DNA from: Petrachloros mirabilis ULC683 | GTDB lineage: Bacteria; Cyanobacteriota; Cyanobacteriia; Thermosynechococcales; Thermosynechococcaceae | Assembly: GCF_009939295.1 (NCBI RefSeq) | Contig: NZ_WVIC01000021.1 | Location: 1-64,000, forward strand | Reading direction: 5' to 3' | Length of the DNA stretch: 64,000 nt | Part shown: positions 1 through 64,000 of the stretch, in pieces | Layout of the letters: every line of letters starts with the position of its first letter | Position numbering within the stretch: position 1 is the first letter of the stretch | Program-made: the position numbers and the translations under genes | The notes under the pieces: model-generated | Seen by the model: the letters and a program-made list of their open reading frames with translations, nothing else | The model's database searches: none | What the model was told of the DNA's origin: nothing

Positions 1-83
1 AAGTAAAAAACAAAGGAAATGCTATTAATGTAGTTTAGATGCACAACAGCTTATGCTAACCTAAACCTTTACAAGATAAGGTT
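1..83 (+). promoter_or_regulatory. Candidate CRISPR leader
   Basis: This stretch lies before the first CRISPR repeat and is AT-rich, with no open frame. If the array is transcribed on the plus strand, as the repeat 3' end GGAAAC suggests, this is where the leader would be. It begins at the window edge, so its full extent and any cas genes upstream cannot be seen. Leader identity is inferred from position only. Confidence 0.35.
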
Positions 84-845
84 GTTTGGGCTTCTTCGGA
101 AGTCGAATTAATGGAAACTTCTCCCCAAGCTCGGGGTCCGCCAGGTTGACCTGGAGGGTTTGGGCTTCTTCGGAAGTCGAATTAATGGAAACCCTCCTTC
201 TCCTTTTTAGGAGTAAATTACATTTGTAGTTTGGGCTTCTTCGGAAGTCGAATTAATGGAAACAAAAACACGCATCTTTTTTCTCCATTTATTAAAGTGT
301 TTGGGCTTCTTCGGAAGTAGAATTAATGGAAACTAATTAATGTTTTCACTTCTATTTTTTGTATTCCAGGTTTGGGCTTCTTCGGAAGTCGAATTAATGG
401 AAACAAAATCTTCAAATATCTCCTGGAGTCGCTGATTAAGTTTGGGCTTCTTCGGAAGTAGAATTAATGGAAACTGAATACCCGGAATGCCTAGTTCACT
501 GTTGTCATCAGTTTGGGCTTCTTCGGAAGTCGAATTAATGGAAACTTTCCCTTTGCATCACCCCATGCAAATAGACCTAAGTTTGGGCTTCTTCGGAAGT
601 CGAATTAATGGAAACCTCCGGTGTTGGCGGAACCGAGTTCTCACGGACTCAGAGCATGTTTGAAAAGTCTCATCAACCCTGCATTAGCCCCCCCGACCCC
701 CCAAATTTGGGGGGAGAAAGGCGAAAATTCTGATCTGATTCCCCCCAGAATTGGGGGGCTAGGGGGGCGAGTGCAATATCTAAGCACCTTTTCAAACACT
801 CTCTCAGAGAGTTTGGGCTTCTTCGGAAGTCGAATTAATGGAAAC
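84..845 (+). CRISPR. CRISPR array, 9 repeats and 8 spacers
   Basis: Nine copies of a 35-bp repeat start at 84, 158, 229, 299, 370, 440, 511, 581 and 811. Each begins GTTTGGGC and ends TTAATGGAAAC. Copies 4 and 6 carry AGTAG where the others have AGTCG; otherwise they appear identical. Spacers are 35-39 nt, except the last (616-810, 195 nt), which holds an inserted element. The repeat folds as CTTC-TTCG-GAAG, a four-pair stem closed on a cUUCGg tetraloop and extendable by one G-U and one G-C pair. The GGAAAC 3' end resembles the crRNA handle of type I/III systems, but no cas gene is present in the window, so the type cannot be assigned. Confidence 0.97.
652..803. repeat. Miniature inverted-repeat element inside CRISPR spacer 8
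   Basis: About 152 bp with imperfect terminal inverted repeats (left GAGCATGTTTGAAAAG, right complement GAGAGTGTTTGAAAAG) and a core of C-run/G-run palindromes. C-TCA-G stands on both sides (648-652 and 803-807), as expected for a TNA duplication. Removing 155 bp leaves a spacer of 40 nt, close to the other spacers. The same type recurs near 970, 17407, 34679 and 57043. It has no coding capacity, so it must have been moved by a transposase encoded elsewhere. IS5-type ends are suggested by the GAG terminus and TNA duplication, which is an inference. Confidence 0.85.
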
Positions 846-850
846 ACATC

Positions 851-878
851 GGTGCCAGACGGCACCCCTTCAATTTTT
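851..878 (+). terminator. Possible terminator after the CRISPR array
   Basis: GGTGCC (851-856), loop AGAC and GGCACC (861-866) form a perfect 6-bp hairpin five bases after the last repeat, with a run of five T at 874-878. The gap between stem and T-run is longer than in a standard intrinsic terminator, so this is only a candidate. Confidence 0.35.
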
Positions 879-967
879 ACGAGTATCAACTTAGGGCGGC
901 ACATCTTGTCCCGTATGGATTTTAGCTTTCGTCCGACAAAGTGAGCATTACAGCTATTTTGGATAGG

Positions 968-1110
968 TTAGGGGTGGTTTGAAAAGTTTCTAACGCCTTG
1001 CACTTGCCCCATAAATCCCCCATTCTGGGGGACTTTGAGAATTCTTTAGCCCCCCAGAATGGGGGGTTGGGGGGCGAGTGTAGAGCATGGCAAAGCCCTT
1101 TAACGCAGCC
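968..1110. repeat. Degraded copy of the GAG-type miniature element
   Basis: The left end GGTTTGAAAAG and the core (GCACTTGCCCC, CCCCCATTCTGGGGG, CCCCCCAGAATGGGGGG) match the element that splits spacer 8. The right end is degenerate. The rest of the 359-bp gap between the array and the next gene (846-1204) shows nothing else recognisable. Confidence 0.65.
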
Positions 1111-1204
1111 TCTACCCGTATCAAACTGTCTCGCCCAACGCTGCATCCTGGTAATTAAACAGATTGCTAAAATTGGAGGTAGACTCGGTTGAGGTGAATG
1201 TTCT

Positions 1205-1882
1205 ATGGTTTTGAATCAATCTGCTCGTTCGCTGCCTGTTCCGGCTTTAGCCAGTGGCGATCGCCTCACTCGGGCTGAGTTTGAGCGCCGCTATAAGGCA
1301 ACTCCAGAAAAATTCAAAGCCGAGCTAATCGAAGGAGTGGTTTACGTGGCATCCCCGGTTAGAGCATTTCACGGCACACCCCATGCTGCCTTGGTTGGTT
1401 GGTTGACTGTTTATTGGGCAGCAACGCCCGGTGTGAATGTTGCCGACAATACAACCACACGGCTAGACTTGGACAACGAGCCTCAACCCGATGCTCTGCT
1501 GCGGATTGAAACGGGCGGCACGTCTACAATCAGCGAAGATGGCTACATTGAGGGAACACCCGAACTGATTGCCGAAATTGCCACCAGCAGCGCCGCCCTT
1601 GACCTTGGTGAGAAAAGAAACACCTATCGGCGCAACGGAGTACAAGAATATCTGGTGTGGCAAACCTTTGAGAATCAGTTCAGTTGGTTCCGGTTGCAGG
1701 CGGAAGAATTTGTGCCGATCCAGCCGGATGCTGAAGGCATAATTCGCAGCAGCACCTTTCCGGGGTTGTGGCTGGCGGTGACAGCATTGTTAGAAGGCAG
1801 AATGATTGACGTGTTGAATACGCTGCAAACGGGGCTAGCTTCTCCCGAACATCAAGCTTTTGTGCAAAAACTGGCTGAGTAG
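1205..1882 (+). CDS. Uma2 family endonuclease-like protein
   Basis: A 225-residue protein with the Uma2 (DUF820, PD-(D/E)XK fold) layout. It has an N-terminal LTRAEFERRY segment, the ELIEGVVYV strand, PD at 95-96, then LIAEIA (E124) and K138 before a Tyr, followed by VQEYLVW. Family proteins are predicted nucleases that are expanded in cyanobacteria, and their biological role is unsettled. The start ATG has GAGGTG upstream. It is one of four Uma2 genes in the window and is clearly more diverged than those at 2857 and 61161. Confidence 0.85.
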   Translation: MVLNQSARSLPVPALASGDRLTRAEFERRYKATPEKFKAELIEGVVYVASPVRAFHGTPHAALVGWLTVYWAATPGVNVADNTTTRLDLDNEPQPDALLRIETGGTSTISEDGYIEGTPELIAEIATSSAALDLGEKRNTYRRNGVQEYLVWQTFENQFSWFRLQAEEFVPIQPDAEGIIRSSTFPGLWLAVTALLEGRMIDVLNTLQTGLASPEHQAFVQKLAE

Positions 1883-1933
1883 CAACTGTGCTTCGCATGC
1901 AGGCATGGCGGTGAGGGGGAATTAGGTGCTGTC

Positions 1934-1954
1934 ACTCAGGTGAGAACCGCTATA
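1934..1954 (-). repeat. Solo end of the TATAGCGGTT repeat
   Basis: These 21 bases are the exact complement of the left end of the 108-bp repeats at 61029 and 62464 (TATAGCGGTTCTCACCTGAG and one more base). The rest of the repeat is absent, so this is a truncated relic. It sits four bases from the 3' end of the vapC gene. Confidence 0.7.
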
Positions 1955-1957
1955 CTG

Positions 1958-2338
1958 CTAACGAATGAGTTGAATAGGAAGACTTGGATAGGCAGTAGCC
2001 CAAATGTGATCGCCCGTAAGAATCGGCACATTTAGGTCTATTCCGAGGGCAATACAGGCACGATCACCTAAAGACAAGCCGTGGGCACGGCTCTCTGGCC
2101 ACAGTCGCGCAGTTTGTTCAGCAGATTCCGCATCAAATACTCGAATTGAGAGACCCAATGCCTCTAAATCATCTCGACAGCCATCAATCTTGGCTCCGCG
2201 TCTAATCAACTGCTGTAACACCTCAGCCCAATTTACCCCAGATATCACCGCTTTAGAAAGCACCTGATCAACCTGCTCTTGTCCTGGCTCATCCAGCAAA
2301 AACGCTAGCAAAGCCGATGCATCTAATACCGCAGTCAT
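1958..2338 (-). CDS. vapC: PIN-domain toxin, VapC type
   Basis: A 126-residue PIN-domain protein with the expected acidic quartet visible at D6, E39, D92 and D110 (contexts AVLDAS, NWAEV, LSLGDRA, ILTGDH). VapC toxins are ribonucleases that cut tRNA or rRNA and are neutralised by a cognate antitoxin. The start codon overlaps the 3' end of the AbrB-type gene by four bases, the usual translationally coupled arrangement. Its length fits the family and nothing suggests inactivation. Confidence 0.9.
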   Translation of the reverse strand: MTAVLDASALLAFLLDEPGQEQVDQVLSKAVISGVNWAEVLQQLIRRGAKIDGCRDDLEALGLSIRVFDAESAEQTARLWPESRAHGLSLGDRACIALGIDLNVPILTGDHIWATAYPSLPIQLIR

Positions 2339-2589
2339 ACCGCCTCCTCAGCCGCCGCCACTCGCCGCTCGGCAATCAAATCATCCACGACACCCTGCCC
2401 CTTCAGGTGGGCAAACCGCTGCTTCAGTCGCTGCTTAATATTTTCAGTCTTTTCCAGCACCAGTCGTCCCTCTTCAATCCGAGCCACCACGCGATCTCCC
2501 TGATGTAGCTCCAACTGATGTCGCAACTCAGCCGGAATGACCACGCGACCGCTCGCTCCAATTTGAACCTCTACCGCTGCATTTGCCAT
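2335..2589 (-). CDS. vapB: AbrB/SpoVT-type antitoxin, VapB
   Basis: An 84-residue protein with an N-terminal swapped-hairpin AbrB domain (IGASGRVVIPAELR, GDRVVARIEEGRLVL) followed by a charged C-terminal helix that would bind the toxin. It lies upstream of and overlaps vapC in the order normal for such operons. Proteins of this type usually repress their own promoter. No operator could be recognised, although the upstream region has several AT-rich TTTGTCA-like words. Confidence 0.88.
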   Translation of the reverse strand: MANAAVEVQIGASGRVVIPAELRHQLELHQGDRVVARIEEGRLVLEKTENIKQRLKQRFAHLKGQGVVDDLIAERRVAAAEEAV

Positions 2590-2639
2590 AAATTTGTCAA
2601 ATCTGTCATAAATTCTTCAATTATGTCGCATAATACAAA

Positions 2640-2850
2640 GCTGCGACATAAAATATTTAGCTTGTCATAGGCCACAAGTACACCAACCCCACAGGCTCCA
2701 CCCCATAGACTTTGATCTGATGGGTCTCCTCAATTCGCGCTGGTTCTGTTCAACCAACGATATGTATGGCCATTGCCCAGAGCCACATGAAAGGCGTGAC
2801 CCAGACTGGTCGGCCGCTCACAGACCATCGCCCAGACCTCCCGTGATATA
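2640..2850 (-). other. Possible decayed coding relic
   Basis: No intact frame is present. Read on the minus strand, the stretch encodes protein-like pieces such as REVWAMVCERPTSLGHAF and, in another frame, IKVYGVEPVGLVYLWP. This looks like a gene fragment broken by frameshifts, but the family is not recognised. Confidence 0.25.
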
Positions 2851-2856
2851 GGATCG

Positions 2857-3483
2857 CTACTGACCAGCACTCAACACTTGTTCAGCAGGCAGTTGCAAGC
2901 CTGAGAAAGTTTCAGAAACAATAGTCTGGTTGCCTCGAAACTGCTGAATTGCATATTCTGTATCTACTAGCGTACAGATAGAGAGAGTGGGTTGCTTGGG
3001 CTTGCCAATGTGTCGAGTACCACCTAACCCTGCGTAGTCTGCAATCCAATACTCACAGATGCCCAACACCGCGTAATCTTCGAGCTTACGAGCATAATCA
3101 TTTTGCCAGTTGCCACTCACAACTTCCGCCACAAATTTAATCGAAGTGCCTAGGGTCAAAATTGACTGATCATTCCAAAGCGGCTCTTTGATCAGCTCGC
3201 CTTGATCAACAACTACGATATCAGGACGAAATGCCGTCATGCCAGTGTTAGAAGGGCGCAACAGTCCCCGCTGAAGAACAAACCAAGGTAAACCTGTTCC
3301 GTCAATCTGGACACAGAGCTTTGTCGTTATGAAGGCGGCAACTTCTTCATGCAAGCCTGTTGGTTCCAAATCAAACACCTCACCGTCGATCAGTTCGTAG
3401 CGGTTATCACCACCATAATCAGCGAGAAACTCGTCAAAGCTAAGCGGCTTCTGTTGAATTGCTTGATCGACTGCAATAGCCAT
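2857..3483 (-). CDS. Uma2 family endonuclease-like protein
   Basis: A 208-residue Uma2 protein. Visible features are LSFDEFLADYGGDNRYELIDG at the N-terminus (E of YELIDGE), a PD pair in AFRPDIVVVD, the EVVSGNWQNDYARKL helix (E and K of the nuclease core), CEYWIADY, and a GLGGTRHIGKPKQPTLS tail. It is closely related to the gene at 61161, sharing the IGKPKQPT block, and less so to that at 1205. A catalytic fold is expected from the family; substrate and role are unknown. Confidence 0.87.
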   Translation of the reverse strand: MAIAVDQAIQQKPLSFDEFLADYGGDNRYELIDGEVFDLEPTGLHEEVAAFITTKLCVQIDGTGLPWFVLQRGLLRPSNTGMTAFRPDIVVVDQGELIKEPLWNDQSILTLGTSIKFVAEVVSGNWQNDYARKLEDYAVLGICEYWIADYAGLGGTRHIGKPKQPTLSICTLVDTEYAIQQFRGNQTIVSETFSGLQLPAEQVLSAGQ

Positions 3484-3699
3484 AGGTCAACTTAGCCCAA
3501 TCAACTCGTCAAGTCTACCAAATCGAGATCAGCGTCAGAAGATGGCTTACTTGTGATGTGGCAAGAACCGCTAAGATACAATCAAACGCTGGATCAACCT
3601 TCTCGCCCTCCTACCCAGCATCAACCTAACCCTCCTGATCATCAGCATCGCCCTTTCGAGGTGCCCTCTAATTAATCGTAAGCATCCCTACGACTATGC

Positions 3700-3761
3700 T
3701 GGCTGAGCGAAGTCGAAGCCAAAACCTACCGAAGATGTCCCCTTCGACTCCGCTCAGGGGA
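3700..3761. repeat. Inverted repeat CTGAGCGAAGTCGAAG / CTTCGACTCCGCTCAG
   Basis: GCTGAGCGAAGTCGAAGCC and CCCCTTCGACTCCGCTCAGG face each other across about 20 bases and could form a long imperfect hairpin. Such CTTCGACTC(C/G)GCTCAG words are common small interspersed repeats in cyanobacterial genomes. The surrounding gap (3484-3877) holds no gene that I can recognise. Confidence 0.6.
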
Positions 3762-3877
3762 CAGTTACAATTAATCAGGGGGCAGCGCCCCTCGCCTGGC
3801 AAATCGCACCGCACAATGTACTCCTTACCTCAACAAAGGTCATGATGGCCTCATCTTGAAAGCGGAGGTGAGGGACT

Positions 3878-4690
3878 ATGACTTACACAACTAGCAGAAA
3901 CGGCCATAGCGAGCAACCGTTGAATCTTGCTCACAACCCCGAAACCCCTCCTCCGGTGGCAGCCAACTCCACCATCCCTGCTCCGCAACTGGGTGATAAC
4001 GACTCAGAAAATTTGTTGCGCCTGTTCATTCAGCATGTCCAAGCCACCGGCGAGTGCCCTTACCCTGAGCTTGAAGATTTTCTCAATCAGGTCATCCAAA
4101 GCCGGTCAACTCTACCTGCCTTTACCTTCCCCGTTGACTACATCAAACGGGTGAATGCAGATCTGGTAGCTTGTTTGCAGAGCATTCACCAACAAGCAGA
4201 AGAGCTGATCGAGCTGATCTTCGAGGTTGTTTATCGACTCGAAATGCAATCTCAGGTTGAACGGCGTGATCTCTGGGGCATCAATGCCCGTTTGAATCGG
4301 GAGTTCCCACAACTAGGCAATAGCCTCTCTCGGCTGATTACCTTAACCACCCAGGTGATCACCAACAGTCAGCTTGACCTAGAGAGCGACAACGAAGACT
4401 TCATCACGCACCAAAAGGCCGTGCATGACCTGCAATACATCAACGCCTATCTTTCACACACAGCCAGTGATGAGGTCATGAGCCTACCACGGGCGGGCTA
4501 TGCCTTTCCGCAGCTCTACTTTGACCGACTGTTGAGTTACCTGAGTACCTTGCCAAAATACGCAGAGACCTCGGCTCAGGTCGCTCAACGCTGTCTGGAG
4601 CAACGCTCTCCAAATCTATGGCTCGACCCACTGGAGGCTCACCCGTCTAGCAGCAAATCCATTGCTCCGGTTGATTTTGAGGGGTCGTAG
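3878..4690 (+). CDS. Hypothetical protein, 270 aa
   Basis: The product is not recognised. The ATG at 3878 follows a good ribosome site (GGAGGTGAGGG). The protein is hydrophilic with no membrane segment. Its first 45 residues are Pro/Asn-rich and probably disordered. Residues 45-240 look alpha-helical, with motifs such as LIELIFEVVYRLEMQ and LNREFPQLGNSLSRLI. It stands alone, between two repeat-rich gaps and upstream of the pentapeptide gene on the same strand. It belongs to the accessory stretch near the CRISPR array, but nothing in the sequence ties it to defence. Confidence 0.6.
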   Translation: MTYTTSRNGHSEQPLNLAHNPETPPPVAANSTIPAPQLGDNDSENLLRLFIQHVQATGECPYPELEDFLNQVIQSRSTLPAFTFPVDYIKRVNADLVACLQSIHQQAEELIELIFEVVYRLEMQSQVERRDLWGINARLNREFPQLGNSLSRLITLTTQVITNSQLDLESDNEDFITHQKAVHDLQYINAYLSHTASDEVMSLPRAGYAFPQLYFDRLLSYLSTLPKYAETSAQVAQRCLEQRSPNLWLDPLEAHPSSSKSIAPVDFEGS

Positions 4691-4745
4691 CTCCGCAAAA
4701 CGTACTTACTTAACCTGCCCTCACCCCAACCCCTCTCCCAAGAAG

Positions 4746-4920
4746 CTACGGTGTACACACAAGTCTGGGAAAACTATTCCACCCTGCATTCGCCCCCTAC
4801 ATCCCCCATTCTGGGGGACTGTGAGATATTCAGAACTCCCCAAATTGGGGGGCAGGGGGGCGAGTGTAAGGATGTTGGAGGCTTGTAGTCATCCTTTTAA
4901 GATTTGTGTGTACATCGTAG
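4746..4920. repeat. CTACGG-ended miniature element, copy 1
   Basis: A 175-bp element whose terminal inverted repeats begin CTACGGTGTACACACAAG (left) and CTACGATGTACACACAAA (right complement). The core palindromes are C- and G-runs. A 10-bp direct repeat flanks it with one mismatch (TCCCAAGAAG before, CCCCAAGAAG after), consistent with a target duplication. It has no coding capacity. Confidence 0.8.
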
Positions 4921-4932
4921 CCCCAAGAAGGG

Positions 4933-5106
4933 CTACGGTATACACACATCTCTGGATAAGTCCTTGCCGCTCTGCATTAGCCCCCCCGACCCCCCAATTC
5001 TGGGGGGAGATCAACAAAAACTGGGACTATTTCCCCCCAGAATTGGGGGGCTAGGGGGGCGAGTGCAAAGATTTTGAATTTTTCAAGACTTATGTATACA
5101 CGGTAG
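4933..5106. repeat. CTACGG-ended miniature element, copy 2
   Basis: A second copy 12 bases after the first. Its ends are CTACGGTATACACACATC on the left and CTACCGTGTATACATAAG as the right complement, and its core is nearly identical to the copy at 21208. No clear flanking duplication is seen, so its history relative to copy 1 is uncertain. Confidence 0.78.
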
Positions 5107-5263
5107 CCCATTTTGGGAGAAGAAGGGGCTAGGAGATGAGGGCGGATTGAAGCCTGAGTAGTTACCTTAAAGCATTTCTGACGCAATACCAGTGATTCGC
5201 ACCAATAATTGTTCTGTGCTCAGATAACCTTGCCATACTTTTCTTAGTCCAGAGGTACAGCCC

Positions 5264-5998
5264 ATGTTTTTCAGATTCCTACGCCGCCTGTTTTCTAAGC
5301 CTGCACCCTCTACCGCCATTCTCGATAACGAAACCTTCCATAGGCGATTTCGAGCAGGTGAGCGTAATTTTGCCAATACAATTCTGAAAGATGTTGCCTT
5401 GGAGGGGGTTTGTCTACGAGGTATCAACTTTCGCCAAGCGGATCTAAGACTCGTTCGGGATTTGCACCAAGGCGTGTGCCTGGCTGATGCCGATCTCAGT
5501 GGCGTCAATCTGAGTGGCATGAATTTACGAGGAGTTGACTTGTCTCATGCAGTTCTGCAAAAGGCAGATCTATCTGGCATCCAACTGACAGGCGCTAACC
5601 TTGAAGGAGTCAATCTCGCTCAGGCCAATCTCGAAAATGCAGTCCTCGAATATGCCAACTTGACTGAGGTTTGCTGTGTACAAGCTCAACTAGATGGAGC
5701 CAACCTCCACCATGCTTATCTGCGAGGTGCAAACCTCTTTCGCTGCTCTTTGAGGGGGGCTAACCTTAGCTTTACCTCATTAGAAAAAGCCAACCTCAGC
5801 AAAGCTGACTTTAGCCTTGCCAATCTTTCTTGGGCGCACTTGGCCAGCGCCAACGTCACTGATACCTGCTTCTATGGGGCTAATCTAAGCTGGAGTGATT
5901 TTGATGGCACCAATCTGCTCCAAGCCAAAACAGATCAGACAGCCCCTACCCATATCCGTCTGCCTGCCGGAGTCACCCTCAAGCATAAAAATACTTAA
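5264..5998 (+). CDS. Pentapeptide repeat protein
   Basis: A 244-residue protein. Residues from about 30 to 225 are tandem A(D/N)LXX pentapeptides (for example ADLSGVNLSGMNLRGVDLSH), which fold into a right-handed quadrilateral beta-helix. A short basic N-terminus (MFFRFLRRLFSK) precedes them. There is no enzyme domain. Such proteins act as scaffolds, or in a few families as DNA mimics, and nothing here decides between these. It ends 41 bases before the kinase-WYL gene on the same strand, so co-transcription is possible. Confidence 0.88.
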   Translation: MFFRFLRRLFSKPAPSTAILDNETFHRRFRAGERNFANTILKDVALEGVCLRGINFRQADLRLVRDLHQGVCLADADLSGVNLSGMNLRGVDLSHAVLQKADLSGIQLTGANLEGVNLAQANLENAVLEYANLTEVCCVQAQLDGANLHHAYLRGANLFRCSLRGANLSFTSLEKANLSKADFSLANLSWAHLASANVTDTCFYGANLSWSDFDGTNLLQAKTDQTAPTHIRLPAGVTLKHKNT

Positions 5999-6039
5999 TC
6001 TCTTCTCGGAAAAGCTTAGCTACTCTACAATCTAAAATT

Positions 6040-8127
6040 ATGTCTACTCTTTGTCATTTTTTAATTGGCCCACCGGCCTGCGGGAAGTCCACTTTTGCCC
6101 AAGCCTGGGTAGAGCAAGATCCCAACCGCTATGCCTGGATTTCTACGGATCAAATCCGAGCTGATCGATATGGCGATGCCTTAATTTAAGGTTCTTGGCC
6201 AGAGATTGAGGCTGAGGCACTGAGTCAGGTACAGGCAGCCATTGCTGAGAGCAAATCCATCATCTATGATGCGACCAACGCTAGACGGCCTTGGCGATTA
6301 GAGATCCTGTCAAAACTATCTGCCTTTGATGCAGACTGGATGGCTTGGAACTTTTCAAAAGAGGTCACACTTGAAACTTGTTATGCCCGAAACCAAAACC
6401 GCAAGCGGCAGGTTCCAGATTATGTGATCACTTCTATGTTTGAAGCGCTCAAAGATTGGCCTCCAGTTGTCGCAGAAGGGTTTGTCGATGTATGTCCGGT
6501 GCCATTTCGTCGAGGTCAAATTGATTTTGACGCGATTGAAAACCGCATTCAACATTTACCTGTCGCTCGTCGAGAACGCCAAAAATCTTATCGTGAATAT
6601 CAAGCTCATGATTATTCCCACTTTCTTGATTTTGAGCGCTTGATGTTCTTAATTTCTCTCCTAATTCGTTACCCTGGCCTCGGGATACTTCATCAGACCC
6701 AACCTGAGCGACTAACAACGCTTTTAGGCGATAAGGCACAGTCTATTTCTAACTCAATTTCAGAAGTTCAGGCACTCATGACTCGTCATTGTGGCCCAGT
6801 CTATGCGGATCCGAAAGCCCTACAAGCTGACCTTGATTGGCTGGAAAGCCATGGCTTAGTCAACAATTCTGACCCGGCCAAGTCTCTGGTGTTAACTACA
6901 AACCCAATGCCAGACCCTTTGCCATTATCCATGTGTCACCCCTACAGTGGCCACAAAGCCTTTGAGCAACTGATCTCAGAGCTTCGTTTTATCAGTCACT
7001 CCCCCTTCATCGATTCGGCTGGAGACACAGTTCAAGAAGCGCTCATAAAAACCATGGCATCAAGAGGACTTCTGCCTGAAGAGGTTGACCCTAGTAATAA
7101 TTTTCAGATTAGCCCTTATGTCAATAAATTTCAGTATGATATTCGACATGTTTTTAAACCCTATGGAATCATGACTCAAAAACCTTATCGAAAAGGATAT
7201 TTCCTGGGAACTGGAATTCTAAATTCTGGTGAATTGCTGAGGGTGTTTAAGCTTCTTGAAAATCAGGCACAAAAACTAAAGGACTCAACGGCACTGGAAG
7301 ATTATCAAAATTTTCAACAACGCCTGAAATATCTTAAACTCGATAGCGATGATTCACATTCAGTCAGGACTGTCTTACACAGACCGATTGTGGATACAAG
7401 CCTCTCTGAATTTGCGCTCTCTCTCGCTCATGACTCTGAACTCATTGAGCAGGCTATCCGCGAAGCCAAAAAAGTAACACTCCGCTTTCTTAAAGGGTCA
7501 GGCCGTTTTGGCAGCGAAGATGATCAATCTTTTGAGGTTCTGCCTATTCAAATTGGCTTTTACAAAATTGGCTGGTATTTAGGCTATCAACGCCAAGATG
7601 GCCGGATTGCTTTTGACCGCTTGGATCGCTTAGTCTTGCACGGTGGCATGAGTATGAGTTCTTTTGTTGCTGAGCAAGATAGGGCACAGCAGCAACTTGA
7701 GCAGTTACTAGATGCAGGCTGGGGGATTCACATGGGCAGAGAAGCGGAAGAGCAGCGGGCTTTCCTAAATCCAAAAACGCAAGCAACCGTTGAGGAAACG
7801 GTGGAGTTATGGTTTGCAACCAGAATTTTTAGATTCGTCTCTGCTGGCACCCAGCGCCTACCCAAACGTCTCACTATGTCACCGCGACCTGATGGGGCAC
7901 CGATGAGCCAAATGGAACATACCCAAATTTTTACGGAACTCCCAACAAAGGATGTTCAGTTTCCTCACCGGTTTAAGGCCATTGTCCCCCGCTGGGTTGT
8001 TCGTGAAGATGTTGACTTCCGACGTTGGATCTTAGGCTTTGCAGGGGAGGTCAAAGTGATCGCACCAGAGGGCTTACGCCAAGAGATTCAACAACAAGGC
8101 GCGGATATCTGCAAGGTGTACATCTAG
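6040..8127 (+). pseudogene. P-loop kinase-WYL fusion gene with an internal stop
   Basis: From ATG 6040 a single frame runs to 8127 except for TAA at codon 50 (6187-6189), probably a CAA to TAA change. Residues 8-18 are a Walker A loop (GPPACGKST) of the polynucleotide-kinase-like P-loop group, with TDQIRADRYGD behind it. After the stop the reading continues into IIYDATNARRPWR, typical of the same domain. The middle (about 250-400) looks like winged-helix DNA binding. Residues 480-540 form a WYL domain (FEVLPIQIGFYKIGWYLG, FDRLDRL). WYL proteins often regulate CRISPR or other defence loci by ligand binding. The 595-residue part after the stop could still be made from ATG 6340. Readthrough, or a sequencing error, is the alternative. 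Confidence 0.75.
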
Positions 8128-8251
8128 CTGGTGCTTTCATGGGCAGCAAAACCAGGTTCCGTTTCCTGTATTTGGCCACTCGCGCCAGCAAGGCTTAAAA
8201 CCCTGGCATTGGGATTCATCATTGGGTTTGTACACCCCAGGAGGACGCCCA

Positions 8252-9481
8252 ATGCACTCTGCACAACCTCAGACCGCTTCTTTGCTCGACAAGTTGCAAA
8301 GCGACCCGGCTTTTGAACACTTGCGGGAGCAAGCGCGTCAGGGGCAAGTCGAGACTAAACCTTCCATAACGGTATCTGGTTTTCTGTTCCTGCGCGGCCT
8401 CCTGCTGGCTGACCCCAAGGGCTTTTATGGGACGGCCTATGTGCCTCAAAAACTCAAGCAGGATGCAAAACACACGGCTTGGGTTGTCAGTGGCAGCAAT
8501 CTGGTGGACTTTGTGGGCAATTGGCCGCTGTTCTTTTTTGCTTTCAATACTTTCGGGACTCTGCCAGCATTGTTTGTGAGCGGCGTGATCAATCTGTGCC
8601 TGTTAAAGATGGGCAATGACTTGGCGGCTGGTACGGCTCGCCGACGAGCTGGAAATCGGGCTTGGTCTGCTTGGGCAACGGCGGGGTTGCTTACCCTGAA
8701 TTTGGTTCAAACGATTGCCTCGGGGGTCGGGGTGGAGCTGTTTAACAATCAGTCTCAGCTCAGCCAACAACGGGCGGCAGATCTCATCGAGTTGCAGCAG
8801 CAACAAGTTGAAGACCTTAAAACCCCAAGCACTCCCCGCTACGACGAGGTCAAAGCACAATGTGAAGCAGGGCAAGCGCAACTCGAAGCTCTGCCTCGTA
8901 CCCATCACCGTTGGGATTCGCTCTATGTACAACTCTATGGTGCTTTTGGCGACCAGACAGATTGGAGTCAAGAGCCCCTTGAAACTGCACCCATTTGTGA
9001 GCAGGCCAAGCTGTCATTGGCTCAAAGCTACAAAACCTATGAGACGGCTAAAGCCCATCTGGAGCAAAATCTCGCTCAACGGGTTGCCCTCGGCAATGAT
9101 GTGGTGTTTATCCAGCGATTTTATCCCGCGATCTATGACGAGAACTTTGATGCTGATGGCTATCTGCTGTCTGGCGTTGAAGCGGTTCAGTATGCGTTCA
9201 ACAATTTCTTTGCTCATCTGGCCAAGGGGCAGGTTGATCGCATTGCCCTGTCCCTGCTGTTCTTTTCAGTGTCTATCTTAACGAGTGTGGCTGCTTGTGC
9301 GATGACGTTTACGTTTGCACGTCGAGAGGACACGCAGCAATCTTGGGATGAACGGGTTCGTCGTGAGCGCGATCGCTGGCTTTACCATCAATGGCAACTG
9401 TTTCAGGCTCAGAAAGAAAACACCCCACATCGGGATCTTTCTTCGTCATCGGCGATGCAGACTGCTCACCGTAATAATTGA
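8252..9481 (+). CDS. Membrane protein with coiled-coil domain
   Basis: A 409-residue protein of unrecognised family. ATG 8252 is preceded by a perfect AGGAGG (8239-8244), which decides the start over earlier in-frame codons. Residues 83-118 hold a hydrophobic hairpin (NWPLFFFAFNTFG, ALFVSGVINLCLL), 138-164 a second membrane segment and 330-355 a last one (SLLFFSVSILTSVAACA). The roughly 165 residues between the last two are Gln/Glu-rich and coiled-coil-like, with cysteines at 204 and 249. A short charged tail follows. It lies 124 bases after the kinase-WYL gene on the same strand. Its function is unknown. Confidence 0.7.
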   Translation: MHSAQPQTASLLDKLQSDPAFEHLREQARQGQVETKPSITVSGFLFLRGLLLADPKGFYGTAYVPQKLKQDAKHTAWVVSGSNLVDFVGNWPLFFFAFNTFGTLPALFVSGVINLCLLKMGNDLAAGTARRRAGNRAWSAWATAGLLTLNLVQTIASGVGVELFNNQSQLSQQRAADLIELQQQQVEDLKTPSTPRYDEVKAQCEAGQAQLEALPRTHHRWDSLYVQLYGAFGDQTDWSQEPLETAPICEQAKLSLAQSYKTYETAKAHLEQNLAQRVALGNDVVFIQRFYPAIYDENFDADGYLLSGVEAVQYAFNNFFAHLAKGQVDRIALSLLFFSVSILTSVAACAMTFTFARREDTQQSWDERVRRERDRWLYHQWQLFQAQKENTPHRDLSSSSAMQTAHRNN

Positions 9482-9502
9482 CATCCCAACGCAAAATGAT
9501 CT

Positions 9503-11308
9503 CTAGCTCCAAAACTCATCCAGGTTGATCTCTGCGACCTCTTGTTGGACTTCCTGGAAGTAGTTGCTTTCGGTGAGCATGGCCACTTCTTGTTCCCGTT
9601 TTTTGTGATCGATTTCAATTTGTAGTTCGGCTAATTGCTTGCGTAATTGCTCCTCGCGCCGCTTGCGATCGCTAATATCCTGCACGATTCCTTCGTAGTA
9701 CAACACCTGACCACGACTGTCTTTGACCACCCGAGCATCCACTTCTACCCAGACCATACCGCCATCTTTGCAATAACAGCGGTACTCAAAATTCTTCACC
9801 GCATCCTGTTTCGTTAAGAGGGTTCTAAATTCAGCCCGCTTTTCTGGGTCAACATAGAGCTGTTTACCAATGTTGGTGACACTGGCTATCATCTCCCCAG
9901 GGGAATCATAGCCATAAATTCTGGCCAGAGCGGGATTGGCACTGATAAACTCCCCCGTGGGAGAAGACTGAAAAATCCCTTCTAGGGCATTTTCAAAAAT
10001 GCTGCGATAGTTTTCCTCGGCCAGCCGCAGAGCGTCAAAGGACTCCTTGAGCTGGGCCGCCATACCGTTAAAAGAAGCGGCCAGGGTGTCAATTTCAATA
10101 ATGGGACTGGGGTTGACCGGCTGCTCCAGTTGGCCCTCGGCCAGCTCGTTAGACGCTTGAGACAGGCGCAAGAGGGGGAGCGTCACCCAACGAGCGGTGA
10201 GGATGCCGATGGTAATGGCCACCCCGAGCGCCACCAGGGCTAATGCCACCGCATTGCGGCGACTCTCGTGAATCTGAGCCATGAAATCGGACTCTGGGAT
10301 GGCGAGTACCACCAGCCAGTCGAGGTTGTCGTCCTGAAACGGCATGGCCTGAACATAGTGCGGCTCGCCATCGAGGGTAAAATCTAGTTGCTGGATGGAT
10401 TGAATCTGGTCGAGCTCTCTAAATCGACGGGTTAAGTGTTCAGCCGTTGCCTGAATGGTGGCATTGGGGCTAGCCGTTGCCAACAAGCGTTCGCTGGCAC
10501 CGCCACGCTCTGCCACCATCGGTTCCTCAGAGGAGGTGGCAATCAATTGTCCTGATCGCTCCATGATAAAGGCCGTGCCGGTCTTGCCAATTTGCAGGTT
10601 TTTGAGGAAATGGTTTACCTCCCGGGGCAGGAAGAAGTCCGTCGCACAGACGCCGATCAGCTGGTTGTCCTGGCGATCGTAAACGGGCATGCTAGCGGTA
10701 ATGGTGGGAAATCCAGTGGCAAAGGCCAGATAGACATCGCTCCACACCGCCTGTTGGGTAGCCTTAGCGGCCTGGTACCAGGGGCGAGCGCGGGGGTCAT
10801 AGGGCTGATCTAAGGTGCCAATCTGGGCGGCGCGATTGCCCTGGGGGTCGAAGCCAAAGTCCTGACGAATAAAGTTGGTGGTTGCATTACTAAAGTGCAA
10901 AATGACCTGACCGCCATCCGCTTCTGAAGCCCGACTCACTCCGAAAAAAGCCCCTTGTTCATCGCCACAGTAGACGTAGCTCAGGGTGGGATAAATTTGC
11001 ATTTGTTCCCAGAATAGATATTCACCCCTAGGGGTAAGGATGTCCAAATCACCTTGGGCAACGGCACTGGCATTGAGGCGATTGATGGTCTTGGGGGCTG
11101 CTGTATAGGTCGTGAGCTTTTCGGTAATGCGATTGGTGAGCTCTGTGCGCAACTGGCTGGCGACATCGTTGACCGCCTGTTGACCGCTGCGATTCACAAT
11201 CAATCCCACCAGCCCCACCGCAGCAATAATTTGGATGATAAAGGGAACCACCAGGGTGGTCCGTAGGCGGAGTTTGCCCAGTGAGCTGCCCATCGTTTTA
11301 CCAATCAT
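9503..11308 (-). CDS. Cache-HAMP-PAS sensor protein without kinase domain
   Basis: A 601-residue membrane sensor. From the N-terminus it has one membrane helix ([19 protein letters not shown]), an extracytoplasmic double-Cache-type ligand domain ([20 protein letters not shown] is typical), a second helix ([17 protein letters not shown]), HAMP ([18 protein letters not shown]), PAS plus PAC ([18 protein letters not shown] to [12 protein letters not shown]) and a terminal coiled coil ending LDEFW. There is no His kinase, GGDEF, cyclase or phosphatase domain, so output must go through a partner. The gene overlaps the glutaminase gene. GGAGGGG upstream favours ATG 11308; 11317 and 11293 are alternatives. 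Confidence 0.85.
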
Positions 11309-12329
11309 TGAGGCCATCCCCTCCGGCAAGCCATTCTGCCAGGTTCCGGTCTGGTTTGGCGGCATTAAACAGATGCAGGCCAAAATCCCGAGAGAGGTCT
11401 TCGCAGACTTTGATGCCGCGCACACTATTCCCCTTGGCATCCAGCGGGGGGGAAAAGGTGCCAATGCCGAGTTGGCCAGGAACCACGGCTGTAATGCCAC
11501 CGCCAACCCCACTCTTGGCCGGCATCCCCACCCGATAGCACCATTCGCCGGAGGCGTCATACATGCCACAGGTGAGCATCACGCTAATCACGTCCTGCAC
11601 ATAGCGTTCGTCGATGGCTCGTTCTTGGGTGACCGGGTTCACCCCGCCATTGGCCAGGGTGGCAGCCATCATCGCCAGATCTTTGGCATTCACCAGGATG
11701 GAGCATTGCTGAAAGTAGAGATCTAGGGTTTCATCGATGCGATCGCTGACCATACCAAAGTTCAACATCAGGTAGGCCATGGCCCGATTGCGATAGCCCG
11801 TTGCCTTTTCCGAGAGAAAGACGGGCACATTGATGTCATGCTCTCGACCGGTGTAGCGTTTGAACATGGCTAGCAAACGCTTGAGGCGTTCGGTGCTGTT
11901 GGCTCCCTTAATCAAGTCGGCTGTTGCGATCGCACCCGCATTGACCATGGGGTTACAGGGACGGTTAGTGGCCTCATCCAAAACGATGGCATTAAAGGCT
12001 TCGCCGGTTGGCTCCACATTCACCTTGCTGTTGACAGACTCTCGGCCATAATCTTCCAGAGCCAAACCAAACACAAAGGCTTTAGAAATAGACTGGATCG
12101 TAAACAACTGGTCGCAATTGCCGACTTCAAAGACTTGCCCCTCAGCCGTAATTACGCAAATGCCAAACCACTCAGGTTTGGCCAGCGCCAACTCCGGAAT
12201 ATAGTCAGCCACCGCCCCATCATCCAGGGAGCGGTATCTTTCGTAGAGATCATTGAGATAGTTCCGAAAAGGAGAAGTGACCGCAGTAATAGAACTGGCC
12301 AGGGATTGCAAATCTCCGAAACCTGACAT
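11298..12329 (-). CDS. glsA: Glutaminase A
   Basis: A 343-residue protein of the serine-dependent beta-lactamase-like glutaminase family, which hydrolyses L-glutamine to glutamate and ammonia. The catalytic S-x-x-K lies in [18 protein letters not shown]. Other family marks are [19 protein letters not shown], and GMYDASGEW with [12 protein letters not shown] near the C-terminus. It begins 5 bases after the MinD-like gene and overlaps the sensor gene, so the three form one minus-strand operon. The pairing suggests a regulated glutamine or nitrogen function. That link is inferred from neighbours only. Confidence 0.93.
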
Positions 12330-12334
12330 AGACC

Positions 12335-13093
12335 TTACCCTTCAACAATTTGCTGTGCGACTTTCCGGAATTCTTGGCTGACGGGATGTTCAGGATACTT
12401 CACACAAAAGACCCCTTCACTGGCGAGCTGCACAATATCTTCTGACAGGGGAAAAACTCCGGCCACGGTTTCGTGGTAGGTCTCCTCGACCTTCTGCTTT
12501 AGAGCCTCTGGATTGAGCTGACTATGAGCCTTGTTGATCGCCAGCAGCATTTTGCGTACCTTGAGTTGTCGGGCCACATCAATTGTGACGGCGGTTCCCT
12601 GATAATCCTGCTTGTCTGGGCGCACGATCAACATCAGAATATGGGAAATGGCAATGGATAAAAAGGTTTCTTTGGATAAACCTGGATGGGTATCAATAAA
12701 CAGGTAATCTAACTGAAGAGACTTAACCAGAGCGCGAAACCCATCGTTCATGAGCTTGACATCGTAGCCATCCTTCAAAATTCTGGCAATGTCATCGGCT
12801 TTGACGCTGGATGGCACCAGATACAGGCAACCCTCCCCTGTCAAGCCAATATTGGCACTGACATCATAGGCCGCATCTGTAATCGGATTGTCTCCCCAGA
12901 GATAATTATTAAGGGTGGTAGTTGTCTGCTCCGGTTCTAGGCAAAATAAGTTGTGAATACCGGGCGAGGGCACATCTGTGTCTACCACCCCCACACGATT
13001 ACCCAGTGCCGCGATCGTGGATGCCAAATTGGCGGTAAAGTTAGATTTGCCGGTGCCGCCTCGGTAGGAATGAATGGAAACAACTTTGGGCAT
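12335..13093 (-). CDS. MinD/ParA-like ATPase
   Basis: A 252-residue deviant Walker A ATPase: [17 protein letters not shown] carries the signature [16 protein letters not shown] the Walker A', and [13 protein letters not shown] the Walker B. These enzymes form ATP-bound dimers that position partners on membranes or DNA. No ParB gene is adjacent, and the gene is chromosomal and first in an operon with glutaminase and a Cache-HAMP-PAS sensor, so a regulatory or localising role is more likely than plasmid partition. It lacks an obvious amphipathic membrane-targeting helix at the C-terminus. Confidence 0.88.
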
Positions 13094-13269
13094 TTTTACG
13101 ATAGGGTAATTGACACAGAATTACTTGTGGCTAAAATAAAATTAGCTGGAATTTCAAAAGTATAAATTGCCCCGACTAGTTATGTAGGCTCTCTTAAGTC
13201 TGGGATTAAAAATGTATCACTTGATACAGAAAGAGGCTTTTCAAGTCCTCTGACAGCAGCTAGCCCCCT

Positions 13270-13750
13270 GTGGGGATCATTTGCGTGTCCTGGCAATTAG
13301 CTGTCCGGACGGTGAGCATTTGCTGGACTACTTACGAACGCTCATCAATACTGTCGTGCCTCTGCCCTGTTCCTTAATCTGGCAAACCGATGGCCGCCCC
13401 AGGAGTGGCGATATTGGGGATGGGGCAACGCGATTAAACTCGGGTGAAAAGTCTTGGCGGCGAAATTACCGGGCTATGTGCAGTTGGCAGGCGGCACAAA
13501 CGGGCATACAGTTGCTAAACTCAAAGCGTTCGGGATGTTGCGTTCTGTTTGGGTTGAGCCCCAGCGATTACCGCTAGACTGCGATGCCTCAGAGGCAGTT
13601 GCAGCTCATCGCCCCTATGGTGCCGGAGTGGCTTACGGCCGCTACGCCTGCAAGCAATTGGGTGGGTGACCTTTTAGAGAAATTGGAGGCGGTATCCGGT
13701 GCCGAGTTAGAGGCCGTTCTGAATCATGCATTCACCCTCTCCCATTGCCC
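13270..13750 (+). pseudogene. ldpA: Decayed 3' part of ldpA
   Basis: Three frames in turn encode pieces that together resemble the C-terminal region of LdpA, the Fe-S protein that affects circadian period: SCPDGEHLLDYLRTL and LIWQTDGRPRSGDIGDGATR (frame from 13281), then LPGYVQLAGGTNGHTVAKLK (frame from 13454), then GAGVAYGRYACKQLGG and a final helical tail. Frameshifts and the missing 5' part show it is not functional. LdpA recognition is from memory of its conserved blocks. Its position just upstream of the R3H ATPase gene also fits my recollection of cyanobacterial gene order. Confidence 0.65.
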
Positions 13751-15472
13751 ATGGCTGATGATATGCCCGTAGATGGCCAAGTTTTGACTGACGACTTAGA
13801 TACCCTGTTGGCGATTTTGCCAGAAACGCTGCGATCGCAGCTCTTGGCTCACCCCCAGCGCACCCAATTGATTGAAGTGGTGCTAGATCTGGGGCGCTAC
13901 CCGGAAGCCCGGTTTCCCAAGCAGGCAGACTTTTTAGCCCAAGTGCCCATCACTCGTGAAGATTTAGATTACTGTATTCAGCGGGTGGGGCACTTCAGTG
14001 GCGATAACCGGGCTGGCATTGAGCGCACCCTGCACCGAATTAGTGCCATGCGCAATCGCCAGGGCGTCATTATTGGTCTCACCTGCCGAGTGGGTCGAGC
14101 CGTGTTTGGCACCACCAGCATGATTCGTGATTTGGTGGATAGTGGTCGGTCAATCTTGCTCCTGGGTCGCCCCGGCGTGGGCAAGACCACGGCGCTGCGC
14201 GAAATTGCCCGAGTCTTGGCCGATGACCTGCTCAAGCGAGTAGTGATTATTGACACCTCTAATGAAATTGCCGGAGATGGAGATGTGCCCCACCCAGCCA
14301 TTGGGCGGGCACGGCGAATGCAGGTGGCGCAGCCGGAGTTGCAACATCAGGTGATGATTGAGGCGGTAGAAAACCACATGCCAGAAGTGATCGTCATTGA
14401 TGAAATTGGCACCGAGCTAGAGGCCCTGGCCGCCCGCACCATTGCCGAGCGGGGTGTGCAGTTGATTGGCACCGCCCATGGCAACCAAATTGAAAACCTG
14501 ATTAAAAACCCCACCCTCTCCGATTTGGTAGGCGGCATTCAGTCCGTCACCCTGGGGGATGACGAGGCGCGGCGACGGGGCAGCCAAAAGAGTGTCTTAG
14601 AGCGCAAGGCACCCCCCACCTTTGAAATTGCCGTAGAAATGCTGGAGCGCAACCGTTGGGTGGTTCACGATGAGGTAGCCGCGACGGTGGATCATCTCCT
14701 GCGTGGCCGGATGCCGACCCCCCAAGTGCGCACCCTCAGCGACAATGGCGAGGTGGACATTACCCGACCCCCTGCCCAAGCACCGCTGCCAGAGTTGCCA
14801 AAAGTGGTACCGCTGGGCTGGCAGACCGCCGGGCAAATGCTGCCAGTGCCCACCCGTACTGAACCCTCGGAGATTGCCCCTGAGACCCATCACTTTCAGA
14901 CCCTACTGGATGCTTCCTGGTCTCAAGAGTTGGGGCTATCTGCCAGCGCAGGGCCCAATGGCGAAGACTTGCCTCTGCATATTTACCCCTATGCGGTCAG
15001 CCGCTCCCAGCTCGATCAGGTAGTGCGTACCCTCAATTTGCCCATTGTGCTCACCCAGGACTTAGAACATGCCGATGTGGTGCTGGCACTGCGATCGCAC
15101 CTCAAAAACCACTCCAAATTGCGGCACATGGCCAAGAATCGGCAGTTGCCCATCCATACAATCAAAGCCAGTACCATCCCTCAAATTGCCCGGGGACTGC
15201 GCCGCCTCCTGAACATGGAAGAACCCGGCACCCCCGAGATTGCCGACATGCGGATGTTTACCAGCAGTAGCGAAGACGACGAAATCGAAGCCCTCGAAGA
15301 AGCCCGACTGGCCGTAGAGCAAATTGTGATTCCCCAGGGTCAGCCTGTGGAGCTGCTACCCCGCTCCGCCAGCGTCCGCAAAATGCAGCACGAGCTGATT
15401 GAACACTATCGCTTGCAATCTCAAAGCTTTGGCGAAGAACCCAATCGCCGCCTGCGAATTTATCCCGCCTAG
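13751..15472 (+). CDS. R3H domain AAA ATPase, Ycf45-like
   Basis: A 573-residue protein. The N-terminal half is a SpoIIIAA/Ycf45-type AAA ATPase: Walker A LLGRPGVGKTTALREIA, Walker B VIVIDEIGTE, and a following GTAHGNQIENLIKNPTL. The C-terminal part carries an R3H-type nucleic-acid-binding region near LPRSASVRKMQHELIEHY. ATG 13751 was chosen over the TTG at 13745. The family is conserved in cyanobacteria and red-algal plastids, with unknown cellular function. Its TAG stop shares bases with the stop of the convergent Uma2 gene. Confidence 0.88.
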   Translation: MADDMPVDGQVLTDDLDTLLAILPETLRSQLLAHPQRTQLIEVVLDLGRYPEARFPKQADFLAQVPITREDLDYCIQRVGHFSGDNRAGIERTLHRISAMRNRQGVIIGLTCRVGRAVFGTTSMIRDLVDSGRSILLLGRPGVGKTTALREIARVLADDLLKRVVIIDTSNEIAGDGDVPHPAIGRARRMQVAQPELQHQVMIEAVENHMPEVIVIDEIGTELEALAARTIAERGVQLIGTAHGNQIENLIKNPTLSDLVGGIQSVTLGDDEARRRGSQKSVLERKAPPTFEIAVEMLERNRWVVHDEVAATVDHLLRGRMPTPQVRTLSDNGEVDITRPPAQAPLPELPKVVPLGWQTAGQMLPVPTRTEPSEIAPETHHFQTLLDASWSQELGLSASAGPNGEDLPLHIYPYAVSRSQLDQVVRTLNLPIVLTQDLEHADVVLALRSHLKNHSKLRHMAKNRQLPIHTIKASTIPQIARGLRRLLNMEEPGTPEIADMRMFTSSSEDDEIEALEEARLAVEQIVIPQGQPVELLPRSASVRKMQHELIEHYRLQSQSFGEEPNRRLRIYPA

Positions 15473-16134
15473 TGGTCTGATGGCAATGACAGTGCTTGGC
15501 AAAAATGCCGCACAGCGCTCACAACCGTTAAATCGGTTTCGATCTCCCGAAGCTGAATCCACCGCAGAAGCTGCCCAGCCGTGACAGCGGGAAAAGCCAA
15601 GCTGCACTCAACAGATTGAATCTGGCTTCCCCGTAAGTCCAGAATTTGGATTTGACTTTTGCGATAAATCCACACTTCTGGCACCCCAAGCGCTTGATAG
15701 ATAGCTAGCTTGAACCCAGAAGCACTGGCAATATCCACCTCGACCGCCAGATCAGGCGGTAAATTTGCTGGAATGTCAGGGTTTAAACCCTGGATTCGAT
15801 CGGCATGTTGAATATAAAAGCAGCTATCTGGCTCAATTCCTTGATCCAAATCTTCACGGTTCCAGGTTGTTGAACCCAGATCAACAATCCCTAAGCCTAG
15901 TTCTTCTGCTAAGGCAAAAATGATCCTGCCCAACAGGCGGTTGATCAGCTCGTGCATCAGGCTTGGCATCCGCAGTTCTAACACCCCCTGGTGATAGGTC
16001 AACCGGGTAGTGCGTGCGTCTCCCAGTTCTGCCAAAGCGAGCTGATAGTGCTTCCAGGTCAGACCAGAAACAGTGACGGCACTGCCGGGAGACAGCACCA
16101 GTTGACTCAACGGGGCAGCAAGCGCAACGACCAT
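15469..16134 (-). CDS. Uma2 family endonuclease-like protein
   Basis: A 221-residue Uma2 protein. Marks are LTWKHYQLALAELG at the N-terminus, YHQGVLELRMPS, PDSCFYIQHADRI, PDLAVEVDIASASGFKLAIY (nuclease-core E and K) and VPEVWIYRK. It is a different branch from the three other Uma2 genes of the window. Its stop codon overlaps that of the R3H ATPase gene on the opposite strand, so the two transcripts converge with no spacer. Confidence 0.87.
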   Translation of the reverse strand: MVVALAAPLSQLVLSPGSAVTVSGLTWKHYQLALAELGDARTTRLTYHQGVLELRMPSLMHELINRLLGRIIFALAEELGLGIVDLGSTTWNREDLDQGIEPDSCFYIQHADRIQGLNPDIPANLPPDLAVEVDIASASGFKLAIYQALGVPEVWIYRKSQIQILDLRGSQIQSVECSLAFPAVTAGQLLRWIQLREIETDLTVVSAVRHFCQALSLPSDH

Positions 16135-16352
16135 GGGAAAACCCTTAAGGTGGGTTCAGAGGCTTCAGAGGGGAAAATCAGCACTTCCGAGGGAAAGAGT
16201 ATGTCACACTGAAAATCTGTGCATTGCTCTGCTACGCAGTCTAGTCTGGCTCAGGCTCGACTGCAATGCTGTTGAGTATCGGGATGCGGCCGTCGCCCCA
16301 TCTGGGGCTGAACTACATCCTGGCTGTAAGAGTGAACGTCAACCACTGTGTT

Positions 16353-17363
16353 ATGGACAAACCGCGCATTCTGTCTGGGGTACAGCCCACTGGCACTCCA
16401 CACCTGGGGAACTATCTCGGGGCTATCCGCAACTGGGTGATCCAACAAACCCAGTATGACAACTATTTTTTCATTGCCGATCTCCATGCGATTACGGTTC
16501 CCCATGACCCCACCACCCTGGCCGAAAATACCTATCGGCTGGCAGCCCTCTATTTAGCTTGTGGGCTAGATCTCAACTGCACCACTATCTTTGTGCAGTC
16601 CCACGTCTCGGCTCATGCAGAATTGGCCTGGCTTTTAAACTGCATCACGCCCCTCAACTGGCTAGAGCGCATGATTCAGTTCAAAGAAAAAGCACTCAAA
16701 CAAGGAGAAAACGTCAGCATCGGCCTCCTGGACTATCCCGTGCTCCAAGCCGCCGATATTTTGCTCTATCAGGCAGACCAGGTACCCGTAGGCGAAGACC
16801 AAAAGCAGCATCTGGAGCTGACCCGCGACATTGCCGCCCGGTTTAACTTTCAATACGCCTCTGAAGAAAAGCCAATTTTGAAGGTGCCTGAGCCGCTTAT
16901 TCAAACCGAGGGGGCGCGCATTATGAGCCTCACCGATGGCACCCGCAAAATGTCCAAGTCAGATCCCTCTGAACTAAGCCGGATTAACCTGCTCGACAGC
17001 CCCGATGAGATCCGTAAAAAAATTAAACGCTGTAAGACTGACCCCGTTAGGGGCTTAGCTTTTGATGACCCTGAGCGCCCAGAATGCCAGAATCTGCTCA
17101 CCCTCTACCAGCTGCTCTCTGGGCAAACCAAAGCAGCCGTGGCCGCAGACTGTGCAGACATGGGCTGGGGACAATTTAAGCCCTTGCTCGCCGACACTGT
17201 GGTTGCAGCCCTTGCCCCTATTCAGTCGAAGTGTCATGAGCTGATGCGCGATCGCACCCATCTCGAAAACGTCCTTAAAACCGGACGCGAGCAAGCCGCC
17301 GCCATTGCCAACACCACCCTCGCTCAAGTTCGCCATGCCCTTGGCTACGCGCCCCCCCGCTAA
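16353..17363 (+). CDS. trpS: Tryptophanyl-tRNA synthetase
   Basis: A 336-residue class I aminoacyl-tRNA synthetase that charges tRNA-Trp. The HIGH-equivalent is PTGTPHLGNYLGA near residue 12 and the KMSKS loop is RKMSKSDPSELSRI. YQADQVPVGEDQKQHLELTR is diagnostic of TrpRS. The length is normal. ATG 16353 is chosen because the upstream extension to 16266 has no family similarity. The gene stands alone, with a miniature element just downstream. Confidence 0.96.
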   Translation: MDKPRILSGVQPTGTPHLGNYLGAIRNWVIQQTQYDNYFFIADLHAITVPHDPTTLAENTYRLAALYLACGLDLNCTTIFVQSHVSAHAELAWLLNCITPLNWLERMIQFKEKALKQGENVSIGLLDYPVLQAADILLYQADQVPVGEDQKQHLELTRDIAARFNFQYASEEKPILKVPEPLIQTEGARIMSLTDGTRKMSKSDPSELSRINLLDSPDEIRKKIKRCKTDPVRGLAFDDPERPECQNLLTLYQLLSGQTKAAVAADCADMGWGQFKPLLADTVVAALAPIQSKCHELMRDRTHLENVLKTGREQAAAIANTTLAQVRHALGYAPPR

Positions 17364-17406
17364 GAAAAGCGGCTGCCTCAATTGATACACTGGTTAGAAT
17401 ATCTCA

Positions 17407-17546
17407 GAGACTGTTTTAAAAGTCTTCCCATGCTCTACATTCGCCCCCCAACCCCCCATTCTGGGGGGCTTTGATCACTCTTAAGTCCCCCAGAATGGGG
17501 GATTTAGGGGCGGGTGCAAGGCGTTTGAATCTTTTCAAACCAGTTC
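17407..17546. repeat. GAG-type miniature element between trpS and ycf3
   Basis: A 140-bp copy flanked by C-TCA-G on both sides (17403-17407 and 17546-17550). The ends are GAGACTGTTTTAAAAG and, as right complement, GAACTGGTTTGAAAAG. The core has CCCCCCATTCTGGGGGG and CCCCCAGAATGGGGG palindromes that could also terminate trpS transcription. Confidence 0.82.
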
Positions 17547-17594
17547 TCAGGTTTCCTGAATCCCCCTTACTTCTGTCGTGAATCGAGGCACCCT

Positions 17595-18116
17595 ATGCCC
17601 AGAACGCAACGCAACGATAATTTCATTGACAAATCTTTCACCGTCATGGCGGATCTAATCCTCAAAATGATGCCCGCCAGCCGCCAAGAGAAAGAAGCCT
17701 TCGCCTACTATCGAGATGGCATGGCCGCTCAATCCGATGGAGAATATGCTGAAGCCCTCGAAAACTACGAAGAAGCCCTCCGGCTAGAAGCAGACACCAA
17801 CGACCGCAGCTATATCCTCTACAACATTGGCCTAATTCACGCTAGCAACGGTGAACATGAAAGAGCCCTAAACTACTACGCCGAAGCCATTGAACTCAAT
17901 CCACGTATGCCCCAAGCCCTGAACAATGTGGCCGTAATCTATCATTACCAAGGTGAGCGCGCCGAAGAAGCAGGAAAAACCGAAGAAGCCGACGCCTTAT
18001 TTAACCAAGCAGCCGAATTTTGGAAGCGCGCCATTCGGCTAGCGCCCAACAACTATATCGAAGCCCAAAACTGGCTCAAAACCACCGGACGCTCCACCAT
18101 GGACGTATATTTTTAG
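17595..18116 (+). CDS. ycf3: Photosystem I assembly protein Ycf3
   Basis: A 173-residue protein with the conserved start [20 protein letters not shown] and three TPR units (about 35-68, 72-105 and 120-153, for example [20 protein letters not shown]). Ycf3 is a thylakoid-associated chaperone needed to assemble PsaA/PsaB. It ends 11 bases before gatC and is probably co-transcribed with it. Confidence 0.96.
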
Positions 18117-18127
18117 CAGGACACCCA

Positions 18128-18415
18128 ATGATAGGTCAACAAGACGTTCAAAAAGTTGCCCACCTAGCGCGGCTCACCCTCACCCCAGCAGAAGAAGCCC
18201 AATTTACCACCCAACTCGGTGCCATTCTCGAATACGTTGAGCAACTCAATGAATTAGACGTAACCACCGTAGAGCCAACCACCCGAGCCATCGACGTAAG
18301 CAACATCACCCGCCCAGATCAACAACACCCTCACCCCAACCGCGCCCAGATCCTAGCAGGGGCTCCTGACCCCGAAGGCGACTTTTTTAGGGTGCCCAAA
18401 ATCATGGACTCCTAG
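18128..18415 (+). CDS. gatC: Glu-tRNA(Gln) amidotransferase subunit C
   Basis: A 95-residue protein whose start DVQKVAHLARLTLTPAE is the GatC signature. The subunit supports the GatAB complex that converts Glu-tRNA(Gln) to Gln-tRNA(Gln). ATG 18128 is used rather than an upstream frame inside ycf3. It sits between ycf3 and the D27-like gene with gaps of 11 and 1 bases. gatA and gatB are not in the window. Confidence 0.95.
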   Translation: MIGQQDVQKVAHLARLTLTPAEEAQFTTQLGAILEYVEQLNELDVTTVEPTTRAIDVSNITRPDQQHPHPNRAQILAGAPDPEGDFFRVPKIMDS

Positions 18416-18416
18416 C

Positions 18417-19112
18417 GTGACCCAACCTCAGCAAGCCATGACAGCAGCCTCCTACCGCTCAATGGGATCTCCTGCCAAACACACCTATCATGACACCCTC
18501 ATCGATCGCCTATTGATTGGTTTGATCTCACGTCAAATTGCCCGAACTCTGGGCAGTCAAACCCCCTTCAAAGGCTATGTTGGCTTCGTGGATTTATCTC
18601 GCCAGATCATGCAGGGACGTAATGCCTTGGAACAACAGGCGGTTGTGGCAGTCGTCCTGAGATCTTTGGTACCCAGCCCCGTACTCACTGCAATTCGCAC
18701 CTTGTTTACACCCACTCGACGAGTCTGCGAACTGAACGCCTGGTTTGCGACCCGTCTGTTTGAGTGGCTAGTTGGACCTTGTGACCTGCAAACGGTGGAA
18801 GTGAAAGGGACAACGGGGCAGTCCCAACTCCAGACCAGTGGCGTCCACATCCAAAAATGCCGATACCTAGAGCAAAGCGGTTGCGTCGGCATGTGCCTCA
18901 ACCTCTGTAAACTCCCCACCCAAAAATTCTTCACCCAAGATTTTGGGATTCCTCTAACCCTGACCCCCAACTTTGAAGACTTCAGTTGTGAAATGGTCTT
19001 TGGCCAAGAACCCCCCGATTTCACCACCGAAGCCGCCTATCAGCAGGGTTGCCTCAGTACCTGCACCCTGAGTGCGACCCATCGCCCTACCTGTCCCACC
19101 GTTCGTGATTAG
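18417..19112 (+). CDS. DUF4033, D27-like carotenoid isomerase family
   Basis: A 231-residue protein of the DUF4033 family, to which the plant beta-carotene isomerase DWARF27 belongs. The conserved cysteine blocks are visible: CRYLEQSGCVGMCLNLCK, FFTQDFGIPLTLTPNFED, then FSCEMVFGQ and CLSTC. In plants the family acts on all-trans/9-cis-beta-carotene; a bacterial substrate is not established. It starts with GTG directly after the gatC stop (one base between), or possibly at ATG 18438, and so is translationally coupled to gatC. Confidence 0.85.
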   Translation: MTQPQQAMTAASYRSMGSPAKHTYHDTLIDRLLIGLISRQIARTLGSQTPFKGYVGFVDLSRQIMQGRNALEQQAVVAVVLRSLVPSPVLTAIRTLFTPTRRVCELNAWFATRLFEWLVGPCDLQTVEVKGTTGQSQLQTSGVHIQKCRYLEQSGCVGMCLNLCKLPTQKFFTQDFGIPLTLTPNFEDFSCEMVFGQEPPDFTTEAAYQQGCLSTCTLSATHRPTCPTVRD

Positions 19113-19132
19113 CGCCTCGGCTCGATCTCCTA

Positions 19133-19233
19133 GTGTTCCGTTAGGAAAATTTTGAGGGTCGGGGATCCTCAAAATTTAACTCCCATCAACTTCGGAGTAC
19201 TCAGCTATCCTCAAGACAAAGTTGACAGACGAC
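19133..19233. repeat. GTTCCGTCAGG-type miniature element
   Basis: A copy of the roughly 103-bp family whose left end reads GTGTTCCGTTAGGAAAATTT and whose right complement reads GTCGTCTGTCAACTTTG. It is bounded by C-TA-G on each side (19130-19133 and 19233-19236). An internal arm AAATTTTGAGG / CCTCAAAATTT forms a hairpin. It lies 20 bases after the D27-like gene. Confidence 0.75.
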
Positions 19234-19373
19234 TAGAGGGGAATGTCCCTTAATTTTTGTTTGTTGCAGGATAAACGGTTGTTCAAAGCTGCAACACCTG
19301 GCATACTGCCTTCAAGATGCTGCCGTTCCAATTTGATGGAGACTCGGCCTACCCTCCTTCTCAAAACACTGCT

Positions 19374-20159
19374 ATGGTTCAACGCTATGTGCGCGTGCAA
19401 ACGGCTGAGTCCAACATTTACTATGGTTTGCTGCAACTTAACCGAGAAGTTCAAGTTCTAGATGCGCCCCCCTGGCGCTTGGGACAGCTCACCGACTTAA
19501 TGTTGGCAGCAGACAGCTATCAAATTTTGCCGCCCTGCGCCCCCAGTAAAATTGTGGCAGTGGGGCGCAACTATCCAGCCCATGCCCAAGAAATGGGAGC
19601 CAATGTGCCCCCAGAACCCTTAATTTTTCTAAAGCCATCTACGGCCACCTTGGGGGTTGAGCGCCCCATTTTATATCCAGCCCAATCTCAACAGGTAGAC
19701 TACGAAGGAGAACTCGCCCTAGTCATTGGCGAGCGCTGTACCCGCTGCTCCCCAGAAGAGGCCGCAGACAAAATTTGGGGATATACCATTGCCAATGACG
19801 TCACAGCCCGAGATCTCCAGCGTCGGGATGGTCAGTGGACTCGCGCCAAAGGCTTCGACAGCTTTTGTCCCCTTGGCCCCTGGATTGTCCGAGAAGTTTC
19901 CACCAGTGCCCGACTCCAAACCCACCTCAATGACGATCCTCAGCCTCGACAGTCCACCACGCTCGATCAAATGGTGTTTACCCCTGATGTTTTGGTGGCC
20001 TATATCAGCCAGGTCATGACACTCTTACCTGGGGATGTTGTGTTGACCGGCACTCCCGAAGGGGTGGGGGCTTTAAGTGTAGGGGATCGAGTCCGCATCG
20101 AAATTGAAGGCATTGGGGTTCTCGAAAACCCAGTCCAGGCTCCTTTGGCCACCCCCTAA
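19374..20159 (+). CDS. Fumarylacetoacetate hydrolase family protein
   Basis: A 261-residue FAH-family enzyme. It has an N-terminal DUF2437-like part, then PSKIVAVGRNYPAHAQEMG, EPLIFLKPSTA, metal-binding DYEGELALVIG, YTIANDVTARDLQ and LLPGDVVLTGTPEGVGAL. Members cleave or decarboxylate acylpyruvate-type compounds using Mg2+. The substrate cannot be told here. ATG 19374 is chosen because the part before it has no family similarity. Confidence 0.92.
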   Translation: MVQRYVRVQTAESNIYYGLLQLNREVQVLDAPPWRLGQLTDLMLAADSYQILPPCAPSKIVAVGRNYPAHAQEMGANVPPEPLIFLKPSTATLGVERPILYPAQSQQVDYEGELALVIGERCTRCSPEEAADKIWGYTIANDVTARDLQRRDGQWTRAKGFDSFCPLGPWIVREVSTSARLQTHLNDDPQPRQSTTLDQMVFTPDVLVAYISQVMTLLPGDVVLTGTPEGVGALSVGDRVRIEIEGIGVLENPVQAPLATP

Positions 20160-20168
20160 GCTGTGAAG

Positions 20169-20642
20169 CTAGCGCACCTGCATGTAGACAGCATCAGACA
20201 AGGTGGGAATTTCGGCATAGCGCCCCCGCAGAGACTGCACCACCCCATAGACAAAAATGGCCGCCACACCCAAAAAGATAGAGGTCGAGACCGTCTTGAG
20301 GATAAAGGCAAACCCAGACACGCCCCCCACCAATTGCAGAATCAAGCGGCACAGGATTAAAACAATGTCTACCAGAAGCGCCTGCATCGTGTTAAAGCGA
20401 ATGATATGGGGAATGCGCTCGTTGCGAACCACCAGCAAGAATAGACCGAAGAAGAGAATTAAGCTGGCAAATGGGATCGAGTAAAGAGCCAGAACCGGGA
20501 GCAGGGGAACGAACAAGAATGTAAGCTGCGGAAACAAATGAAAAAACGATTGGGCAAAAAACAAGCTATCGAGTAAAGGGAGCAGGTAGGGCAGGCCGGA
20601 AAAAATCCGGTCTCGAACTGTTGTGGTTCCACGCCAATTCAT
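20169..20642 (-). CDS. Tic20 family protein
   Basis: A 157-residue membrane protein with four hydrophobic segments (YLLPLLDSLFFA, FVPLLPVLALYSIPF, ALLVDIVLILCRLILQLVG, TSIFLGVAAIFVYGVVQSL) and the family motif RNERIPHIIRFNTMQALLVD. It is homologous to the chloroplast inner-envelope protein Tic20; the cyanobacterial role is not settled. ATG 20642 gives the best fit to the family. It converges with the FAH gene, nine bases away. Confidence 0.88.
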   Translation of the reverse strand: MNWRGTTTVRDRIFSGLPYLLPLLDSLFFAQSFFHLFPQLTFLFVPLLPVLALYSIPFASLILFFGLFLLVVRNERIPHIIRFNTMQALLVDIVLILCRLILQLVGGVSGFAFILKTVSTSIFLGVAAIFVYGVVQSLRGRYAEIPTLSDAVYMQVR

Positions 20643-20751
20643 AGCGGTGTTCCTCAAATGATGGGCTGGGTAGGGGTGACTTCGACTATTTAGAAACTTC
20701 GCCATACTCCAACCATAGCCGAAAGCTGGCTTGGGAGGCTCAGCAAGGGGG

Positions 20752-20961
20752 TCAATCCTCTAGGCCGCCTTGTACATCAGCGATGCGAAATCCCATCTGA
20801 CAGCGATATTGGTGGGCTGATCCATCGTTGTCCTCAAGAAGTTGGCCACAGGAAAGTTGCCCGTGATCCCATCGAGGTTCGCCCGCCTGACTAGCCAGCA
20901 GGCACGACTGGCAAACACTTTGGGGGGGCAAGAGTTGGCTCTGGGTGAGAATGACAAGCAC
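20752..20961 (-). CDS. Small cysteine-containing protein, 69 aa
   Basis: The GTG start at 20961 is preceded by AGGAGGT at ideal spacing, which is the main reason for accepting this short frame. The product is soluble, with CQSC at about residues 18-21 and two further cysteines (LSCGQ, YRCQMG) that could bind a metal. A second minus-strand frame overlaps it but lacks a ribosome site. The function is not known. Confidence 0.6.
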   Translation of the reverse strand: MLVILTQSQLLPPQSVCQSCLLASQAGEPRWDHGQLSCGQLLEDNDGSAHQYRCQMGFRIADVQGGLED

Positions 20962-21207
20962 GATATACCTCCTGGAACTGTGAGGTACCCTAATCTTTAT
21001 TGTATGTCAACCTTTCTAGACAATCAGGTTAAGTTCTTTAAGCCGATTCAGGTGGTTTTAGTAAATACAATTTGAAGATTAGAGGGTCTTGAGGGTCAGA
21101 GATCTCTGCTCGCCTCGTGGCAGAGGGGTTATTATGGATTACTTGGAGAATCCCTTGAGGATTTGACACCTAACCCCTACCTCCGAGCCGTCATTAAGCT
21201 TGGTGGG

Positions 21208-21383
21208 CTACGGTGTACACACATTTCTAGATAAACCCATTTCACCCTGCGTTAGCCCCCCCGACCCCCCAATTCTGGGGGGAGATCAACAAAAACTGGG
21301 ACTATATTCCCCCCAAACTTGGGGGGCTAGGGGGGCGAGCGCAAAGATTTTGAATCTTTTCAAGACTTGTGTGTACACGGTAG
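21208..21383. repeat. CTACGG-ended miniature element, intact copy
   Basis: A 176-bp element with ends CTACGGTGTACACACATTTC and, as right complement, CTACCGTGTACACACAAG. A 10-bp direct repeat with one mismatch flanks it (GCTTGGTGGG 21198-21207, GCTTAGTGGG 21384-21393). Its core is almost the same as that of the copy at 4933. It lies 52 bases upstream of the glyA start and may carry part of its promoter region. Otherwise the gap 20962-21435 shows nothing clear. Confidence 0.85.
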
Positions 21384-21435
21384 GCTTAGTGGGTAGGTTC
21401 AGTTAGCCAATCATGCACTGTTGAAGGGTGGCTTT

Positions 21436-22719
21436 GTGACCAAAACCAACATGGATTTTTTGACGGCAACGGATCCGACCCTTGCCAAAATTTTGCAGCA
21501 GGAACTGCAACGACAGCAGGAACACCTGGAGCTGATTGCTAGCGAAAATTTCACTTCGGCGGCTGTCCTCGCTGCCCAGGGGTCGGTGTTGACCAATAAG
21601 TATGCTGAGGGGCTGCCTGGCAAGCGCTACTATGGCGGCTGTGAGCATATTGATGCGGCTGAGCAGCTTGCCATTGATCGGGCTCAGGACTTGTTTGGGG
21701 CGGCTCATGCCAATGTTCAACCCCATTCGGGAGCTCAGGCCAATTTTGCCGTGTTTTTGGCGTTGCTCCAGCCCGGTGACACGATTATGGGGATGGACTT
21801 GTCCCATGGGGGACACCTCACCCATGGATCCCCTGTGAATGTCTCGGGCAAGTGGTTCAAGGTGGTTCACTATGGGGTTGATCCAGAAACGGAGCAGCTT
21901 AATTATGATTCGGTGCGCGAGTTGGCCCTGGAGTACCGTCCTAAGCTGATGATCTGTGGGTACTCGGCCTATCCCCGCACGATTCACTTTGATCGGTTTC
22001 GAGCGATCGCGGATGAGGTGGGTGCTTACTTGCTGGCAGATATGGCTCACATTGCTGGTTTGGTGGCCGCAGGACTGCATCCCAATCCAGTGCCGGTCTG
22101 TGATGTGGTGACGACGACGACCCACAAGACCCTGCGTGGCCCTCGGGGCGGATTGATTCTGACCCGCGATCCTGAGTTGGGGAAAAAGTTGGATAAGGCG
22201 GTTTTTCCGGGCACCCAGGGGGGGCCACTGGAGCATGTGATTGCGGCTAAGGCAGTGGCCTTCGGGGAAGCCCTCCAACCCAATTTCAAAACCTACAGCG
22301 CCCATGTGATTGAAAATGCCCAGACACTCGCAGCCCAACTGTCCCAGCGGGGCTTCAAGATTGTTTCCAATGGCACAGACAATCACTTGTTGCTGGTGGA
22401 TCTACGTTCCATTGGCATGACCGGGAAGCGGGCGGATCAGCTGGTCAGTGAGGTCAATATTACCGCCAATAAGAATACAGTGCCCTTTGATCCTGAGTCT
22501 CCCTTTGTCACCAGTGGTCTGCGCCTCGGCTCGGCGGCCATGACCACCCGAGGCATGGGCGTAGCTGAGTTTGTGGAAATTGCCAACATTATTGCCGATT
22601 GTCTGCTGCATCCAGAGGATGAGACCATGAAGCAGTCCTGTCGGGCACGGGTGCGCTCTCTGTGCGATCGCTTCCCCTTGTATCCCCACTTGGTTCAGCC
22701 AGCGGCGGTTCCGGTTTAG
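21436..22719 (+). CDS. glyA: Serine hydroxymethyltransferase
   Basis: A 427-residue PLP enzyme that interconverts serine and glycine with tetrahydrofolate. Marks are LELIASENF near the N-terminus, [15 protein letters not shown], the PLP-lysine segment [16 protein letters not shown], and a C-terminal [17 protein letters not shown] 21436 gives the standard family length. ATG 21451 would also work. The gene supports one-carbon metabolism and, in phototrophs, photorespiration. Confidence 0.97.
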
Positions 22720-22816
22720 GGTATAAACCCGAGAGCAGTCTATGGGGTCTCCCTGCCCAGGGGCTGCCTTCCTATAATGAATGGAGATTGTTGTCCCCTG
22801 GGTTATCTGTACCCTC

Positions 22817-23593
22817 ATGCCGTCCCCTAATGTAGAGCTTGATGCTGCCCCGTCCCCGTCCTCATCGGCTCCGTCAGCCGATGAGGAGCTGCTGGATGAT
22901 GTGGAAATGTCGCTGTTTGACCATCTCGAAGAACTGCGGCAGCGGATTTTCTATGGATTGATTGCGATCGCAGCTGGCATCGTCCTCTGTTTCACCCAGG
23001 TCAACCGGATTGTCAAACTTCTAGAAATTCCGGCACAGGAGGTAAAATTCCTGCAACTTGCCCCAGGGGAATACTTCTTTGTCTCTCTGAAAGTGGCAGC
23101 CTACAGCGGTATTTTTGTGGCCAGTCCCTTTGTGCTCTATCAAATCATCCGGTTTGTGGTGCCGGGACTCACCCGTCGAGAGCGCCGCCTCCTGGGGCCA
23201 ATTGTCTTTGGCTCCTCAATTTTGTTCGTGGCTGGGGTGGTGTTTGCCTACCTGGCTTTGATCCCGGCAGCACTCAACTTTTTTATTCAGTACGGGGCAG
23301 ATGTCGTTGAGCAACTGTGGTCTATTGATCGCTATTTTGAGTTTGTCTTGCTGCTGTTGTTTAGCACCGGCATTGCCTTTCAGATTCCGGTGATTCAATT
23401 TTTGCTGGGGCTGCTGGGCATCATCTCTGGCAAGCAAATGCTCTCAGGCTGGCGCTATGTTTTGCTGGGTGCCGTAGTCCTAGGAGCTGTCTTAACCCCT
23501 TCCACCGATCCCTTTACCCAAAGCTTACTGGGGGGAGCAGTGTTGGCCTTATATATGGGCGGTACAGGCTTGGTATTGCTGATGGGGCGCTAG
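22817..23593 (+). CDS. tatC: Twin-arginine translocase subunit TatC
   Basis: A 258-residue membrane protein with six predicted helices and the TatC marks MSLFDHLEELRQRIFYGL, FVVPGLTRRERR, and FQIPVIQFLLGLLGI. It forms the receptor for folded Tat substrates in the cytoplasmic and thylakoid membranes. The acidic, Ser/Pro-rich N-terminus (first 35 residues) is an extension. ATG 22817 was chosen. tatA/B are not adjacent. Confidence 0.95.
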   Translation: MPSPNVELDAAPSPSSSAPSADEELLDDVEMSLFDHLEELRQRIFYGLIAIAAGIVLCFTQVNRIVKLLEIPAQEVKFLQLAPGEYFFVSLKVAAYSGIFVASPFVLYQIIRFVVPGLTRRERRLLGPIVFGSSILFVAGVVFAYLALIPAALNFFIQYGADVVEQLWSIDRYFEFVLLLLFSTGIAFQIPVIQFLLGLLGIISGKQMLSGWRYVLLGAVVLGAVLTPSTDPFTQSLLGGAVLALYMGGTGLVLLMGR

Positions 23594-23596
23594 GGG

Positions 23597-23914
23597 TCAA
23601 AACTGCTCCAGAATCCACTCAGAGGCACGCTCACCCAGCTCAATGGGAATACTCACCGCCTTTCCCAGACGGGGGCGTTCACGGGTCTGCTCAATATAGT
23701 TCTGAACTTGTGCCACAGCTCCCCAGCCCCGCAAATAGGTAGCTACCGCATCTAAATGCTCAAAATACTCTGCTTCCGTCATGGGAAAAGAGACTTGCTC
23801 CAGATAGCGCCACATCACCTGGACAAAAATTTTGCCCTGGGTGCGCCGAAGTTGGACATCATAGGAGTAGCCCCATTTATCCAGCAAGAGCTGATGTAGG
23901 CGGGTTCCATCCAT
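23597..23914 (-). CDS. DUF3067 family protein
   Basis: A 105-residue protein matching a small cyanobacterial and plastid family (DUF3067): LHQLLLDKWGYSYDVQLRR, FVQVMWRYLEQVSFP, YFEHLDAVATYLRGWG. It has no membrane segment or known catalytic motif. It converges with tatC, four bases away. Its function is unknown. Confidence 0.75.
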   Translation of the reverse strand: MDGTRLHQLLLDKWGYSYDVQLRRTQGKIFVQVMWRYLEQVSFPMTEAEYFEHLDAVATYLRGWGAVAQVQNYIEQTRERPRLGKAVSIPIELGERASEWILEQF

Positions 23915-24019
23915 AGTTCTGTTTCCTTGGGAGCACGACCCTAACCCGCACAAGACAGATGGCAGGGATTACAACGCCATGCTGAGCCGCCACATGGCAA
24001 TGCAGTCATTTTAGCTATT

Positions 24020-24170
24020 AGACGGGAAGCCCCGCGCTCTCCCCTTGGCGCATCCTGCCCGCAGGGCTTAGGGGAGCGTCGGGATGAGAGGTGCGTGAGT
24101 TGAGGGACGTTGCCCGACCGCTTCCGTTGGCGAAGCCTGCCGAAGGCATAGGACAGGAAGGGCAGCAGTG
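24020..24170. repeat. Cluster of small GC-rich hairpin repeats
   Basis: Two hairpins are visible: CGCTCTCCCCTT facing TTAGGGGAGCG, and CTTCCGTTGGCGAAGCCTGC followed by GCATAGGACAGGAAG. The GCGAAGCCTGCCGAAGGC type of word is a frequent short insertion in filamentous cyanobacteria. The 318-bp gap between DUF3067 and tnpB shows no gene and no TnpA transposase. Confidence 0.55.
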
Positions 24171-24232
24171 CCGAAAAGAACAAATTATTAGAATGCATAG
24201 GACGACCCCCTAACATTTGATACAATGGTGAA

Positions 24233-25486
24233 ATGTTTCACATGTCTTTTCGCTACCGCATCTATCCAGACTTTGAGCAAGAACAGCAAATGCTAAACTG
24301 ACTCGAAACCTGTCGCAAGATTTATAACTATGCACTGCGGGAGCGCAAAGATTGGATCAATAGCCGCAAATGCCAGATTGACAGGTGCTCTTTGCAATCG
24401 GAATACATCATTCCGGCAGATGCGCCCTACCCAAACTACTACGCTCAGAAGAAAGCGTTGACCGCAGCCAAGACTGATTTCCCGCTGATTAAGGCGGTTC
24501 ACTCTCAGGTCTTGCAAAACGTGATTGCGAAGGTAGATAGTGCATTTGCGTTCATGAAAGAAAGAGGATTTGGATTCTCACGCTTCAAAAAGTTTGGGCA
24601 GTTCAAAACTTTGCACTTTCCCCAACTGCAAGCCGACCCCATTCGGGGCACTCAAATTAAAACTCCCAAGGTCGGGTTGATGCCCATTGTGTTGCATCGT
24701 CCCATCCCAGAAGGATTTGAGATTAAGAGTTTGCGGATGGTGTGCAAGCATTCTGGTTGGTATGTCACCCTTTGTCTTCAGGCTGATGTTTCTATTCCCG
24801 ATGTGCCGCCTCATGGTCATGCCATTGGGATTGATGTGGGGCTGAGTTATTTTCTGTCTACCAGTGATGGCGAACAGATTGCTAGACCGCGTTTCTTTGA
24901 CAAGCTGCACCGCAAGCTGGAGTTGCTGCAACGTTGTTTGAAACGGAAACAAAAGCGGTCTAACACTCGATCTAAGCTGATTCAGAAAATAGGTAGGGTT
25001 CATGAACAAATTGCTGCTTGTCGATTGGATTGGCAGTTCAAGCTTGCGCATCATCTTTGCGACCGGGCTGGGATGATTTTTGTCGAGGATTTGGACTTCC
25101 GAATCATGGCAAAAGGCATGTTGGGCAAGCACACCCTTGATGCTGGCTTGGGTCAATTTGTGAACCAAGTGTTGCCATGGGTTTGTTTCAAGCGCGGTGT
25201 TTACTACGGCAAGATTGACCCGAAGGGCACGTCTCAAACTTGCCCTGACTGTGGAGCCAGGGTGAAGAAAGATTGGAGTGTGCGGATTCATGAGTGTCAT
25301 GAGTGTGGGTCTATCAAGCCGAGAGATGTTGCAGCAGGTCAGGTAATATGCGCCCGTGGTCTTTCGGGTGTTGAATCTAGTAGGGGTACATTCCCCGCCC
25401 CTTGGGGCGAAGTCTTAGAATTGCAATGCGGGGCAACGCACCGCGAGCAAATCAGTTTCGATACCCCGCTGCTAGCGGCGGGGTAG
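24233..25486 (+). pseudogene. tnpB: TnpB (IS200/IS605-type) with one nonsense codon
   Basis: From ATG 24233 one frame reads MFHMSFRYRIYPDFEQ and so on, broken only by TGA at codon 23 (24299-24301), where the intact copy suggests Trp or a similar residue. After it the RuvC-like core is complete: GIDVGLSYF (Asp), FVEDLDFRIMAKGM (Glu), a zinc finger CPDC/CHEC, and KPRDVAAGQV (last Asp). TnpB is an RNA-guided nuclease related to the ancestor of Cas12. No TnpA is adjacent. It is a paralogue of the intact gene at 46054. Confidence 0.88.
25464..25483 (+). other. Hairpin at the tnpB 3' end
   Basis: CCCCGC (25464-25469) pairs with GCGGGG (25478-25483) across an 8-base loop, just before the TAG stop. 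IS200/IS605-type elements carry hairpins at their right ends, and TnpB guide RNA overlaps the gene 3' end, so this may be part of the element boundary or of its guide RNA. Guide RNA identity is inferred. Confidence 0.5.
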
Positions 25487-25505
25487 TTTATTGAGAACGG
25501 TTATA

Positions 25506-25622
25506 ATCGACAAGCAGAAGGGATTAGAAGAATTTCTGAACTTCGTTCAGGACGAAGCAGATTCACACACTACTTTACTGACTTGGGATAGAAAAGCACC
25601 AGGCCGTTCTCAACCCTATTAA
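25506..25622 (+). pseudogene. 3' fragment of an interrupted gene
   Basis: A 38-residue frame without a start (KGLEEFLNFVQDEADSH, then LTWDRKAPGRSQPY and a stop) follows directly on the tnpB right end. It looks like the tail of a gene truncated when the element arrived. The family is not recognised. Confidence 0.35.
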
Positions 25623-25633
25623 ATGGCTTAGGC

Positions 25634-26179
25634 TTAGATAGTGAGAGTGGAAACCGCCGGTTCTTGCCCCATTTGTAGAATGGCTTTCGTCATTGTTTGA
25701 GAGGCAACATGCGCGATCGCCTGCCATTCCTCTGTAGTGAACATCTGGGCGAGCATAGCGATCGCCTCAGCCCGAATCACCTTCTGTTCTTCGGGTAACG
25801 CCTGCTCTCCCTCTGCCAATAGCATCTCAATCCAGTCCGTTTGTTCGAGTGTGAGATGCCTCAGGTGACCATATAAGCATTTCTGCGCCTCCATGTAGAC
25901 AGCCTCTAGACTCCGCCCGAGCTGCCACGACTCCAACCACGCCTTCAACTCCGGCAACAAGATGGATAGCACTCGCACAGTCCACCGCTGCTGCTGCAAG
26001 GCTTCCGGCGAAGCATTTTTGAGTAACTCCACATACGGATGTAGACCCAGGCCAGCCTCAACCGGCTCTTCCTCACTAGCGTGATCGGCATCTGCTTCCC
26101 GAACCCAAGCCTCGTCATTGAGCAAGTCCATCAGGTTGCCCGTTTTTCTCAGTTGCTCAGCCAGAATGGCATCATTCAT
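25634..26179 (-). CDS. Hypothetical protein, 181 aa
   Basis: The product is not recognised. It is an acidic, mostly helical soluble protein. Segments such as LEQTDWIEMLLAEGEQAL and AIAMLAQMFTTEEWQAIAH suggest a helical bundle. It lies 15 bases after the GNAT-like gene and is probably co-transcribed with it. Confidence 0.6.
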   Translation of the reverse strand: MNDAILAEQLRKTGNLMDLLNDEAWVREADADHASEEEPVEAGLGLHPYVELLKNASPEALQQQRWTVRVLSILLPELKAWLESWQLGRSLEAVYMEAQKCLYGHLRHLTLEQTDWIEMLLAEGEQALPEEQKVIRAEAIAMLAQMFTTEEWQAIAHVASQTMTKAILQMGQEPAVSTLTI

Positions 26180-26194
26180 AAGCGATTCTCTGAG

Positions 26195-26737
26195 TTAGAG
26201 CGTTAAAGCGCCGTACTCGAAGTATACCAATCCGTCTTTGTCCGGGTCAGAGCCGTAATCCGACATATTGTAACATCGATAGAAAGCTTCCGCACCCGGT
26301 AGCGCATGGAGACCGACACGACCACCGTACCCTAACTCCACACTGCGCTGACGGGCAAAAAGTACGAGTGCCCGTCCGACCCCAATCAGATAGGGCGGAT
26401 CTTCGAGTAATCGGCGATTCCACGGCGCAGAGGCTAAGTATTCGACATAGACCAGAGGAAACCGTTGCGGCAACCAGGAACGGTGCCATTGCGTTTCGAG
26501 CAAGATGACGCCTTGAAGTAGCGCCTCAAACTCGATGCCATAGGCCTCATAGCGATCGTCATTGACAGCCAGCCGTAACTTATAGGCCCAGTCCCAACGG
26601 TTGTCAGGCTGCTGTGTCTCCCGCAGAATGCCTGCCCAGATGTCATCGATTTGTCCGACCTGTTCCTGGGTTAGCAAGCCGATTGTCGCTGTGACAATGT
26701 CGTTTGGCGGTTTGGTTAATCGAAGGGAACGGGTCAT
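26195..26737 (-). CDS. GNAT-like acetyltransferase, 180 aa
   Basis: The C-terminal half resembles a GNAT fold: VYVEYLASAPWNRR as the central strand, PPYLIGVGRALVLFARQRS as the CoA-binding turn and helix, and LHALPGAEAFYRCYNMSDYG as the late strand region. The usual Q/RxxGxG/A is only partly preserved (IGVGRA), so activity is uncertain. ATG 26737 is favoured by GAGGTG six bases before it. It is paired with the 181-residue unknown gene downstream. Confidence 0.6.
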   Translation of the reverse strand: MTRSLRLTKPPNDIVTATIGLLTQEQVGQIDDIWAGILRETQQPDNRWDWAYKLRLAVNDDRYEAYGIEFEALLQGVILLETQWHRSWLPQRFPLVYVEYLASAPWNRRLLEDPPYLIGVGRALVLFARQRSVELGYGGRVGLHALPGAEAFYRCYNMSDYGSDPDKDGLVYFEYGALTL

Positions 26738-27002
26738 AGGCATCACCTCGGAATGCCCTAAAGGTTACCAAGACCTGCTCCTAATTCCAGCATCTGGGAA
26801 GCGAGATAACCTTTCCCCATGGCTCATCTCGGTGGGGAAACCAAATTGAAAAGACTGCATCTAATGGAAGCTATGGATCCAGTAAAGCAAGAGCATTGAC
26901 CTCAAGGTCTGCCTTCCAGCAGTGAGTTTCTGGCCAGCATTGAGCAATTTTGGATCGAAAATGGATCGAAGCCTTTTTCATAAAGTCTGAAACCCCTTTT
27001 AT

Positions 27003-27156
27003 ACGTGAGTTCGACAGCTCTCGTCTGCCCTCACCCCAACCCCTCTCCCAATCCTGGGAGAGGGGCTAAAACGTTGAATTTCTGCTCTGTTCCCCCTCTC
27101 CCAATGTTGGGAGAGGGGGCTAGGGGGTGAGGGCGGATAAGTCGTCGAACTCACGT
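27003..27156. repeat. ACGTGAGTTCGAC-ended miniature element
   Basis: A 154-bp element with perfect 13-bp terminal inverted repeats ACGTGAGTTCGAC and internal CCCTCTCCCA/TGGGAGAGGG hairpins. CTTTTAT flanks both sides (26996-27002 and 27157-27163), a 7-bp target duplication. A second copy in inverse orientation lies at 55391. The rest of the gap 26738-27353 has short GC-rich words near 27225-27310 but no recognisable gene. Confidence 0.88.
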
Positions 27157-27353
27157 CTTTTATACAAAGGCTCTAAAGTTCAGATATCTACCATCGCACC
27201 GCAGAGGTCAGGAGTGCCTCCTCCGGAGGAGCTGCGCTAACGAATCTCCTATTCTCCATTGTCTTTGGTGCGCCCCAGCGCGGGTAGAGCGCTGCATTGG
27301 CGCAGCCTTGATGAAAGCAACTCGCACCCTCAGCCCTAAACACATTGCCCCAC

Positions 27354-27656
27354 TTACATCAGCATCCGCAGAATCCCCTGCTGTCCTAGCAATAATTCCC
27401 GGCAGAGGCTAAGCAGAGCCACCCACAAAATCGGGGTAATATCCACCCCCCCCAAGGGAGGAATCAACCGCCGGGTCGGGGCTAAAAACGGCTCTGTGGG
27501 CCAAGTCACCAAAGCAAAAGGCAGCCGATTTTGCTCCACCTGGGGATACCAAGTCAAAATAATTCGAAAAATAAATAGCAAGATCAAGATCCCTAAAGCT
27601 GGGCCAAGGATCCAAGTCAAAATCTGGGGTGCAGTCATGAAGAAATGTAAAAACAT
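27354..27656 (-). CDS. YggT family membrane protein
   Basis: A 100-residue protein with two hydrophobic segments (GPALGILILLFIFRIILTWYP and ITPILWVALLSLCRELL) around the conserved loop TEPFLAPTRRLIPPLGGVD. This family (Ycf19 in plastids) is linked to cell division or thylakoid/nucleoid organisation in phototrophs. Start 27656 is used; ATG 27638 (MTAPQIL) is also plausible. It diverges from psbX. Confidence 0.9.
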   Translation of the reverse strand: MFLHFFMTAPQILTWILGPALGILILLFIFRIILTWYPQVEQNRLPFALVTWPTEPFLAPTRRLIPPLGGVDITPILWVALLSLCRELLLGQQGILRMLM

Positions 27657-27775
27657 AGTCTGTTGATTCTAGTCTAGTGCCGAACTGGAGTGATTTGGGC
27701 TTCTCAAGCGCCAAACATCCGACTAAGATGGGAGATGCTGTGTTGATAAGTGACAATGCCATGGTTCACACCTTC

Positions 27776-27898
27776 ATGACCATTACCCCCTCTCTGAACG
27801 GTTTCTTTATTGGCTTGATTGCTGGAGCAGTCGTTCTGGGTGCCATTGCCGGTGGCCTGATCTTCATCAGCCAGCAGGACAAAATTCAACGCTCTTAG
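27776..27898 (+). CDS. psbX: Photosystem II protein X
   Basis: A 40-residue single-span protein, MTITPSLNGFFIGLIAGAV to ISQQDKIQRS, matching the PsbX pattern of a short lumenal start, one membrane helix and a stromal QxDKIQRS tail. It binds at the periphery of PSII near cytochrome b559 and affects QB-site turnover. ATG 27776 is chosen; 27761 is possible. Its stop TAG is part of CTTAG (27894-27898), the exact insertion target of the element that follows. Confidence 0.92.
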   Translation: MTITPSLNGFFIGLIAGAVVLGAIAGGLIFISQQDKIQRS

Positions 27899-28009
27899 TA
27901 GTCTGTGTAGTCTGTCAATTTTCTTTTGAAGGATCGATGAGTGCCCAGAAGTTGATGGGGGTTAAATTTTGAGGATCTGCGACCCCTCAAAATTTTCCTG
28001 ACGGAACAC
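27898..28009. repeat. GTTCCGTCAGG-type miniature element at the psbX stop
   Basis: A 112-bp copy in inverse orientation to those at 34835 and 36210. It is flanked by C-TTA-G on both sides (27894-27898 and 28009-28013). The left copy of TTA-G includes the psbX stop codon, so the insertion left the gene intact. The arm AAATTTTGAGG / CCTCAAAATTTT forms a hairpin that could end psbX transcription. The rest of the gap to 28304 is unassigned. Confidence 0.85.
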
Positions 28010-28304
28010 TTAGAGTATTCCCTGATAAAGATCAACCCTCTGTTCCCCCACGGACTAACAAAGTAGGTTGTCCCGACCCATTGGGAACCTGGCACGACTG
28101 ACCCCGCTCAGCCGTGTTTTTTACCAGGAGTTAAGGCTAGACAACGACAAAATCAGTGAAGCTCGTTAGGATGGAGCTGGTGGCTCCTATGTCACCGTGA
28201 GCCTGTCCTGCGATCGCTAGCCTTCAAAAGTTCTGACCGGTGCCTGCATGAGCACTGATACTTCGCGGCTTTGGAGTAAAGTTGCCATCTAAGAGGAATC
28301 AACC

Positions 28305-29282
28305 GTGAGTTTTGGCACTCCTGTTCCCCTGCTACTGGGCATTGTCTTAATTATCTGCGCGGTGGCGCTGTTCTTCATCGACAGACTCAAGCCAGGGTAC
28401 GAACGTGACTCTGACAAGATCTATGCCATCCTCTTATTGATCTCGGCGCTGGTCTTGTTGACGCATTGGAACATGGAGTTGACGCTCTCCTTTCAGCAGA
28501 TGATTATGGCGGGGATGTTGGCCACCCTCCTCATTGAGAATATTCGCAATCGAGTTCCCCGGGGTAATGTCCGGTCGCCCGAAAGCGTTCCGCCTGCCCG
28601 CCCTGAAGACTACCGCCCCAGCCGCTCTCGTGCTGCCTACGATGAACCGATGCGAGCCAACGTGCACGCAGCCCTAGAAGATGACTACCTAGCAGAAGAT
28701 CAGTTCGCTCGCGCCCGTCGCATTCGTGGCGAAGGACGGGGAGAACCCCGCCCCACCTACCGTCAAGAGTCCTATCGTCAAGACACTTATTTAGAAGACA
28801 TCCCAGAAGAGCCTCAGCCCTCACGGCGCAGTCGCCGCCCCCCTTCCCCCCTCCCCTACGAAGAAGAAGCCTATAGCAAACCGCCCAGTCGTCGTCGTTC
28901 CCCGCTCCAACTCCAGGGGGATGAAGTGGATAGCCGATCGAGTTCGAGCGACCTAGGATATGCCAGCACGTCCTATTCTGAGTCTAGCTATGGAAAATCT
29001 GCATCCTCGGAGATGGGTAGCACCAAGCAGCGACGCCGTAACGGATCGAGTGCTTTTGACCTCATTTCTTCTGATCCAGGATTTTCTGACCCCGGAGCCG
29101 ATCTGTCCTCAACGGAGAGTCGCCGTCGGCGGACTCGCAAGAGCTATACCGATGGAGAATACGTAGACTACGAACCCTTGGATACCCCCCAGTACCCAGA
29201 TCAGTATCCCTCATCTGTCACAAATGGAGCCTCCGAGCTAGACAACAGCAGTCATTTTGATGACGATCCCAATCTGCTCTAG
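28305..29282 (+). CDS. ycf66: Ycf66 family protein
   Basis: A 325-residue protein. The first 90 residues hold three hydrophobic segments (PVPLLLGIVLIICAVALFFID, IYAILLLISALVLLTHW, MIMAGMLATLLIENI) typical of Ycf66. The remaining 230 residues are Arg/Ser/Pro-rich and probably disordered. It starts with GTG after AGAGGAATC. Its function is unknown; it is conserved in cyanobacteria and some plastids. Confidence 0.88.
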   Translation: MSFGTPVPLLLGIVLIICAVALFFIDRLKPGYERDSDKIYAILLLISALVLLTHWNMELTLSFQQMIMAGMLATLLIENIRNRVPRGNVRSPESVPPARPEDYRPSRSRAAYDEPMRANVHAALEDDYLAEDQFARARRIRGEGRGEPRPTYRQESYRQDTYLEDIPEEPQPSRRSRRPPSPLPYEEEAYSKPPSRRRSPLQLQGDEVDSRSSSSDLGYASTSYSESSYGKSASSEMGSTKQRRRNGSSAFDLISSDPGFSDPGADLSSTESRRRRTRKSYTDGEYVDYEPLDTPQYPDQYPSSVTNGASELDNSSHFDDDPNLL

Positions 29283-29329
29283 GTCTCCCTATTTATGAGT
29301 CTGGGATAGAGAAGGGGTTATTATTTTGG

Positions 29330-29365
29330 AGGTTGCAACCCCCAAAATAATGCTTGACAGACCAC
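29330..29365. repeat. Partial GTTCCGTCAGG-type element at the ilvN stop
   Basis: CTTGACAGACCAC is the right end of the family, followed by TAA-G, so that C-TAA-G (29365-29369) covers the ilvN stop codon on the minus strand. A CCAAAATAATG arm and its partner further left (TTATTTTGG) form a hairpin. The left end is not clear, so the copy is diverged or shortened. Confidence 0.5.
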
Positions 29366-29892
29366 TAAGCTGACTTGGCTGTGGCCACAATCGATTTTAA
29401 GTATTCTGTGTTAACCCCCGACTCACGGGTTAAGGCTACCTTGCCGGTACGGGCAATCTCGCGGATGCCAAACTTGTTCAGCATTTGCACAATGGCAACC
29501 ATCTTGCCTGGATCGCCTGCCACCTCAATGATCAGCGAGTCCTCTGACACATCTACAACTTTGGCTCGAAAGATTTGCACCAGTTCAATGATTTCTGAGC
29601 GCTGGGCTGCGACGGCACTGACCTTGATCAGCATGAGCTCACGCTCGACACAGGGCGTTTCAGTAATGTCTTGAACCTTGATCACATTCACTAGCTTGTA
29701 GAGCTGTTTAGTGAGCTGCTCAATAATGCGATCATCTCCTGGAACAACCATGGTGATTCGAGAGACCCCAGATCGTTCTGCTGGTCCCACGGCTAGACTC
29801 TCAATATTAAAGCCGCGTCGAGCGAATAGCCCCGCAATTCGAGTCAAAACCCCGGCTTCGTCTTCCACTAAGACGGAAAGCGTATGTTTCAT
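29365..29892 (-). CDS. ilvN: Acetolactate synthase small subunit
   Basis: A 175-residue regulatory subunit of acetohydroxyacid synthase, the first common step of valine, leucine and isoleucine synthesis. The N-terminal ACT domain is clear ([32 protein letters not shown]). [23 protein letters not shown] and [15 protein letters not shown] follow, as in the family. ilvB is not in the window. The TAG stop lies in a CTTAG target bordered by a miniature element. Confidence 0.96.
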
Positions 29893-29977
29893 TAATTAAT
29901 TACAGCGTTACCGATAAACCTATATTTTATCGTCATCGTTCTCGCTTGCAGCAGATGTTTGCCACAAATGTCCAAAT

Positions 29978-30907
29978 CTACAATGTGGCTAGCCATTGTT
30001 GAATTTGAGCATTCACTGGGTCTGGACATTCATCGTGGGGGCAATGTCCCGCATCGGTGAGCATTACCAATTGAATGCGCTCACTCAATGTCTGAAACTG
30101 GGTTGCTAGGGTTGGGGGCACCATGGAGTCTTTCTCGCCCCACATCAGCAACACGGGGTGCTGAATTCGGGGTAGTGCTGTGCGAGCCAACAGTTCCGGT
30201 GAGGGTTTGGGGGCACGAACCATGGCCGCCAAGGCGCGACCAGCCCCAGCTTCGTAGGCAGGCCGGGTCAGAATGGCCAGCAGCTCTGGGGTGAGCGCCT
30301 CTGGGCTCGCGTAGGCTTGTCGTGCCCAAAGCCGGATCATGCGGGGGTGACGGAGGCCATAAAAAAATGGACTAAACAGGGGTGGTGATGTTGCGATCCC
30401 CTGCAAAATCCGCAGGGGCAATTTAGCGATGGCAGCCACGGGTCGCAGCAGCGCTTTAAGACCAGGGGGAACACCCAGGTCAATCACAGAAACATCTGGC
30501 AAGTTGATCATGACCAGCCCAGCCATAATCTCGGGGTGGCGAGCAGCAACCCCGAGGCTGACGGAAGATCCGAGAGAGTTCCCCACCAACACTACAGGAC
30601 GGCGAATGACCGCTTGCCAGAAATCATGGACTTGCTCAACCCAAAAATCAGTGCCATAGCGGGCGTAGGCTTTGGCCGAGGCTCCAAAGCCCAGTAAGTC
30701 TAAGCCATAGACGGGTCGATCTTGTCCAAACACCTTGAGGTTATGACGCCAGTGGCCAATGGACGCGCCAAAACCATGCAAGAAAAGCATAGGGGGCGCA
30801 GGGGAGGGTGCGATCGCACCAAAATAGGTATAGCGAACCGGCCAGCCCCGCCAGATCCAGTTCCGTTGATGTCCCAGTTCAGCCTGCCTGTTCAAAGACA
30901 TTGCCAT
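29978..30907 (-). CDS. Alpha/beta fold hydrolase
   Basis: A 309-residue alpha/beta hydrolase. It shows the oxyanion motif LFLHGFGAS, the nucleophile elbow VGNSLGS (S111), an acid in MWGEKDSMVPP and the catalytic His in DAGHCPHDECP. The N-terminal WIWRGWPVRYTYFG is typical of a cyanobacterial/plant subgroup of unknown substrate. No neighbour suggests a substrate. Confidence 0.9.
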   Translation of the reverse strand: MAMSLNRQAELGHQRNWIWRGWPVRYTYFGAIAPSPAPPMLFLHGFGASIGHWRHNLKVFGQDRPVYGLDLLGFGASAKAYARYGTDFWVEQVHDFWQAVIRRPVVLVGNSLGSSVSLGVAARHPEIMAGLVMINLPDVSVIDLGVPPGLKALLRPVAAIAKLPLRILQGIATSPPLFSPFFYGLRHPRMIRLWARQAYASPEALTPELLAILTRPAYEAGAGRALAAMVRAPKPSPELLARTALPRIQHPVLLMWGEKDSMVPPTLATQFQTLSERIQLVMLTDAGHCPHDECPDPVNAQIQQWLATL

Positions 30908-31158
30908 TACACCTCAATTTTTTCTTGAGAGATCCCCAGGCCGCCGCAAACCCAGAATCCTTGAGTGACCAGTCGAGTTCTTGCTTCATGCGTTAACATA
31001 GTTAAATGATTAGCAGCGTGCTAGATCCGGACTCTTGATGATCGTCTTCATGGCGATGTTGCAGACTCTGGATCAGTGACACACTCTTAATTATCTTGGT
31101 TGGTCGAACCCTTGCGTATGATGAGGTTTCAAGGGAACGACTCCCTATTTCTCTCCGT

Positions 31159-32784
31159 ATGACTCTAGATCAAAAACCCCGGTTTTCAATTACCACACCG
31201 CTCTACTACGTTAACGCTTTACCCCACATTGGTAGTGCTTATACCACCATCGCTGCCGATGCGATCGCACGATATTACCGATTGCAGGGTCATGATGTGC
31301 TCCTGATTACCGGCACAGACGAACATGGCCAAAAAATTGAGCGCACCGCCAAACAACTAGGCCGCTCTCCCCAAGACCACTGTGATCAAATCGCAGCAGG
31401 ATTTATCGACTTATGGCAGCGCCTGAATATCCAGTATGACCGATTCAGTCGCACTACCAGTGATCGTCATCACCAGATCGTGAACGAATTTTTTCAGCGC
31501 GTTTGGGATCGAGGAGACATCTACCCAGGGCAGCAACAGGGATGGTACTGCGTTGACTGTGAAGAATTCAAAGACGAAAAAGAACTGCTGCCAGAGCACT
31601 ATTGCCCCATCCACACCCATCGTCAAGCCGAATGGCGCGACGAAGAAAACTACTTCTTTCGGCTCTCCGCCTATCAAGACACCCTGTTAGACTTCTATGC
31701 CCACAATCCAGACTTTATTCAGCCAGCGATTCGCCGCAACGAAGTCTTGAGCTTTGTCAGCCAGGGGCTGCGCGACTTTTCGATTTCTCGACGGCACGTA
31801 GACTGGGGATTCCCCGTCCCCATTGCCCCCGACCAAACCCTTTACGTTTGGTTTGACGCCCTTTTGGGGTACATCACGGCACTGCTCGATGCCGAGACAA
31901 CCCCCAGCCTAGACCATGCCCTGACCCCTTGGTGGCCGATCAATTTGCACCTAATCGGCAAAGACATCTTGCGTTTCCACGCCGTATATTGGCCTGCCAT
32001 GCTGATGTCAGCAGAACTCCCGCTGCCCCAACAGGTTTTTGGTCATGGCTTCTTAACCAAAGAAGGTCAAAAAATGGGCAAAAGTCTAGGCAACACCCTT
32101 GACCCCTACGAGCTAGTCAATCGCTATGGTGCCGATGCTGTTCGGTACTACTTTCTCAAAGAAATTGAGTTTGGCCGAGATGGCGACTTTAGTGAAACTC
32201 GATTTATCAATATTCTCAACGCCGACTTAGCCAACGACTTAGGGAACTTGCTTAACCGCACTCTGAAAATGGCGTTCAAATATTGCGATGGCACCGTGCC
32301 ACCGATCTCTGAACCTGAGCAATCTCAACCCCCATTTTTAGCTAATTTTATAGCCACCATAGGGTCAGAAGTTGCTCAAGCCTATCAGTCCTTGAACTTT
32401 AGCCACGCCTGCCATTTGGCACTTACCTTGGTGAAAGCTGGCAATAAATTTGTTGATGAACAAGCCCCTTGGACTCTCTATAAGCAGCAGGAAATCACTC
32501 AAGTTCACCGCGTTCTCTATGGCGTCCTAGAAGCTGTCCGTCTTGCGGCTTACCTGTTGGCACCCATCGTGCCCGACTTAAGTACGCAAGTCTATATCCA
32601 GTTGGGTCTTGAAATTGACTTTCAAGCACAGCCTCAAAAGCAAACCCCCAAGCAGCTCCAAGCCCCACTCAATATCACCTATATAAATCAAAGTCAGTGG
32701 GGCGTTCTTCAACCCGGACAACCCCTAGGAATGCCCCAGCCCGTGTTTCAAAAGCTAGAACCCCTCTCAGTGACTACAGCTTAA
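31159..32784 (+). CDS. metG: Methionyl-tRNA synthetase
   Basis: A 541-residue class I synthetase. The HIGH box is YYVNALPHIGSAY, the zinc/knuckle region is CVDCEEFKDEKE, and the KMSKS box is KMGKSLGNTLDPYEL. The anticodon-binding helical domain follows; the C-terminal dimerisation domain present in E. coli MetRS is absent. ATG 31159 matches the family start; the upstream frame has no similarity. Confidence 0.96.
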   Translation: MTLDQKPRFSITTPLYYVNALPHIGSAYTTIAADAIARYYRLQGHDVLLITGTDEHGQKIERTAKQLGRSPQDHCDQIAAGFIDLWQRLNIQYDRFSRTTSDRHHQIVNEFFQRVWDRGDIYPGQQQGWYCVDCEEFKDEKELLPEHYCPIHTHRQAEWRDEENYFFRLSAYQDTLLDFYAHNPDFIQPAIRRNEVLSFVSQGLRDFSISRRHVDWGFPVPIAPDQTLYVWFDALLGYITALLDAETTPSLDHALTPWWPINLHLIGKDILRFHAVYWPAMLMSAELPLPQQVFGHGFLTKEGQKMGKSLGNTLDPYELVNRYGADAVRYYFLKEIEFGRDGDFSETRFINILNADLANDLGNLLNRTLKMAFKYCDGTVPPISEPEQSQPPFLANFIATIGSEVAQAYQSLNFSHACHLALTLVKAGNKFVDEQAPWTLYKQQEITQVHRVLYGVLEAVRLAAYLLAPIVPDLSTQVYIQLGLEIDFQAQPQKQTPKQLQAPLNITYINQSQWGVLQPGQPLGMPQPVFQKLEPLSVTTA

Positions 32785-32869
32785 TTTCAGACCCATCTTT
32801 ATATTTTTCAATCAACTTTTCAACGGTTTCTTTTTAAATCTTTATTGCCAACGAGGATATTTTACAATC

Positions 32870-33523
32870 GTGATTTTCAATCATAACTTCGAACAAGATC
32901 CTGTTTTTACACCAGCCCAAGTCCTTGAGAACCGAGGTCGAGTAGCCATCTTTATTGATGGATCTAACCTATTCTATGCAGCGCTTCAGTTGGGCATTGA
33001 GATTGACTACACCAAATTACTGTGTCGCTTAACCGGTGGATCACGCCTACTGCGATCATTTTTTTACACCGGCGTCGATCCTACCAATGAAAAACAGCAA
33101 GGCTTTTTGCTGTGGATGCGTCGCAACGGCTACCGCGTGATCACCAAAGATCTGATGCAACTGCCAGATGGTTCTAAAAAAGCCAACTTAGATGTAGAAA
33201 TTGCTGTGGATATGATCGCACTTGTAGGCTGTTACGATACCGCCATTTTGGTCAGTGGAGACGGAGACTTAGCCTATGCCGTGGATGCCATCAGTTATCG
33301 CGGCATTCGAGTCGAGGTCGTCAGCCTGCGCTCAATGACCAGTGACAGCTTGATCAACGTGGCCGATCGCTACATTGATCTCGATGCCATTAAAGATGAT
33401 ATTCGCAAAGCCTCTCGCAATGGCTACAGTTACCGGCCCTTGAGTGGCGTTAGCTTGGCCGAGCCTCATCCAGACTCAAAGGATCTAGAGCCCGCCATTG
33501 ATCCCCCCATCCTTGCCGAATAG
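32870..33523 (+). CDS. LabA-like NYN domain protein
   Basis: A 217-residue protein with the NYN/PIN-like nuclease fold of the LabA/DUF88 group: VAIFIDGSNLFYAALQLG, KANLDVEIAVDMIALVG, ILVSGDGDLAYAVDA and DRYIDLDAI. The acidic residues expected for a metal site are present. LabA in Synechococcus acts in circadian output. A function here is not proven. It starts at GTG 32870 and its 3' end overlaps the LptC-like gene by 26 bases, so the pair is coupled. Confidence 0.87.
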   Translation: MIFNHNFEQDPVFTPAQVLENRGRVAIFIDGSNLFYAALQLGIEIDYTKLLCRLTGGSRLLRSFFYTGVDPTNEKQQGFLLWMRRNGYRVITKDLMQLPDGSKKANLDVEIAVDMIALVGCYDTAILVSGDGDLAYAVDAISYRGIRVEVVSLRSMTSDSLINVADRYIDLDAIKDDIRKASRNGYSYRPLSGVSLAEPHPDSKDLEPAIDPPILAE

Positions 33524-34679
33524 AACCAAGTCCCCCCTTGATGGTTTGCGAGCCTGCTATTTGGGACTTTTACTGGGGGGCGTAGCAGCTTGTGGCAAAA
33601 CACCTCCTCTTGTCAATCCAACAGACTTTGGGTTAGACAGAGCTGTTATGTTGACCGACGTAACCCTGCAACAGACTGATGAACAGGGGCGCTTGTATTG
33701 GCAACTGCATGCTCAAGAGCTACGCCACTCAAAAGCCGGGCATCAGGCTGAGGCAACACAAATTACGGGGACACTCTACGAAAAAGGAAAATCAGTCTTT
33801 CAGATTGCAGCCGATCAGGGAAAGGTGCAACAGGCCGCTCAGTCCATCACCCTGTGGGGAAACCTTACCGTTACGGCTGATGAGATGGTCATGCAGGGGC
33901 AAGAGTTGGAGTGGCAGCCTCAAAAAGGACAGATGGTGATGCGCGGTGGCTTCACACTCAGACATCCTCAGGTGCAATTGTGGGCCGAGACCCTACAAGT
34001 TTCTCGACCCCATGATCAAATCCAGGCTCAGGGTAATGTGATCCTTGAAGATGCTCAAGCTCAAGTGCGGCTCAAAACAGAGCAGATCACTTGGTCTTGG
34101 CAGCACCAACAAATCCAGGCCGGGCACAGTCAACCTGGACAAACCCAGCCTCAAGTTGAAATTGAGCAATTGCAAGGAAAGGTAACTATTGCCCATGCCC
34201 TAGCAGGGTCAGTGGAGCTAGCGTTGCCGTCTTCTCGGTTGACACTTCAAGACCCGGCCCAGATTTCCTGGAAACAGCCGCCGTTGCAGATCGCCAGCCG
34301 ACAATTGATTTGGCAGATTCAGCCCTTTCTGGTCAGCAGTCATGAGAGAGTGTCCGTAAAAGACCCAGATCGTCATCTCACCTTGGTTGCTGGGGGGGGA
34401 CATCTCGATCACCGTCGCCAGGTGGTGTCCTTATTCAAAGGGGTGGAAGTCTGGGGATGGCAATCTGGGCAGGAGCCGCTATTGACGCATCCTCCTCACC
34501 TGACCAGCAACCACCTCACCTGGCACCTTGACCCAGATGTTGTCACAGCCTCAGGTAACGTCAGCTATCGCCAAGATTCCCCGGCTCTGATGCTGCGCGG
34601 CGTCAAGGCCATCGGCTCCCTGCAAAAACAAACCATCCACATGATCGGCGGAGAGACTGTCATTGAGATTGCGCCTTAG
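33498..34679 (+). CDS. lptC: LptC-like lipoprotein
   Basis: A protein of up to 393 residues with a lipobox-like GGVAACGK near residue 32, followed by repeated beta-strand units of the LptC/OstA jelly-roll type (LYWQLHAQELRHS, GTLYEKGKSVFQ, QGNVILEDAQ). It should help carry lipopolysaccharide across the periplasm. The start is uncertain: the frame opens at TTG 33498 inside the NYN gene, and TTG 33537 is possible. Its stop TAG lies in CTTAG, where a miniature element begins. Confidence 0.82.
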   Translation: MIPPSLPNRTKSPLDGLRACYLGLLLGGVAACGKTPPLVNPTDFGLDRAVMLTDVTLQQTDEQGRLYWQLHAQELRHSKAGHQAEATQITGTLYEKGKSVFQIAADQGKVQQAAQSITLWGNLTVTADEMVMQGQELEWQPQKGQMVMRGGFTLRHPQVQLWAETLQVSRPHDQIQAQGNVILEDAQAQVRLKTEQITWSWQHQQIQAGHSQPGQTQPQVEIEQLQGKVTIAHALAGSVELALPSSRLTLQDPAQISWKQPPLQIASRQLIWQIQPFLVSSHERVSVKDPDRHLTLVAGGGHLDHRRQVVSLFKGVEVWGWQSGQEPLLTHPPHLTSNHLTWHLDPDVVTASGNVSYRQDSPALMLRGVKAIGSLQKQTIHMIGGETVIEIAP

Positions 34680-34831
34680 AGCTTGTTTGAGAAATTGCTT
34701 AGACCTTGCACTTGCCCCCCTAGCCCCCCAATTCTGGGGGGATAATGATCAGAGTTTTTGACTTTCTCCCCCCAAAATTGGAGGGTCGGGGGGGCTAATG
34801 CAGGGATGAATGAGGCTTTTCAAACCGCCTC
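34679..34831. repeat. GAG-type miniature element at the lptC stop
   Basis: A copy of 153 bp with C-TTA-G on both sides (34675-34679 and 34831-34835). The left target holds the lptC stop codon. The ends are GAGCTTGTTTGAGAAA and, as right complement, GAGGCGGTTTGAAAAG. Its right TTA-G is directly the left flank of the next element, so two element families abut here. Confidence 0.88.
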
Positions 34832-34834
34832 TTA

Positions 34835-34936
34835 GGGTTCCGTCAGGAGAAATTTGAGGAGTCGCAGACCCTCAAATTTTAACTCCCATCAACTTCTGGG
34901 TACGCATGGATCCTGCAAGACAAAGTTGACAGACTA
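34835..34936. repeat. GTTCCGTCAGG-type miniature element before dacB
   Basis: Starts GGGTTCCGTCAGGAGAAATT and ends GTTGACAGACTAC. It abuts the previous element at C-TTA-G (34831-34835). Its last bases (CTA, 34934-34936) read on the minus strand as the TAG stop of dacB, so the element probably replaced the gene's original end. The right flank TTCGG does not repeat TTA. Confidence 0.75.
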
Positions 34937-36169
34937 CTTCGGCTGAGTAAGCGCTGAATGAGGGGGCATGGTCACTGAGCCCCATTGTTGCTGAAGGGCT
35001 TGTAACAAAGCATCTTGATCCCGACGGAAACCGCTGAGATTATCCCCACCATTGATGAAGGCAAACCACACCCATCCGTGGGTTAGGGTGGGTAGTCCCC
35101 CCGCCAAAGCACTGACGTTCCAAAGCGAGCCTGTTTTGACAATTGTGCCTGGGGGCAATTGCCGCTCCTCTAAGGTGCCTAAATCTTGCCCCGCAACCGG
35201 CAATACATCGGCTAGGGCTAGATCGTAGTGCTGGAGGTGACGATCCAGTGCTTGAAACAAGCCCACCACTGCCCGAGGCGACAGGCGATTGTCTACTCCA
35301 AGTCCTGACCCGTTCTGAAGTTGGATCTCGGTGACTGGCACCGCAACAACTTCCTGAAGTCTGGTCAGCATCGCAGCCATGCCCCCCATCTGAGCCACCA
35401 ACTGCTCCGCGAGGATGTTTTCACTCTCCACATTTAAGTGACGCAGTAGCTCATGAAGGGGAGGAGAGTCCTGGCGCATTAGCCAAGACGCGTTCTCTGG
35501 CACCTGTACTGCGGTTTGAATCTGACCCGTCACCCTCAACTGGGGGGGTGGCATTGTCGAGGACATTTTGTCATAGGCCATCGTGGCTTCCAGAGGCCAG
35601 GTTTGAACGTTAAATCCTGCTAGAACTTGTGCCCCTAGGTCTTGAACATCTGCCTTTCCTGCCCAGGTGAACGATCCCACGATCACCAAATTCCCCTGAA
35701 TCTGGCGAATTCCCCGTTGCTGAAGCGTCTGAGCCATTTGAATCACCCCTGGCCAACCCCAACTAGGATCTCCCTGGCTGACCAGAACCAGGTCTCCTTG
35801 AAGCTCCCCCTCACGGAGGGTGCCAGTATGGTAGACCTGGGTCACAAATCGATGGTGGGGCTTCCAGGTTTTGAGAGCCGCGAGGGTGGTGGCGACCTTG
35901 GTCAAAGACGCAGCGGGCAAGGGCAGATCGCCCTGGTGGTTCCCCAAGAGTTGGCGATCGGTTTGTACCCATAGACCTTGATCATCCGGGGTTAGCCCTG
36001 GGCGATCATATTGCTGCACAAACTGGGCTAGCAGGGTCGAGGCAACTGGATCCACCGGTCTGAGACCCAGGGGGAAGCTCAACCCCAGGGGTGGGGAGGG
36101 CATTGGCTTCAAAACACCCATCTGGTGCAGCCACACAGGGGCTAGACCTAAGCTCAAAAATTCCAGCAT
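34934..36169 (-). CDS. dacB: D-alanyl-D-alanine carboxypeptidase, PBP4/DacB type
   Basis: A 411-residue peptidase S13. The serine motif SLTK is at 88-91, the second motif SEN is in LNVESENILAEQL, and the third is IVKTGSL. The N-terminus is hydrophobic (signal or anchor). The enzyme trims peptidoglycan stem peptides in the periplasm. The C-terminal TAG comes from the bordering miniature element, so the last residues may differ from the ancestral protein. Confidence 0.92.
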   Translation of the reverse strand: MLEFLSLGLAPVWLHQMGVLKPMPSPPLGLSFPLGLRPVDPVASTLLAQFVQQYDRPGLTPDDQGLWVQTDRQLLGNHQGDLPLPAASLTKVATTLAALKTWKPHHRFVTQVYHTGTLREGELQGDLVLVSQGDPSWGWPGVIQMAQTLQQRGIRQIQGNLVIVGSFTWAGKADVQDLGAQVLAGFNVQTWPLEATMAYDKMSSTMPPPQLRVTGQIQTAVQVPENASWLMRQDSPPLHELLRHLNVESENILAEQLVAQMGGMAAMLTRLQEVVAVPVTEIQLQNGSGLGVDNRLSPRAVVGLFQALDRHLQHYDLALADVLPVAGQDLGTLEERQLPPGTIVKTGSLWNVSALAGGLPTLTHGWVWFAFINGGDNLSGFRRDQDALLQALQQQWGSVTMPPHSALTQPK

Positions 36170-36209
36170 CCAATTCAGTTTGTTAAAATTTGATTACCAA
36201 TCACACTCA

Positions 36210-36312
36210 GGGTTCCGTCAGGAAAACTTTGAGGAGTCGCAGACCCTCAAAGTTTAACCCTCATGAACTTCTGGGTACTCATCGATCCTTCAATACAAAG
36301 TTGACAGACTAC
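36210..36312. repeat. GTTCCGTCAGG-type miniature element before plsX
   Basis: A 103-bp copy flanked by C-TCA-G on both sides (36206-36210 and 36312-36316). The ends are GGGTTCCGTCAGGAAAAC and, as right complement, GTAGTCTGTCAACTTTG. It lies in the 290-bp region between dacB and plsX, about 150 bases before plsX. Confidence 0.85.
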
Positions 36313-36459
36313 TCAGAACTTTTTAGCCTATTTTGGGCTGAAAATTCTGTATGCTGACCAGGGTGACTCAGCTAGAGTCAGTGAGCCAGAGTTGCTGACC
36401 ACTAGCGGTGAGGGGAAAGCAATCTGCTAAAATTCTTAAGGATTCTACAACATTGACTC

Positions 36460-37497
36460 ATGGGAGCCACCTGCGCACGAATTGCGATTGATGCCATGGG
36501 GGGCGATCACGCCCCAGAAGAGATTGTTTTAGGTGCCTGGAGAGCCCGAGAAGAATTAGGAATTGAAGTCTTACTAGTCGGCGATCCAGAGCAGATTGAG
36601 GCGACCCTAACGCGTCATGGACTCGATCGCCCCATTGAAGTCGTGCCAGCAGAGGGCGTGGTGGAAATGCATGAAGAGGCTCTGGTCGCCCTGCGGCGCA
36701 AACCTCAAGCCTCTATTAACGTGGCCATGAATCTGGTCAAGCAAAAGCGGGCGGATGCGGTGGTCTCTGCTGGCCATTCCGGGGCGGCAATGGCGGCGGC
36801 GCTGCTCCGTCTGGGTCGGCTCCCTGGCATTGAGCGTCCGGCGATTGGAACTGTTTTGCCTACGTTAATTGCTGGCAAACCGGTCTTAATTTTGGATGTG
36901 GGGGCTAATGTGGACTGCCGTCCCAAGTTCTTAGAGCAGTTTGCCACTATGGGCACCATTTACAGTCAGTACGTGTTGGGGCGCGAAGCACCGGTGGTGG
37001 GGTTGTTGAACATTGGGGAAGAAGCCTGTAAAGGGAATGAGTTGGCGTTGCGCACCTATCAATTGCTGCAAGATAACCCCAATATTGATTTTGTCGGTAA
37101 TGCTGAAGGTCGAGATGTGCTCTCGGGGCAGTTTGATGTGATTGTTTGTGATGGGTTTACGGGCAATGTTTTGTTGAAGTTTGCTGAGGCGGTGGGAGAG
37201 GTGGCTTTGCAAATTCTGCGCGAAGAGCTGCCTCGGGGGTGGCGCGGGCAAATTGGGACGGCACTTTTGAAGCCCAATTTGAAGCAGATTAAGCAGCGAA
37301 TGGATCACGCTGAACATGGGGGGGGGTTGCTGTTGGGGGTGGCTGGTATTTGTATTATCAGCCATGGCAGTTCGCTGTCTCCCTCGATTTTTAATGCGAT
37401 TCGGCTGGCGAAGGAGGCCGTTGATCACCAGGTGTCCGATCGCATTCGTTCTTGCTATCAGCAAACCATGGCAACCACTGCCGACGGAGAAGCATAG
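36460..37497 (+). CDS. plsX: Phosphate acyltransferase PlsX
   Basis: A 345-residue enzyme that makes acyl-phosphate from acyl-ACP for phospholipid and glycolipid synthesis. Marks are IAIDAMGGDHAPEEIVLGA, SAGHSGAAMAAALLRLGRLPG, GLLNIGEEACKGNEL, FDVIVCDGFTGNVLLKFAE. The stop TAG overlaps the GTG start of fabH by one base, so the two genes are coupled, as is usual for plsX-fabH. Confidence 0.96.
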   Translation: MGATCARIAIDAMGGDHAPEEIVLGAWRAREELGIEVLLVGDPEQIEATLTRHGLDRPIEVVPAEGVVEMHEEALVALRRKPQASINVAMNLVKQKRADAVVSAGHSGAAMAAALLRLGRLPGIERPAIGTVLPTLIAGKPVLILDVGANVDCRPKFLEQFATMGTIYSQYVLGREAPVVGLLNIGEEACKGNELALRTYQLLQDNPNIDFVGNAEGRDVLSGQFDVIVCDGFTGNVLLKFAEAVGEVALQILREELPRGWRGQIGTALLKPNLKQIKQRMDHAEHGGGLLLGVAGICIISHGSSLSPSIFNAIRLAKEAVDHQVSDRIRSCYQQTMATTADGEA

Positions 37498-38495
37498 TGC
37501 AAAATTGGGGCACAGGACTGGCCATCACGGGGAGCGGCTCGGCTGCGCCGGGGGTCTCTTTGAGCAATGCTGAACTGAGTCAATGGCTTGAAACGTCCGA
37601 TGAGTGGATCTCGACGCGCACGGGGATTCAAGCTCGTCGTCTGGCCTCTGCACCGGAGTCGCTGGTCACGTTGGCGACGGCAGCGGCTCAGCAGGCGCTA
37701 GCAATGGCCAATTTGGATCCAACAGAGCTGGATTTAATTGTGCTGGCAACCTCAACCCCAGACGATTTGTTCGGAAGTGCCTGTCAGGTTCAGGCTGCTT
37801 TGGGGGCGAAGCAGGCGGTGGCCTTTGATATGACGGCAGCTTGTTCTGGGTTTGTGTTTGGCTTGGTGACGGCGGCGCAGTTTATGCGCATGGGGGTTTA
37901 CCGGAATGTCTTGCTGATTGGGGCGGATGTGCTGTCTCGGTGGGTGGACTGGCGCGATCGCCGCACCTGCATTCTGTTTGGGGATGGAGCCGGGGCAGTG
38001 GTTCTCCAAGCCCATGAAGCCGATCAACTGTTAGGGTTTGCCCTTCAGAGCGACGGCAGCCAAAATTCCTGCTTAAATTTGGCCTATCAAGGGCAAGAAA
38101 CCCCTCTCACTGCTGAGATTTCGGTTGACCAGGGCAGGTTTACACCCATCACCATGAATGGTCAAGAGGTGTATCGCTTTGCGGTGCGACGGGTGCCAGA
38201 AATTATTGAAAAGGCTTTGTTTCATGCGGGATTGACGACTGCTGATATTGACTGGCTGCTGTTACACCAGGCCAATCAGCGCATTTTGGATGCGGTGGCT
38301 CAACGGCTCAGTGTTCCTGCTGAAAAGGTGATTAGCAATTTAGCTCAGTTTGGCAATACCTCGGCGGCCTCGATTCCGTTGGCTCTGGATGCAGAGGTGC
38401 GGCAGAACCGCATCCAAGTCGGAGATTGTATTGCGATCGCAGGCTTCGGGGCTGGCCTGAGTTGGGGGGCTGCCCTATTTCGCTGGGGACGTTAA
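37497..38495 (+). CDS. fabH: 3-oxoacyl-ACP synthase III
   Basis: A 332-residue condensing enzyme that starts fatty acid synthesis from acetyl-CoA and malonyl-ACP. The triad is visible: C116 in MTAACSGF, His in LLHQANQRI, Asn in FGNTSAASIP. The start GTG 37497 overlaps the plsX stop (TAGTG). The upstream frame inside plsX is not family-like. Confidence 0.96.
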   Translation: MQNWGTGLAITGSGSAAPGVSLSNAELSQWLETSDEWISTRTGIQARRLASAPESLVTLATAAAQQALAMANLDPTELDLIVLATSTPDDLFGSACQVQAALGAKQAVAFDMTAACSGFVFGLVTAAQFMRMGVYRNVLLIGADVLSRWVDWRDRRTCILFGDGAGAVVLQAHEADQLLGFALQSDGSQNSCLNLAYQGQETPLTAEISVDQGRFTPITMNGQEVYRFAVRRVPEIIEKALFHAGLTTADIDWLLLHQANQRILDAVAQRLSVPAEKVISNLAQFGNTSAASIPLALDAEVRQNRIQVGDCIAIAGFGAGLSWGAALFRWGR

Positions 38496-38608
38496 AATCC
38501 ATACCCCCGCTGACTCTGTTCCGAGCTGCCCAACTCAGCATTGACAGCCAACTCAAATACTGTCGATAATTGAGGCTTGTGTAAACTTGTAGTTTTTGAA
38601 AGAAACCC

Positions 38609-39943
38609 TTGGCTAACGTAGTTGTGATAGGGGCCCAGTGGGGCGACGAGGGAAAGGGAAAAATCACGGATTTACTGAGTCGATCCGCCGATATTGTGGT
38701 TCGGTATCAGGGCGGTGTGAACGCCGGTCATACCGTGGTCGTCAACGGCCAAACCTTGAAGCTACACCTGATTCCGTCCGGAATTTTGTACCCGAATACG
38801 GAATGCGTCATTGGCTCTGGCACGGTCGTCGATCCGGAAATCCTGATTCAAGAGCTGGATATGCTCGAATCTTTGGGGATTTCAACTGAAAATCTCTATA
38901 TTTCTGAGTCAGCCCATGTGACAATGCCCTATCACCGTCTCATTGATCAAGCCTCGGAAGAACGCCGAGGGGATCACCGCATTGGTACCACTGGGCGCGG
39001 CATTGGCCCTACCTACGCCGATAAGTCGGAGCGCACAGGGATTCGCCTCCTAGACTTGATGGATCCTGAGGGATTGAAAAAGCAACTGCGCTGGACGGTG
39101 AACTATAAAAATGCCATTTTAGAAAAGCTCTATGGCCTGCCTCCCCTGAATCCTGAAGAGGTCATTGCCCAGTATCAGGAATTTTCTAAGCGGTTACGAC
39201 CCCATGTTATCGACTGCTCCCTCAAAATCTACGATGCGGTGCAGCGACGGCGCAATATCCTCTTTGAAGGCGCCCAGGGGACGCTGCTCGATCTAGACCA
39301 TGGCACCTATCCCTACGTCACATCCTCAAACCCGGTAGCCGGTGGGGCGTGCGTGGGTACAGGGGTGGGTCCTACCATGATTGACCGGGTGATTGGGGTG
39401 GCCAAGGCTTACACCACCCGCGTCGGTGAGGGGCCTTTCCCCACTGAACTCAACGATTCGATGGGGGATGCGCTGTGCGATCGCGGCTCTGAATTTGGCA
39501 CCACCACCGGACGTCGGCGTCGGTGTGGCTGGTTTGATGCCGTCATTGGTCGTTATGCGGTACGCATCAACGGCCTGGACTGTCTGGCCATTACCAAACT
39601 GGATGTGCTCGATACCCTAGCAGAAATTAAAGTGTGTGTTGCCTACGAAATGGACGGCGTTCACTGCCAGGACTTTCCCACCAATGCCCGTCACTTTGCC
39701 CGCTGTCATCCTGTGTATGAAATTTTACCCGGATGGCAACAGTCAACCGAGCACTGTCGCTCCTTAAAAGATCTACCCCAAGCTGCGCTGAACTACTTAA
39801 AGTTTCTGGCTGAACTGATGGAAGTGCCCATTGCGATTGTCTCCTTAGGGGCTGCTCGGGATCAGACCATCATTGTCGAAGATCCAATTCACGGTCCCAA
39901 GCGGGCACTCTTGTACAGCAATGGTCAGACTTTACTCGCTTAA
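38609..39943 (+). CDS. purA: Adenylosuccinate synthetase
   Basis: A 444-residue enzyme that joins IMP and aspartate with GTP to give adenylosuccinate. Marks are [46 protein letters not shown] and a C-terminal [12 protein letters not shown]. It starts at TTG 38609, since no ATG or GTG fits the conserved N-terminus [11 protein letters not shown]. Confidence 0.97.
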
Positions 39944-39994
39944 ACCAGTGATCGATACTGCCTGCACGCACTTTTATTGCTGACTCGGCTGATT

Positions 39995-40834
39995 GTGATC
40001 AAGTCGCTGCCCCAAGCCCCACCAGCCCGTCCATTTCTGAAATGGGTGGGGGGTAAGGGGCGGCTTTTGAGCCAGTATCAGCCCTGGCTGCCCCAGCACT
40101 ACCATACTTACTATGAACCCTTTCTAGGGGGGGGTGCTCTATTTTTTCATTTGCAGCCCCGCCAGGCAGTTCTGTCAGATGTCAATGGTGATTTGGTCAA
40201 TGTCTATCAATGTGTGCGCGATCGCATCCATGAAGTGACCCACCATCTCCAGATTCACAGCGCACGCCACAACCAAGACTACTATTACCAAATTCGAGCC
40301 TCAACCCCCAGCACCCAAGCTGAACAAGCCGCGCGGCTGTTGTACCTCAATAAAACCTGCTTTAACGGCCTGTACCGGGTAAACCGTCGGGGCCAGTTTA
40401 ATGTACCCATGGGGCGCTATCATCAGCCCCACATCTTCAACCCAGCGCTGTTAAAAGCAGCTTCCCAAGCCCTCCAGGGTATCCAAATTCACACCAGCAC
40501 CTTTGCAGACCTGCTTCAGGCAAACCTATCCCCTGAAGACTTTGTTTACTTTGACCCGCCCTATCATCCAGTGAGCGCTACCAGTAACTTTACCAGCTAT
40601 AGCCAGAACACCTTCACCGCTGAAGATCAGACCCAGCTTCAGGCAGTCTTTTGCCATCTAGCCCAGCAAGGTGTCCAGGTCATGCTCTCGAACTCAGACT
40701 GTGAATTTATTCGGGATCTGTACCAAGGCTTTTACATCCATCAAATCTATGCCGCCCGCTCCGTCAACTCCAATCCAAGCAAGCGGGGCAAAATTCCCGA
40801 GGTTTTAATTACTTCTTACGCCAAACCCACCTAA
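39995..40834 (+). CDS. dam: Dam-type N6-adenine DNA methyltransferase
   Basis: A 279-residue class alpha (D12) adenine methylase: FLKWVGGKGRLL, the AdoMet motif YYEPFLGGGALFF, the catalytic DPPY in VYFDPPYHP, and MLSNSDCEFIRDLY. The best-known relatives methylate GATC. No restriction partner is adjacent, so it is likely a solitary housekeeping methylase, as with the Dam-like enzymes of other cyanobacteria. GTG 39995 is preferred over TTG 39977. Confidence 0.92.
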   Translation: MIKSLPQAPPARPFLKWVGGKGRLLSQYQPWLPQHYHTYYEPFLGGGALFFHLQPRQAVLSDVNGDLVNVYQCVRDRIHEVTHHLQIHSARHNQDYYYQIRASTPSTQAEQAARLLYLNKTCFNGLYRVNRRGQFNVPMGRYHQPHIFNPALLKAASQALQGIQIHTSTFADLLQANLSPEDFVYFDPPYHPVSATSNFTSYSQNTFTAEDQTQLQAVFCHLAQQGVQVMLSNSDCEFIRDLYQGFYIHQIYAARSVNSNPSKRGKIPEVLITSYAKPT

Positions 40835-40931
40835 AAGAATACTTGAAAAGGAGCCCAGCTCTTTCACGGCGTGGGAACTCTATTTGATTGGGTAGTCCTC
40901 GGAATGCCCTCAGCCCAACCCCCAAGTTAGG

Positions 40932-41097
40932 CTTCGGGGTGAACACAAGTCTGAGAAAAACAATTTCACCCTGCATTCGCCCCCTATATCCCCCATTCTG
41001 GGGGACTGTGAGATAGTCAGAACCCCCCAAATTACGCCCTTCGGGCACGCTTCGCAAGGGGGGCAGGGGGGCGAGTGTAAGGATGTTAGAGGCTTTG
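40932..41097. repeat. CTACGG-type miniature element with an inserted palindrome
   Basis: The left end CTTCGGGGTGAACACAAGTC and the core match the copy at 4746, but the right end is missing. It breaks off into the arsS-like relic. Within the core, 24 bases (41034-41057, ACGCCCTTCGGGCACGCTTC then GCAA) are present between AAATT and GGGGGGCAGG, which are contiguous in the 4746 copy. This is a small repeat within a repeat. Confidence 0.75.
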
Positions 41098-41165
41098 CTG
41101 GAGCAGCCCTTGAGCAAACAATCCATCACCCTGCTGCAAATCAGGGGCGACGTTGTAACCTGCCA
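41098..41165 (+). pseudogene. Relic of an arsS-like 5' part
   Basis: CTGGAGCAGCCCTTGA(G/C)C followed by AAACA, then CTGCAAATC and TGTAACCTG(C)C, matches the start of arsS (about 42406-42480) for 68 bases with several differences and small gaps. In arsS this codes for LEQPLTKQPIAVLQI and RRCNLAC. It is too short and decayed to function. Confidence 0.7.
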
Positions 41166-41256
41166 TGCATTTCGCAGATGAATATTCAGCAGCTCTCAAC
41201 TCAATCTCAGGCAAAATTCAGGTAGATTCGGTTTAATAGAAGCGTCAGTTCAGGAC

Positions 41257-42231
41257 ATGGCCATGACCTACCTAGAAACAGCAGCCCAGTTTTATCAGCA
41301 GGTTGCTGAAACCCCTGTTGTAGGGCTGTGCTGTATACAAAGCACCACCCTCAACTTTCCAGGGCTGAGAGTTCCCAAAGTGATGCAAGAGATGAACTAT
41401 GGGTGTGGCACCACAGTTCATCCCCAAGAGCTAATCCATAAGCCTAAAGTGCTCTATGTGGGTGTGGGGGGCGGACTGGAAGCTCTCCAGTTTGCTTATT
41501 TCTCACGGCAGCCTGGGGCTATAATTGCCGTAGACCCAGTGGCCGCCATGCGTCAAGCCGCAACCCGCAACTTGCAACTCGCAGCGCAGGTAAACGACTG
41601 GTTTGACCCCAACTTTGTCGATATCCGCGACGGCGATGCCTTTGCGTTGCCCATGGCTGATGCCTCCGTAGACGTAGTAGCTCAAAATTGCCTGTTCAAC
41701 ATTTTTGAGCCTGGGGATCTAGAGCGAGCCTTAAAAGAAGCCTATCGGGTGCTCAAGCCGGGGGGGCGTCTGATCATGAGTGACCCCATTGCCTCACGAC
41801 CTATCCCGGAGATACTGCGCCAGGATGAACGGCTTCGCGCCATGTGCTTATCTGGAGCACTCCCCTATGAAGACTATGTGCAGCGCATCATTGCAGTAGG
41901 CTTTGGCCAGGTCGAAGTTCGTGCCCGTCGCCCCTATCGCCTCCTAGACACAGACACCTACGACTTAGATCAGCCCTTGTTGCTGGAAAGTCTAGACACT
42001 GTGGCCTTCAAAGTTGATAGTCCTCCAGATGGAGCCTGCGTGTTTACAGGGAGAACCGCAATTTACTTAGGCGTGAATGCTGCATTTGACGATGGCTTGG
42101 GGCATTACCTGGAACGAGGCTTGCCCGCTGCCGTTTGCGATAAGACCGCAGCCAGTCTTGCAACTCAATTTCCCACAGAAATCATGGTGACACCCCCCAC
42201 CTGGCACTACAGCGGGGGAGGCTGTTGCTGA
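41257..42231 (+). CDS. arsM: Arsenite methyltransferase ArsM, arsenosugar type
   Basis: A 324-residue AdoMet-dependent methylase. The SAM loop is VLYVGVGGGLEALQFA. Cysteines likely to bind As(III) are in VGLCCIQ, MNYGCGTT, AQNCLFNIF and RAMCLSG. YRVLKPGGRLIMSDP is the usual methylase strand. The protein ends GGGCC. It converts As(III) to methylated species, the first step to arsenosugars when followed by ArsS. The arsS gene lies 127 bases downstream on the same strand. Confidence 0.9.
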   Translation: MAMTYLETAAQFYQQVAETPVVGLCCIQSTTLNFPGLRVPKVMQEMNYGCGTTVHPQELIHKPKVLYVGVGGGLEALQFAYFSRQPGAIIAVDPVAAMRQAATRNLQLAAQVNDWFDPNFVDIRDGDAFALPMADASVDVVAQNCLFNIFEPGDLERALKEAYRVLKPGGRLIMSDPIASRPIPEILRQDERLRAMCLSGALPYEDYVQRIIAVGFGQVEVRARRPYRLLDTDTYDLDQPLLLESLDTVAFKVDSPPDGACVFTGRTAIYLGVNAAFDDGLGHYLERGLPAAVCDKTAASLATQFPTEIMVTPPTWHYSGGGCC

Positions 42232-42358
42232 GCGTTAGGCTGCCTTACATTCCTAACCTCATTCCACAAGGAACCCTCTCACTTGTGGCATCTATGCTGC
42301 CGGGGCATGTCTGTATGCCTAGCCCCCCTTGCCTAAACCCAACAGCCGGATCAAATTC

Positions 42359-43354
42359 ATGCCTCATTCTGTACTCTCCGAGATGATACCGTTCCATTCC
42401 AGGCTGGAGCAGCCCTTGACCAAACAGCCGATCGCCGTTCTACAAATTAACCTGGGGCGGCGCTGTAACCTGGCCTGCCAACACTGTCATGTCGAAGCTG
42501 GCCCCCACCGCCAGGAGGAACTCTCCCCAGCGATCTGTGCACAACTAATTGAACTGATTCGGCGCTTTCCCCAAATTCAAACGGTCGATCTCACGGGGGG
42601 AGCGCCCGAGCTGAACTATGGCTTTCGCCCTCTGGTGGAAGCCGCCCGAGCGCAGGACAAGACCGTGATGGTGCGCTCTAATTTGACGATTTATTTTGAA
42701 GCGGGTTTTGGCGATTTACCCGACTACTTCGCGCAGCACCAAGTACAGGTTGTTGCCTCGCTGCCCTGCTATCTCGAAAAAAATGTGGATGCCATGCGCG
42801 GCAACGGGGTATTTCAGTCCTCGATTCTAGCCCTGCAATGGCTGAATAAGGTTGGTTACGGTCGAGATCCTCACCTGAAGCTTGATCTGGTCTATAACCC
42901 GCCAGTGCCCACCGATCTAAATTTTAGCCTTCCACCCAGCCAGCAAGGACTGGAAAAAGCCTATAAGCAACACTTGCAAGATCAGTACGGCATTGTCTTT
43001 AATCAACTGTTCACCCTGGCCAATTTGCCTATAGGGCGCACCAAGCTGCATCTCCGTCATCGCCAACTTTTGCATCCCTACCTGAACTTTTTGGCCACCC
43101 ATTTTAATTCTGAGACTGTGGATGCACTCATGTGTCGGCAGCAGCTTTCTGTAGACTACCAGGGTCATCTGTATGACTGCGACTTCAACCAAATGGAGGG
43201 GGTTCCGGCTCGGGCTGCCACTGGAGAAGCTTTGACCGTAGCGCATCTGTTGGCAGCGGACAGTCTAGATTTGATCTCCACAGTCCAGACCGAAACGTAT
43301 TGCTACGGCTGTACGGCAGGATGTGGTTCGAGCTGCGGGGGTGCCTTGGTGTGA
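42359..43354 (+). CDS. arsS: Arsenosugar biosynthesis radical SAM protein ArsS
   Basis: A 331-residue radical SAM enzyme with the cluster motif RRCNLACQHCHVEAGP near residue 43. VDLTGGAPELNYGF, DLVYNPP, LPIGRTKLHL and a C-terminal auxiliary-cluster region CYGCTAGCGSSCGG are typical of ArsS, which joins a deoxyadenosyl group to dimethylarsenic. It follows arsM in the usual order. ATG 42359 is chosen; 42383 would also keep the motif. Confidence 0.9.
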   Translation: MPHSVLSEMIPFHSRLEQPLTKQPIAVLQINLGRRCNLACQHCHVEAGPHRQEELSPAICAQLIELIRRFPQIQTVDLTGGAPELNYGFRPLVEAARAQDKTVMVRSNLTIYFEAGFGDLPDYFAQHQVQVVASLPCYLEKNVDAMRGNGVFQSSILALQWLNKVGYGRDPHLKLDLVYNPPVPTDLNFSLPPSQQGLEKAYKQHLQDQYGIVFNQLFTLANLPIGRTKLHLRHRQLLHPYLNFLATHFNSETVDALMCRQQLSVDYQGHLYDCDFNQMEGVPARAATGEALTVAHLLAADSLDLISTVQTETYCYGCTAGCGSSCGGALV

Positions 43355-43490
43355 ACTACCAGCCCAGCACTCTTTTTGTTTTCAGGATGGTACCGATGAG
43401 TCAGTTGGCGCTGTCGCGCCGCTCCTATCCCCCATACGACCGAGCTTTAAGCTATGGTCGCAGTACCTCGGAGGTCATATCATGGCAAAA

Positions 43491-43913
43491 TCAAGGCTGA
43501 GATGCAAAAAGTTCAACACCGCACTCTTGAGCTGCTTGAGTGAGACGTTTATCAAGGGTAGCAAGGTCTAAGCCTTCTCTGAGCGCCAATTCTAGGTAAG
43601 CAGCGTCGTATGCGGACAGCTTATGAGAGCGAGCTAGATCCAAAGTTGCAGACATTAACTGTTGAGGTGAGTTTGCATCCGTAAAAATTGGTAAGGCTTG
43701 CAAAAGCGTGATTGCACGAATCGATTGGGCGGGAGTGATGCGGTTGCGCCGCTCAGCAACGAGTAAGACATTAGTGGCTTCAATTGCCCATAAACTTGGA
43801 ACGAGGGCATTCATGGTCTGTAAAGAGTTGAGGACAGAATCAGCGTATTCATTAGCCTCGTCTCCAAAGCACCAACTCATTGAGACAGAGCAATCCAAGA
43901 CGAAACGGCTCAA
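43491..43913 (-). CDS. PIN-domain toxin, VapC type
   Basis: A 140-residue PIN protein with D7, E45, D103 and D121 in place (FVLDCSVSMSW, WAIEATNVLL, LSAYDAAYLELA, ATLDKRL), so the nuclease site looks complete. Its start overlaps the end of the Phd/YefM-type gene by four bases. The domain is only distantly related to the one at 1958. Confidence 0.9.
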   Translation of the reverse strand: MSRFVLDCSVSMSWCFGDEANEYADSVLNSLQTMNALVPSLWAIEATNVLLVAERRNRITPAQSIRAITLLQALPIFTDANSPQQLMSATLDLARSHKLSAYDAAYLELALREGLDLATLDKRLTQAAQECGVELFASQP

Positions 43914-44146
43914 AATCGTCGTCCTTCTTCACGCAGTTCTTGGATAGAGATTCCGTTGAGTTTCATATTCTTGCGTAGGGAGAGTAGTTGAGCAATGGTG
44001 TCCTGAACGGGTTTGTTAGGGGCGATGGGGGCAAGGGAAGCAACAGGACGCCCATGCTTAGTAATGACAAAAGATTCCCCTGCCTCAACTTGCTGGAGTA
44101 GTTCTGATAAGCGATTTTTCGCCTCGAAAGCACCAATATTGGCCAT
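43910..44146 (-). CDS. Phd/YefM-type antitoxin
   Basis: A 78-residue protein: IGAFEAKNRLSELLQQVEAG and FVITKHGRPVASLAPI are the Phd/YefM fold, and the C-terminal part (LRKNMKLNGISIQELREEGR) should wrap the PIN toxin encoded downstream. The mix of Phd antitoxin with VapC toxin is common. Its AT-rich upstream region holds repeated (T)AGCT words near 44165-44185 that may include the operator. Confidence 0.9.
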   Translation of the reverse strand: MANIGAFEAKNRLSELLQQVEAGESFVITKHGRPVASLAPIAPNKPVQDTIAQLLSLRKNMKLNGISIQELREEGRRF

Positions 44147-44229
44147 GAGAGGTACTCTAATAAATCTAGCTATAATCTAGCTTAATTTAAGGCTATGCAT
44201 TGAGTGAGCGGTCAGTATTTTGCTGCAAG

Positions 44230-45024
44230 TCAGGTCGGATAGACGTTGCTGGGAGCCAGCCAGTTATTGTCTTCATGGATCTGAACAGAGACATGCTCCC
44301 AATCTAGGTCGGGGAGCTGCCGAAAGGCTTTTTTGACCGACTTTTCCCAGGATTGCCGAAGTTTGATCAAGTAGGGATCACCCTGTCGCAACTGACGGCG
44401 GTAGGCAACCTTAAACGTGTCAGCTTCATACATGACCATATTGATCGGTGGCCCTACTGTGATATTGGATTTCATGGTGGAGTCAATGGAGAGAAGGGCA
44501 CACTTAGCCGCTTCGTCTAGGTTGGTGCTGTCGTAGCTGATGGTGCGATCTAAAATAGGTTTTCCGTACTTGATTTCACCAATTTGCAGATAGGGGGTTT
44601 CTTTGGTGGCACGCAAAAAATTGCCTTGGCTATAAATCATATACAGCTCTGGGGCTTCTCCTTTAATTTGACCCCCTAGCAAAAAATTACAGCTCGATTC
44701 AATACCGTCCCGGCGAAGCCATTCATGATTGGCATCCATGATTTGACGCGTTTTAGCCCCCAAATACTGAGCCACCTCGTACATGGCAGGCATAGAATAT
44801 AAATTCTCTGGAGCTTCATTTTTGATGTCGCGGCGAATTTGGGTCAGTACATTTTGGGTCATCGAGAGGTTGCCAGAGGTGCACATGAGAATGACGCGAT
44901 CGCCCTCCTGGGAAAAATCAAATAGCTTTTGAGCCGTAGACACGTAATCGACGCCTGCGTTGGTGCGCGAGTCAGCGGCCATCACCAGACCGTAGGTGGT
45001 AATTATCGCGAGGCAGTACGTCAT
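44230..45024 (-). CDS. Anbu-type proteasome-like protease
   Basis: A 264-residue Ntn-hydrolase of the Anbu (ancestral beta subunit) group. ATG 45024 places Thr2 (M-T-Y-C) as the expected N-terminal nucleophile after Met removal. AIITTYGLVMAADSRTNAG and DRVILMCTSGNLSMTQ are typical. The usual Anbu partners (transglutaminase-like, alpha-E, ATP-grasp-like genes) are not adjacent. The substrate is unknown. The upstream 393-bp gap (45025-45417) contains nothing that I recognise. Confidence 0.88.
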   Translation of the reverse strand: MTYCLAIITTYGLVMAADSRTNAGVDYVSTAQKLFDFSQEGDRVILMCTSGNLSMTQNVLTQIRRDIKNEAPENLYSMPAMYEVAQYLGAKTRQIMDANHEWLRRDGIESSCNFLLGGQIKGEAPELYMIYSQGNFLRATKETPYLQIGEIKYGKPILDRTISYDSTNLDEAAKCALLSIDSTMKSNITVGPPINMVMYEADTFKVAYRRQLRQGDPYLIKLRQSWEKSVKKAFRQLPDLDWEHVSVQIHEDNNWLAPSNVYPT

Positions 45025-45417
45025 ATCGTTTCCTTGGCTTGTTTTATTCTTTAGCTTAAATCTCCGAGAGACTCCCGCCACAGCTTAGCTTGGGTAGATT
45101 ACGTTCAAACGTCCGCAGCCCTGACCCAGTGAAAACAGCAAGAAAATTTGCAGTTTCTCCACGAGGTTAGTTCTGTGCCCTTGGAGCAGTGTTTGCGCCA
45201 TTCTCCTCGGTGGCTCCATCCAGCGCACCATCACCGACGTTGCCCCCTTCGACAAATGTGACCGAGAAACTGACTACCGCCCCACTTGAGCCGCCTTCGA
45301 GCAGCGGTCGACATAATGGCAAGAGGCACCCCGCAGATCCCAGGGTTTTGTGCTAAAAGCAAGACTAGCCCGTAACGTGTCCTAAAAACTCTGGGATCAC
45401 CTCAACATGCCTTCCCA

Positions 45418-45657
45418 ATGAAAACTACTCGCTATTTTGAAGAACAAGTACTTCCCAGGCGGCCTTACATCCAGCGAGAATGGTGTCAACAAGCTATCCA
45501 AGAGCCGTTTAGAAAAGAAACTCAACCTGATGGACGCATTCGGCACTGGATATACATTGAGGCTCTCAGCAAATACCTCAGAGTTGTTACCCTCGAAGAT
45601 GGAGAAACTATTCTCAACGCCTTTCCTGATCGAAACTTTAATCCAGAAGAACCATGA
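45418..45657 (+). CDS. Small hypothetical protein, possible toxin-like partner
   Basis: A 79-residue basic protein (KTTRYFEEQVLPRRPYIQ, GRIRHWIYIEALSKYLRVVT, DGETILNAFPDRNF). It ends four bases inside the next gene (ATGA overlap) and so forms a two-gene unit with a DUF2283 protein. The overlap and sizes are like a toxin-antitoxin module, but neither toxicity nor fold can be shown from sequence alone. Confidence 0.7.
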   Translation: MKTTRYFEEQVLPRRPYIQREWCQQAIQEPFRKETQPDGRIRHWIYIEALSKYLRVVTLEDGETILNAFPDRNFNPEEP

Positions 45658-45878
45658 AATTTAACTACTATCCAGAAACTGATTCCCTATATATTAGCCT
45701 CATCGATAAACCCAGTGCTGACTCTCAAGAAGTTGCAACTGGCATTGTGCTTGATTTTGATGCCAATGGCAGTCTGGTCGGCATTGATATCGACCACGCC
45801 AGTCACGTTGCCGACCTTTCTCGCCTTGAAGCTCAGGCCCTACCGATCAATAATATTGCCCTGGCAACATCCGCATAG
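45654..45878 (+). CDS. DUF2283 family protein
   Basis: A 74-residue protein with the DUF2283 pattern MKFNYYPETDSLYISLIDKP, VLDFDANGSLVGIDIDHAS. Family members are small and often encoded next to small basic proteins, as here. Its start overlaps the preceding gene. The role is unknown; an antitoxin-like role is a guess from the arrangement. Confidence 0.82.
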   Translation: MKFNYYPETDSLYISLIDKPSADSQEVATGIVLDFDANGSLVGIDIDHASHVADLSRLEAQALPINNIALATSA

Positions 45879-46053
45879 CCCTGCCCGCCAAAGCTACCTA
45901 CCAAGATCCGTCGCAGTGCTCCGCCCATAGCTGAAAGCTTGGGGGGTGGTGTAGGCCGAAGGACGCGCGAAGCAGCGGTGGGCGACCGAAGGGAGCAGTG
46001 AGTTTATCGCAATCTAAGAAATAAGCCCAAACTTCTTAGGATATAATGGGCTT

Positions 46054-47307
46054 ATGCTAAACATGACGTGGGAATTCAAGCTAGAGCCAACCGAGGCGCA
46101 GGTTTCAGGGATTGAGGACATCCTAGATGTGTGCCGCAATGTCTGGAACTTTGCGTTGCGGGAACGAAAGGACTGGCTGGATTCCCGCAAGTCTCCGGTG
46201 AATGCGTGTTCGATTCGGCAAGAGTTTATCTTGCCAGCGGATGCATCATTTCCTAGCTATGCGCGGCAGTGCAAGTCACTGACGGCAGCCAAGGCTGATT
46301 TCCCCCGACTCAAGACCGTCAATGCCCAGGTGCTTCAGCAAGTTATTAGAAAACTGGAAGCCTCCTGGGAGTCATGGCGGTTAAAGCGTTCAGGGTTGCC
46401 CCGGTTCAAACAGCCGAGGCGAATGCGGTCGTTTGCATTCCCTCAAATGCTCAAGAACTGCGTCACCCCTGACGGAATCAAGCTGCCTCAACTGGGCTTG
46501 GTCAAGGTGCGCTGGTCTAGGGATATCCCTGATCTCTTTGAGGTCAAACAGGCCCGCATCGTTCGCAAGGCGTCAGGCTATTTCGTCATGCTGAGCCTTC
46601 AGGCTGAGGTTGATGTGCCCGCCGCAGTGCCTCATGGGCACCCGGTAGGGATTGACGTTGGGCTGGAATACTTTCTCTCAACGTCTGACGGAGAACAGGT
46701 CAAGCGACCTCGCTTTTTTGACAGGCTGCACCGCAAGCTGAAATTGCTGCAACGCAGACTGAAGACAAAGCAAAAAGGGTCGGCTAACTGGCTGAAACTT
46801 CAGCAGAAAATTGGGAGAGTTCATCAACGGATTGCCGACCATCGTAAAGACTGGCACTTCAAGCTGGCCCATCATCTCTGCGACGGCGCGGGAATGATTT
46901 TTGTGGAAGACCTGGACTTCCGCATCATGGCCAAGGGGATGCTAGGCAAGCACATGCTGGATGCTGGACTGGGTCAATTTACGAACCAAATCCTCCCCTG
47001 GGTTTGCTTCAAGCGCGATGTGTATTACGGGAAGGTTGACCCCCGTGGCACTTCTCAGGAGTGCCCTGACTGTGAGGTAGAGGTACGCAAAACCCTCTCA
47101 ACTCGTATCCATCACTGCCACAACTGCGGGTCAATCAAACCCCGGGATGTGGCAGCGGCTCAAGTCATTAATACCCGTGGGCAACGGGGAATTGAAACTG
47201 CCTGTGGAGTCGATGCGGCGGGGGCTGAGGTAACTCGGTCTAGCTGGCTGGCTTTGAAGCAGGAAATCTTTGGGGCGACCCAGGGAATCACCACCCATAT
47301 CGCCTAG
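46054..47307 (+). CDS. tnpB: TnpB (IS200/IS605-type), intact
   Basis: A 417-residue protein. It has an N-terminal wedge/helical region with ALRERKDWLDSRK, then a RuvC-like nuclease with D201 (GIDVGLEYF), E285 (FVEDLDFRIMAKGM) and D365 (KPRDVAAAQV), and a zinc finger CPDC/CHNC. All expected catalytic residues are present, so it may be an active RNA-guided nuclease. There is no TnpA in the window. It is a paralogue of the broken copy at 24233. The guide RNA would be expected near the 3' end, 47200-47400. Confidence 0.93.
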   Translation: MLNMTWEFKLEPTEAQVSGIEDILDVCRNVWNFALRERKDWLDSRKSPVNACSIRQEFILPADASFPSYARQCKSLTAAKADFPRLKTVNAQVLQQVIRKLEASWESWRLKRSGLPRFKQPRRMRSFAFPQMLKNCVTPDGIKLPQLGLVKVRWSRDIPDLFEVKQARIVRKASGYFVMLSLQAEVDVPAAVPHGHPVGIDVGLEYFLSTSDGEQVKRPRFFDRLHRKLKLLQRRLKTKQKGSANWLKLQQKIGRVHQRIADHRKDWHFKLAHHLCDGAGMIFVEDLDFRIMAKGMLGKHMLDAGLGQFTNQILPWVCFKRDVYYGKVDPRGTSQECPDCEVEVRKTLSTRIHHCHNCGSIKPRDVAAAQVINTRGQRGIETACGVDAAGAEVTRSSWLALKQEIFGATQGITTHIA

Positions 47308-47414
47308 CGATTGGGTGGTGAGGATGTCAATGTCCATAAATCATAACTGGCAAATTACAGTCTCTAATTCTGTCAGCAAGCCCTGATAACAGACATAGCA
47401 TTGAGATGTTTTGA

Positions 47415-48467
47415 TCAGCGCCGACTGCTGGATTTACCCATCAGTGGCCGCTTACGGCCAGATGAGTTTGCTCTCTTGTTTCGTGAAACAAGCCACTGCT
47501 GACCTAACGTTAAGAGCGATAAAGGGGAAAACTGAATGATTAATCTCTGATCCAATAAGGCTAAGCCTGCGCCTAGGGTCTCTGCGCTAATGACGACCAA
47601 GCGGTGGAGGGCTACTGAACTCAGGATCACCCCCATGGTCAGGCTGGGGGGCAAGTTCGGCAAATTGTTTAGCAGGGTAATCAAGGTGAGCTCAACCACG
47701 CCAACGCCACCAGGCAGGCCGGGCGTCACAAAGCCTAGCAGCCAAGCCACACTAGAAGCACTGATTAAAATGGGTATGAATTGCCATGAAACCGGGGTCA
47801 GAGCTGCAACCGTTAGCGTAAACCCTAAACCGCGCCAGAACAGATAGATAATTTCACCGACCAGGGGCCACAGTGGGTATCGACGCAGCGGTTGTTTCGA
47901 CCCCGTTTCCTGCCTGGTGCGGGGAAGAAACTTCCACATGAGCCGGATGAGAATGCGGGGATGCAGCAACACTAAAATTAAGCTGAGCGCCGAAAGAGAT
48001 GCTAAAACAGCACCTTCCGGGATACTCAGCAGCCCCCAGATGACGCCTGCTGCGACCATGAGCAAGGCATCTAACATCATGCTCAGACTGGCCAAGCCCA
48101 TGGGCACTCCCACTTTCATGGCTGCCAAGACCCGACCGTACAGATGCAACACATTGCTGGGAAGATACTGGGCTAAGTTAGTGGTGAGATAGACCTGAAT
48201 TGACCAGGCCAGGGAAATAGGCTGATTGAGATCTTGAAGAATAGCTCCCCAGACCCAGCCTGACCAAATGTAAGACAAGATGGTCATGCCCAAGGCCATG
48301 CCTAAACAAGCCCAACCCTGGGCTGTGATCTCAATGGCGGCTACTTCCTGCCAGTTTCGATAAAAGGTTAAGCCAAGAAAGATCAATAAGGTGACTAAAA
48401 AGCAGCCCTGAATGAACCGATGGTGACGGGTTGTAAAGCGCTTGAGCAAAGCCCACAGGGAAGTCAT
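47415..48467 (-). CDS. Flippase-like integral membrane protein (UPF0104)
   Basis: A 350-residue protein with about eight hydrophobic segments and the UPF0104/LPG synthase TM marks NLAQYLPSNVLHLYGRVLAA and FVTPGLPGGVGVVELTLITLL. The family is thought to move lipid-linked substrates. It starts 13 bases after the glycosyltransferase gene on the same strand, so it is probably part of a glycolipid or surface-polysaccharide operon. Confidence 0.87.
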   Translation of the reverse strand: MTSLWALLKRFTTRHHRFIQGCFLVTLLIFLGLTFYRNWQEVAAIEITAQGWACLGMALGMTILSYIWSGWVWGAILQDLNQPISLAWSIQVYLTTNLAQYLPSNVLHLYGRVLAAMKVGVPMGLASLSMMLDALLMVAAGVIWGLLSIPEGAVLASLSALSLILVLLHPRILIRLMWKFLPRTRQETGSKQPLRRYPLWPLVGEIIYLFWRGLGFTLTVAALTPVSWQFIPILISASSVAWLLGFVTPGLPGGVGVVELTLITLLNNLPNLPPSLTMGVILSSVALHRLVVISAETLGAGLALLDQRLIIQFSPLSLLTLGQQWLVSRNKRANSSGRKRPLMGKSSSRR

Positions 48468-48480
48468 GGCAGGGAGGTCA

Positions 48481-49797
48481 TCACCCAGATGTGGCGCAAG
48501 GAATAGGAGGTAAACTCAATTGCCCATGTCGATGGCTCACGGCAGTCCAGATGGGCAAGAGATCTTGAATCAGGATGCTCTGCCAAGAGGGCCAGTGGCA
48601 CCGGATATGCTCTGAACTTTGAACCCGCATGTGAGCCAGCAGCTTAGGGTTTTGGTACAGCGCTTCAATCTGGTCTGCCCAAACTTGAGGATCACGCTCA
48701 GACACAATCATGCCATCTTCGCCGACGACTTTGATCACCTGATGTGTTCCCCCTTTGCCAGACACCAAGCTGGGCAAGCCAGAGGCTTTGGCTTCAACGA
48801 CTACACTTCCTAGGGTCTCTGTTTCCGAGGGAAACACAAATAGGTCGCAACTGGCAAAAATCCTGCCTAGATCTTGGTGCTTGACACTGCCTAGCATGGA
48901 TACATGGTTGGCCAAGGCTGCTTGGATCGCGGATGCGCTGCTGCCTTGACCTACTACGACGGCATGGACGGGTAAGCCCCGCCTAACTAAAGCTTGCACG
49001 GCCTCTGCAAACACCATCACGTTTTTGCAGGCATCTAAACGCCCCACAAACAAGAGTAAAAATTTCTCGGGGGGGATGCCATAGGTTTGTTCAAGGTGGG
49101 TGCGATCGCGCTTCTGGGGCGAGAAATTCTCAAAGTTAATTCCCAATCTCAGGCGGGAAATTCGGTCTGGGGGCAAGACCTGTGCCACCTGGTCAAAATC
49201 GCTGGGCTGCGACACCCACACATGCTGGCAGGCGCGTAAGTAATGCTTGCGCTTTGCCTGTAAGAATGCCTGGTATCGGTCTGGAATGTGGAGTTGGGTC
49301 TGGAGCAGTGTCTTCACCCATTGGGGCGTGGGCAGTCCGGCAATCATCTGCTCTAGGTAGATACGGGCATATTGAGGCGTATCCGTATGGATAGAGGTGA
49401 CAAGTGGTTTTCTGGTCTTGAGGCAGTAACGCCGTGCCGTTTTCCCAAAGGTGAACAACGGATGGGTGGTGTGCACCACTTGATGCTGTTCCAGGTAGGG
49501 CATCAAGGCAGAATTGTAAGCCGCTAAATCGGTGTGATCAGGCACATCTCGCAGAAAAGAGATGCGCTCGGTGCTGAAGCGAGAGGGATGGGTGACAAAC
49601 CGCACATTGCGAGATAAGGGCATCACGCTGGCACGATGGCCTCCGGCCGGTCGAAGACCATCGCCCAATAGATGCAGGGTCAAATCCAGTTGCTCTGGGA
49701 CTTGAGTTGCTGCTTCAGCAAACTGTTCCCAGCACTTGACATGGCCGCCTGCTGTTGCCGTCCAGCGCAAATCGATGAAAACACCAACGGAAACCAT
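48481..49797 (-). CDS. GT4-type glycosyltransferase, copy 1
   Basis: A 438-residue retaining GT-B enzyme. The N-terminus VGVFIDLRWTATAGGHVKCW and the C-terminal donor-binding part (LLFVGRLDACKNVMVFAEAV, then CDLFVFPSETETLGSVVVEAKASG with the E-x7-E motif) are typical of GT4. ATG 49797 is chosen by alignment with copy 2; the frame extends upstream to 49893 without similarity. The acceptor is unknown. Confidence 0.9.
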   Translation of the reverse strand: MVSVGVFIDLRWTATAGGHVKCWEQFAEAATQVPEQLDLTLHLLGDGLRPAGGHRASVMPLSRNVRFVTHPSRFSTERISFLRDVPDHTDLAAYNSALMPYLEQHQVVHTTHPLFTFGKTARRYCLKTRKPLVTSIHTDTPQYARIYLEQMIAGLPTPQWVKTLLQTQLHIPDRYQAFLQAKRKHYLRACQHVWVSQPSDFDQVAQVLPPDRISRLRLGINFENFSPQKRDRTHLEQTYGIPPEKFLLLFVGRLDACKNVMVFAEAVQALVRRGLPVHAVVVGQGSSASAIQAALANHVSMLGSVKHQDLGRIFASCDLFVFPSETETLGSVVVEAKASGLPSLVSGKGGTHQVIKVVGEDGMIVSERDPQVWADQIEALYQNPKLLAHMRVQSSEHIRCHWPSWQSILIQDLLPIWTAVSHRHGQLSLPPIPCATSG

Positions 49798-49941
49798 ACG
49801 CGCCAATTCAGACGGGATAATCCGCTGTTCCCCAACGATGGATCTGCCTATTATAGGGCTCTGGAATCCCTTATGGCTTAACAAGGTTGGCAAACAAAGA
49901 CGCTAAATCGTCTAGGAGTCGGCCTCTGATCAAAGGCTGGG

Positions 49942-51198
49942 CTAGCTCATTTGCCTAGAAACCATGGCAGTCCAGATGGGCAAGAGATCTTGAAGCAGGA
50001 CGCTCTGCCAAGAGGGCCAGTGGGATCGAATATGATTGGAACTCTGAACCCCCATGTGAGCCAGCAACTTAGGGTTTTGATACAGCGCTTCGATCTGGTC
50101 TGCCCAAACCTGGGGATCACGCCCAGACACAATCATGCCATCTTCGCCGACGACTTTGATCATCTGATAAGAGCCTCCCTTATCAGACACTAGACAGGGC
50201 AGACCCGAGGCTTTGGCTTCAACGATCACATTGGCCAAGACCTCTGTTTCAGAAGGGAACACAAATAGATCACAACTGGCAAAGATTGTGCCTAGATCTT
50301 GATGCTGGACGTTACCTAGCATAGAAACATGATGACCCAGGGCTGCGGTAATCTCTGGTGCGCTTTTCCCTTGGCCAGCCACGATGGCATGGATGGGCAA
50401 GCCCCGCTCTAATAACATTTGCACAGCTTCCGCAAAAACCATGACATTTTTGCAAACATCTAAACGTCCCACAAACAAGAGTAAAAATTTGTCGGGGAGG
50501 ATGCCATAGGTTTGTTCAAGGTGGGTGCGATCGCGCTTCTGGGGCGAGAAATTTTCAAAGTTAATTCCCCGACCGAGCTTAGAGATTCTGTCTGGGGGCA
50601 GCACCTGGCTAGCCTGGTCAAAGTCGCTGGGCTGCGACACCCATACATGCTGACAGACCCGCCAGTAGTGTTCTCGCTTAGCCTGTAGATAGGCTTGGTA
50701 GCGAGCTGGAATTTGCAGTTGGTTTTGGAGGAACCGCTTAAACCAAGTCGGGGTGGGTAAGCCCGCAATGGTTTGTTCGATATAGATGCGGGCATATTGG
50801 GGCGTATCGGTGTGAATAGACGTCACCAGCGGCTTCCCAGATTTGAGGCAGTAGCGGTACGCCGTCTTGCCAAAGGTAAAGAGTGGATGGGTGGTATGCA
50901 CCACCTGATGCTGTTGCAAATAGGGAATCAGGGCAGGATTATAAGCCGCTAAGTCCGTGTGGTCAGGCACATCTTGGAGGAAAAAGATCCGCTCGGTACT
51001 AAAGCGAAAGGGATGGGTCACAAAGCGCACATGGCGAGATAAGGGCATCACACTCTTGCGATCGCCCAACACATGCAGCGTCAAATCCAGTTGATCAGGA
51101 AAGGCTGTGGCAGCCTCAGCAAAATGCTCCCAGCACTTAACGTGGCCGCCTGCCGTTGTGGTCCAGCGCAAATCGATAAAAACGCCCACAGAAACCAT
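49942..51198 (-). CDS. GT4-type glycosyltransferase, copy 2
   Basis: A 418-residue paralogue of copy 1, from which it is separated by 144 bases. Most of the sequence is shared, including FIDLRWTTTAGGHVKCWEHF, QPSDFDQASQVLPPDRIS and CDLFVFPSETEVLANVIVE. It lacks a short Gly-rich insertion (GLRPAGGHRA) present in copy 1. The tandem pair and the flippase-like gene are read in the same direction. Confidence 0.9.
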   Translation of the reverse strand: MVSVGVFIDLRWTTTAGGHVKCWEHFAEAATAFPDQLDLTLHVLGDRKSVMPLSRHVRFVTHPFRFSTERIFFLQDVPDHTDLAAYNPALIPYLQQHQVVHTTHPLFTFGKTAYRYCLKSGKPLVTSIHTDTPQYARIYIEQTIAGLPTPTWFKRFLQNQLQIPARYQAYLQAKREHYWRVCQHVWVSQPSDFDQASQVLPPDRISKLGRGINFENFSPQKRDRTHLEQTYGILPDKFLLLFVGRLDVCKNVMVFAEAVQMLLERGLPIHAIVAGQGKSAPEITAALGHHVSMLGNVQHQDLGTIFASCDLFVFPSETEVLANVIVEAKASGLPCLVSDKGGSYQMIKVVGEDGMIVSGRDPQVWADQIEALYQNPKLLAHMGVQSSNHIRSHWPSWQSVLLQDLLPIWTAMVSRQMS

Positions 51199-51434
51199 AT
51201 TTGCCCTTAAATATTGGTTGTGCCATGACCTTGCCCATCATACCGACTCTAGCGCCGTGAATTGGCTGCCATGGCAAGGCCATCAAGATCAGCTAGACAT
51301 AGCTACTGGGGGCATTACCCAGAGGTTTTGTCGCAAATCATCCCTGATTCTGCTCTGAAAATAGCTTCTCACGCCGAGAACTCGCTAAATTAGAACCAAT
51401 TCTCTCCATTTGGTGTCGAGGACAGATAGTTGCC

Positions 51435-53075
51435 ATGACAGCGACCTTACCCCAACGTTCCCAAACTCAGCAAACCAACCGCCGGACGCCCTACGTTCCC
51501 CATAACCAGCGCCGGATTCTGTGCATTTTTCCTAAGTACAGCCGCTCCTTTGGCACCTTCCATCACGCCTATCCCCTGATGGGCACGGTGCGGGCGTTTA
51601 TGCCCCCTCAAGGTATTTTGTTGGTGGCAGCCTATCTGCCTGCCCAGTGGGAGGTGCGCCTCATTGACGAAAATGTCGAACCTGCCACGGATGCTGACTA
51701 TCAATGGGCTGATGTGGTGATTACCAGTGGTATGCACATTCAGCGTCCCCAAATTAACCACATCAACGAACTGGCTCACTGCCATGGCAAAATTACGGTC
51801 GTGGGCGGCCCTTCGGTGTCTGGATGTCCGGAATACTACCCAGACTTTGACATACTGCGCATGGGCGAACTGGGCGATGCTGACAATGCCTTGATTGAGT
51901 ATCTCGATCATCATACTGAACGTCCCATGGAGCAACTGAAATTGGTCACCCAGGAACGGCTCCCCCTGGAAGAATTTCCAATTCCGGCCTACCACCATGT
52001 CAACTTGGCCAACTACTTTTTGGGCAGCGTCCAGTTTTCGAGTGGCTGTCCCTTCCGCTGCGAATTTTGTGACATTCCTGAACTCTATGGCCGCAACCCC
52101 CGCCTGAAAGATCCACGGCAAATCTTGGCAGAGCTGGATGCCATGCTGGCCTCGGGGAATCCAGGGGCGGTTTATTTTGTTGATGATAACTTTATTGGCA
52201 ACCGCCGCGCCGTCATGGAGCTGCTCCCCCACCTGATTGACTGGCAACAGCGTAATGGTTACCCAGTGCAGTTTGCCTGCGAGGCCACCCTTAACATTGC
52301 CCAAAGCCCCAAGCTTCTGGAAATGATGCGGGAAGCTTACTTCTGCACTGTCTTCTGCGGCATTGAAACCCCAGAAACCGAAGCCCTGCAATCAATTTCC
52401 AAAGATCAAAATTTAAGTATGCCGATTCTGGAAGCGGTGCAAACCTTGAATCGCTATGGCATGGAGGTGGTATCCGGCATCATTATTGGGTTTGATACCG
52501 ATACCCCAGAGACCGGCGATCGCATCTTAGAGTTTATTCGCGCCTCCAAAATTCCCACCCTGACCATTAACTTGCTGCATGCCCTGCCCAAAACGCCCCT
52601 GTGGCGACGACTTGAGGAAGCAGGTCGGCTGGTGCTAGATGATGACGCCCGTGAATCAAACGTAGAATTTTTGCTACCCCACGACCAGGTGGTCAACATG
52701 TGGCAGCGCTGTATCACGACTGCCTACGATCCTGAATTTCTCTATGAGCGGTTTGCCTATCACATGGAGCACACCTACCCCAACCGGATTACAGTGCCCA
52801 ACAGCAAGGCGCGAGTGAATTGGCCCAATATCAAGCGGGGGCTAACGATTATGGGCAATATTTTGGTGCGGATTGGTCTGTTTGGCGACTATCGTCGCAC
52901 CTTCTGGAAGCTAGCCTGGCCTGCTTTGAAAACAGGCAATATTGAAGGGGTCATCCATGTGGGTGTGGTGGGACATCATCTGATTAACTTTGCCCGCGAA
53001 TGTGCTGTGGGCAGCGAATCGGCTTCGTTCTATTCTCAGAAGGTGCGCCCAGAAACCCCCAAGGCGGCGGGCTAG
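51435..53075 (+). CDS. B12-binding radical SAM protein, copy 1
   Basis: A 546-residue protein. The N-terminal half is a cobalamin-binding-like Rossmann domain (LCIFPKYSRSFG, VRLIDENVEPATDADY, ITVVGGPSVSG). The 4Fe-4S motif SSGCPFRCEFCDIPELYGR is near residue 204. The radical SAM barrel continues with FVDDNFIGNRR, FCGIETPE and GIIIGFDTD, and a C-terminal DUF4070-type domain follows. The reaction is unknown. A relative is at 62628. Confidence 0.9.
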   Translation: MTATLPQRSQTQQTNRRTPYVPHNQRRILCIFPKYSRSFGTFHHAYPLMGTVRAFMPPQGILLVAAYLPAQWEVRLIDENVEPATDADYQWADVVITSGMHIQRPQINHINELAHCHGKITVVGGPSVSGCPEYYPDFDILRMGELGDADNALIEYLDHHTERPMEQLKLVTQERLPLEEFPIPAYHHVNLANYFLGSVQFSSGCPFRCEFCDIPELYGRNPRLKDPRQILAELDAMLASGNPGAVYFVDDNFIGNRRAVMELLPHLIDWQQRNGYPVQFACEATLNIAQSPKLLEMMREAYFCTVFCGIETPETEALQSISKDQNLSMPILEAVQTLNRYGMEVVSGIIIGFDTDTPETGDRILEFIRASKIPTLTINLLHALPKTPLWRRLEEAGRLVLDDDARESNVEFLLPHDQVVNMWQRCITTAYDPEFLYERFAYHMEHTYPNRITVPNSKARVNWPNIKRGLTIMGNILVRIGLFGDYRRTFWKLAWPALKTGNIEGVIHVGVVGHHLINFARECAVGSESASFYSQKVRPETPKAAG

Positions 53076-53238
53076 CAGCAGGCACTAGCCCCAAGTGGGG
53101 CAGTTGTCGTAGACAATGGGAACAGATCGTTCTCAGTATGCTGGGAGTCGTGATCCTAACCTCAATCATGGTTGAGACTGAGGAACGTTAGATTTTGCTG
53201 CTATAAGTGTTTTGGGCGTTGATGGAGAATAACAAACT

Positions 53239-53589
53239 ATGACGGAACCGAGCGATGGCTCCCAAGAGCCAGTCTCTGACTATCGCACCGAAGTACAGTC
53301 GCCCGTGATTGATACGAAGGCCACCACTGAGGAGCAAAAAACCCGTGTGGAAGAGTTTGTCGTCTCTGGCCGCTCCCTGTTTGGCCGCATGAAAGAAGTG
53401 TTTCAAGAAAGCAATGTCCGCCGTATTGTGGTAAAAACTGAGGGGGGTAAGACCCTGCTAGATTTGCCTTTGACCGTGGGAGTTGCTGGCGGCGTTGCTG
53501 GCACCATTATGTTTCCGTTAGTCATGGCCTTGGGTGTGGTGGGCTTTCTGGCAGCTCGACTCACCATTGTGGTAGAAAAGAGCATTTAG
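53239..53589 (+). CDS. DUF4342 family protein
   Basis: A 116-residue protein with a disordered acidic start, a helical part (EEFVVSGRSLFGRMKEVFQE) and a beta/hydrophobic end (VVKTEGGKTLLDLPLTVGVA, GTIMFPLVMALGVVGFLAARL). This is the DUF4342 layout. It is likely membrane-associated. Its function is unknown. Weak GGAG upstream. Confidence 0.82.
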   Translation: MTEPSDGSQEPVSDYRTEVQSPVIDTKATTEEQKTRVEEFVVSGRSLFGRMKEVFQESNVRRIVVKTEGGKTLLDLPLTVGVAGGVAGTIMFPLVMALGVVGFLAARLTIVVEKSI

Positions 53590-53607
53590 TAAAGTGCCAA
53601 TTAAGTC

Positions 53608-54162
53608 ATGAGCGATTTGCAGAGATTTGTCAATTTCTGTAGAAATATACAACCACAAAGCCAGGAAGATATTCGGCATTTTTTTGAGGGTGTCATCTAT
53701 TTTCCCTATGACAATGAATTGCTGCTACAGTCATTTTTGCATTTGAATGTTACTGATTACTTTCCTTTTTGCAAGGACTTACTTCTGTTTGAGAAATCTC
53801 CAAATGGCTCCAATACAGACAAGGGCAAGTGCGATTTTGTATATTTAACAAGAGATGAGAAGATTGCTCTTATCGAGACTAAATTTATAGACACTGAAAA
53901 AACGGGCACTACAAACCGCACCAAACGAAATCATCATCGAAACAAAGTTTTTGAACAGGCAATTACCTTGAAGCAGAAATTTTCTGATCAGTGGAATATA
54001 TCTACTGATCTAATCAAGTGCTGTGTTTTTACAACGGAAGATTTGGCTTATCGAAATGAGTCTACTGATGTCGATTCAAAGCACATTTTGATTAAACAAT
54101 TAAGACAATGGCAACAAGAAGCTAAAATTGCCTTGTCCGGCCAGGGGCACGGGTTAGGCTAG
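53608..54162 (+). CDS. Orphan PD-(D/E)XK nuclease-like protein
   Basis: A 184-residue protein, AT-rich compared with its neighbours, which suggests recent acquisition. The nuclease core appears in KCDFVYLTRDEKIALIETKF: an Asp, then E-x-K (ETK) on the next strand, followed by the basic helix NHHRNKVFEQAITLKQK. This fits a PD-(D/E)XK fold. No modification enzyme or helicase partner is adjacent. The function is unknown; defence or repair is possible but not shown. Confidence 0.6.
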   Translation: MSDLQRFVNFCRNIQPQSQEDIRHFFEGVIYFPYDNELLLQSFLHLNVTDYFPFCKDLLLFEKSPNGSNTDKGKCDFVYLTRDEKIALIETKFIDTEKTGTTNRTKRNHHRNKVFEQAITLKQKFSDQWNISTDLIKCCVFTTEDLAYRNESTDVDSKHILIKQLRQWQQEAKIALSGQGHGLG

Positions 54163-54260
54163 GTTGATACCGACTTGCCCCAGAGGATATTTAGGGCTGC
54201 TGTTATCAACAACATTACTTTTCTGATCAATCCAAACATTCTAAGCTAAGCTCTAATATA

Positions 54261-54367
54261 TATAGCGGTTCTCACCTGAGTGAAGTATGGGTTGTGGGAG
54301 TGGAATCCCTACGCAGGAGGCATTGCCCCCTGCACCCCATGTACTCCATTGATCTGTAAACTGCTAT
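54261..54367 (+). repeat. Diverged copy of the TATAGCGGTT repeat
   Basis: About 107 bp, roughly 90% like the copies at 61029 and 62464, starting TATAGCGGTTCTCACCTGAG and ending near CTGCTATGG. The two inner hairpins are partly decayed. The next gene starts after it at 54442; a frame beginning inside the repeat is not its true start. Confidence 0.8.
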
Positions 54368-54441
54368 GGATCTCAGGTGTGCTGGTTTGCGATCGCACCC
54401 CTTTCTTGTTCACTTACCCTGTTGCAGTTCCGTCAACCGCC

Positions 54442-55293
54442 ATGGACGCACTGACCCCAATTCCCACTGTGCCCACAGGAACCGTGGCACACATGGCTGT
54501 TCCCATCAGACAGTTACAATTTCGATGGGAACCCGATTATCAAATGTTGGCCTGTGACGATCAGGTCAATGAATTTCAGGGTGCCCCGAAGACCGAGCCT
54601 TCTCACGACCTAACCCACCTGATCATTGCCGCCTGTCAGCACCTTCCTTGGGAACCCCAAGGCCCCCGTGAACTAGTTTGTATGGCCGAATACAATGCCG
54701 TCCTACTGGAAAACTTCTTTGATAAGACCTGCAATGCGGTGATCTTTGGCACCACCACTGACTTCGAGACCCTAGCTTCAGCGGTTGAGTACATGGACTG
54801 GTTCGTGAACGAGCATTATGCCCCTTTCCCAACTTCAGCCGAAGCTGCCTTCCTACGATTTTGTCGCTTTATTGACCCATTTATTGTGTCGCGGTTATTT
54901 CCCTACTATCTAGCCGTTAAACGTTACGAGCGTAACCATCCTGATTATCGACAGGCTAAGTACCAGTTTCAGTTCACCTCCCATACCCAGCCTGCGGTGG
55001 ATGAAGGGGGTTGGCTAGCCCAATGGTCGATTTATCGCCAGCTCAGGGCAGCCCAAAGTGCCCTGGGGATGGTCAGCTCTCCCCAAGAGTTTCGAGTTGA
55101 ACAAATCCTCAAGCAGGTTGACCAACTCCTCACCGACTCACCTCCTGCGATCGCTCCTGCACCCCATCTCACGGATGAGCTTGCAAGCCGACTGGCTACT
55201 ATTGAGGCTCAATTAACCCAGATTGATCACCTCAACCAGCGACTTGCCGAGCTGGAGCAACGCACTCGTCTTCCAGAAGGGTCTGGGGTTTGA
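54442..55293 (+). CDS. Hypothetical protein, 283 aa
   Basis: The product is not recognised. It is soluble, with a helical middle (YMDWFVNEHYAPFPTSAEAA, FCRFIDPFIVSRLFPYYLAVK) and a C-terminal coiled coil (LATIEAQLTQIDHLNQRLAE). ATG 54442 was chosen because the frame upstream runs through a repeat. It has no membrane segment or catalytic motif that I can name. Confidence 0.6.
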   Translation: MDALTPIPTVPTGTVAHMAVPIRQLQFRWEPDYQMLACDDQVNEFQGAPKTEPSHDLTHLIIAACQHLPWEPQGPRELVCMAEYNAVLLENFFDKTCNAVIFGTTTDFETLASAVEYMDWFVNEHYAPFPTSAEAAFLRFCRFIDPFIVSRLFPYYLAVKRYERNHPDYRQAKYQFQFTSHTQPAVDEGGWLAQWSIYRQLRAAQSALGMVSSPQEFRVEQILKQVDQLLTDSPPAIAPAPHLTDELASRLATIEAQLTQIDHLNQRLAELEQRTRLPEGSGV

Positions 55294-55308
55294 CTCGGGT
55301 TGAATTTT

Positions 55309-55350
55309 GCGGAGCTGTAGATCCAGCAAGATTTTCCTGACAGGACACCT
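55309..55350. repeat. Fragment of GTTCCGTCAGG-type element
   Basis: Contains ATTTTCCTGACAGGACAC, matching the GTTCCGTCAGG end of the family on the minus strand, preceded by a short GGAGCTGTAGATCC arm. The other end is missing, so it is a relic. Confidence 0.45.
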
Positions 55351-55390
55351 GTGCCAGGAAATTTTGGAGCAGAACAGGTTTTGGTATTTA

Positions 55391-55544
55391 ACGTGAGTTC
55401 GACAGCTCTCGTCTGCCCTCACCCCCTAGCCCCCTCTCCCAACATTGGGAGAGGGGGAACAGAGCACAAATTCAAGGTTTTAGCCCCTCTCCCAGGATTG
55501 GGAGAGGGGTTGGGGTGAGGGCGGATAAGTCGTCGAACTCACGT
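55391..55544. repeat. ACGTGAGTTCGAC-ended element at the holA stop
   Basis: A 154-bp element in inverse orientation to the copy at 27003, with the same terminal repeats. GTATTTA precedes it and GTGTTTA follows, a 7-bp target duplication with one change. The TTTA of the right copy contains the TAA stop of holA on the minus strand. Confidence 0.85.
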
Positions 55545-55548
55545 GTGT

Positions 55549-56550
55549 TTAGCTCCTGCTTTGGCAGGTGGCGCAGAGCTTGATGACCTGGGTGTGCAAA
55601 GTGGTTGTGACTTCTCCACCTTGCTTGAGGCGCACCTCTAAGTCTAGTAAGTGATGCAGGGCTTGTCGCAATTGCCGACTGGTCAGTGCCTGCACCTCTT
55701 GACGCAAAAAATAAATCCGTTTAGGATTGCCCACTTCGGCGGCAGTGGCCAGGGTGCGCTCATCTCGCTCGCCAGCTTCGAGCAGCAGTTTTAGCCACAG
55801 CCAAGTGCGAAATTGCTTCACCAATGTGGCCACAATCTTGAGTCCGGGTTCGTTTTGACGGAGCAGTTCACTGGTGAGTTGCAATGCCTCACTGGTGTGG
55901 CCGCGTCGAAGGGCATCGGCTAGCTGTAAGCTGCTTTGGTGGGTGGCGGTGGTCAGTTGGGCTACAACATGAGCGTCTAGAGGTTGGGTGGCATCGCTGG
56001 CATAGAGCTTTAGCTTTTCTAGTTCGGTGTAGAGCTGGCGAGTGTCATTACTGACGGCTTCGGCCAACAGGTTGAGGGCCTCCGGCGTCAAAGAGACGCC
56101 GATCTGCTGTGCTGCTTTGTGGGCTGCTTTTTCGAGCAGATCGGTTTTCCAAGGGGGAATAGGGCTAAATTCCTGAACGTCAGCTTGAGCCTGCAACATC
56201 TTGACCAGTTTGCTGCGGCCATCCGGTTTGCTGCTGAGGGTCAACAACAGGTGGGTGGTATGGGGCAGGGCGGGTAGGGTGCGCTCCAGTTCACGGTTAA
56301 ACTCGGCAGCATCACTACGCCCCAAGGGGGGGTCAACCAGCCACACCAGACGATTGCCTAAGCCAAAGGGGGGGGTCATGGCCTGATTGAGTCCGGTAAT
56401 GGCTCGATCGTTGGCATCCCCCCCAGAAGAAAGATCAATTTTGTCGTAGTTAAAGCTGCGCCAGGTGGAATCTAGCACCTGCTTTTCCAGATCTTGAGCG
56501 GCCTGTTGCAGGCGGTAGTCATCTGATCCCCAATAGAGATAAATTGGCAT
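55549..56550 (-). CDS. holA: DNA polymerase III subunit delta
   Basis: A 333-residue clamp-loader subunit. Marks are the N-terminal IYLYWGSDDYRLQQAAQDL, TPPFGLGNRLVWLVDPP, LTPEALNLLAEAVSNDTRQL (helical lid) and a C-terminal collar domain with TLVKQFRTWLWLKLL. It opens the beta clamp within the polymerase III holoenzyme. It directly follows the DUF29 gene with no gap. Confidence 0.93.
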   Translation of the reverse strand: MPIYLYWGSDDYRLQQAAQDLEKQVLDSTWRSFNYDKIDLSSGGDANDRAITGLNQAMTPPFGLGNRLVWLVDPPLGRSDAAEFNRELERTLPALPHTTHLLLTLSSKPDGRSKLVKMLQAQADVQEFSPIPPWKTDLLEKAAHKAAQQIGVSLTPEALNLLAEAVSNDTRQLYTELEKLKLYASDATQPLDAHVVAQLTTATHQSSLQLADALRRGHTSEALQLTSELLRQNEPGLKIVATLVKQFRTWLWLKLLLEAGERDERTLATAAEVGNPKRIYFLRQEVQALTSRQLRQALHHLLDLEVRLKQGGEVTTTLHTQVIKLCATCQSRS

Positions 56551-57006
56551 TTAGTTGGGGAGATAGTCGGGGTTCAAGACTTGCTCAGGCGTATAGGGGC
56601 ACTGGATAGGAAAGGTTCCCAGGGGCAATTCTGTTTCATCCGCCGCTTGGGCGCGAGCCTGAGTATAACACTCGGCAAAAACAGTCTCAAAAAACGGAAC
56701 CAGACTAGGGGAGTCCTGTAGATCTTCGTTAATCCGCCGCCGATGTTCGCGCATGCTGCCACGCCAACTGCCCCCACGGAATTGGGGCTGGTATTGCCAT
56801 TTCAGGAGATGGAGGAGTACGACAATGAGGTTGCTCTTTAGGCTTTTCCGCTCCCGTCGGGTCATGTCTTCTAGTTCTTCTATTAAGTTTGTCCAATCGA
56901 CCTGAGCATAGTCTTGGGTGAGCAACTGAGCCATGGTGGTTTCCACCCAACGGACAAAGTCGGATTCATAAAGTTGGGGAAGATTGACTTGCACTTTAGC
57001 GTCCAT
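56551..57006 (-). CDS. DUF29 family protein
   Basis: A 151-residue protein of the DUF29 family, which is abundant in cyanobacteria: LYESDFVRWVETTMAQLL, WTNLIEELEDMTRRERKSL, VVLLHLLKWQYQP. Its function is unknown. ATG 57006 is chosen since the upstream frame runs into a miniature element. It is adjacent to holA and likely co-transcribed. Confidence 0.88.
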   Translation of the reverse strand: MDAKVQVNLPQLYESDFVRWVETTMAQLLTQDYAQVDWTNLIEELEDMTRRERKSLKSNLIVVLLHLLKWQYQPQFRGGSWRGSMREHRRRINEDLQDSPSLVPFFETVFAECYTQARAQAADETELPLGTFPIQCPYTPEQVLNPDYLPN

Positions 57007-57042
57007 GGATGGGTCTCTCGCTGAGCTGATTCTATTGTCTAA

Positions 57043-57194
57043 GAGCTTGTTTGAGAAGTTGCTTAGACCTTGCACTTGCCCCCCTAGCCCCCCATAATTG
57101 GGGGGAAATGAGCAGAGTTTTTGGCTTTCTCCTCCCAATTTTGGGGGGTTGGGGGGACTAATGCAGGGATGAATGAGGCTTTTCAGACGGCCTT
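57043..57194. repeat. GAG-type miniature element at the der stop
   Basis: A 152-bp copy with C-TAA-G on the left (57039-57043) and T-TAA-G on the right (57194-57198). The TAA stop of der on the minus strand comprises the last base of the element and the first two of the duplicated TAA. The ends are GAGCTTGTTTGAGAAG and, as right complement, AAGGCCGTCTGAAAAG. Confidence 0.82.
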
Positions 57195-58555
57195 TAAGCG
57201 CGTGTAGCCCGATTGGTGGAATTGCGCTCTACTTCCCGCTCTTTTTTGCCGCGCCACATGAGGCGAATGGGGGTGCCGGTAAAGCCCAAGGCTTCACGAA
57301 ACTGGCGCTCGATGTAGCGGCGATAGTTGTCTTTGAAGTGGTCAGGATTATTGACAAACAGAACAATAGCCGGGGGTTGATGGCTCACCTGGGTGCCGTA
57401 GTAAATTTTGCCCTGCCGTCCCTGGCGACTTGTGGGGGGCGTGTGCCAGCGAAGGGCTTCTGCCAAGACTTCGTTAATGACTGCTGTGCTGACCCGACGC
57501 TGGTGTTGCCCAACAACCTGATCTACTAGGCTGAGAATTTTCTCGACGCGCTGACCACTATGGGCGCTGACAAAGATGGCCGGTGCCCAGTCCATAAACA
57601 AGAGCCGCGATCGCACCTCTTGTTCCACCACGTTCATGGTGTAGGTATCTTTCTCCACCGCATCCCACTTGTTGACCACAAGCACACAGGCACGGCCTTC
57701 TTCGACAATGCGGCCAGCCAGCTTTTGGTCTTGGTCGGTGACGCTATCGAGGGCATCAATCACCAGCAGCACCACATCCGCCCGCCGAATCGCCTTAAAA
57801 GCGCGGTTAATGCCAAAAAACTCGGGGCCATAGTCAACATGTTTCTTGCGCCGAATCCCAGCCGTATCAATGAAGCGATACCGCTTACCTTGCCGCTCAA
57901 CAACGGTGTCAATCGCATCTCGGGTGGTGCCAGAAATCGGGCTAACGATAGAGCGGGTTTCTCCTACAAAAGCATTCAAGAGGCTGGACTTGCCCACATT
58001 GGGTCGCCCCACAATGGCCACCCGAGTTTCAGCTACCTCTTCAATGGATTCAGGCGGGGGCAAGTAAGCCAAAACTGCATCCAGCAAATCGCCAGTGCCA
58101 CTGCCATGGATCGACGAGAGCGGCCAGGGCTCTCCCAAACCCAGCTCCCAAAATTCGGCAGCCTGAGCTAGCCCTTGCTGCACCGATTCGCATTTGTTCA
58201 CGGCCACTAGCACAGGCGTACTTTGTTGCCGCAGCCATTGCGCCACTTCGATATCAGCCGCATTCACTCCAGCTTGGCCATCCACCACCAAAATCACCAC
58301 GTTGGCTTCACTCAGGGCAACACCAACCTGCTGGCGGATGTGGGGCAAAAACTCAGAGTCGTCGTCAAACACCAGCCCCCCCGTATCCACGACCAGAAAT
58401 TCGCGGTCTTGCCAAAAAGCTGGACGATAGGTGCGATCGCGAGTCATTCCTGGCTGATCATGCACAATCGCGTCCATCGACCCCGCCAAGCGGTTTACGA
58501 AGGTAGACTTTCCCACATTTGGCCGCCCCACAACGGCAACAACAGGCAGACCCAT
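57194..58555 (-). CDS. der: Ribosome biogenesis GTPase Der
   Basis: A 453-residue GTPase with two G domains: [16 protein letters not shown] with DTGG and NKCE, then [16 protein letters not shown] with DTAGI and NKWD. A C-terminal KH-like domain ([19 protein letters not shown]) follows. It acts in 50S subunit assembly. ATG 58555 follows GGGAG. The last codons border a miniature element that supplies part of the stop codon. Confidence 0.97.
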
Positions 58556-58658
58556 GGGTAATTCTCCCGAAAAACAACCTGACACAGGTCTAAAAATGGC
58601 CTAGAGCCAACCATAAACCCGCAATCCATGATTGTAGCTTGAATTTGAACAGAGGTTG

Positions 58659-59168
58659 CTATTTTAGTTTCGCCAAACCCGTCAAATCAAAACGAGTCAA
58701 CCATTCCTTCCGATTTTCCGGGGTAAAACTAGCATCCCGAGACAGAGCCTTCACCTGGAACCTATCCGCTACCAACAGCCCCGTTTGGGTATTCCCAATC
58801 TCCAGCATTGGGTAACCCGCCAGCGTTGCTGTACTCTCTGAATACTTCTGCGCCGCCATTGGCAGGCTGATCGTATCCGAAATCGACAGCATCGCTAGAT
58901 CCTTACCGTCCTTTTTAAGCTTAGCTTCCGAAAATCCCTTTTTTTCCTGGGTATAAACCCGTTCAAAGCCATCCCTAGGTTGCGGAAACAGCGCATTAAA
59001 TTGGCTCCCTGGCACAGCCTCCTTCGCAACCGCCGCTGGTGCATTGCGCTGGGTGCTTTCCTGCTGCACCTGAGTATAGGGCGAAGGAGGTTGAGCGTTA
59101 CAACCCGTTACAACTAGCATTAAACTGAGGCAAATTGAGAGCAGCCCGCTGCGCCAATGCTTCATCAT
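58659..59168 (-). CDS. Conserved lipoprotein, 169 aa
   Basis: A signal peptide with lipobox VVTGC at about residues 19-23 (SGLLSICLSLMLVVTGCNAQ) marks a lipoprotein. The mature part includes FNALFPQPRDGFERVYTQEK and KDLAMLSISDT. I do not recognise the family; a photosystem-related role is conceivable but unsupported. ATG 59168, after AGGAGA, is chosen; 59165 is equally possible. Confidence 0.75.
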   Translation of the reverse strand: MMKHWRSGLLSICLSLMLVVTGCNAQPPSPYTQVQQESTQRNAPAAVAKEAVPGSQFNALFPQPRDGFERVYTQEKKGFSEAKLKKDGKDLAMLSISDTISLPMAAQKYSESTATLAGYPMLEIGNTQTGLLVADRFQVKALSRDASFTPENRKEWLTRFDLTGLAKLK

Positions 59169-59260
59169 AATCCAACGTCTCCTGTTAAACCGGGTAAGCG
59201 GCTGGCGATAATAACGCTCAGCCAAAACTTTTATCCTTTGTGGCCCCTGGAAAGGCACCT

Positions 59261-59779
59261 ATGTACCCCCAAATTCGACCCGCACAACTCTCGGATATAG
59301 AGGTCATCACCGACATCTATAACGAAGCTGTTCTCAACTCTACTGCCTCCTATGATGAACATCCACAGACCTCACAGCAACGCCGCAACTGGTTTGAGCA
59401 GCACCAAGAACAAGGACTATCCACACTTATTGCTGAAATTGCTCCAGATCATATTGTAGGCTGGGCTGCCCTCAGTTTTTTTCGACCTTGGGAAGGATAC
59501 CGCTACACCGTCGAGGATTCCATCTATATTTCTCAGGCTTATCAGGGAAAGGGCATTGGCACGCAGTTGCTAGGCGAACTGCTTGAGCAAGCTAAAGGAA
59601 TGAAAATGCATGTGGTCATGGCGGGTCTAGATGCTCAAAACCCTGCCAGTTTGCGGCTGCACCAGAAACTTGGCTTTCGTCAGGTGGGTTATCTCCCCGA
59701 GGTTGGCTTTAAGTTTAACCGCTGGCTCGATTTAGTCCTGATGCAACGAATTCTGTCCCCAGAGTTGGGTGATGGCTGA
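59261..59779 (+). CDS. GNAT acetyltransferase, phosphinothricin acetyltransferase-like
   Basis: A 172-residue N-acetyltransferase. The start PQIRPAQLSDIEVITDIYNE and the loop around NSTASYDE are typical of the Pat/Bar branch. The CoA site is SIYISQAYQGKGIGTQLLGEL, and LDAQNPASLRLHQKLGF is the late motif. The true substrate in cyanobacteria is unknown; methionine sulfoximine or other amino acid analogues are accepted by relatives. Confidence 0.88.
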   Translation: MYPQIRPAQLSDIEVITDIYNEAVLNSTASYDEHPQTSQQRRNWFEQHQEQGLSTLIAEIAPDHIVGWAALSFFRPWEGYRYTVEDSIYISQAYQGKGIGTQLLGELLEQAKGMKMHVVMAGLDAQNPASLRLHQKLGFRQVGYLPEVGFKFNRWLDLVLMQRILSPELGDG

Positions 59780-59956
59780 ATCTCAGGAACATCAGAGGCA
59801 TTCAAACCGCCTCTCAACAACCCAGCAAAGGAGTCCCAACTCAATTTTTATGAAGTAGACATGGCTAGTGACCGCACAGCAGCCAACATCGAAAAAGTCT
59901 GCTAAATAAAGACCAAAGGAAGTAAATGATGAACAAACTCTTGGAGAATATGCACC

Positions 59957-60184
59957 ATGAACATTGCCCAAATTAGTACCGATGGCACCCATCAAATCGT
60001 GATATTACCTGAAGACTTGAAAATGTTGGGTACTGAGGCGTACATTAAAAAAGTTGGAAATGCGATCATACTGATTTCCAAAGATAATCCATGGCAATCT
60101 CTGTTTGAGAGCTTAGAGCAATTCTCTGAAGATTTCATGACCATTAGAGATCAGCCTCCCCTCGATATTCGGGAGACATTCTAA
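59957..60184 (+). CDS. vapB: AbrB-type antitoxin VapB
   Basis: A 75-residue protein with the VapB-type AbrB fold: QISTDGTHQIVILPEDLKML, YIKKVGNAIILISKD, and a C-terminal toxin-binding part (WQSLFESLEQFSEDFM). It is followed directly by a VapC gene (GTG start after its TAA) that is disrupted, so it is now likely an orphan antitoxin. Confidence 0.85.
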   Translation: MNIAQISTDGTHQIVILPEDLKMLGTEAYIKKVGNAIILISKDNPWQSLFESLEQFSEDFMTIRDQPPLDIRETF

Positions 60185-60586
60185 GTGCAATACCTGCTTG
60201 ATACAAACATTTGCATTTATCTGATTAAGCAAAAACCTCCCAAGGTATTGGCGAGATTCCAAACCCTTGCCTTATCAGATATTGGTATTTCTTCTATCAC
60301 CGTAGCGGAATTAGAATATGGCGTTTGCAAGAGCTAACAGCAGGAGAAAAATCGTAGCGCCTTGATGCAATTTTTAATCTCTTTAGAAATCGTTGAGTTC
60401 GATCAAGCGGCTGCAACTATCTATGGCGCAATTAGAAGCGATCTGGAAAGTAGAGGGCTTATTATCGGGGCAATGGATATACTGATTGCCGCCCATGCCT
60501 TGAGCCTTGGCGTTACGCTGGTCAGCAATAATATGCGAGAGTTTTCACGCATTGGCAATCTATCTCTAGAAAACTGGGCGCAATGA
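60185..60586 (+). pseudogene. vapC: VapC toxin with an internal stop
   Basis: GTG 60185 starts MQYLLDTNICIYLIKQKPP (D6), then VAELEYGV (E42). TAA stands at codon 51 (60335-60337) where relatives have Gln (KSQ, a CAA to TAA change). The frame continues normally to 60586 with GAMDILIAAHALSLG and VTLVSNNMREF. The toxin is therefore truncated within the PIN domain and should be inactive. Confidence 0.85.
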
Positions 60587-60900
60587 ATCGCAGTAAGCGG
60601 ATGGACAGCGAGTTTCTGCTAGTGCGGGAGGCACACGATTTGCCAAGGGTAACGCTTCGCGAACGCAACGACGAACCCCTGGAACGCATCTACAGCGGTC
60701 GCCGCTTCACTTGTGATTTTCCAAGGGGCGACACCGTTCGTGCAGCGTTGCGAAGCAAAACGGCTGGAAAAACTCTTCGAGCCATACACCAAAATGGCCA
60801 GCCAGCCAGCCACGCCGAAACATTCTGCCAAACGAAAAACGAAGCCATCATAGCCCCTTCAGCCATAATAAAAGCACAAACCCATTCACTCCGAAAAACC

Positions 60901-61047
60901 ATGACAGCCGCTGAAAAACTCTACCAACTAATCCAAACCCTCCCAGAAAGCCAAATCAACGAAGTTCTTCAACAAAAACAACTCACCAATCCTCAAGCGA
61001 CGATGAACGACAAGCAGAATACACAGACTATAGCGGTTCTCACCTGA
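60901..61047 (+). pseudogene. DUF2281-like fragment fused to a repeat
   Basis: MTAAEKLYQLIQTLPESQIN resembles the start of DUF2281-type small proteins. The rest of the domain is missing, and the frame ends inside the 108-bp repeat at 61029, whose bases provide the last residues and stop. Upstream, 60587-60900 is open in one frame but looks like non-coding hairpin sequence (TAACGCTTCGCGAACGCAAC and others). Confidence 0.5.
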
Positions 61048-61136
61048 GTGAGGTACGGGGTGTGGGGGTGGAACCCCCACGCAGGGGGCACTGCCCCCTG
61101 CACCCCATGTACTCCATTAATCTGTAAACCGCTATA
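61029..61136 (+). repeat. TATAGCGGTT repeat, intact copy 1
   Basis: A 108-bp repeat with terminal TATAGCGGTT inverted repeats and two inner hairpins (GTGGGGGTGGAACCCCCAC and GCAGGGGGCACTGCCCCCTG). It differs at one base from the copy at 62464, so the two are recent duplicates. It has no coding capacity. Confidence 0.9.
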
Positions 61137-61160
61137 TCTGACCAAAAGCACCAGTAAGCC

Positions 61161-61766
61161 ATGACCTACACCCCAACCCAAACCCTCACCGTTGATCACT
61201 TCATTGCTGAATATGGCGATGATTCCCGCTATGAATTAGCTGATGGAGAACTGATTGACATGGAACCCACAGGACCCCACGAAACCGTGAGTGGCAAGCT
61301 AGCCATGCAAATTGGCATTGCCATTACAACTGCCAAATATCCCTGGTTTATTCCTCGCACTTGCCTGATTCAACCCTTTGCAGAGATCGCCACCGCTCGT
61401 CGCCCTGATGTTGTGGTTCTGGACGAAACCTTTTTGGCGAATGAACCCCGTTGGCAGCGAGAACCCGTGATTACCTTAGGGCGTTCGATCAAGCTAGTCG
61501 TCGAAGTGGTGAGTACCAATTGGGAAACAGATTACGCTCGCAAGGTCGAAGAATATGCTCTCTTGGGGATTCCCGAATATTGGATTGTTGACTATCGCGG
61601 ACTAGGTGGCACCCGCTTCATTGGCAAACCCAAACAACCAACTTTTACTGTTTGCCAATTGGATGGGGAGGAGTATCGTCAGCAGCAATACCGCCTCGGT
61701 GAAGCGATCGCGTCAAGCCTGCTACCCAATTTGCAACTTCGGTTAGACGATATTTTGCCTCGCTAA
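61161..61766 (+). CDS. Uma2 family endonuclease-like protein
   Basis: A 201-residue Uma2 protein with LTVDHFIAEYGDDSRYELAD, the PD pair in ARRPDVVVLD, EVVSTNWETDYARKVEEY, and PEYWIVDYRGLGGTRFIGKP. It is close to the gene at 2857 (same GLGGTR-IGKPKQPT block), so the two come from one subfamily. It lies 24 bases after a mobile repeat. Confidence 0.87.
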   Translation: MTYTPTQTLTVDHFIAEYGDDSRYELADGELIDMEPTGPHETVSGKLAMQIGIAITTAKYPWFIPRTCLIQPFAEIATARRPDVVVLDETFLANEPRWQREPVITLGRSIKLVVEVVSTNWETDYARKVEEYALLGIPEYWIVDYRGLGGTRFIGKPKQPTFTVCQLDGEEYRQQQYRLGEAIASSLLPNLQLRLDDILPR

Positions 61767-61778
61767 GAGAAACGTACC

Positions 61779-62078
61779 ATGAGCAACCCGATCGCCATTC
61801 CCGCCGTTTCCGTCACCTACGCCCAAGATGGTACCTCCACCAGCGCCAATGCCCTCAAAGACCCCGCCCAGAAAAACAACCGCGATCGCGTCGATATCAT
61901 CATCGCCCTCGCCATGGCCAAAGAAGGCTTCGATTGGATCTGGTGCGAACATGCCCTGACGATTGGCTACCGCGCCAGCCTGACGGAGATCATCCAGATC
62001 ATTGGACGTGCCACCCGCGATGCACCGGGCAAAACCCGCTTCCCCCTTCTCCCTCTGGGAGAGGGTTTGGGGGTGTAG
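61779..62078 (+). pseudogene. Fragment of a superfamily II helicase
   Basis: In a 99-residue frame, VDIIIALAMAKEGFDWIWCE and ASLTEIIQIIGRATRDAPGK contain helicase motifs V and VI (QxxGRxxR with an arginine finger). All earlier motifs are missing, and the frame then runs into a CCCTTCTCCCTCTGGGAGAG repeat with TAG. It is a leftover of a DEAD/DEAH-type helicase, possibly of a restriction or defence locus. Confidence 0.7.
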
Positions 62079-62463
62079 AGCTTTGCTCTTTTCGCAGAGT
62101 GGGTCATAGACTTTTGTCAGTCAACCAGGTCACTTCCCCTCTCATTGCCCATACACCCTGGCTGAGATATTCGATCAGCAGTTTTATCCTGGGTCGCTAG
62201 GTGAAAACATCTGTAACTAGAGGGAGTCGCAGCTCTGAGGTAGATGAAGTGACTCCATTGTCAGAACCGCTTGCGATTAAAGTTACATTTATTCATTTCC
62301 TATGCCAAAATAAAAATATTCTGGACTTAGCCTAAATGGTATAAGTGGAGCCAAGAGCTAAAATCCGCTTTTAAGCATTGGCAATCATTTCTTTAACCAA
62401 GTTTATCTTTGTTGTCTTGAAATTTCTGTCAAGTTTGACCTACTCAAGTCACTTGTTTGTCAA

Positions 62464-62571
62464 TATAGCGGTTCTCACCTGAGTGAGGTACGGGGTGTGG
62501 GGGTGGAACCCCCACGCAGGGGGCAGTGCCCCCTGCACCCCATGTACTCCATTAATCTGTAAACCGCTATA
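62464..62571 (+). repeat. TATAGCGGTT repeat, intact copy 2
   Basis: A 108-bp repeat equal to the copy at 61029 but for one base. It sits in an otherwise gene-free stretch (62079-62627) before the radical SAM gene. No transposase is associated. Confidence 0.9.
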
Positions 62572-62627
62572 ACAGGGCTTAAGACATCTTGCGGTTGCGG
62601 CTCTTTGCTGTTGCCTTTGGAGATGCT

Positions 62628-64000
62628 ATGAAAGCTTTATTGCTTTGGCCGCACCTGCCTAACTCCTTTTGGTCTTATCGAGAAACCTTGCATCTGGCCG
62701 GTTTGCGCTCCACCAACCCCCCCCTTGGGTTGATTACCGTAGCGGCCATGCTGCCCGCTGACTGGGACATTCGGTTTGCAGATCGGAACGTGCAGCCAGA
62801 AACCGATGCCGATTGGGATTGGTGCGACCTAGTGATCATCTCGGCAATGATTATTCAAAAGGCCGACTTTCAAGCCCTGATTCGCAAAGGGGTGGAACGG
62901 GGAAAAAAAGTAGCCGTTGGGGGGCCCTTTGCGACTTCTGTTCCGGAGGTGGCTCTGAAAGCGGGTGCCCATTACTTGATCCTGGATGAGGGAGAATGCA
63001 CCATTCCCCTGTTCCTGGCCGCCTTGGAGCGGGGTGAAGAGCGGGGCATTTTTCGCGCTAGCGAAAAACCGGATGTGACCCAAACCCCAGTTCCCCGCTT
63101 TGATCTGCTGGATCTGAATGCCTACATGGCCATTACAGTGCAATTTTCGCGGGGCTGCCCGTTCCAGTGTGAATTCTGCGACATCATCAATCTCTATGGC
63201 CGCAAGCCGCGCACCAAAACGCCTGAGCAAATGCTGGCGGAATTTGAGGTGCTGTACCAGATGGGCTGGCAGCGCTATGTGTTTGTGGTGGATGACAACT
63301 TTATTGGCAACACCCGCAATGCCAAGGTTTTTCTGCGGGAACTGATTCCCTGGATGGAGGCCCATCACTATCCGTTTATTTTGCTCACCGAAGCGTCACT
63401 GAATCTGGCCGAAGACGAGGAATTGGTTGAGCTAATGGTGAAGGCGGGCTTCACCATGGTGTTTATGGGCATTGAAACCCCAGATACAGACAGCCTAGTG
63501 GGAATTCACAAGCTCCAAAATACCCGCCAGTCGCTGATTGAGTCCTGTGACAAAATTACCCGTGCTGGGCTGCAAATTATGTCTGGCTTTATTATGGGCT
63601 TTGACAATGAGCGTCCGGGGGCGGGTCAGCGCATTCGTGACTTTATTGAGGAAACAGGGATTCCCCAGTGTCAGTTCAGCCTTTTGCATGCGCTGCAAAA
63701 TACGGCTCTCTGGACACGCCTACAGCAGGAGGGTCGTTTGCTCGAAGGGGGGGTGGGTACCTTCCATCAGGGAGCAATTATGAACTTTGTGCCCACTCGA
63801 CCGGTTGCTGAGATTACCGAAGAGTATATTGAAACGTTCTGGCATCTCTATTCCCCCATGCCTTACCTGAAGCGTACCTTTCACCATTTTATGCAAATGG
63901 GGGGCTGGCGAGGTCGAACTCAACGCCGACTGACCACAACAGAACTGCGCTTGTTCCTGGCTCTGTGCTGGCGACAGGGCATGGTGCGACAGACCCGGTG
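62628..64000 (+). CDS. B12-binding radical SAM protein, copy 2 (3' end beyond window)
   Basis: An open frame from ATG 62628 (GGAG six bases upstream) to the window end, at least 457 residues. The cobalamin-like N-terminal domain reads ALLLWPHLPNSFWSYRETL and VAVGGPFATSVPE. The cluster motif FSRGCPFQCEFCDIINLYGR is near residue 174, and FVVDDNFIGNTRNAKVFL and FMGIETPDTDSL follow. It is a relative of the protein at 51435, with the same domain order. The substrate is unknown. Confidence 0.9.
   Translation, partial: MKALLLWPHLPNSFWSYRETLHLAGLRSTNPPLGLITVAAMLPADWDIRFADRNVQPETDADWDWCDLVIISAMIIQKADFQALIRKGVERGKKVAVGGPFATSVPEVALKAGAHYLILDEGECTIPLFLAALERGEERGIFRASEKPDVTQTPVPRFDLLDLNAYMAITVQFSRGCPFQCEFCDIINLYGRKPRTKTPEQMLAEFEVLYQMGWQRYVFVVDDNFIGNTRNAKVFLRELIPWMEAHHYPFILLTEASLNLAEDEELVELMVKAGFTMVFMGIETPDTDSLVGIHKLQNTRQSLIESCDKITRAGLQIMSGFIMGFDNERPGAGQRIRDFIEETGIPQCQFSLLHALQNTALWTRLQQEGRLLEGGVGTFHQGAIMNFVPTRPVAEITEEYIETFWHLYSPMPYLKRTFHHFMQMGGWRGRTQRRLTTTELRLFLALCWRQGMVRQTR

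What the first reader, a model, noticed from the sequence alone, without database searches (positions are those of the whole stretch)
616..810. A miniature transposable element splits a CRISPR spacer
Spacer 8 is 195 nt, against 35-39 nt for the others. Its middle 152 bp is a palindromic element with GAG-type ends, flanked by C-TCA-G on both sides. Excising it gives a 40-nt spacer. The insertion would put a strong hairpin into the pre-crRNA and inactivate this spacer. An insertion hitting one spacer of a short, otherwise regular array suggests that the array is no longer under strong selection.
Basis: partly seen in the sequence, partly recalled or inferred. Interest (0 to 1): 0.7.

Follow-up and report, generated by a model that had tools for sequence, protein, structure and literature searches.

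The report
MITE inserted in last CRISPR spacer
A short, non-coding jumping DNA element that is common in this cyanobacterial genome has landed near the far end of the last spacer of a small CRISPR array; this is a clean example of a known kind of accident, and because it hit the very end of the spacer it may change the resulting guide RNA much less than it seems to.

Summary
Spacer 8 (616-810, 195 nt) is split by a 152-bp element at 652-803, flanked by the duplication TCA (649-651, 804-806); joining the flanks gives a 40-nt spacer. At least 39 related copies lie elsewhere in the genome. Of 30 copies examined, 29 are 151-153 bp long and 26 have a perfect 3-bp duplication, with consensus TNA inside CTNAG. 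It is a MITE with an IS5/IS1031-like target signature; no matching transposase gene was found. An empty site in a relative could not be tested, because no genome of the same genus is held.

First, the spacer need not be dead: its first 39 of 40 nt are unchanged, and the repeat belongs to an RT-Cas1/Cas10 type III setting, where crRNAs are trimmed from the 3' end. Second, the MITE does not show relaxed selection: it sits in the leader-distal spacer between two perfect repeats, and with about 120 such elements a chance hit is unsurprising. Better evidence of decay is the missing leader, with an IS end about 31 bp before repeat 1. MITEs inside CRISPR arrays are already published.

The parts
1..53 (.). 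End of a multi-copy mobile element (probably an IS) at the contig break; it ends about 31 bp before the first repeat
   Evidence: Identical 51-55 bp blocks at the ends of contigs C19, C69 and C71, 94% at the end of C57; sequences diverge after ...CAGCTTA
84..845 (+). CRISPR array, nine 35-nt repeats and eight spacers, read left to right
   Evidence: orientation from the leader-adjacent sister arrays at C57 and in MS004
616..651 (+). Spacer 8, first 36 nt, ending in the first copy of the duplicated TCA
649..651 (.). Target site duplication, left copy (TCA)
652..803 (.). MITE, 152 bp, inverted ends GAGCATGTTTGAAAAG / GAGAGTGTTTGAAAAG, G/C-rich central stems
804..806 (.). Target site duplication, right copy (TCA)
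807..810 (+). Spacer 8, last 4 nt (GAGA)
811..845 (+). Terminal CRISPR repeat, identical to the consensus
968..1117 (.). Second, diverged MITE of a sister family, downstream of the array
   Evidence: About 85-86% to copies at C4:25686, C39:53228, C15:52792; same site in the paralogous stretch at C57

Best explanation
A non-autonomous transposable element (MITE), of a family with dozens of copies in this Thermosynechococcaceae-like genome, transposed into the leader-distal spacer of a small type III CRISPR array at a CTCAG site and duplicated TCA (shown by sequence). It was presumably moved in trans by an IS5/IS1031-like transposase that the assembly does not hold (inferred). Both flanking repeats are intact, so the repeat processing sites remain. 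The insertion falls after nt 36 of a 40-nt spacer, and the first three bases of the element equal the next three of the original spacer, so the guide is unchanged for 39 nt (shown). Type III crRNAs are trimmed at the 3' end by a ruler, so the likeliest effect is a longer precursor with a 3' hairpin that is trimmed to a normal or nearly normal guide, or is made less efficiently (inferred, untested). The array seems cut off from its leader by another mobile element, so it probably gains no new spacers, independently of the MITE (inferred).
For: Multi-copy family. 26 of 30 copies have a perfect 3-bp duplication, TNA in 29 of 30 left and 30 of 30 right flanks, length 151-153 in 29 of 30. IS1031-group elements target TNA and make a 3-bp repeat (PMC12016507). 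Restored spacer 40 nt, sister arrays 33-43 nt. Some family members are identical to each other, so the family moved recently. Orientation from conserved leaders. RT-Cas1 beside the sister array, Cas10 on the same contig. First 39 nt unchanged. Type III-B guides of 31 and 37 nt after 3' trimming (PMC3890593); fixed crRNA lengths despite varied spacers in Synechocystis (PMC3575380). Predicted accessibility of guide nt 1-36 is the same with and without the MITE, mean unpaired 0.38 and 0.39. IS end at contig breaks.
Against: No orthologous empty site could be looked at: no same-genus genome is held. No autonomous partner was found: PF13340 and PF13586 gave nothing, and neither PF01609 hit carries these ends. 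This copy is only 93% like its nearest relatives, so it is an old insertion or came from an unseen source. Expression of this array, and a Cas6 for it, were not tested. A strong 3' hairpin might resist trimming, and the seed of Cmr complexes lies toward the crRNA 3' end (PMC8376896).
Confidence: 0.9

Rival explanations
1. Insertional inactivation: the MITE hairpin makes the spacer 8 precursor unprocessable or unloadable, so spacer 8 is dead, in an array that is no longer selected.
For: Strong hairpin, z = -5.25; no adjacent leader; mobile-element material at both sides of the array.
Against: Guide nt 1-39 unchanged. Type III maturation trims the 3' end (PMC3890593, PMC3575380). Both flanking repeats are perfect. 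If all 8 differences of the MITE from its subfamily consensus arose after insertion, about 17 changes would be expected in 315 nt of repeat; two repeats carry one shared variant. That argument is weak, because the differences may predate the insertion.
Confidence: 0.4
2. The insertion was selected because spacer 8 targeted the host itself or a useful plasmid, like ISC1359 in a targeting spacer of S. solfataricus.
For: Published precedent (PMC4390879).
Against: No match to spacer 8 nt 1-33 elsewhere in the own genome at up to 3 mismatches, nor a convincing one in phages, plasmids or exact cores in viral contigs. The insertion barely changes the guide, so it would be a poor escape.
Confidence: 0.04
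3. The 195-nt segment was captured as one long spacer, from foreign DNA that held a MITE or from a transcript through RT-Cas1.
For: RT-Cas1 is present, and such enzymes can capture RNA (established knowledge).
Against: Exact family ends, exact TSD and a normal 40-nt remainder; all other spacers are of standard length.
Confidence: 0.02
4. Assembly artefact: a misjoin through a multi-copy repeat put the MITE into the array.
For: Draft assembly of 79 contigs with a very repetitive genome.
Against: The copy is not identical to any other copy examined (nearest 93%), and the two flanks together form a normal spacer with one exact TSD, which a misjoin would not give.
Confidence: 0.02

Closest known systems
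Haloquadratum walsbyi HBSQ001, MITE HqIRS37 inside a CRISPR spacer (PMC3119063)
   Same: A MITE within a spacer; the ancestral spacer is recovered by removing it; a short remnant array
   Different: [quoted passage not shown] Here a cyanobacterium, the last spacer, with Cas10 and RT-Cas1 still present in the genome
Microcystis aeruginosa NIES-843, 180-bp MITE in a CRISPR repeat, among 59 transposon-broken CRISPRs (PMC4852346)
   Same: A cyanobacterial MITE in a CRISPR array with a target duplication
   Different: There the repeat was hit, with 5-bp CTATT; here a spacer is hit, with 3-bp TCA, and both flanking repeats are intact
Sulfolobus solfataricus ISC1359 in a plasmid-matching spacer (PMC4390879)
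   Same: Mobile element inside a spacer
   Different: A full IS found under experimental selection; here a natural MITE with no self target found
IS5 family, IS1031 group (PMC12016507)
   Same: TNA target, 3-bp duplication, GA-starting inverted ends
   Different: 152 bp, non-coding, and no transposase of that kind found in this genome

Membership tests
MITE | Short, non-coding, dispersed in many copies | tested here: met
   152 bp without its own gene; 39 other matches at E <= 2e-32; 244 end motifs with up to 1 mismatch against 6 for the reversed-pattern control
MITE | Terminal inverted repeats | tested here: met
   GAGCATGTTTGAAAAG / GAGAGTGTTTGAAAAG; arms of 68 nt, 72% complementary
MITE | Consistent target site duplication | tested here: met
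   26 of 30 perfect 3-bp duplications, TNA
MITE | Empty site in a relative | tested here: inconclusive
   No same-genus genome held, no syntenic array found
IS5 family, IS1031-group derivative | TNA target with 3-bp duplication | tested here: met
   definition from PMC12016507
IS5 family, IS1031-group derivative | Autonomous partner with the same ends and an IS5-type transposase | tested here: not met
   PF13340 and PF13586 absent, two PF01609 hits without these ends; of 40 end-motif regions read, those with paired ends gave only elements of 108-389 bp or pairs of neighbouring MITEs. Works like an IS5-type MITE; not filed as a member
Type III CRISPR array (RT-Cas1 kind) | Repeat shared with arrays beside RT-Cas1 and Cas10 | tested here: met
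   2 of 35 nt differ from the C57 array, whose contig holds RT-Cas1 and Cas10; identical repeats in MS004 beside RT-Cas1
Type III CRISPR array (RT-Cas1 kind) | Conserved leader next to the first repeat | tested here: not met
   Window 1-83 scores like shuffled sequence against both leaders; an IS end fills 1-53
Type III CRISPR array (RT-Cas1 kind) | crRNA expressed and trimmed by a ruler | not testable with these tools
   Needs small-RNA sequencing

The most novel reading that the evidence does not exclude
A natural spacer that carries a transposon yet stays functional: the element entered at the 3' edge, and the type III ruler trims the 3' end, so the mature crRNA is identical to the original over its whole guide. 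Type III arrays would then tolerate insertions at spacer 3' ends that type I arrays could not.
Probability: 0.35. Interest if true: 0.45.

Novelty: new member of a known kind. Interest (0 to 1): 0.3.

Why it matters
It is a clean natural test of how much a type III array tolerates. Only nt 40 of the 40-nt guide is changed, but a strong hairpin follows it, so crRNA 8 shows directly whether 3' trimming can rescue an overlong spacer. It also warns that an overlong spacer with a mobile element in it should not be scored as dead, or as evidence of a decaying array, without looking at where the element sits.

Tried and rejected
A syntenic array in 57 relatives was not found; matches to the flank were to Uma2 genes and MITEs. 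Protospacer searches for the restored spacer 8 and cores of spacers 1 and 6 gave only chance-level hits or none. Transposase searches: PF07592 none, but it rang in no control either, so it is uninformative; PF13340 and PF13586 none; PF01609 two hits, neither with these ends. Reading 40 regions with end motifs for a gene-sized element with paired ends found none; the two apparent pairs of 365 and 389 bp are MITE arrangements or nests. Rfam had no match in 1-3000. Self-targeting as a cause of the insertion was considered and not supported.

Full report
What is there. The window is the start of contig 34 of a 4.12-Mb, 79-contig genome. An array of nine 35-nt repeats lies at 84-845. Seven spacers are 35-39 nt; the eighth is 195 nt. 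Inside it, 652-803 is a 152-bp element with inverted ends, and TCA stands on each side. Joining the flanks gives CTCCGGTGTTGGCGGAACCGAGTTCTCACGGACTCAGAGA, 40 nt. Related arrays have spacers of 33-41 nt (C57, apart from one stretch that reads N) and 34-43 nt (MS004).

It is a MITE. The search of the own genome found 39 other places at E <= 2e-32, with only 40 of 300 candidates scored. I aligned 30 copies with their flanks. The length is 151-153 bp in 29 of them; the exception, 176 bp, has a 24-nt insert. The flanks read TNA on the left in 29 and on the right in all 30, and the two 3-bp flanks are identical in 26. Two pairs of copies are identical, so the family has moved recently. The array copy is 93% like its nearest relatives and differs from its subfamily consensus at 8 positions.

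What moved it. TNA with a 3-bp duplication is the mark of the IS1031 group of the IS5 family (PMC12016507). I found no such transposase: DUF4096 (PF13340) and DDE_Tnp_1_2 (PF13586) are absent, although both rang in the controls, and the two DDE_Tnp_1 hits lack these ends. I read 40 regions around end motifs, about half of which showed no second end, and found no gene-sized element with paired ends. The partner is lost, unassembled or of another family. The class is therefore inferred from the target site only.

Which CRISPR system. The repeat differs by 2 of 35 nt from a second array on contig 57. That contig holds an RT-Cas1 fusion (PF00078 + PF01867) and a Cas10 (PADLOC Cas10b, E = 1e-199). 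The exact window repeat also occurs 48 times in the two stretches of a MAG contig titled Thermosynechococcaceae cyanobacterium MS004, again beside RT-Cas1. Both of those arrays begin directly after a conserved leader. This sets the reading direction: left to right, with spacer 8 leader-distal, hence the oldest, and ATGGAAAC as the likely 5' tag. Use of the window array by this type III machinery is an inference from the repeat.

Does it kill the spacer? The insertion falls after nt 36 of 40. The element begins GAGC and the original spacer continued GAGA, so 39 of 40 guide bases are unchanged. In type III systems crRNAs are cut in the repeat and then trimmed at the 3' end. In P. furiosus 37 and 31 nt of guide remain (PMC3890593). 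In Synechocystis CRISPR1-3, crRNAs reach fixed lengths despite varied spacers, and the authors take the 5' repeat as the anchor of the ruler, independent of the downstream repeat (PMC3575380). T. thermophilus Cmr carries crRNAs of 34, 40 and 46 nt (PMC8376896). All these guides would fit inside the unchanged 39 nt. The MITE forms a strong hairpin of its own (z = -5.25), and in the model the guide is equally accessible with and without it. So inactivation is possible, through poor trimming or instability, but it is not implied. This needs small-RNA data.

Does it show relaxed selection? Not by itself. The last spacer is normally the least used (general knowledge). With about 120 elements, random insertion would give 0.02 hits in this array over the whole genome, and about 0.13 if insertions were confined to an assumed 17% of non-coding DNA (0.4 for both arrays). 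So a hit is unremarkable. The repeats on either side of the MITE are perfect. If all 8 MITE differences were later than the insertion, about 17 changes would be expected in the repeats, and there is only one shared variant in two of them; since the differences may be older, this is only a hint against long neglect.

Better signs of decay. Window 1-53 is identical or nearly so to the ends of contigs 19, 69, 71 and 57, diverging after CAGCTTA: the end of a multi-copy element that broke the assembly, about 31 bp from repeat 1. The conserved leader is not there, and no other contig holds a further piece of this array. Downstream, from about 874, the sequence matches the 3' end of a Uma2 gene and what follows it on contig 57, with a second MITE at the same site. 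The array thus looks like a piece cut out of its setting.

Known or new. A MITE within a spacer of H. walsbyi HBSQ001 (PMC3119063), a MITE in a Microcystis repeat and 59 transposon-broken CRISPRs (PMC4852346), and an IS in a targeting spacer of S. solfataricus (PMC4390879) are published. This is a new instance of a known kind. What may be worth a look is its position: a spacer altered only at its last base, followed by a hairpin.

Limits. No genome of the same genus is held, so the empty site could not be shown. No protospacer was found. The organism is inferred from relatives (the matching MAG, and the family grouping), not stated by the tools.

Noticed in passing
window 1-53: End of a multi-copy mobile element shared by the ends of at least four other contigs; it sits about 31 bp before the first CRISPR repeat, where the leader should be.
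   Followed up: partly
window 872-1148: Stretch 88% identical to C57:26767-27048 (L039:768-1049): the 3' end of a Uma2 gene plus downstream DNA with a second MITE; it abuts the array.
   Followed up: partly
L039:2731-4701 (-), C57: Reverse transcriptase-Cas1 fusion beside a 22-repeat array with a conserved leader; a Cas10 lies on the same contig (L084:2536-4161) close to its end.
   Followed up: partly
L085 (C11:1-12394): A second type III cluster with Cas10, Csx10, a Csx7-like RAMP protein and a TIGR02619 protein.
   Followed up: no
L100:1206-1594 (C26): A MITE with another MITE-like element (ends GGCTACGGTGTACACACA) nested inside it, and a small ACGCCCTGCGGGCA..-type palindrome in the loop; the same kind of palindrome is in the L008 copy.
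   Followed up: no
window 34675-34825 and 57038-57188: Further copies of the same MITE family in the window.
   Followed up: no
window 24392-25486 and 46054-47307: Two OrfB/TnpB-like genes of the IS200/IS605 kind, judged by eye only.
   Followed up: no
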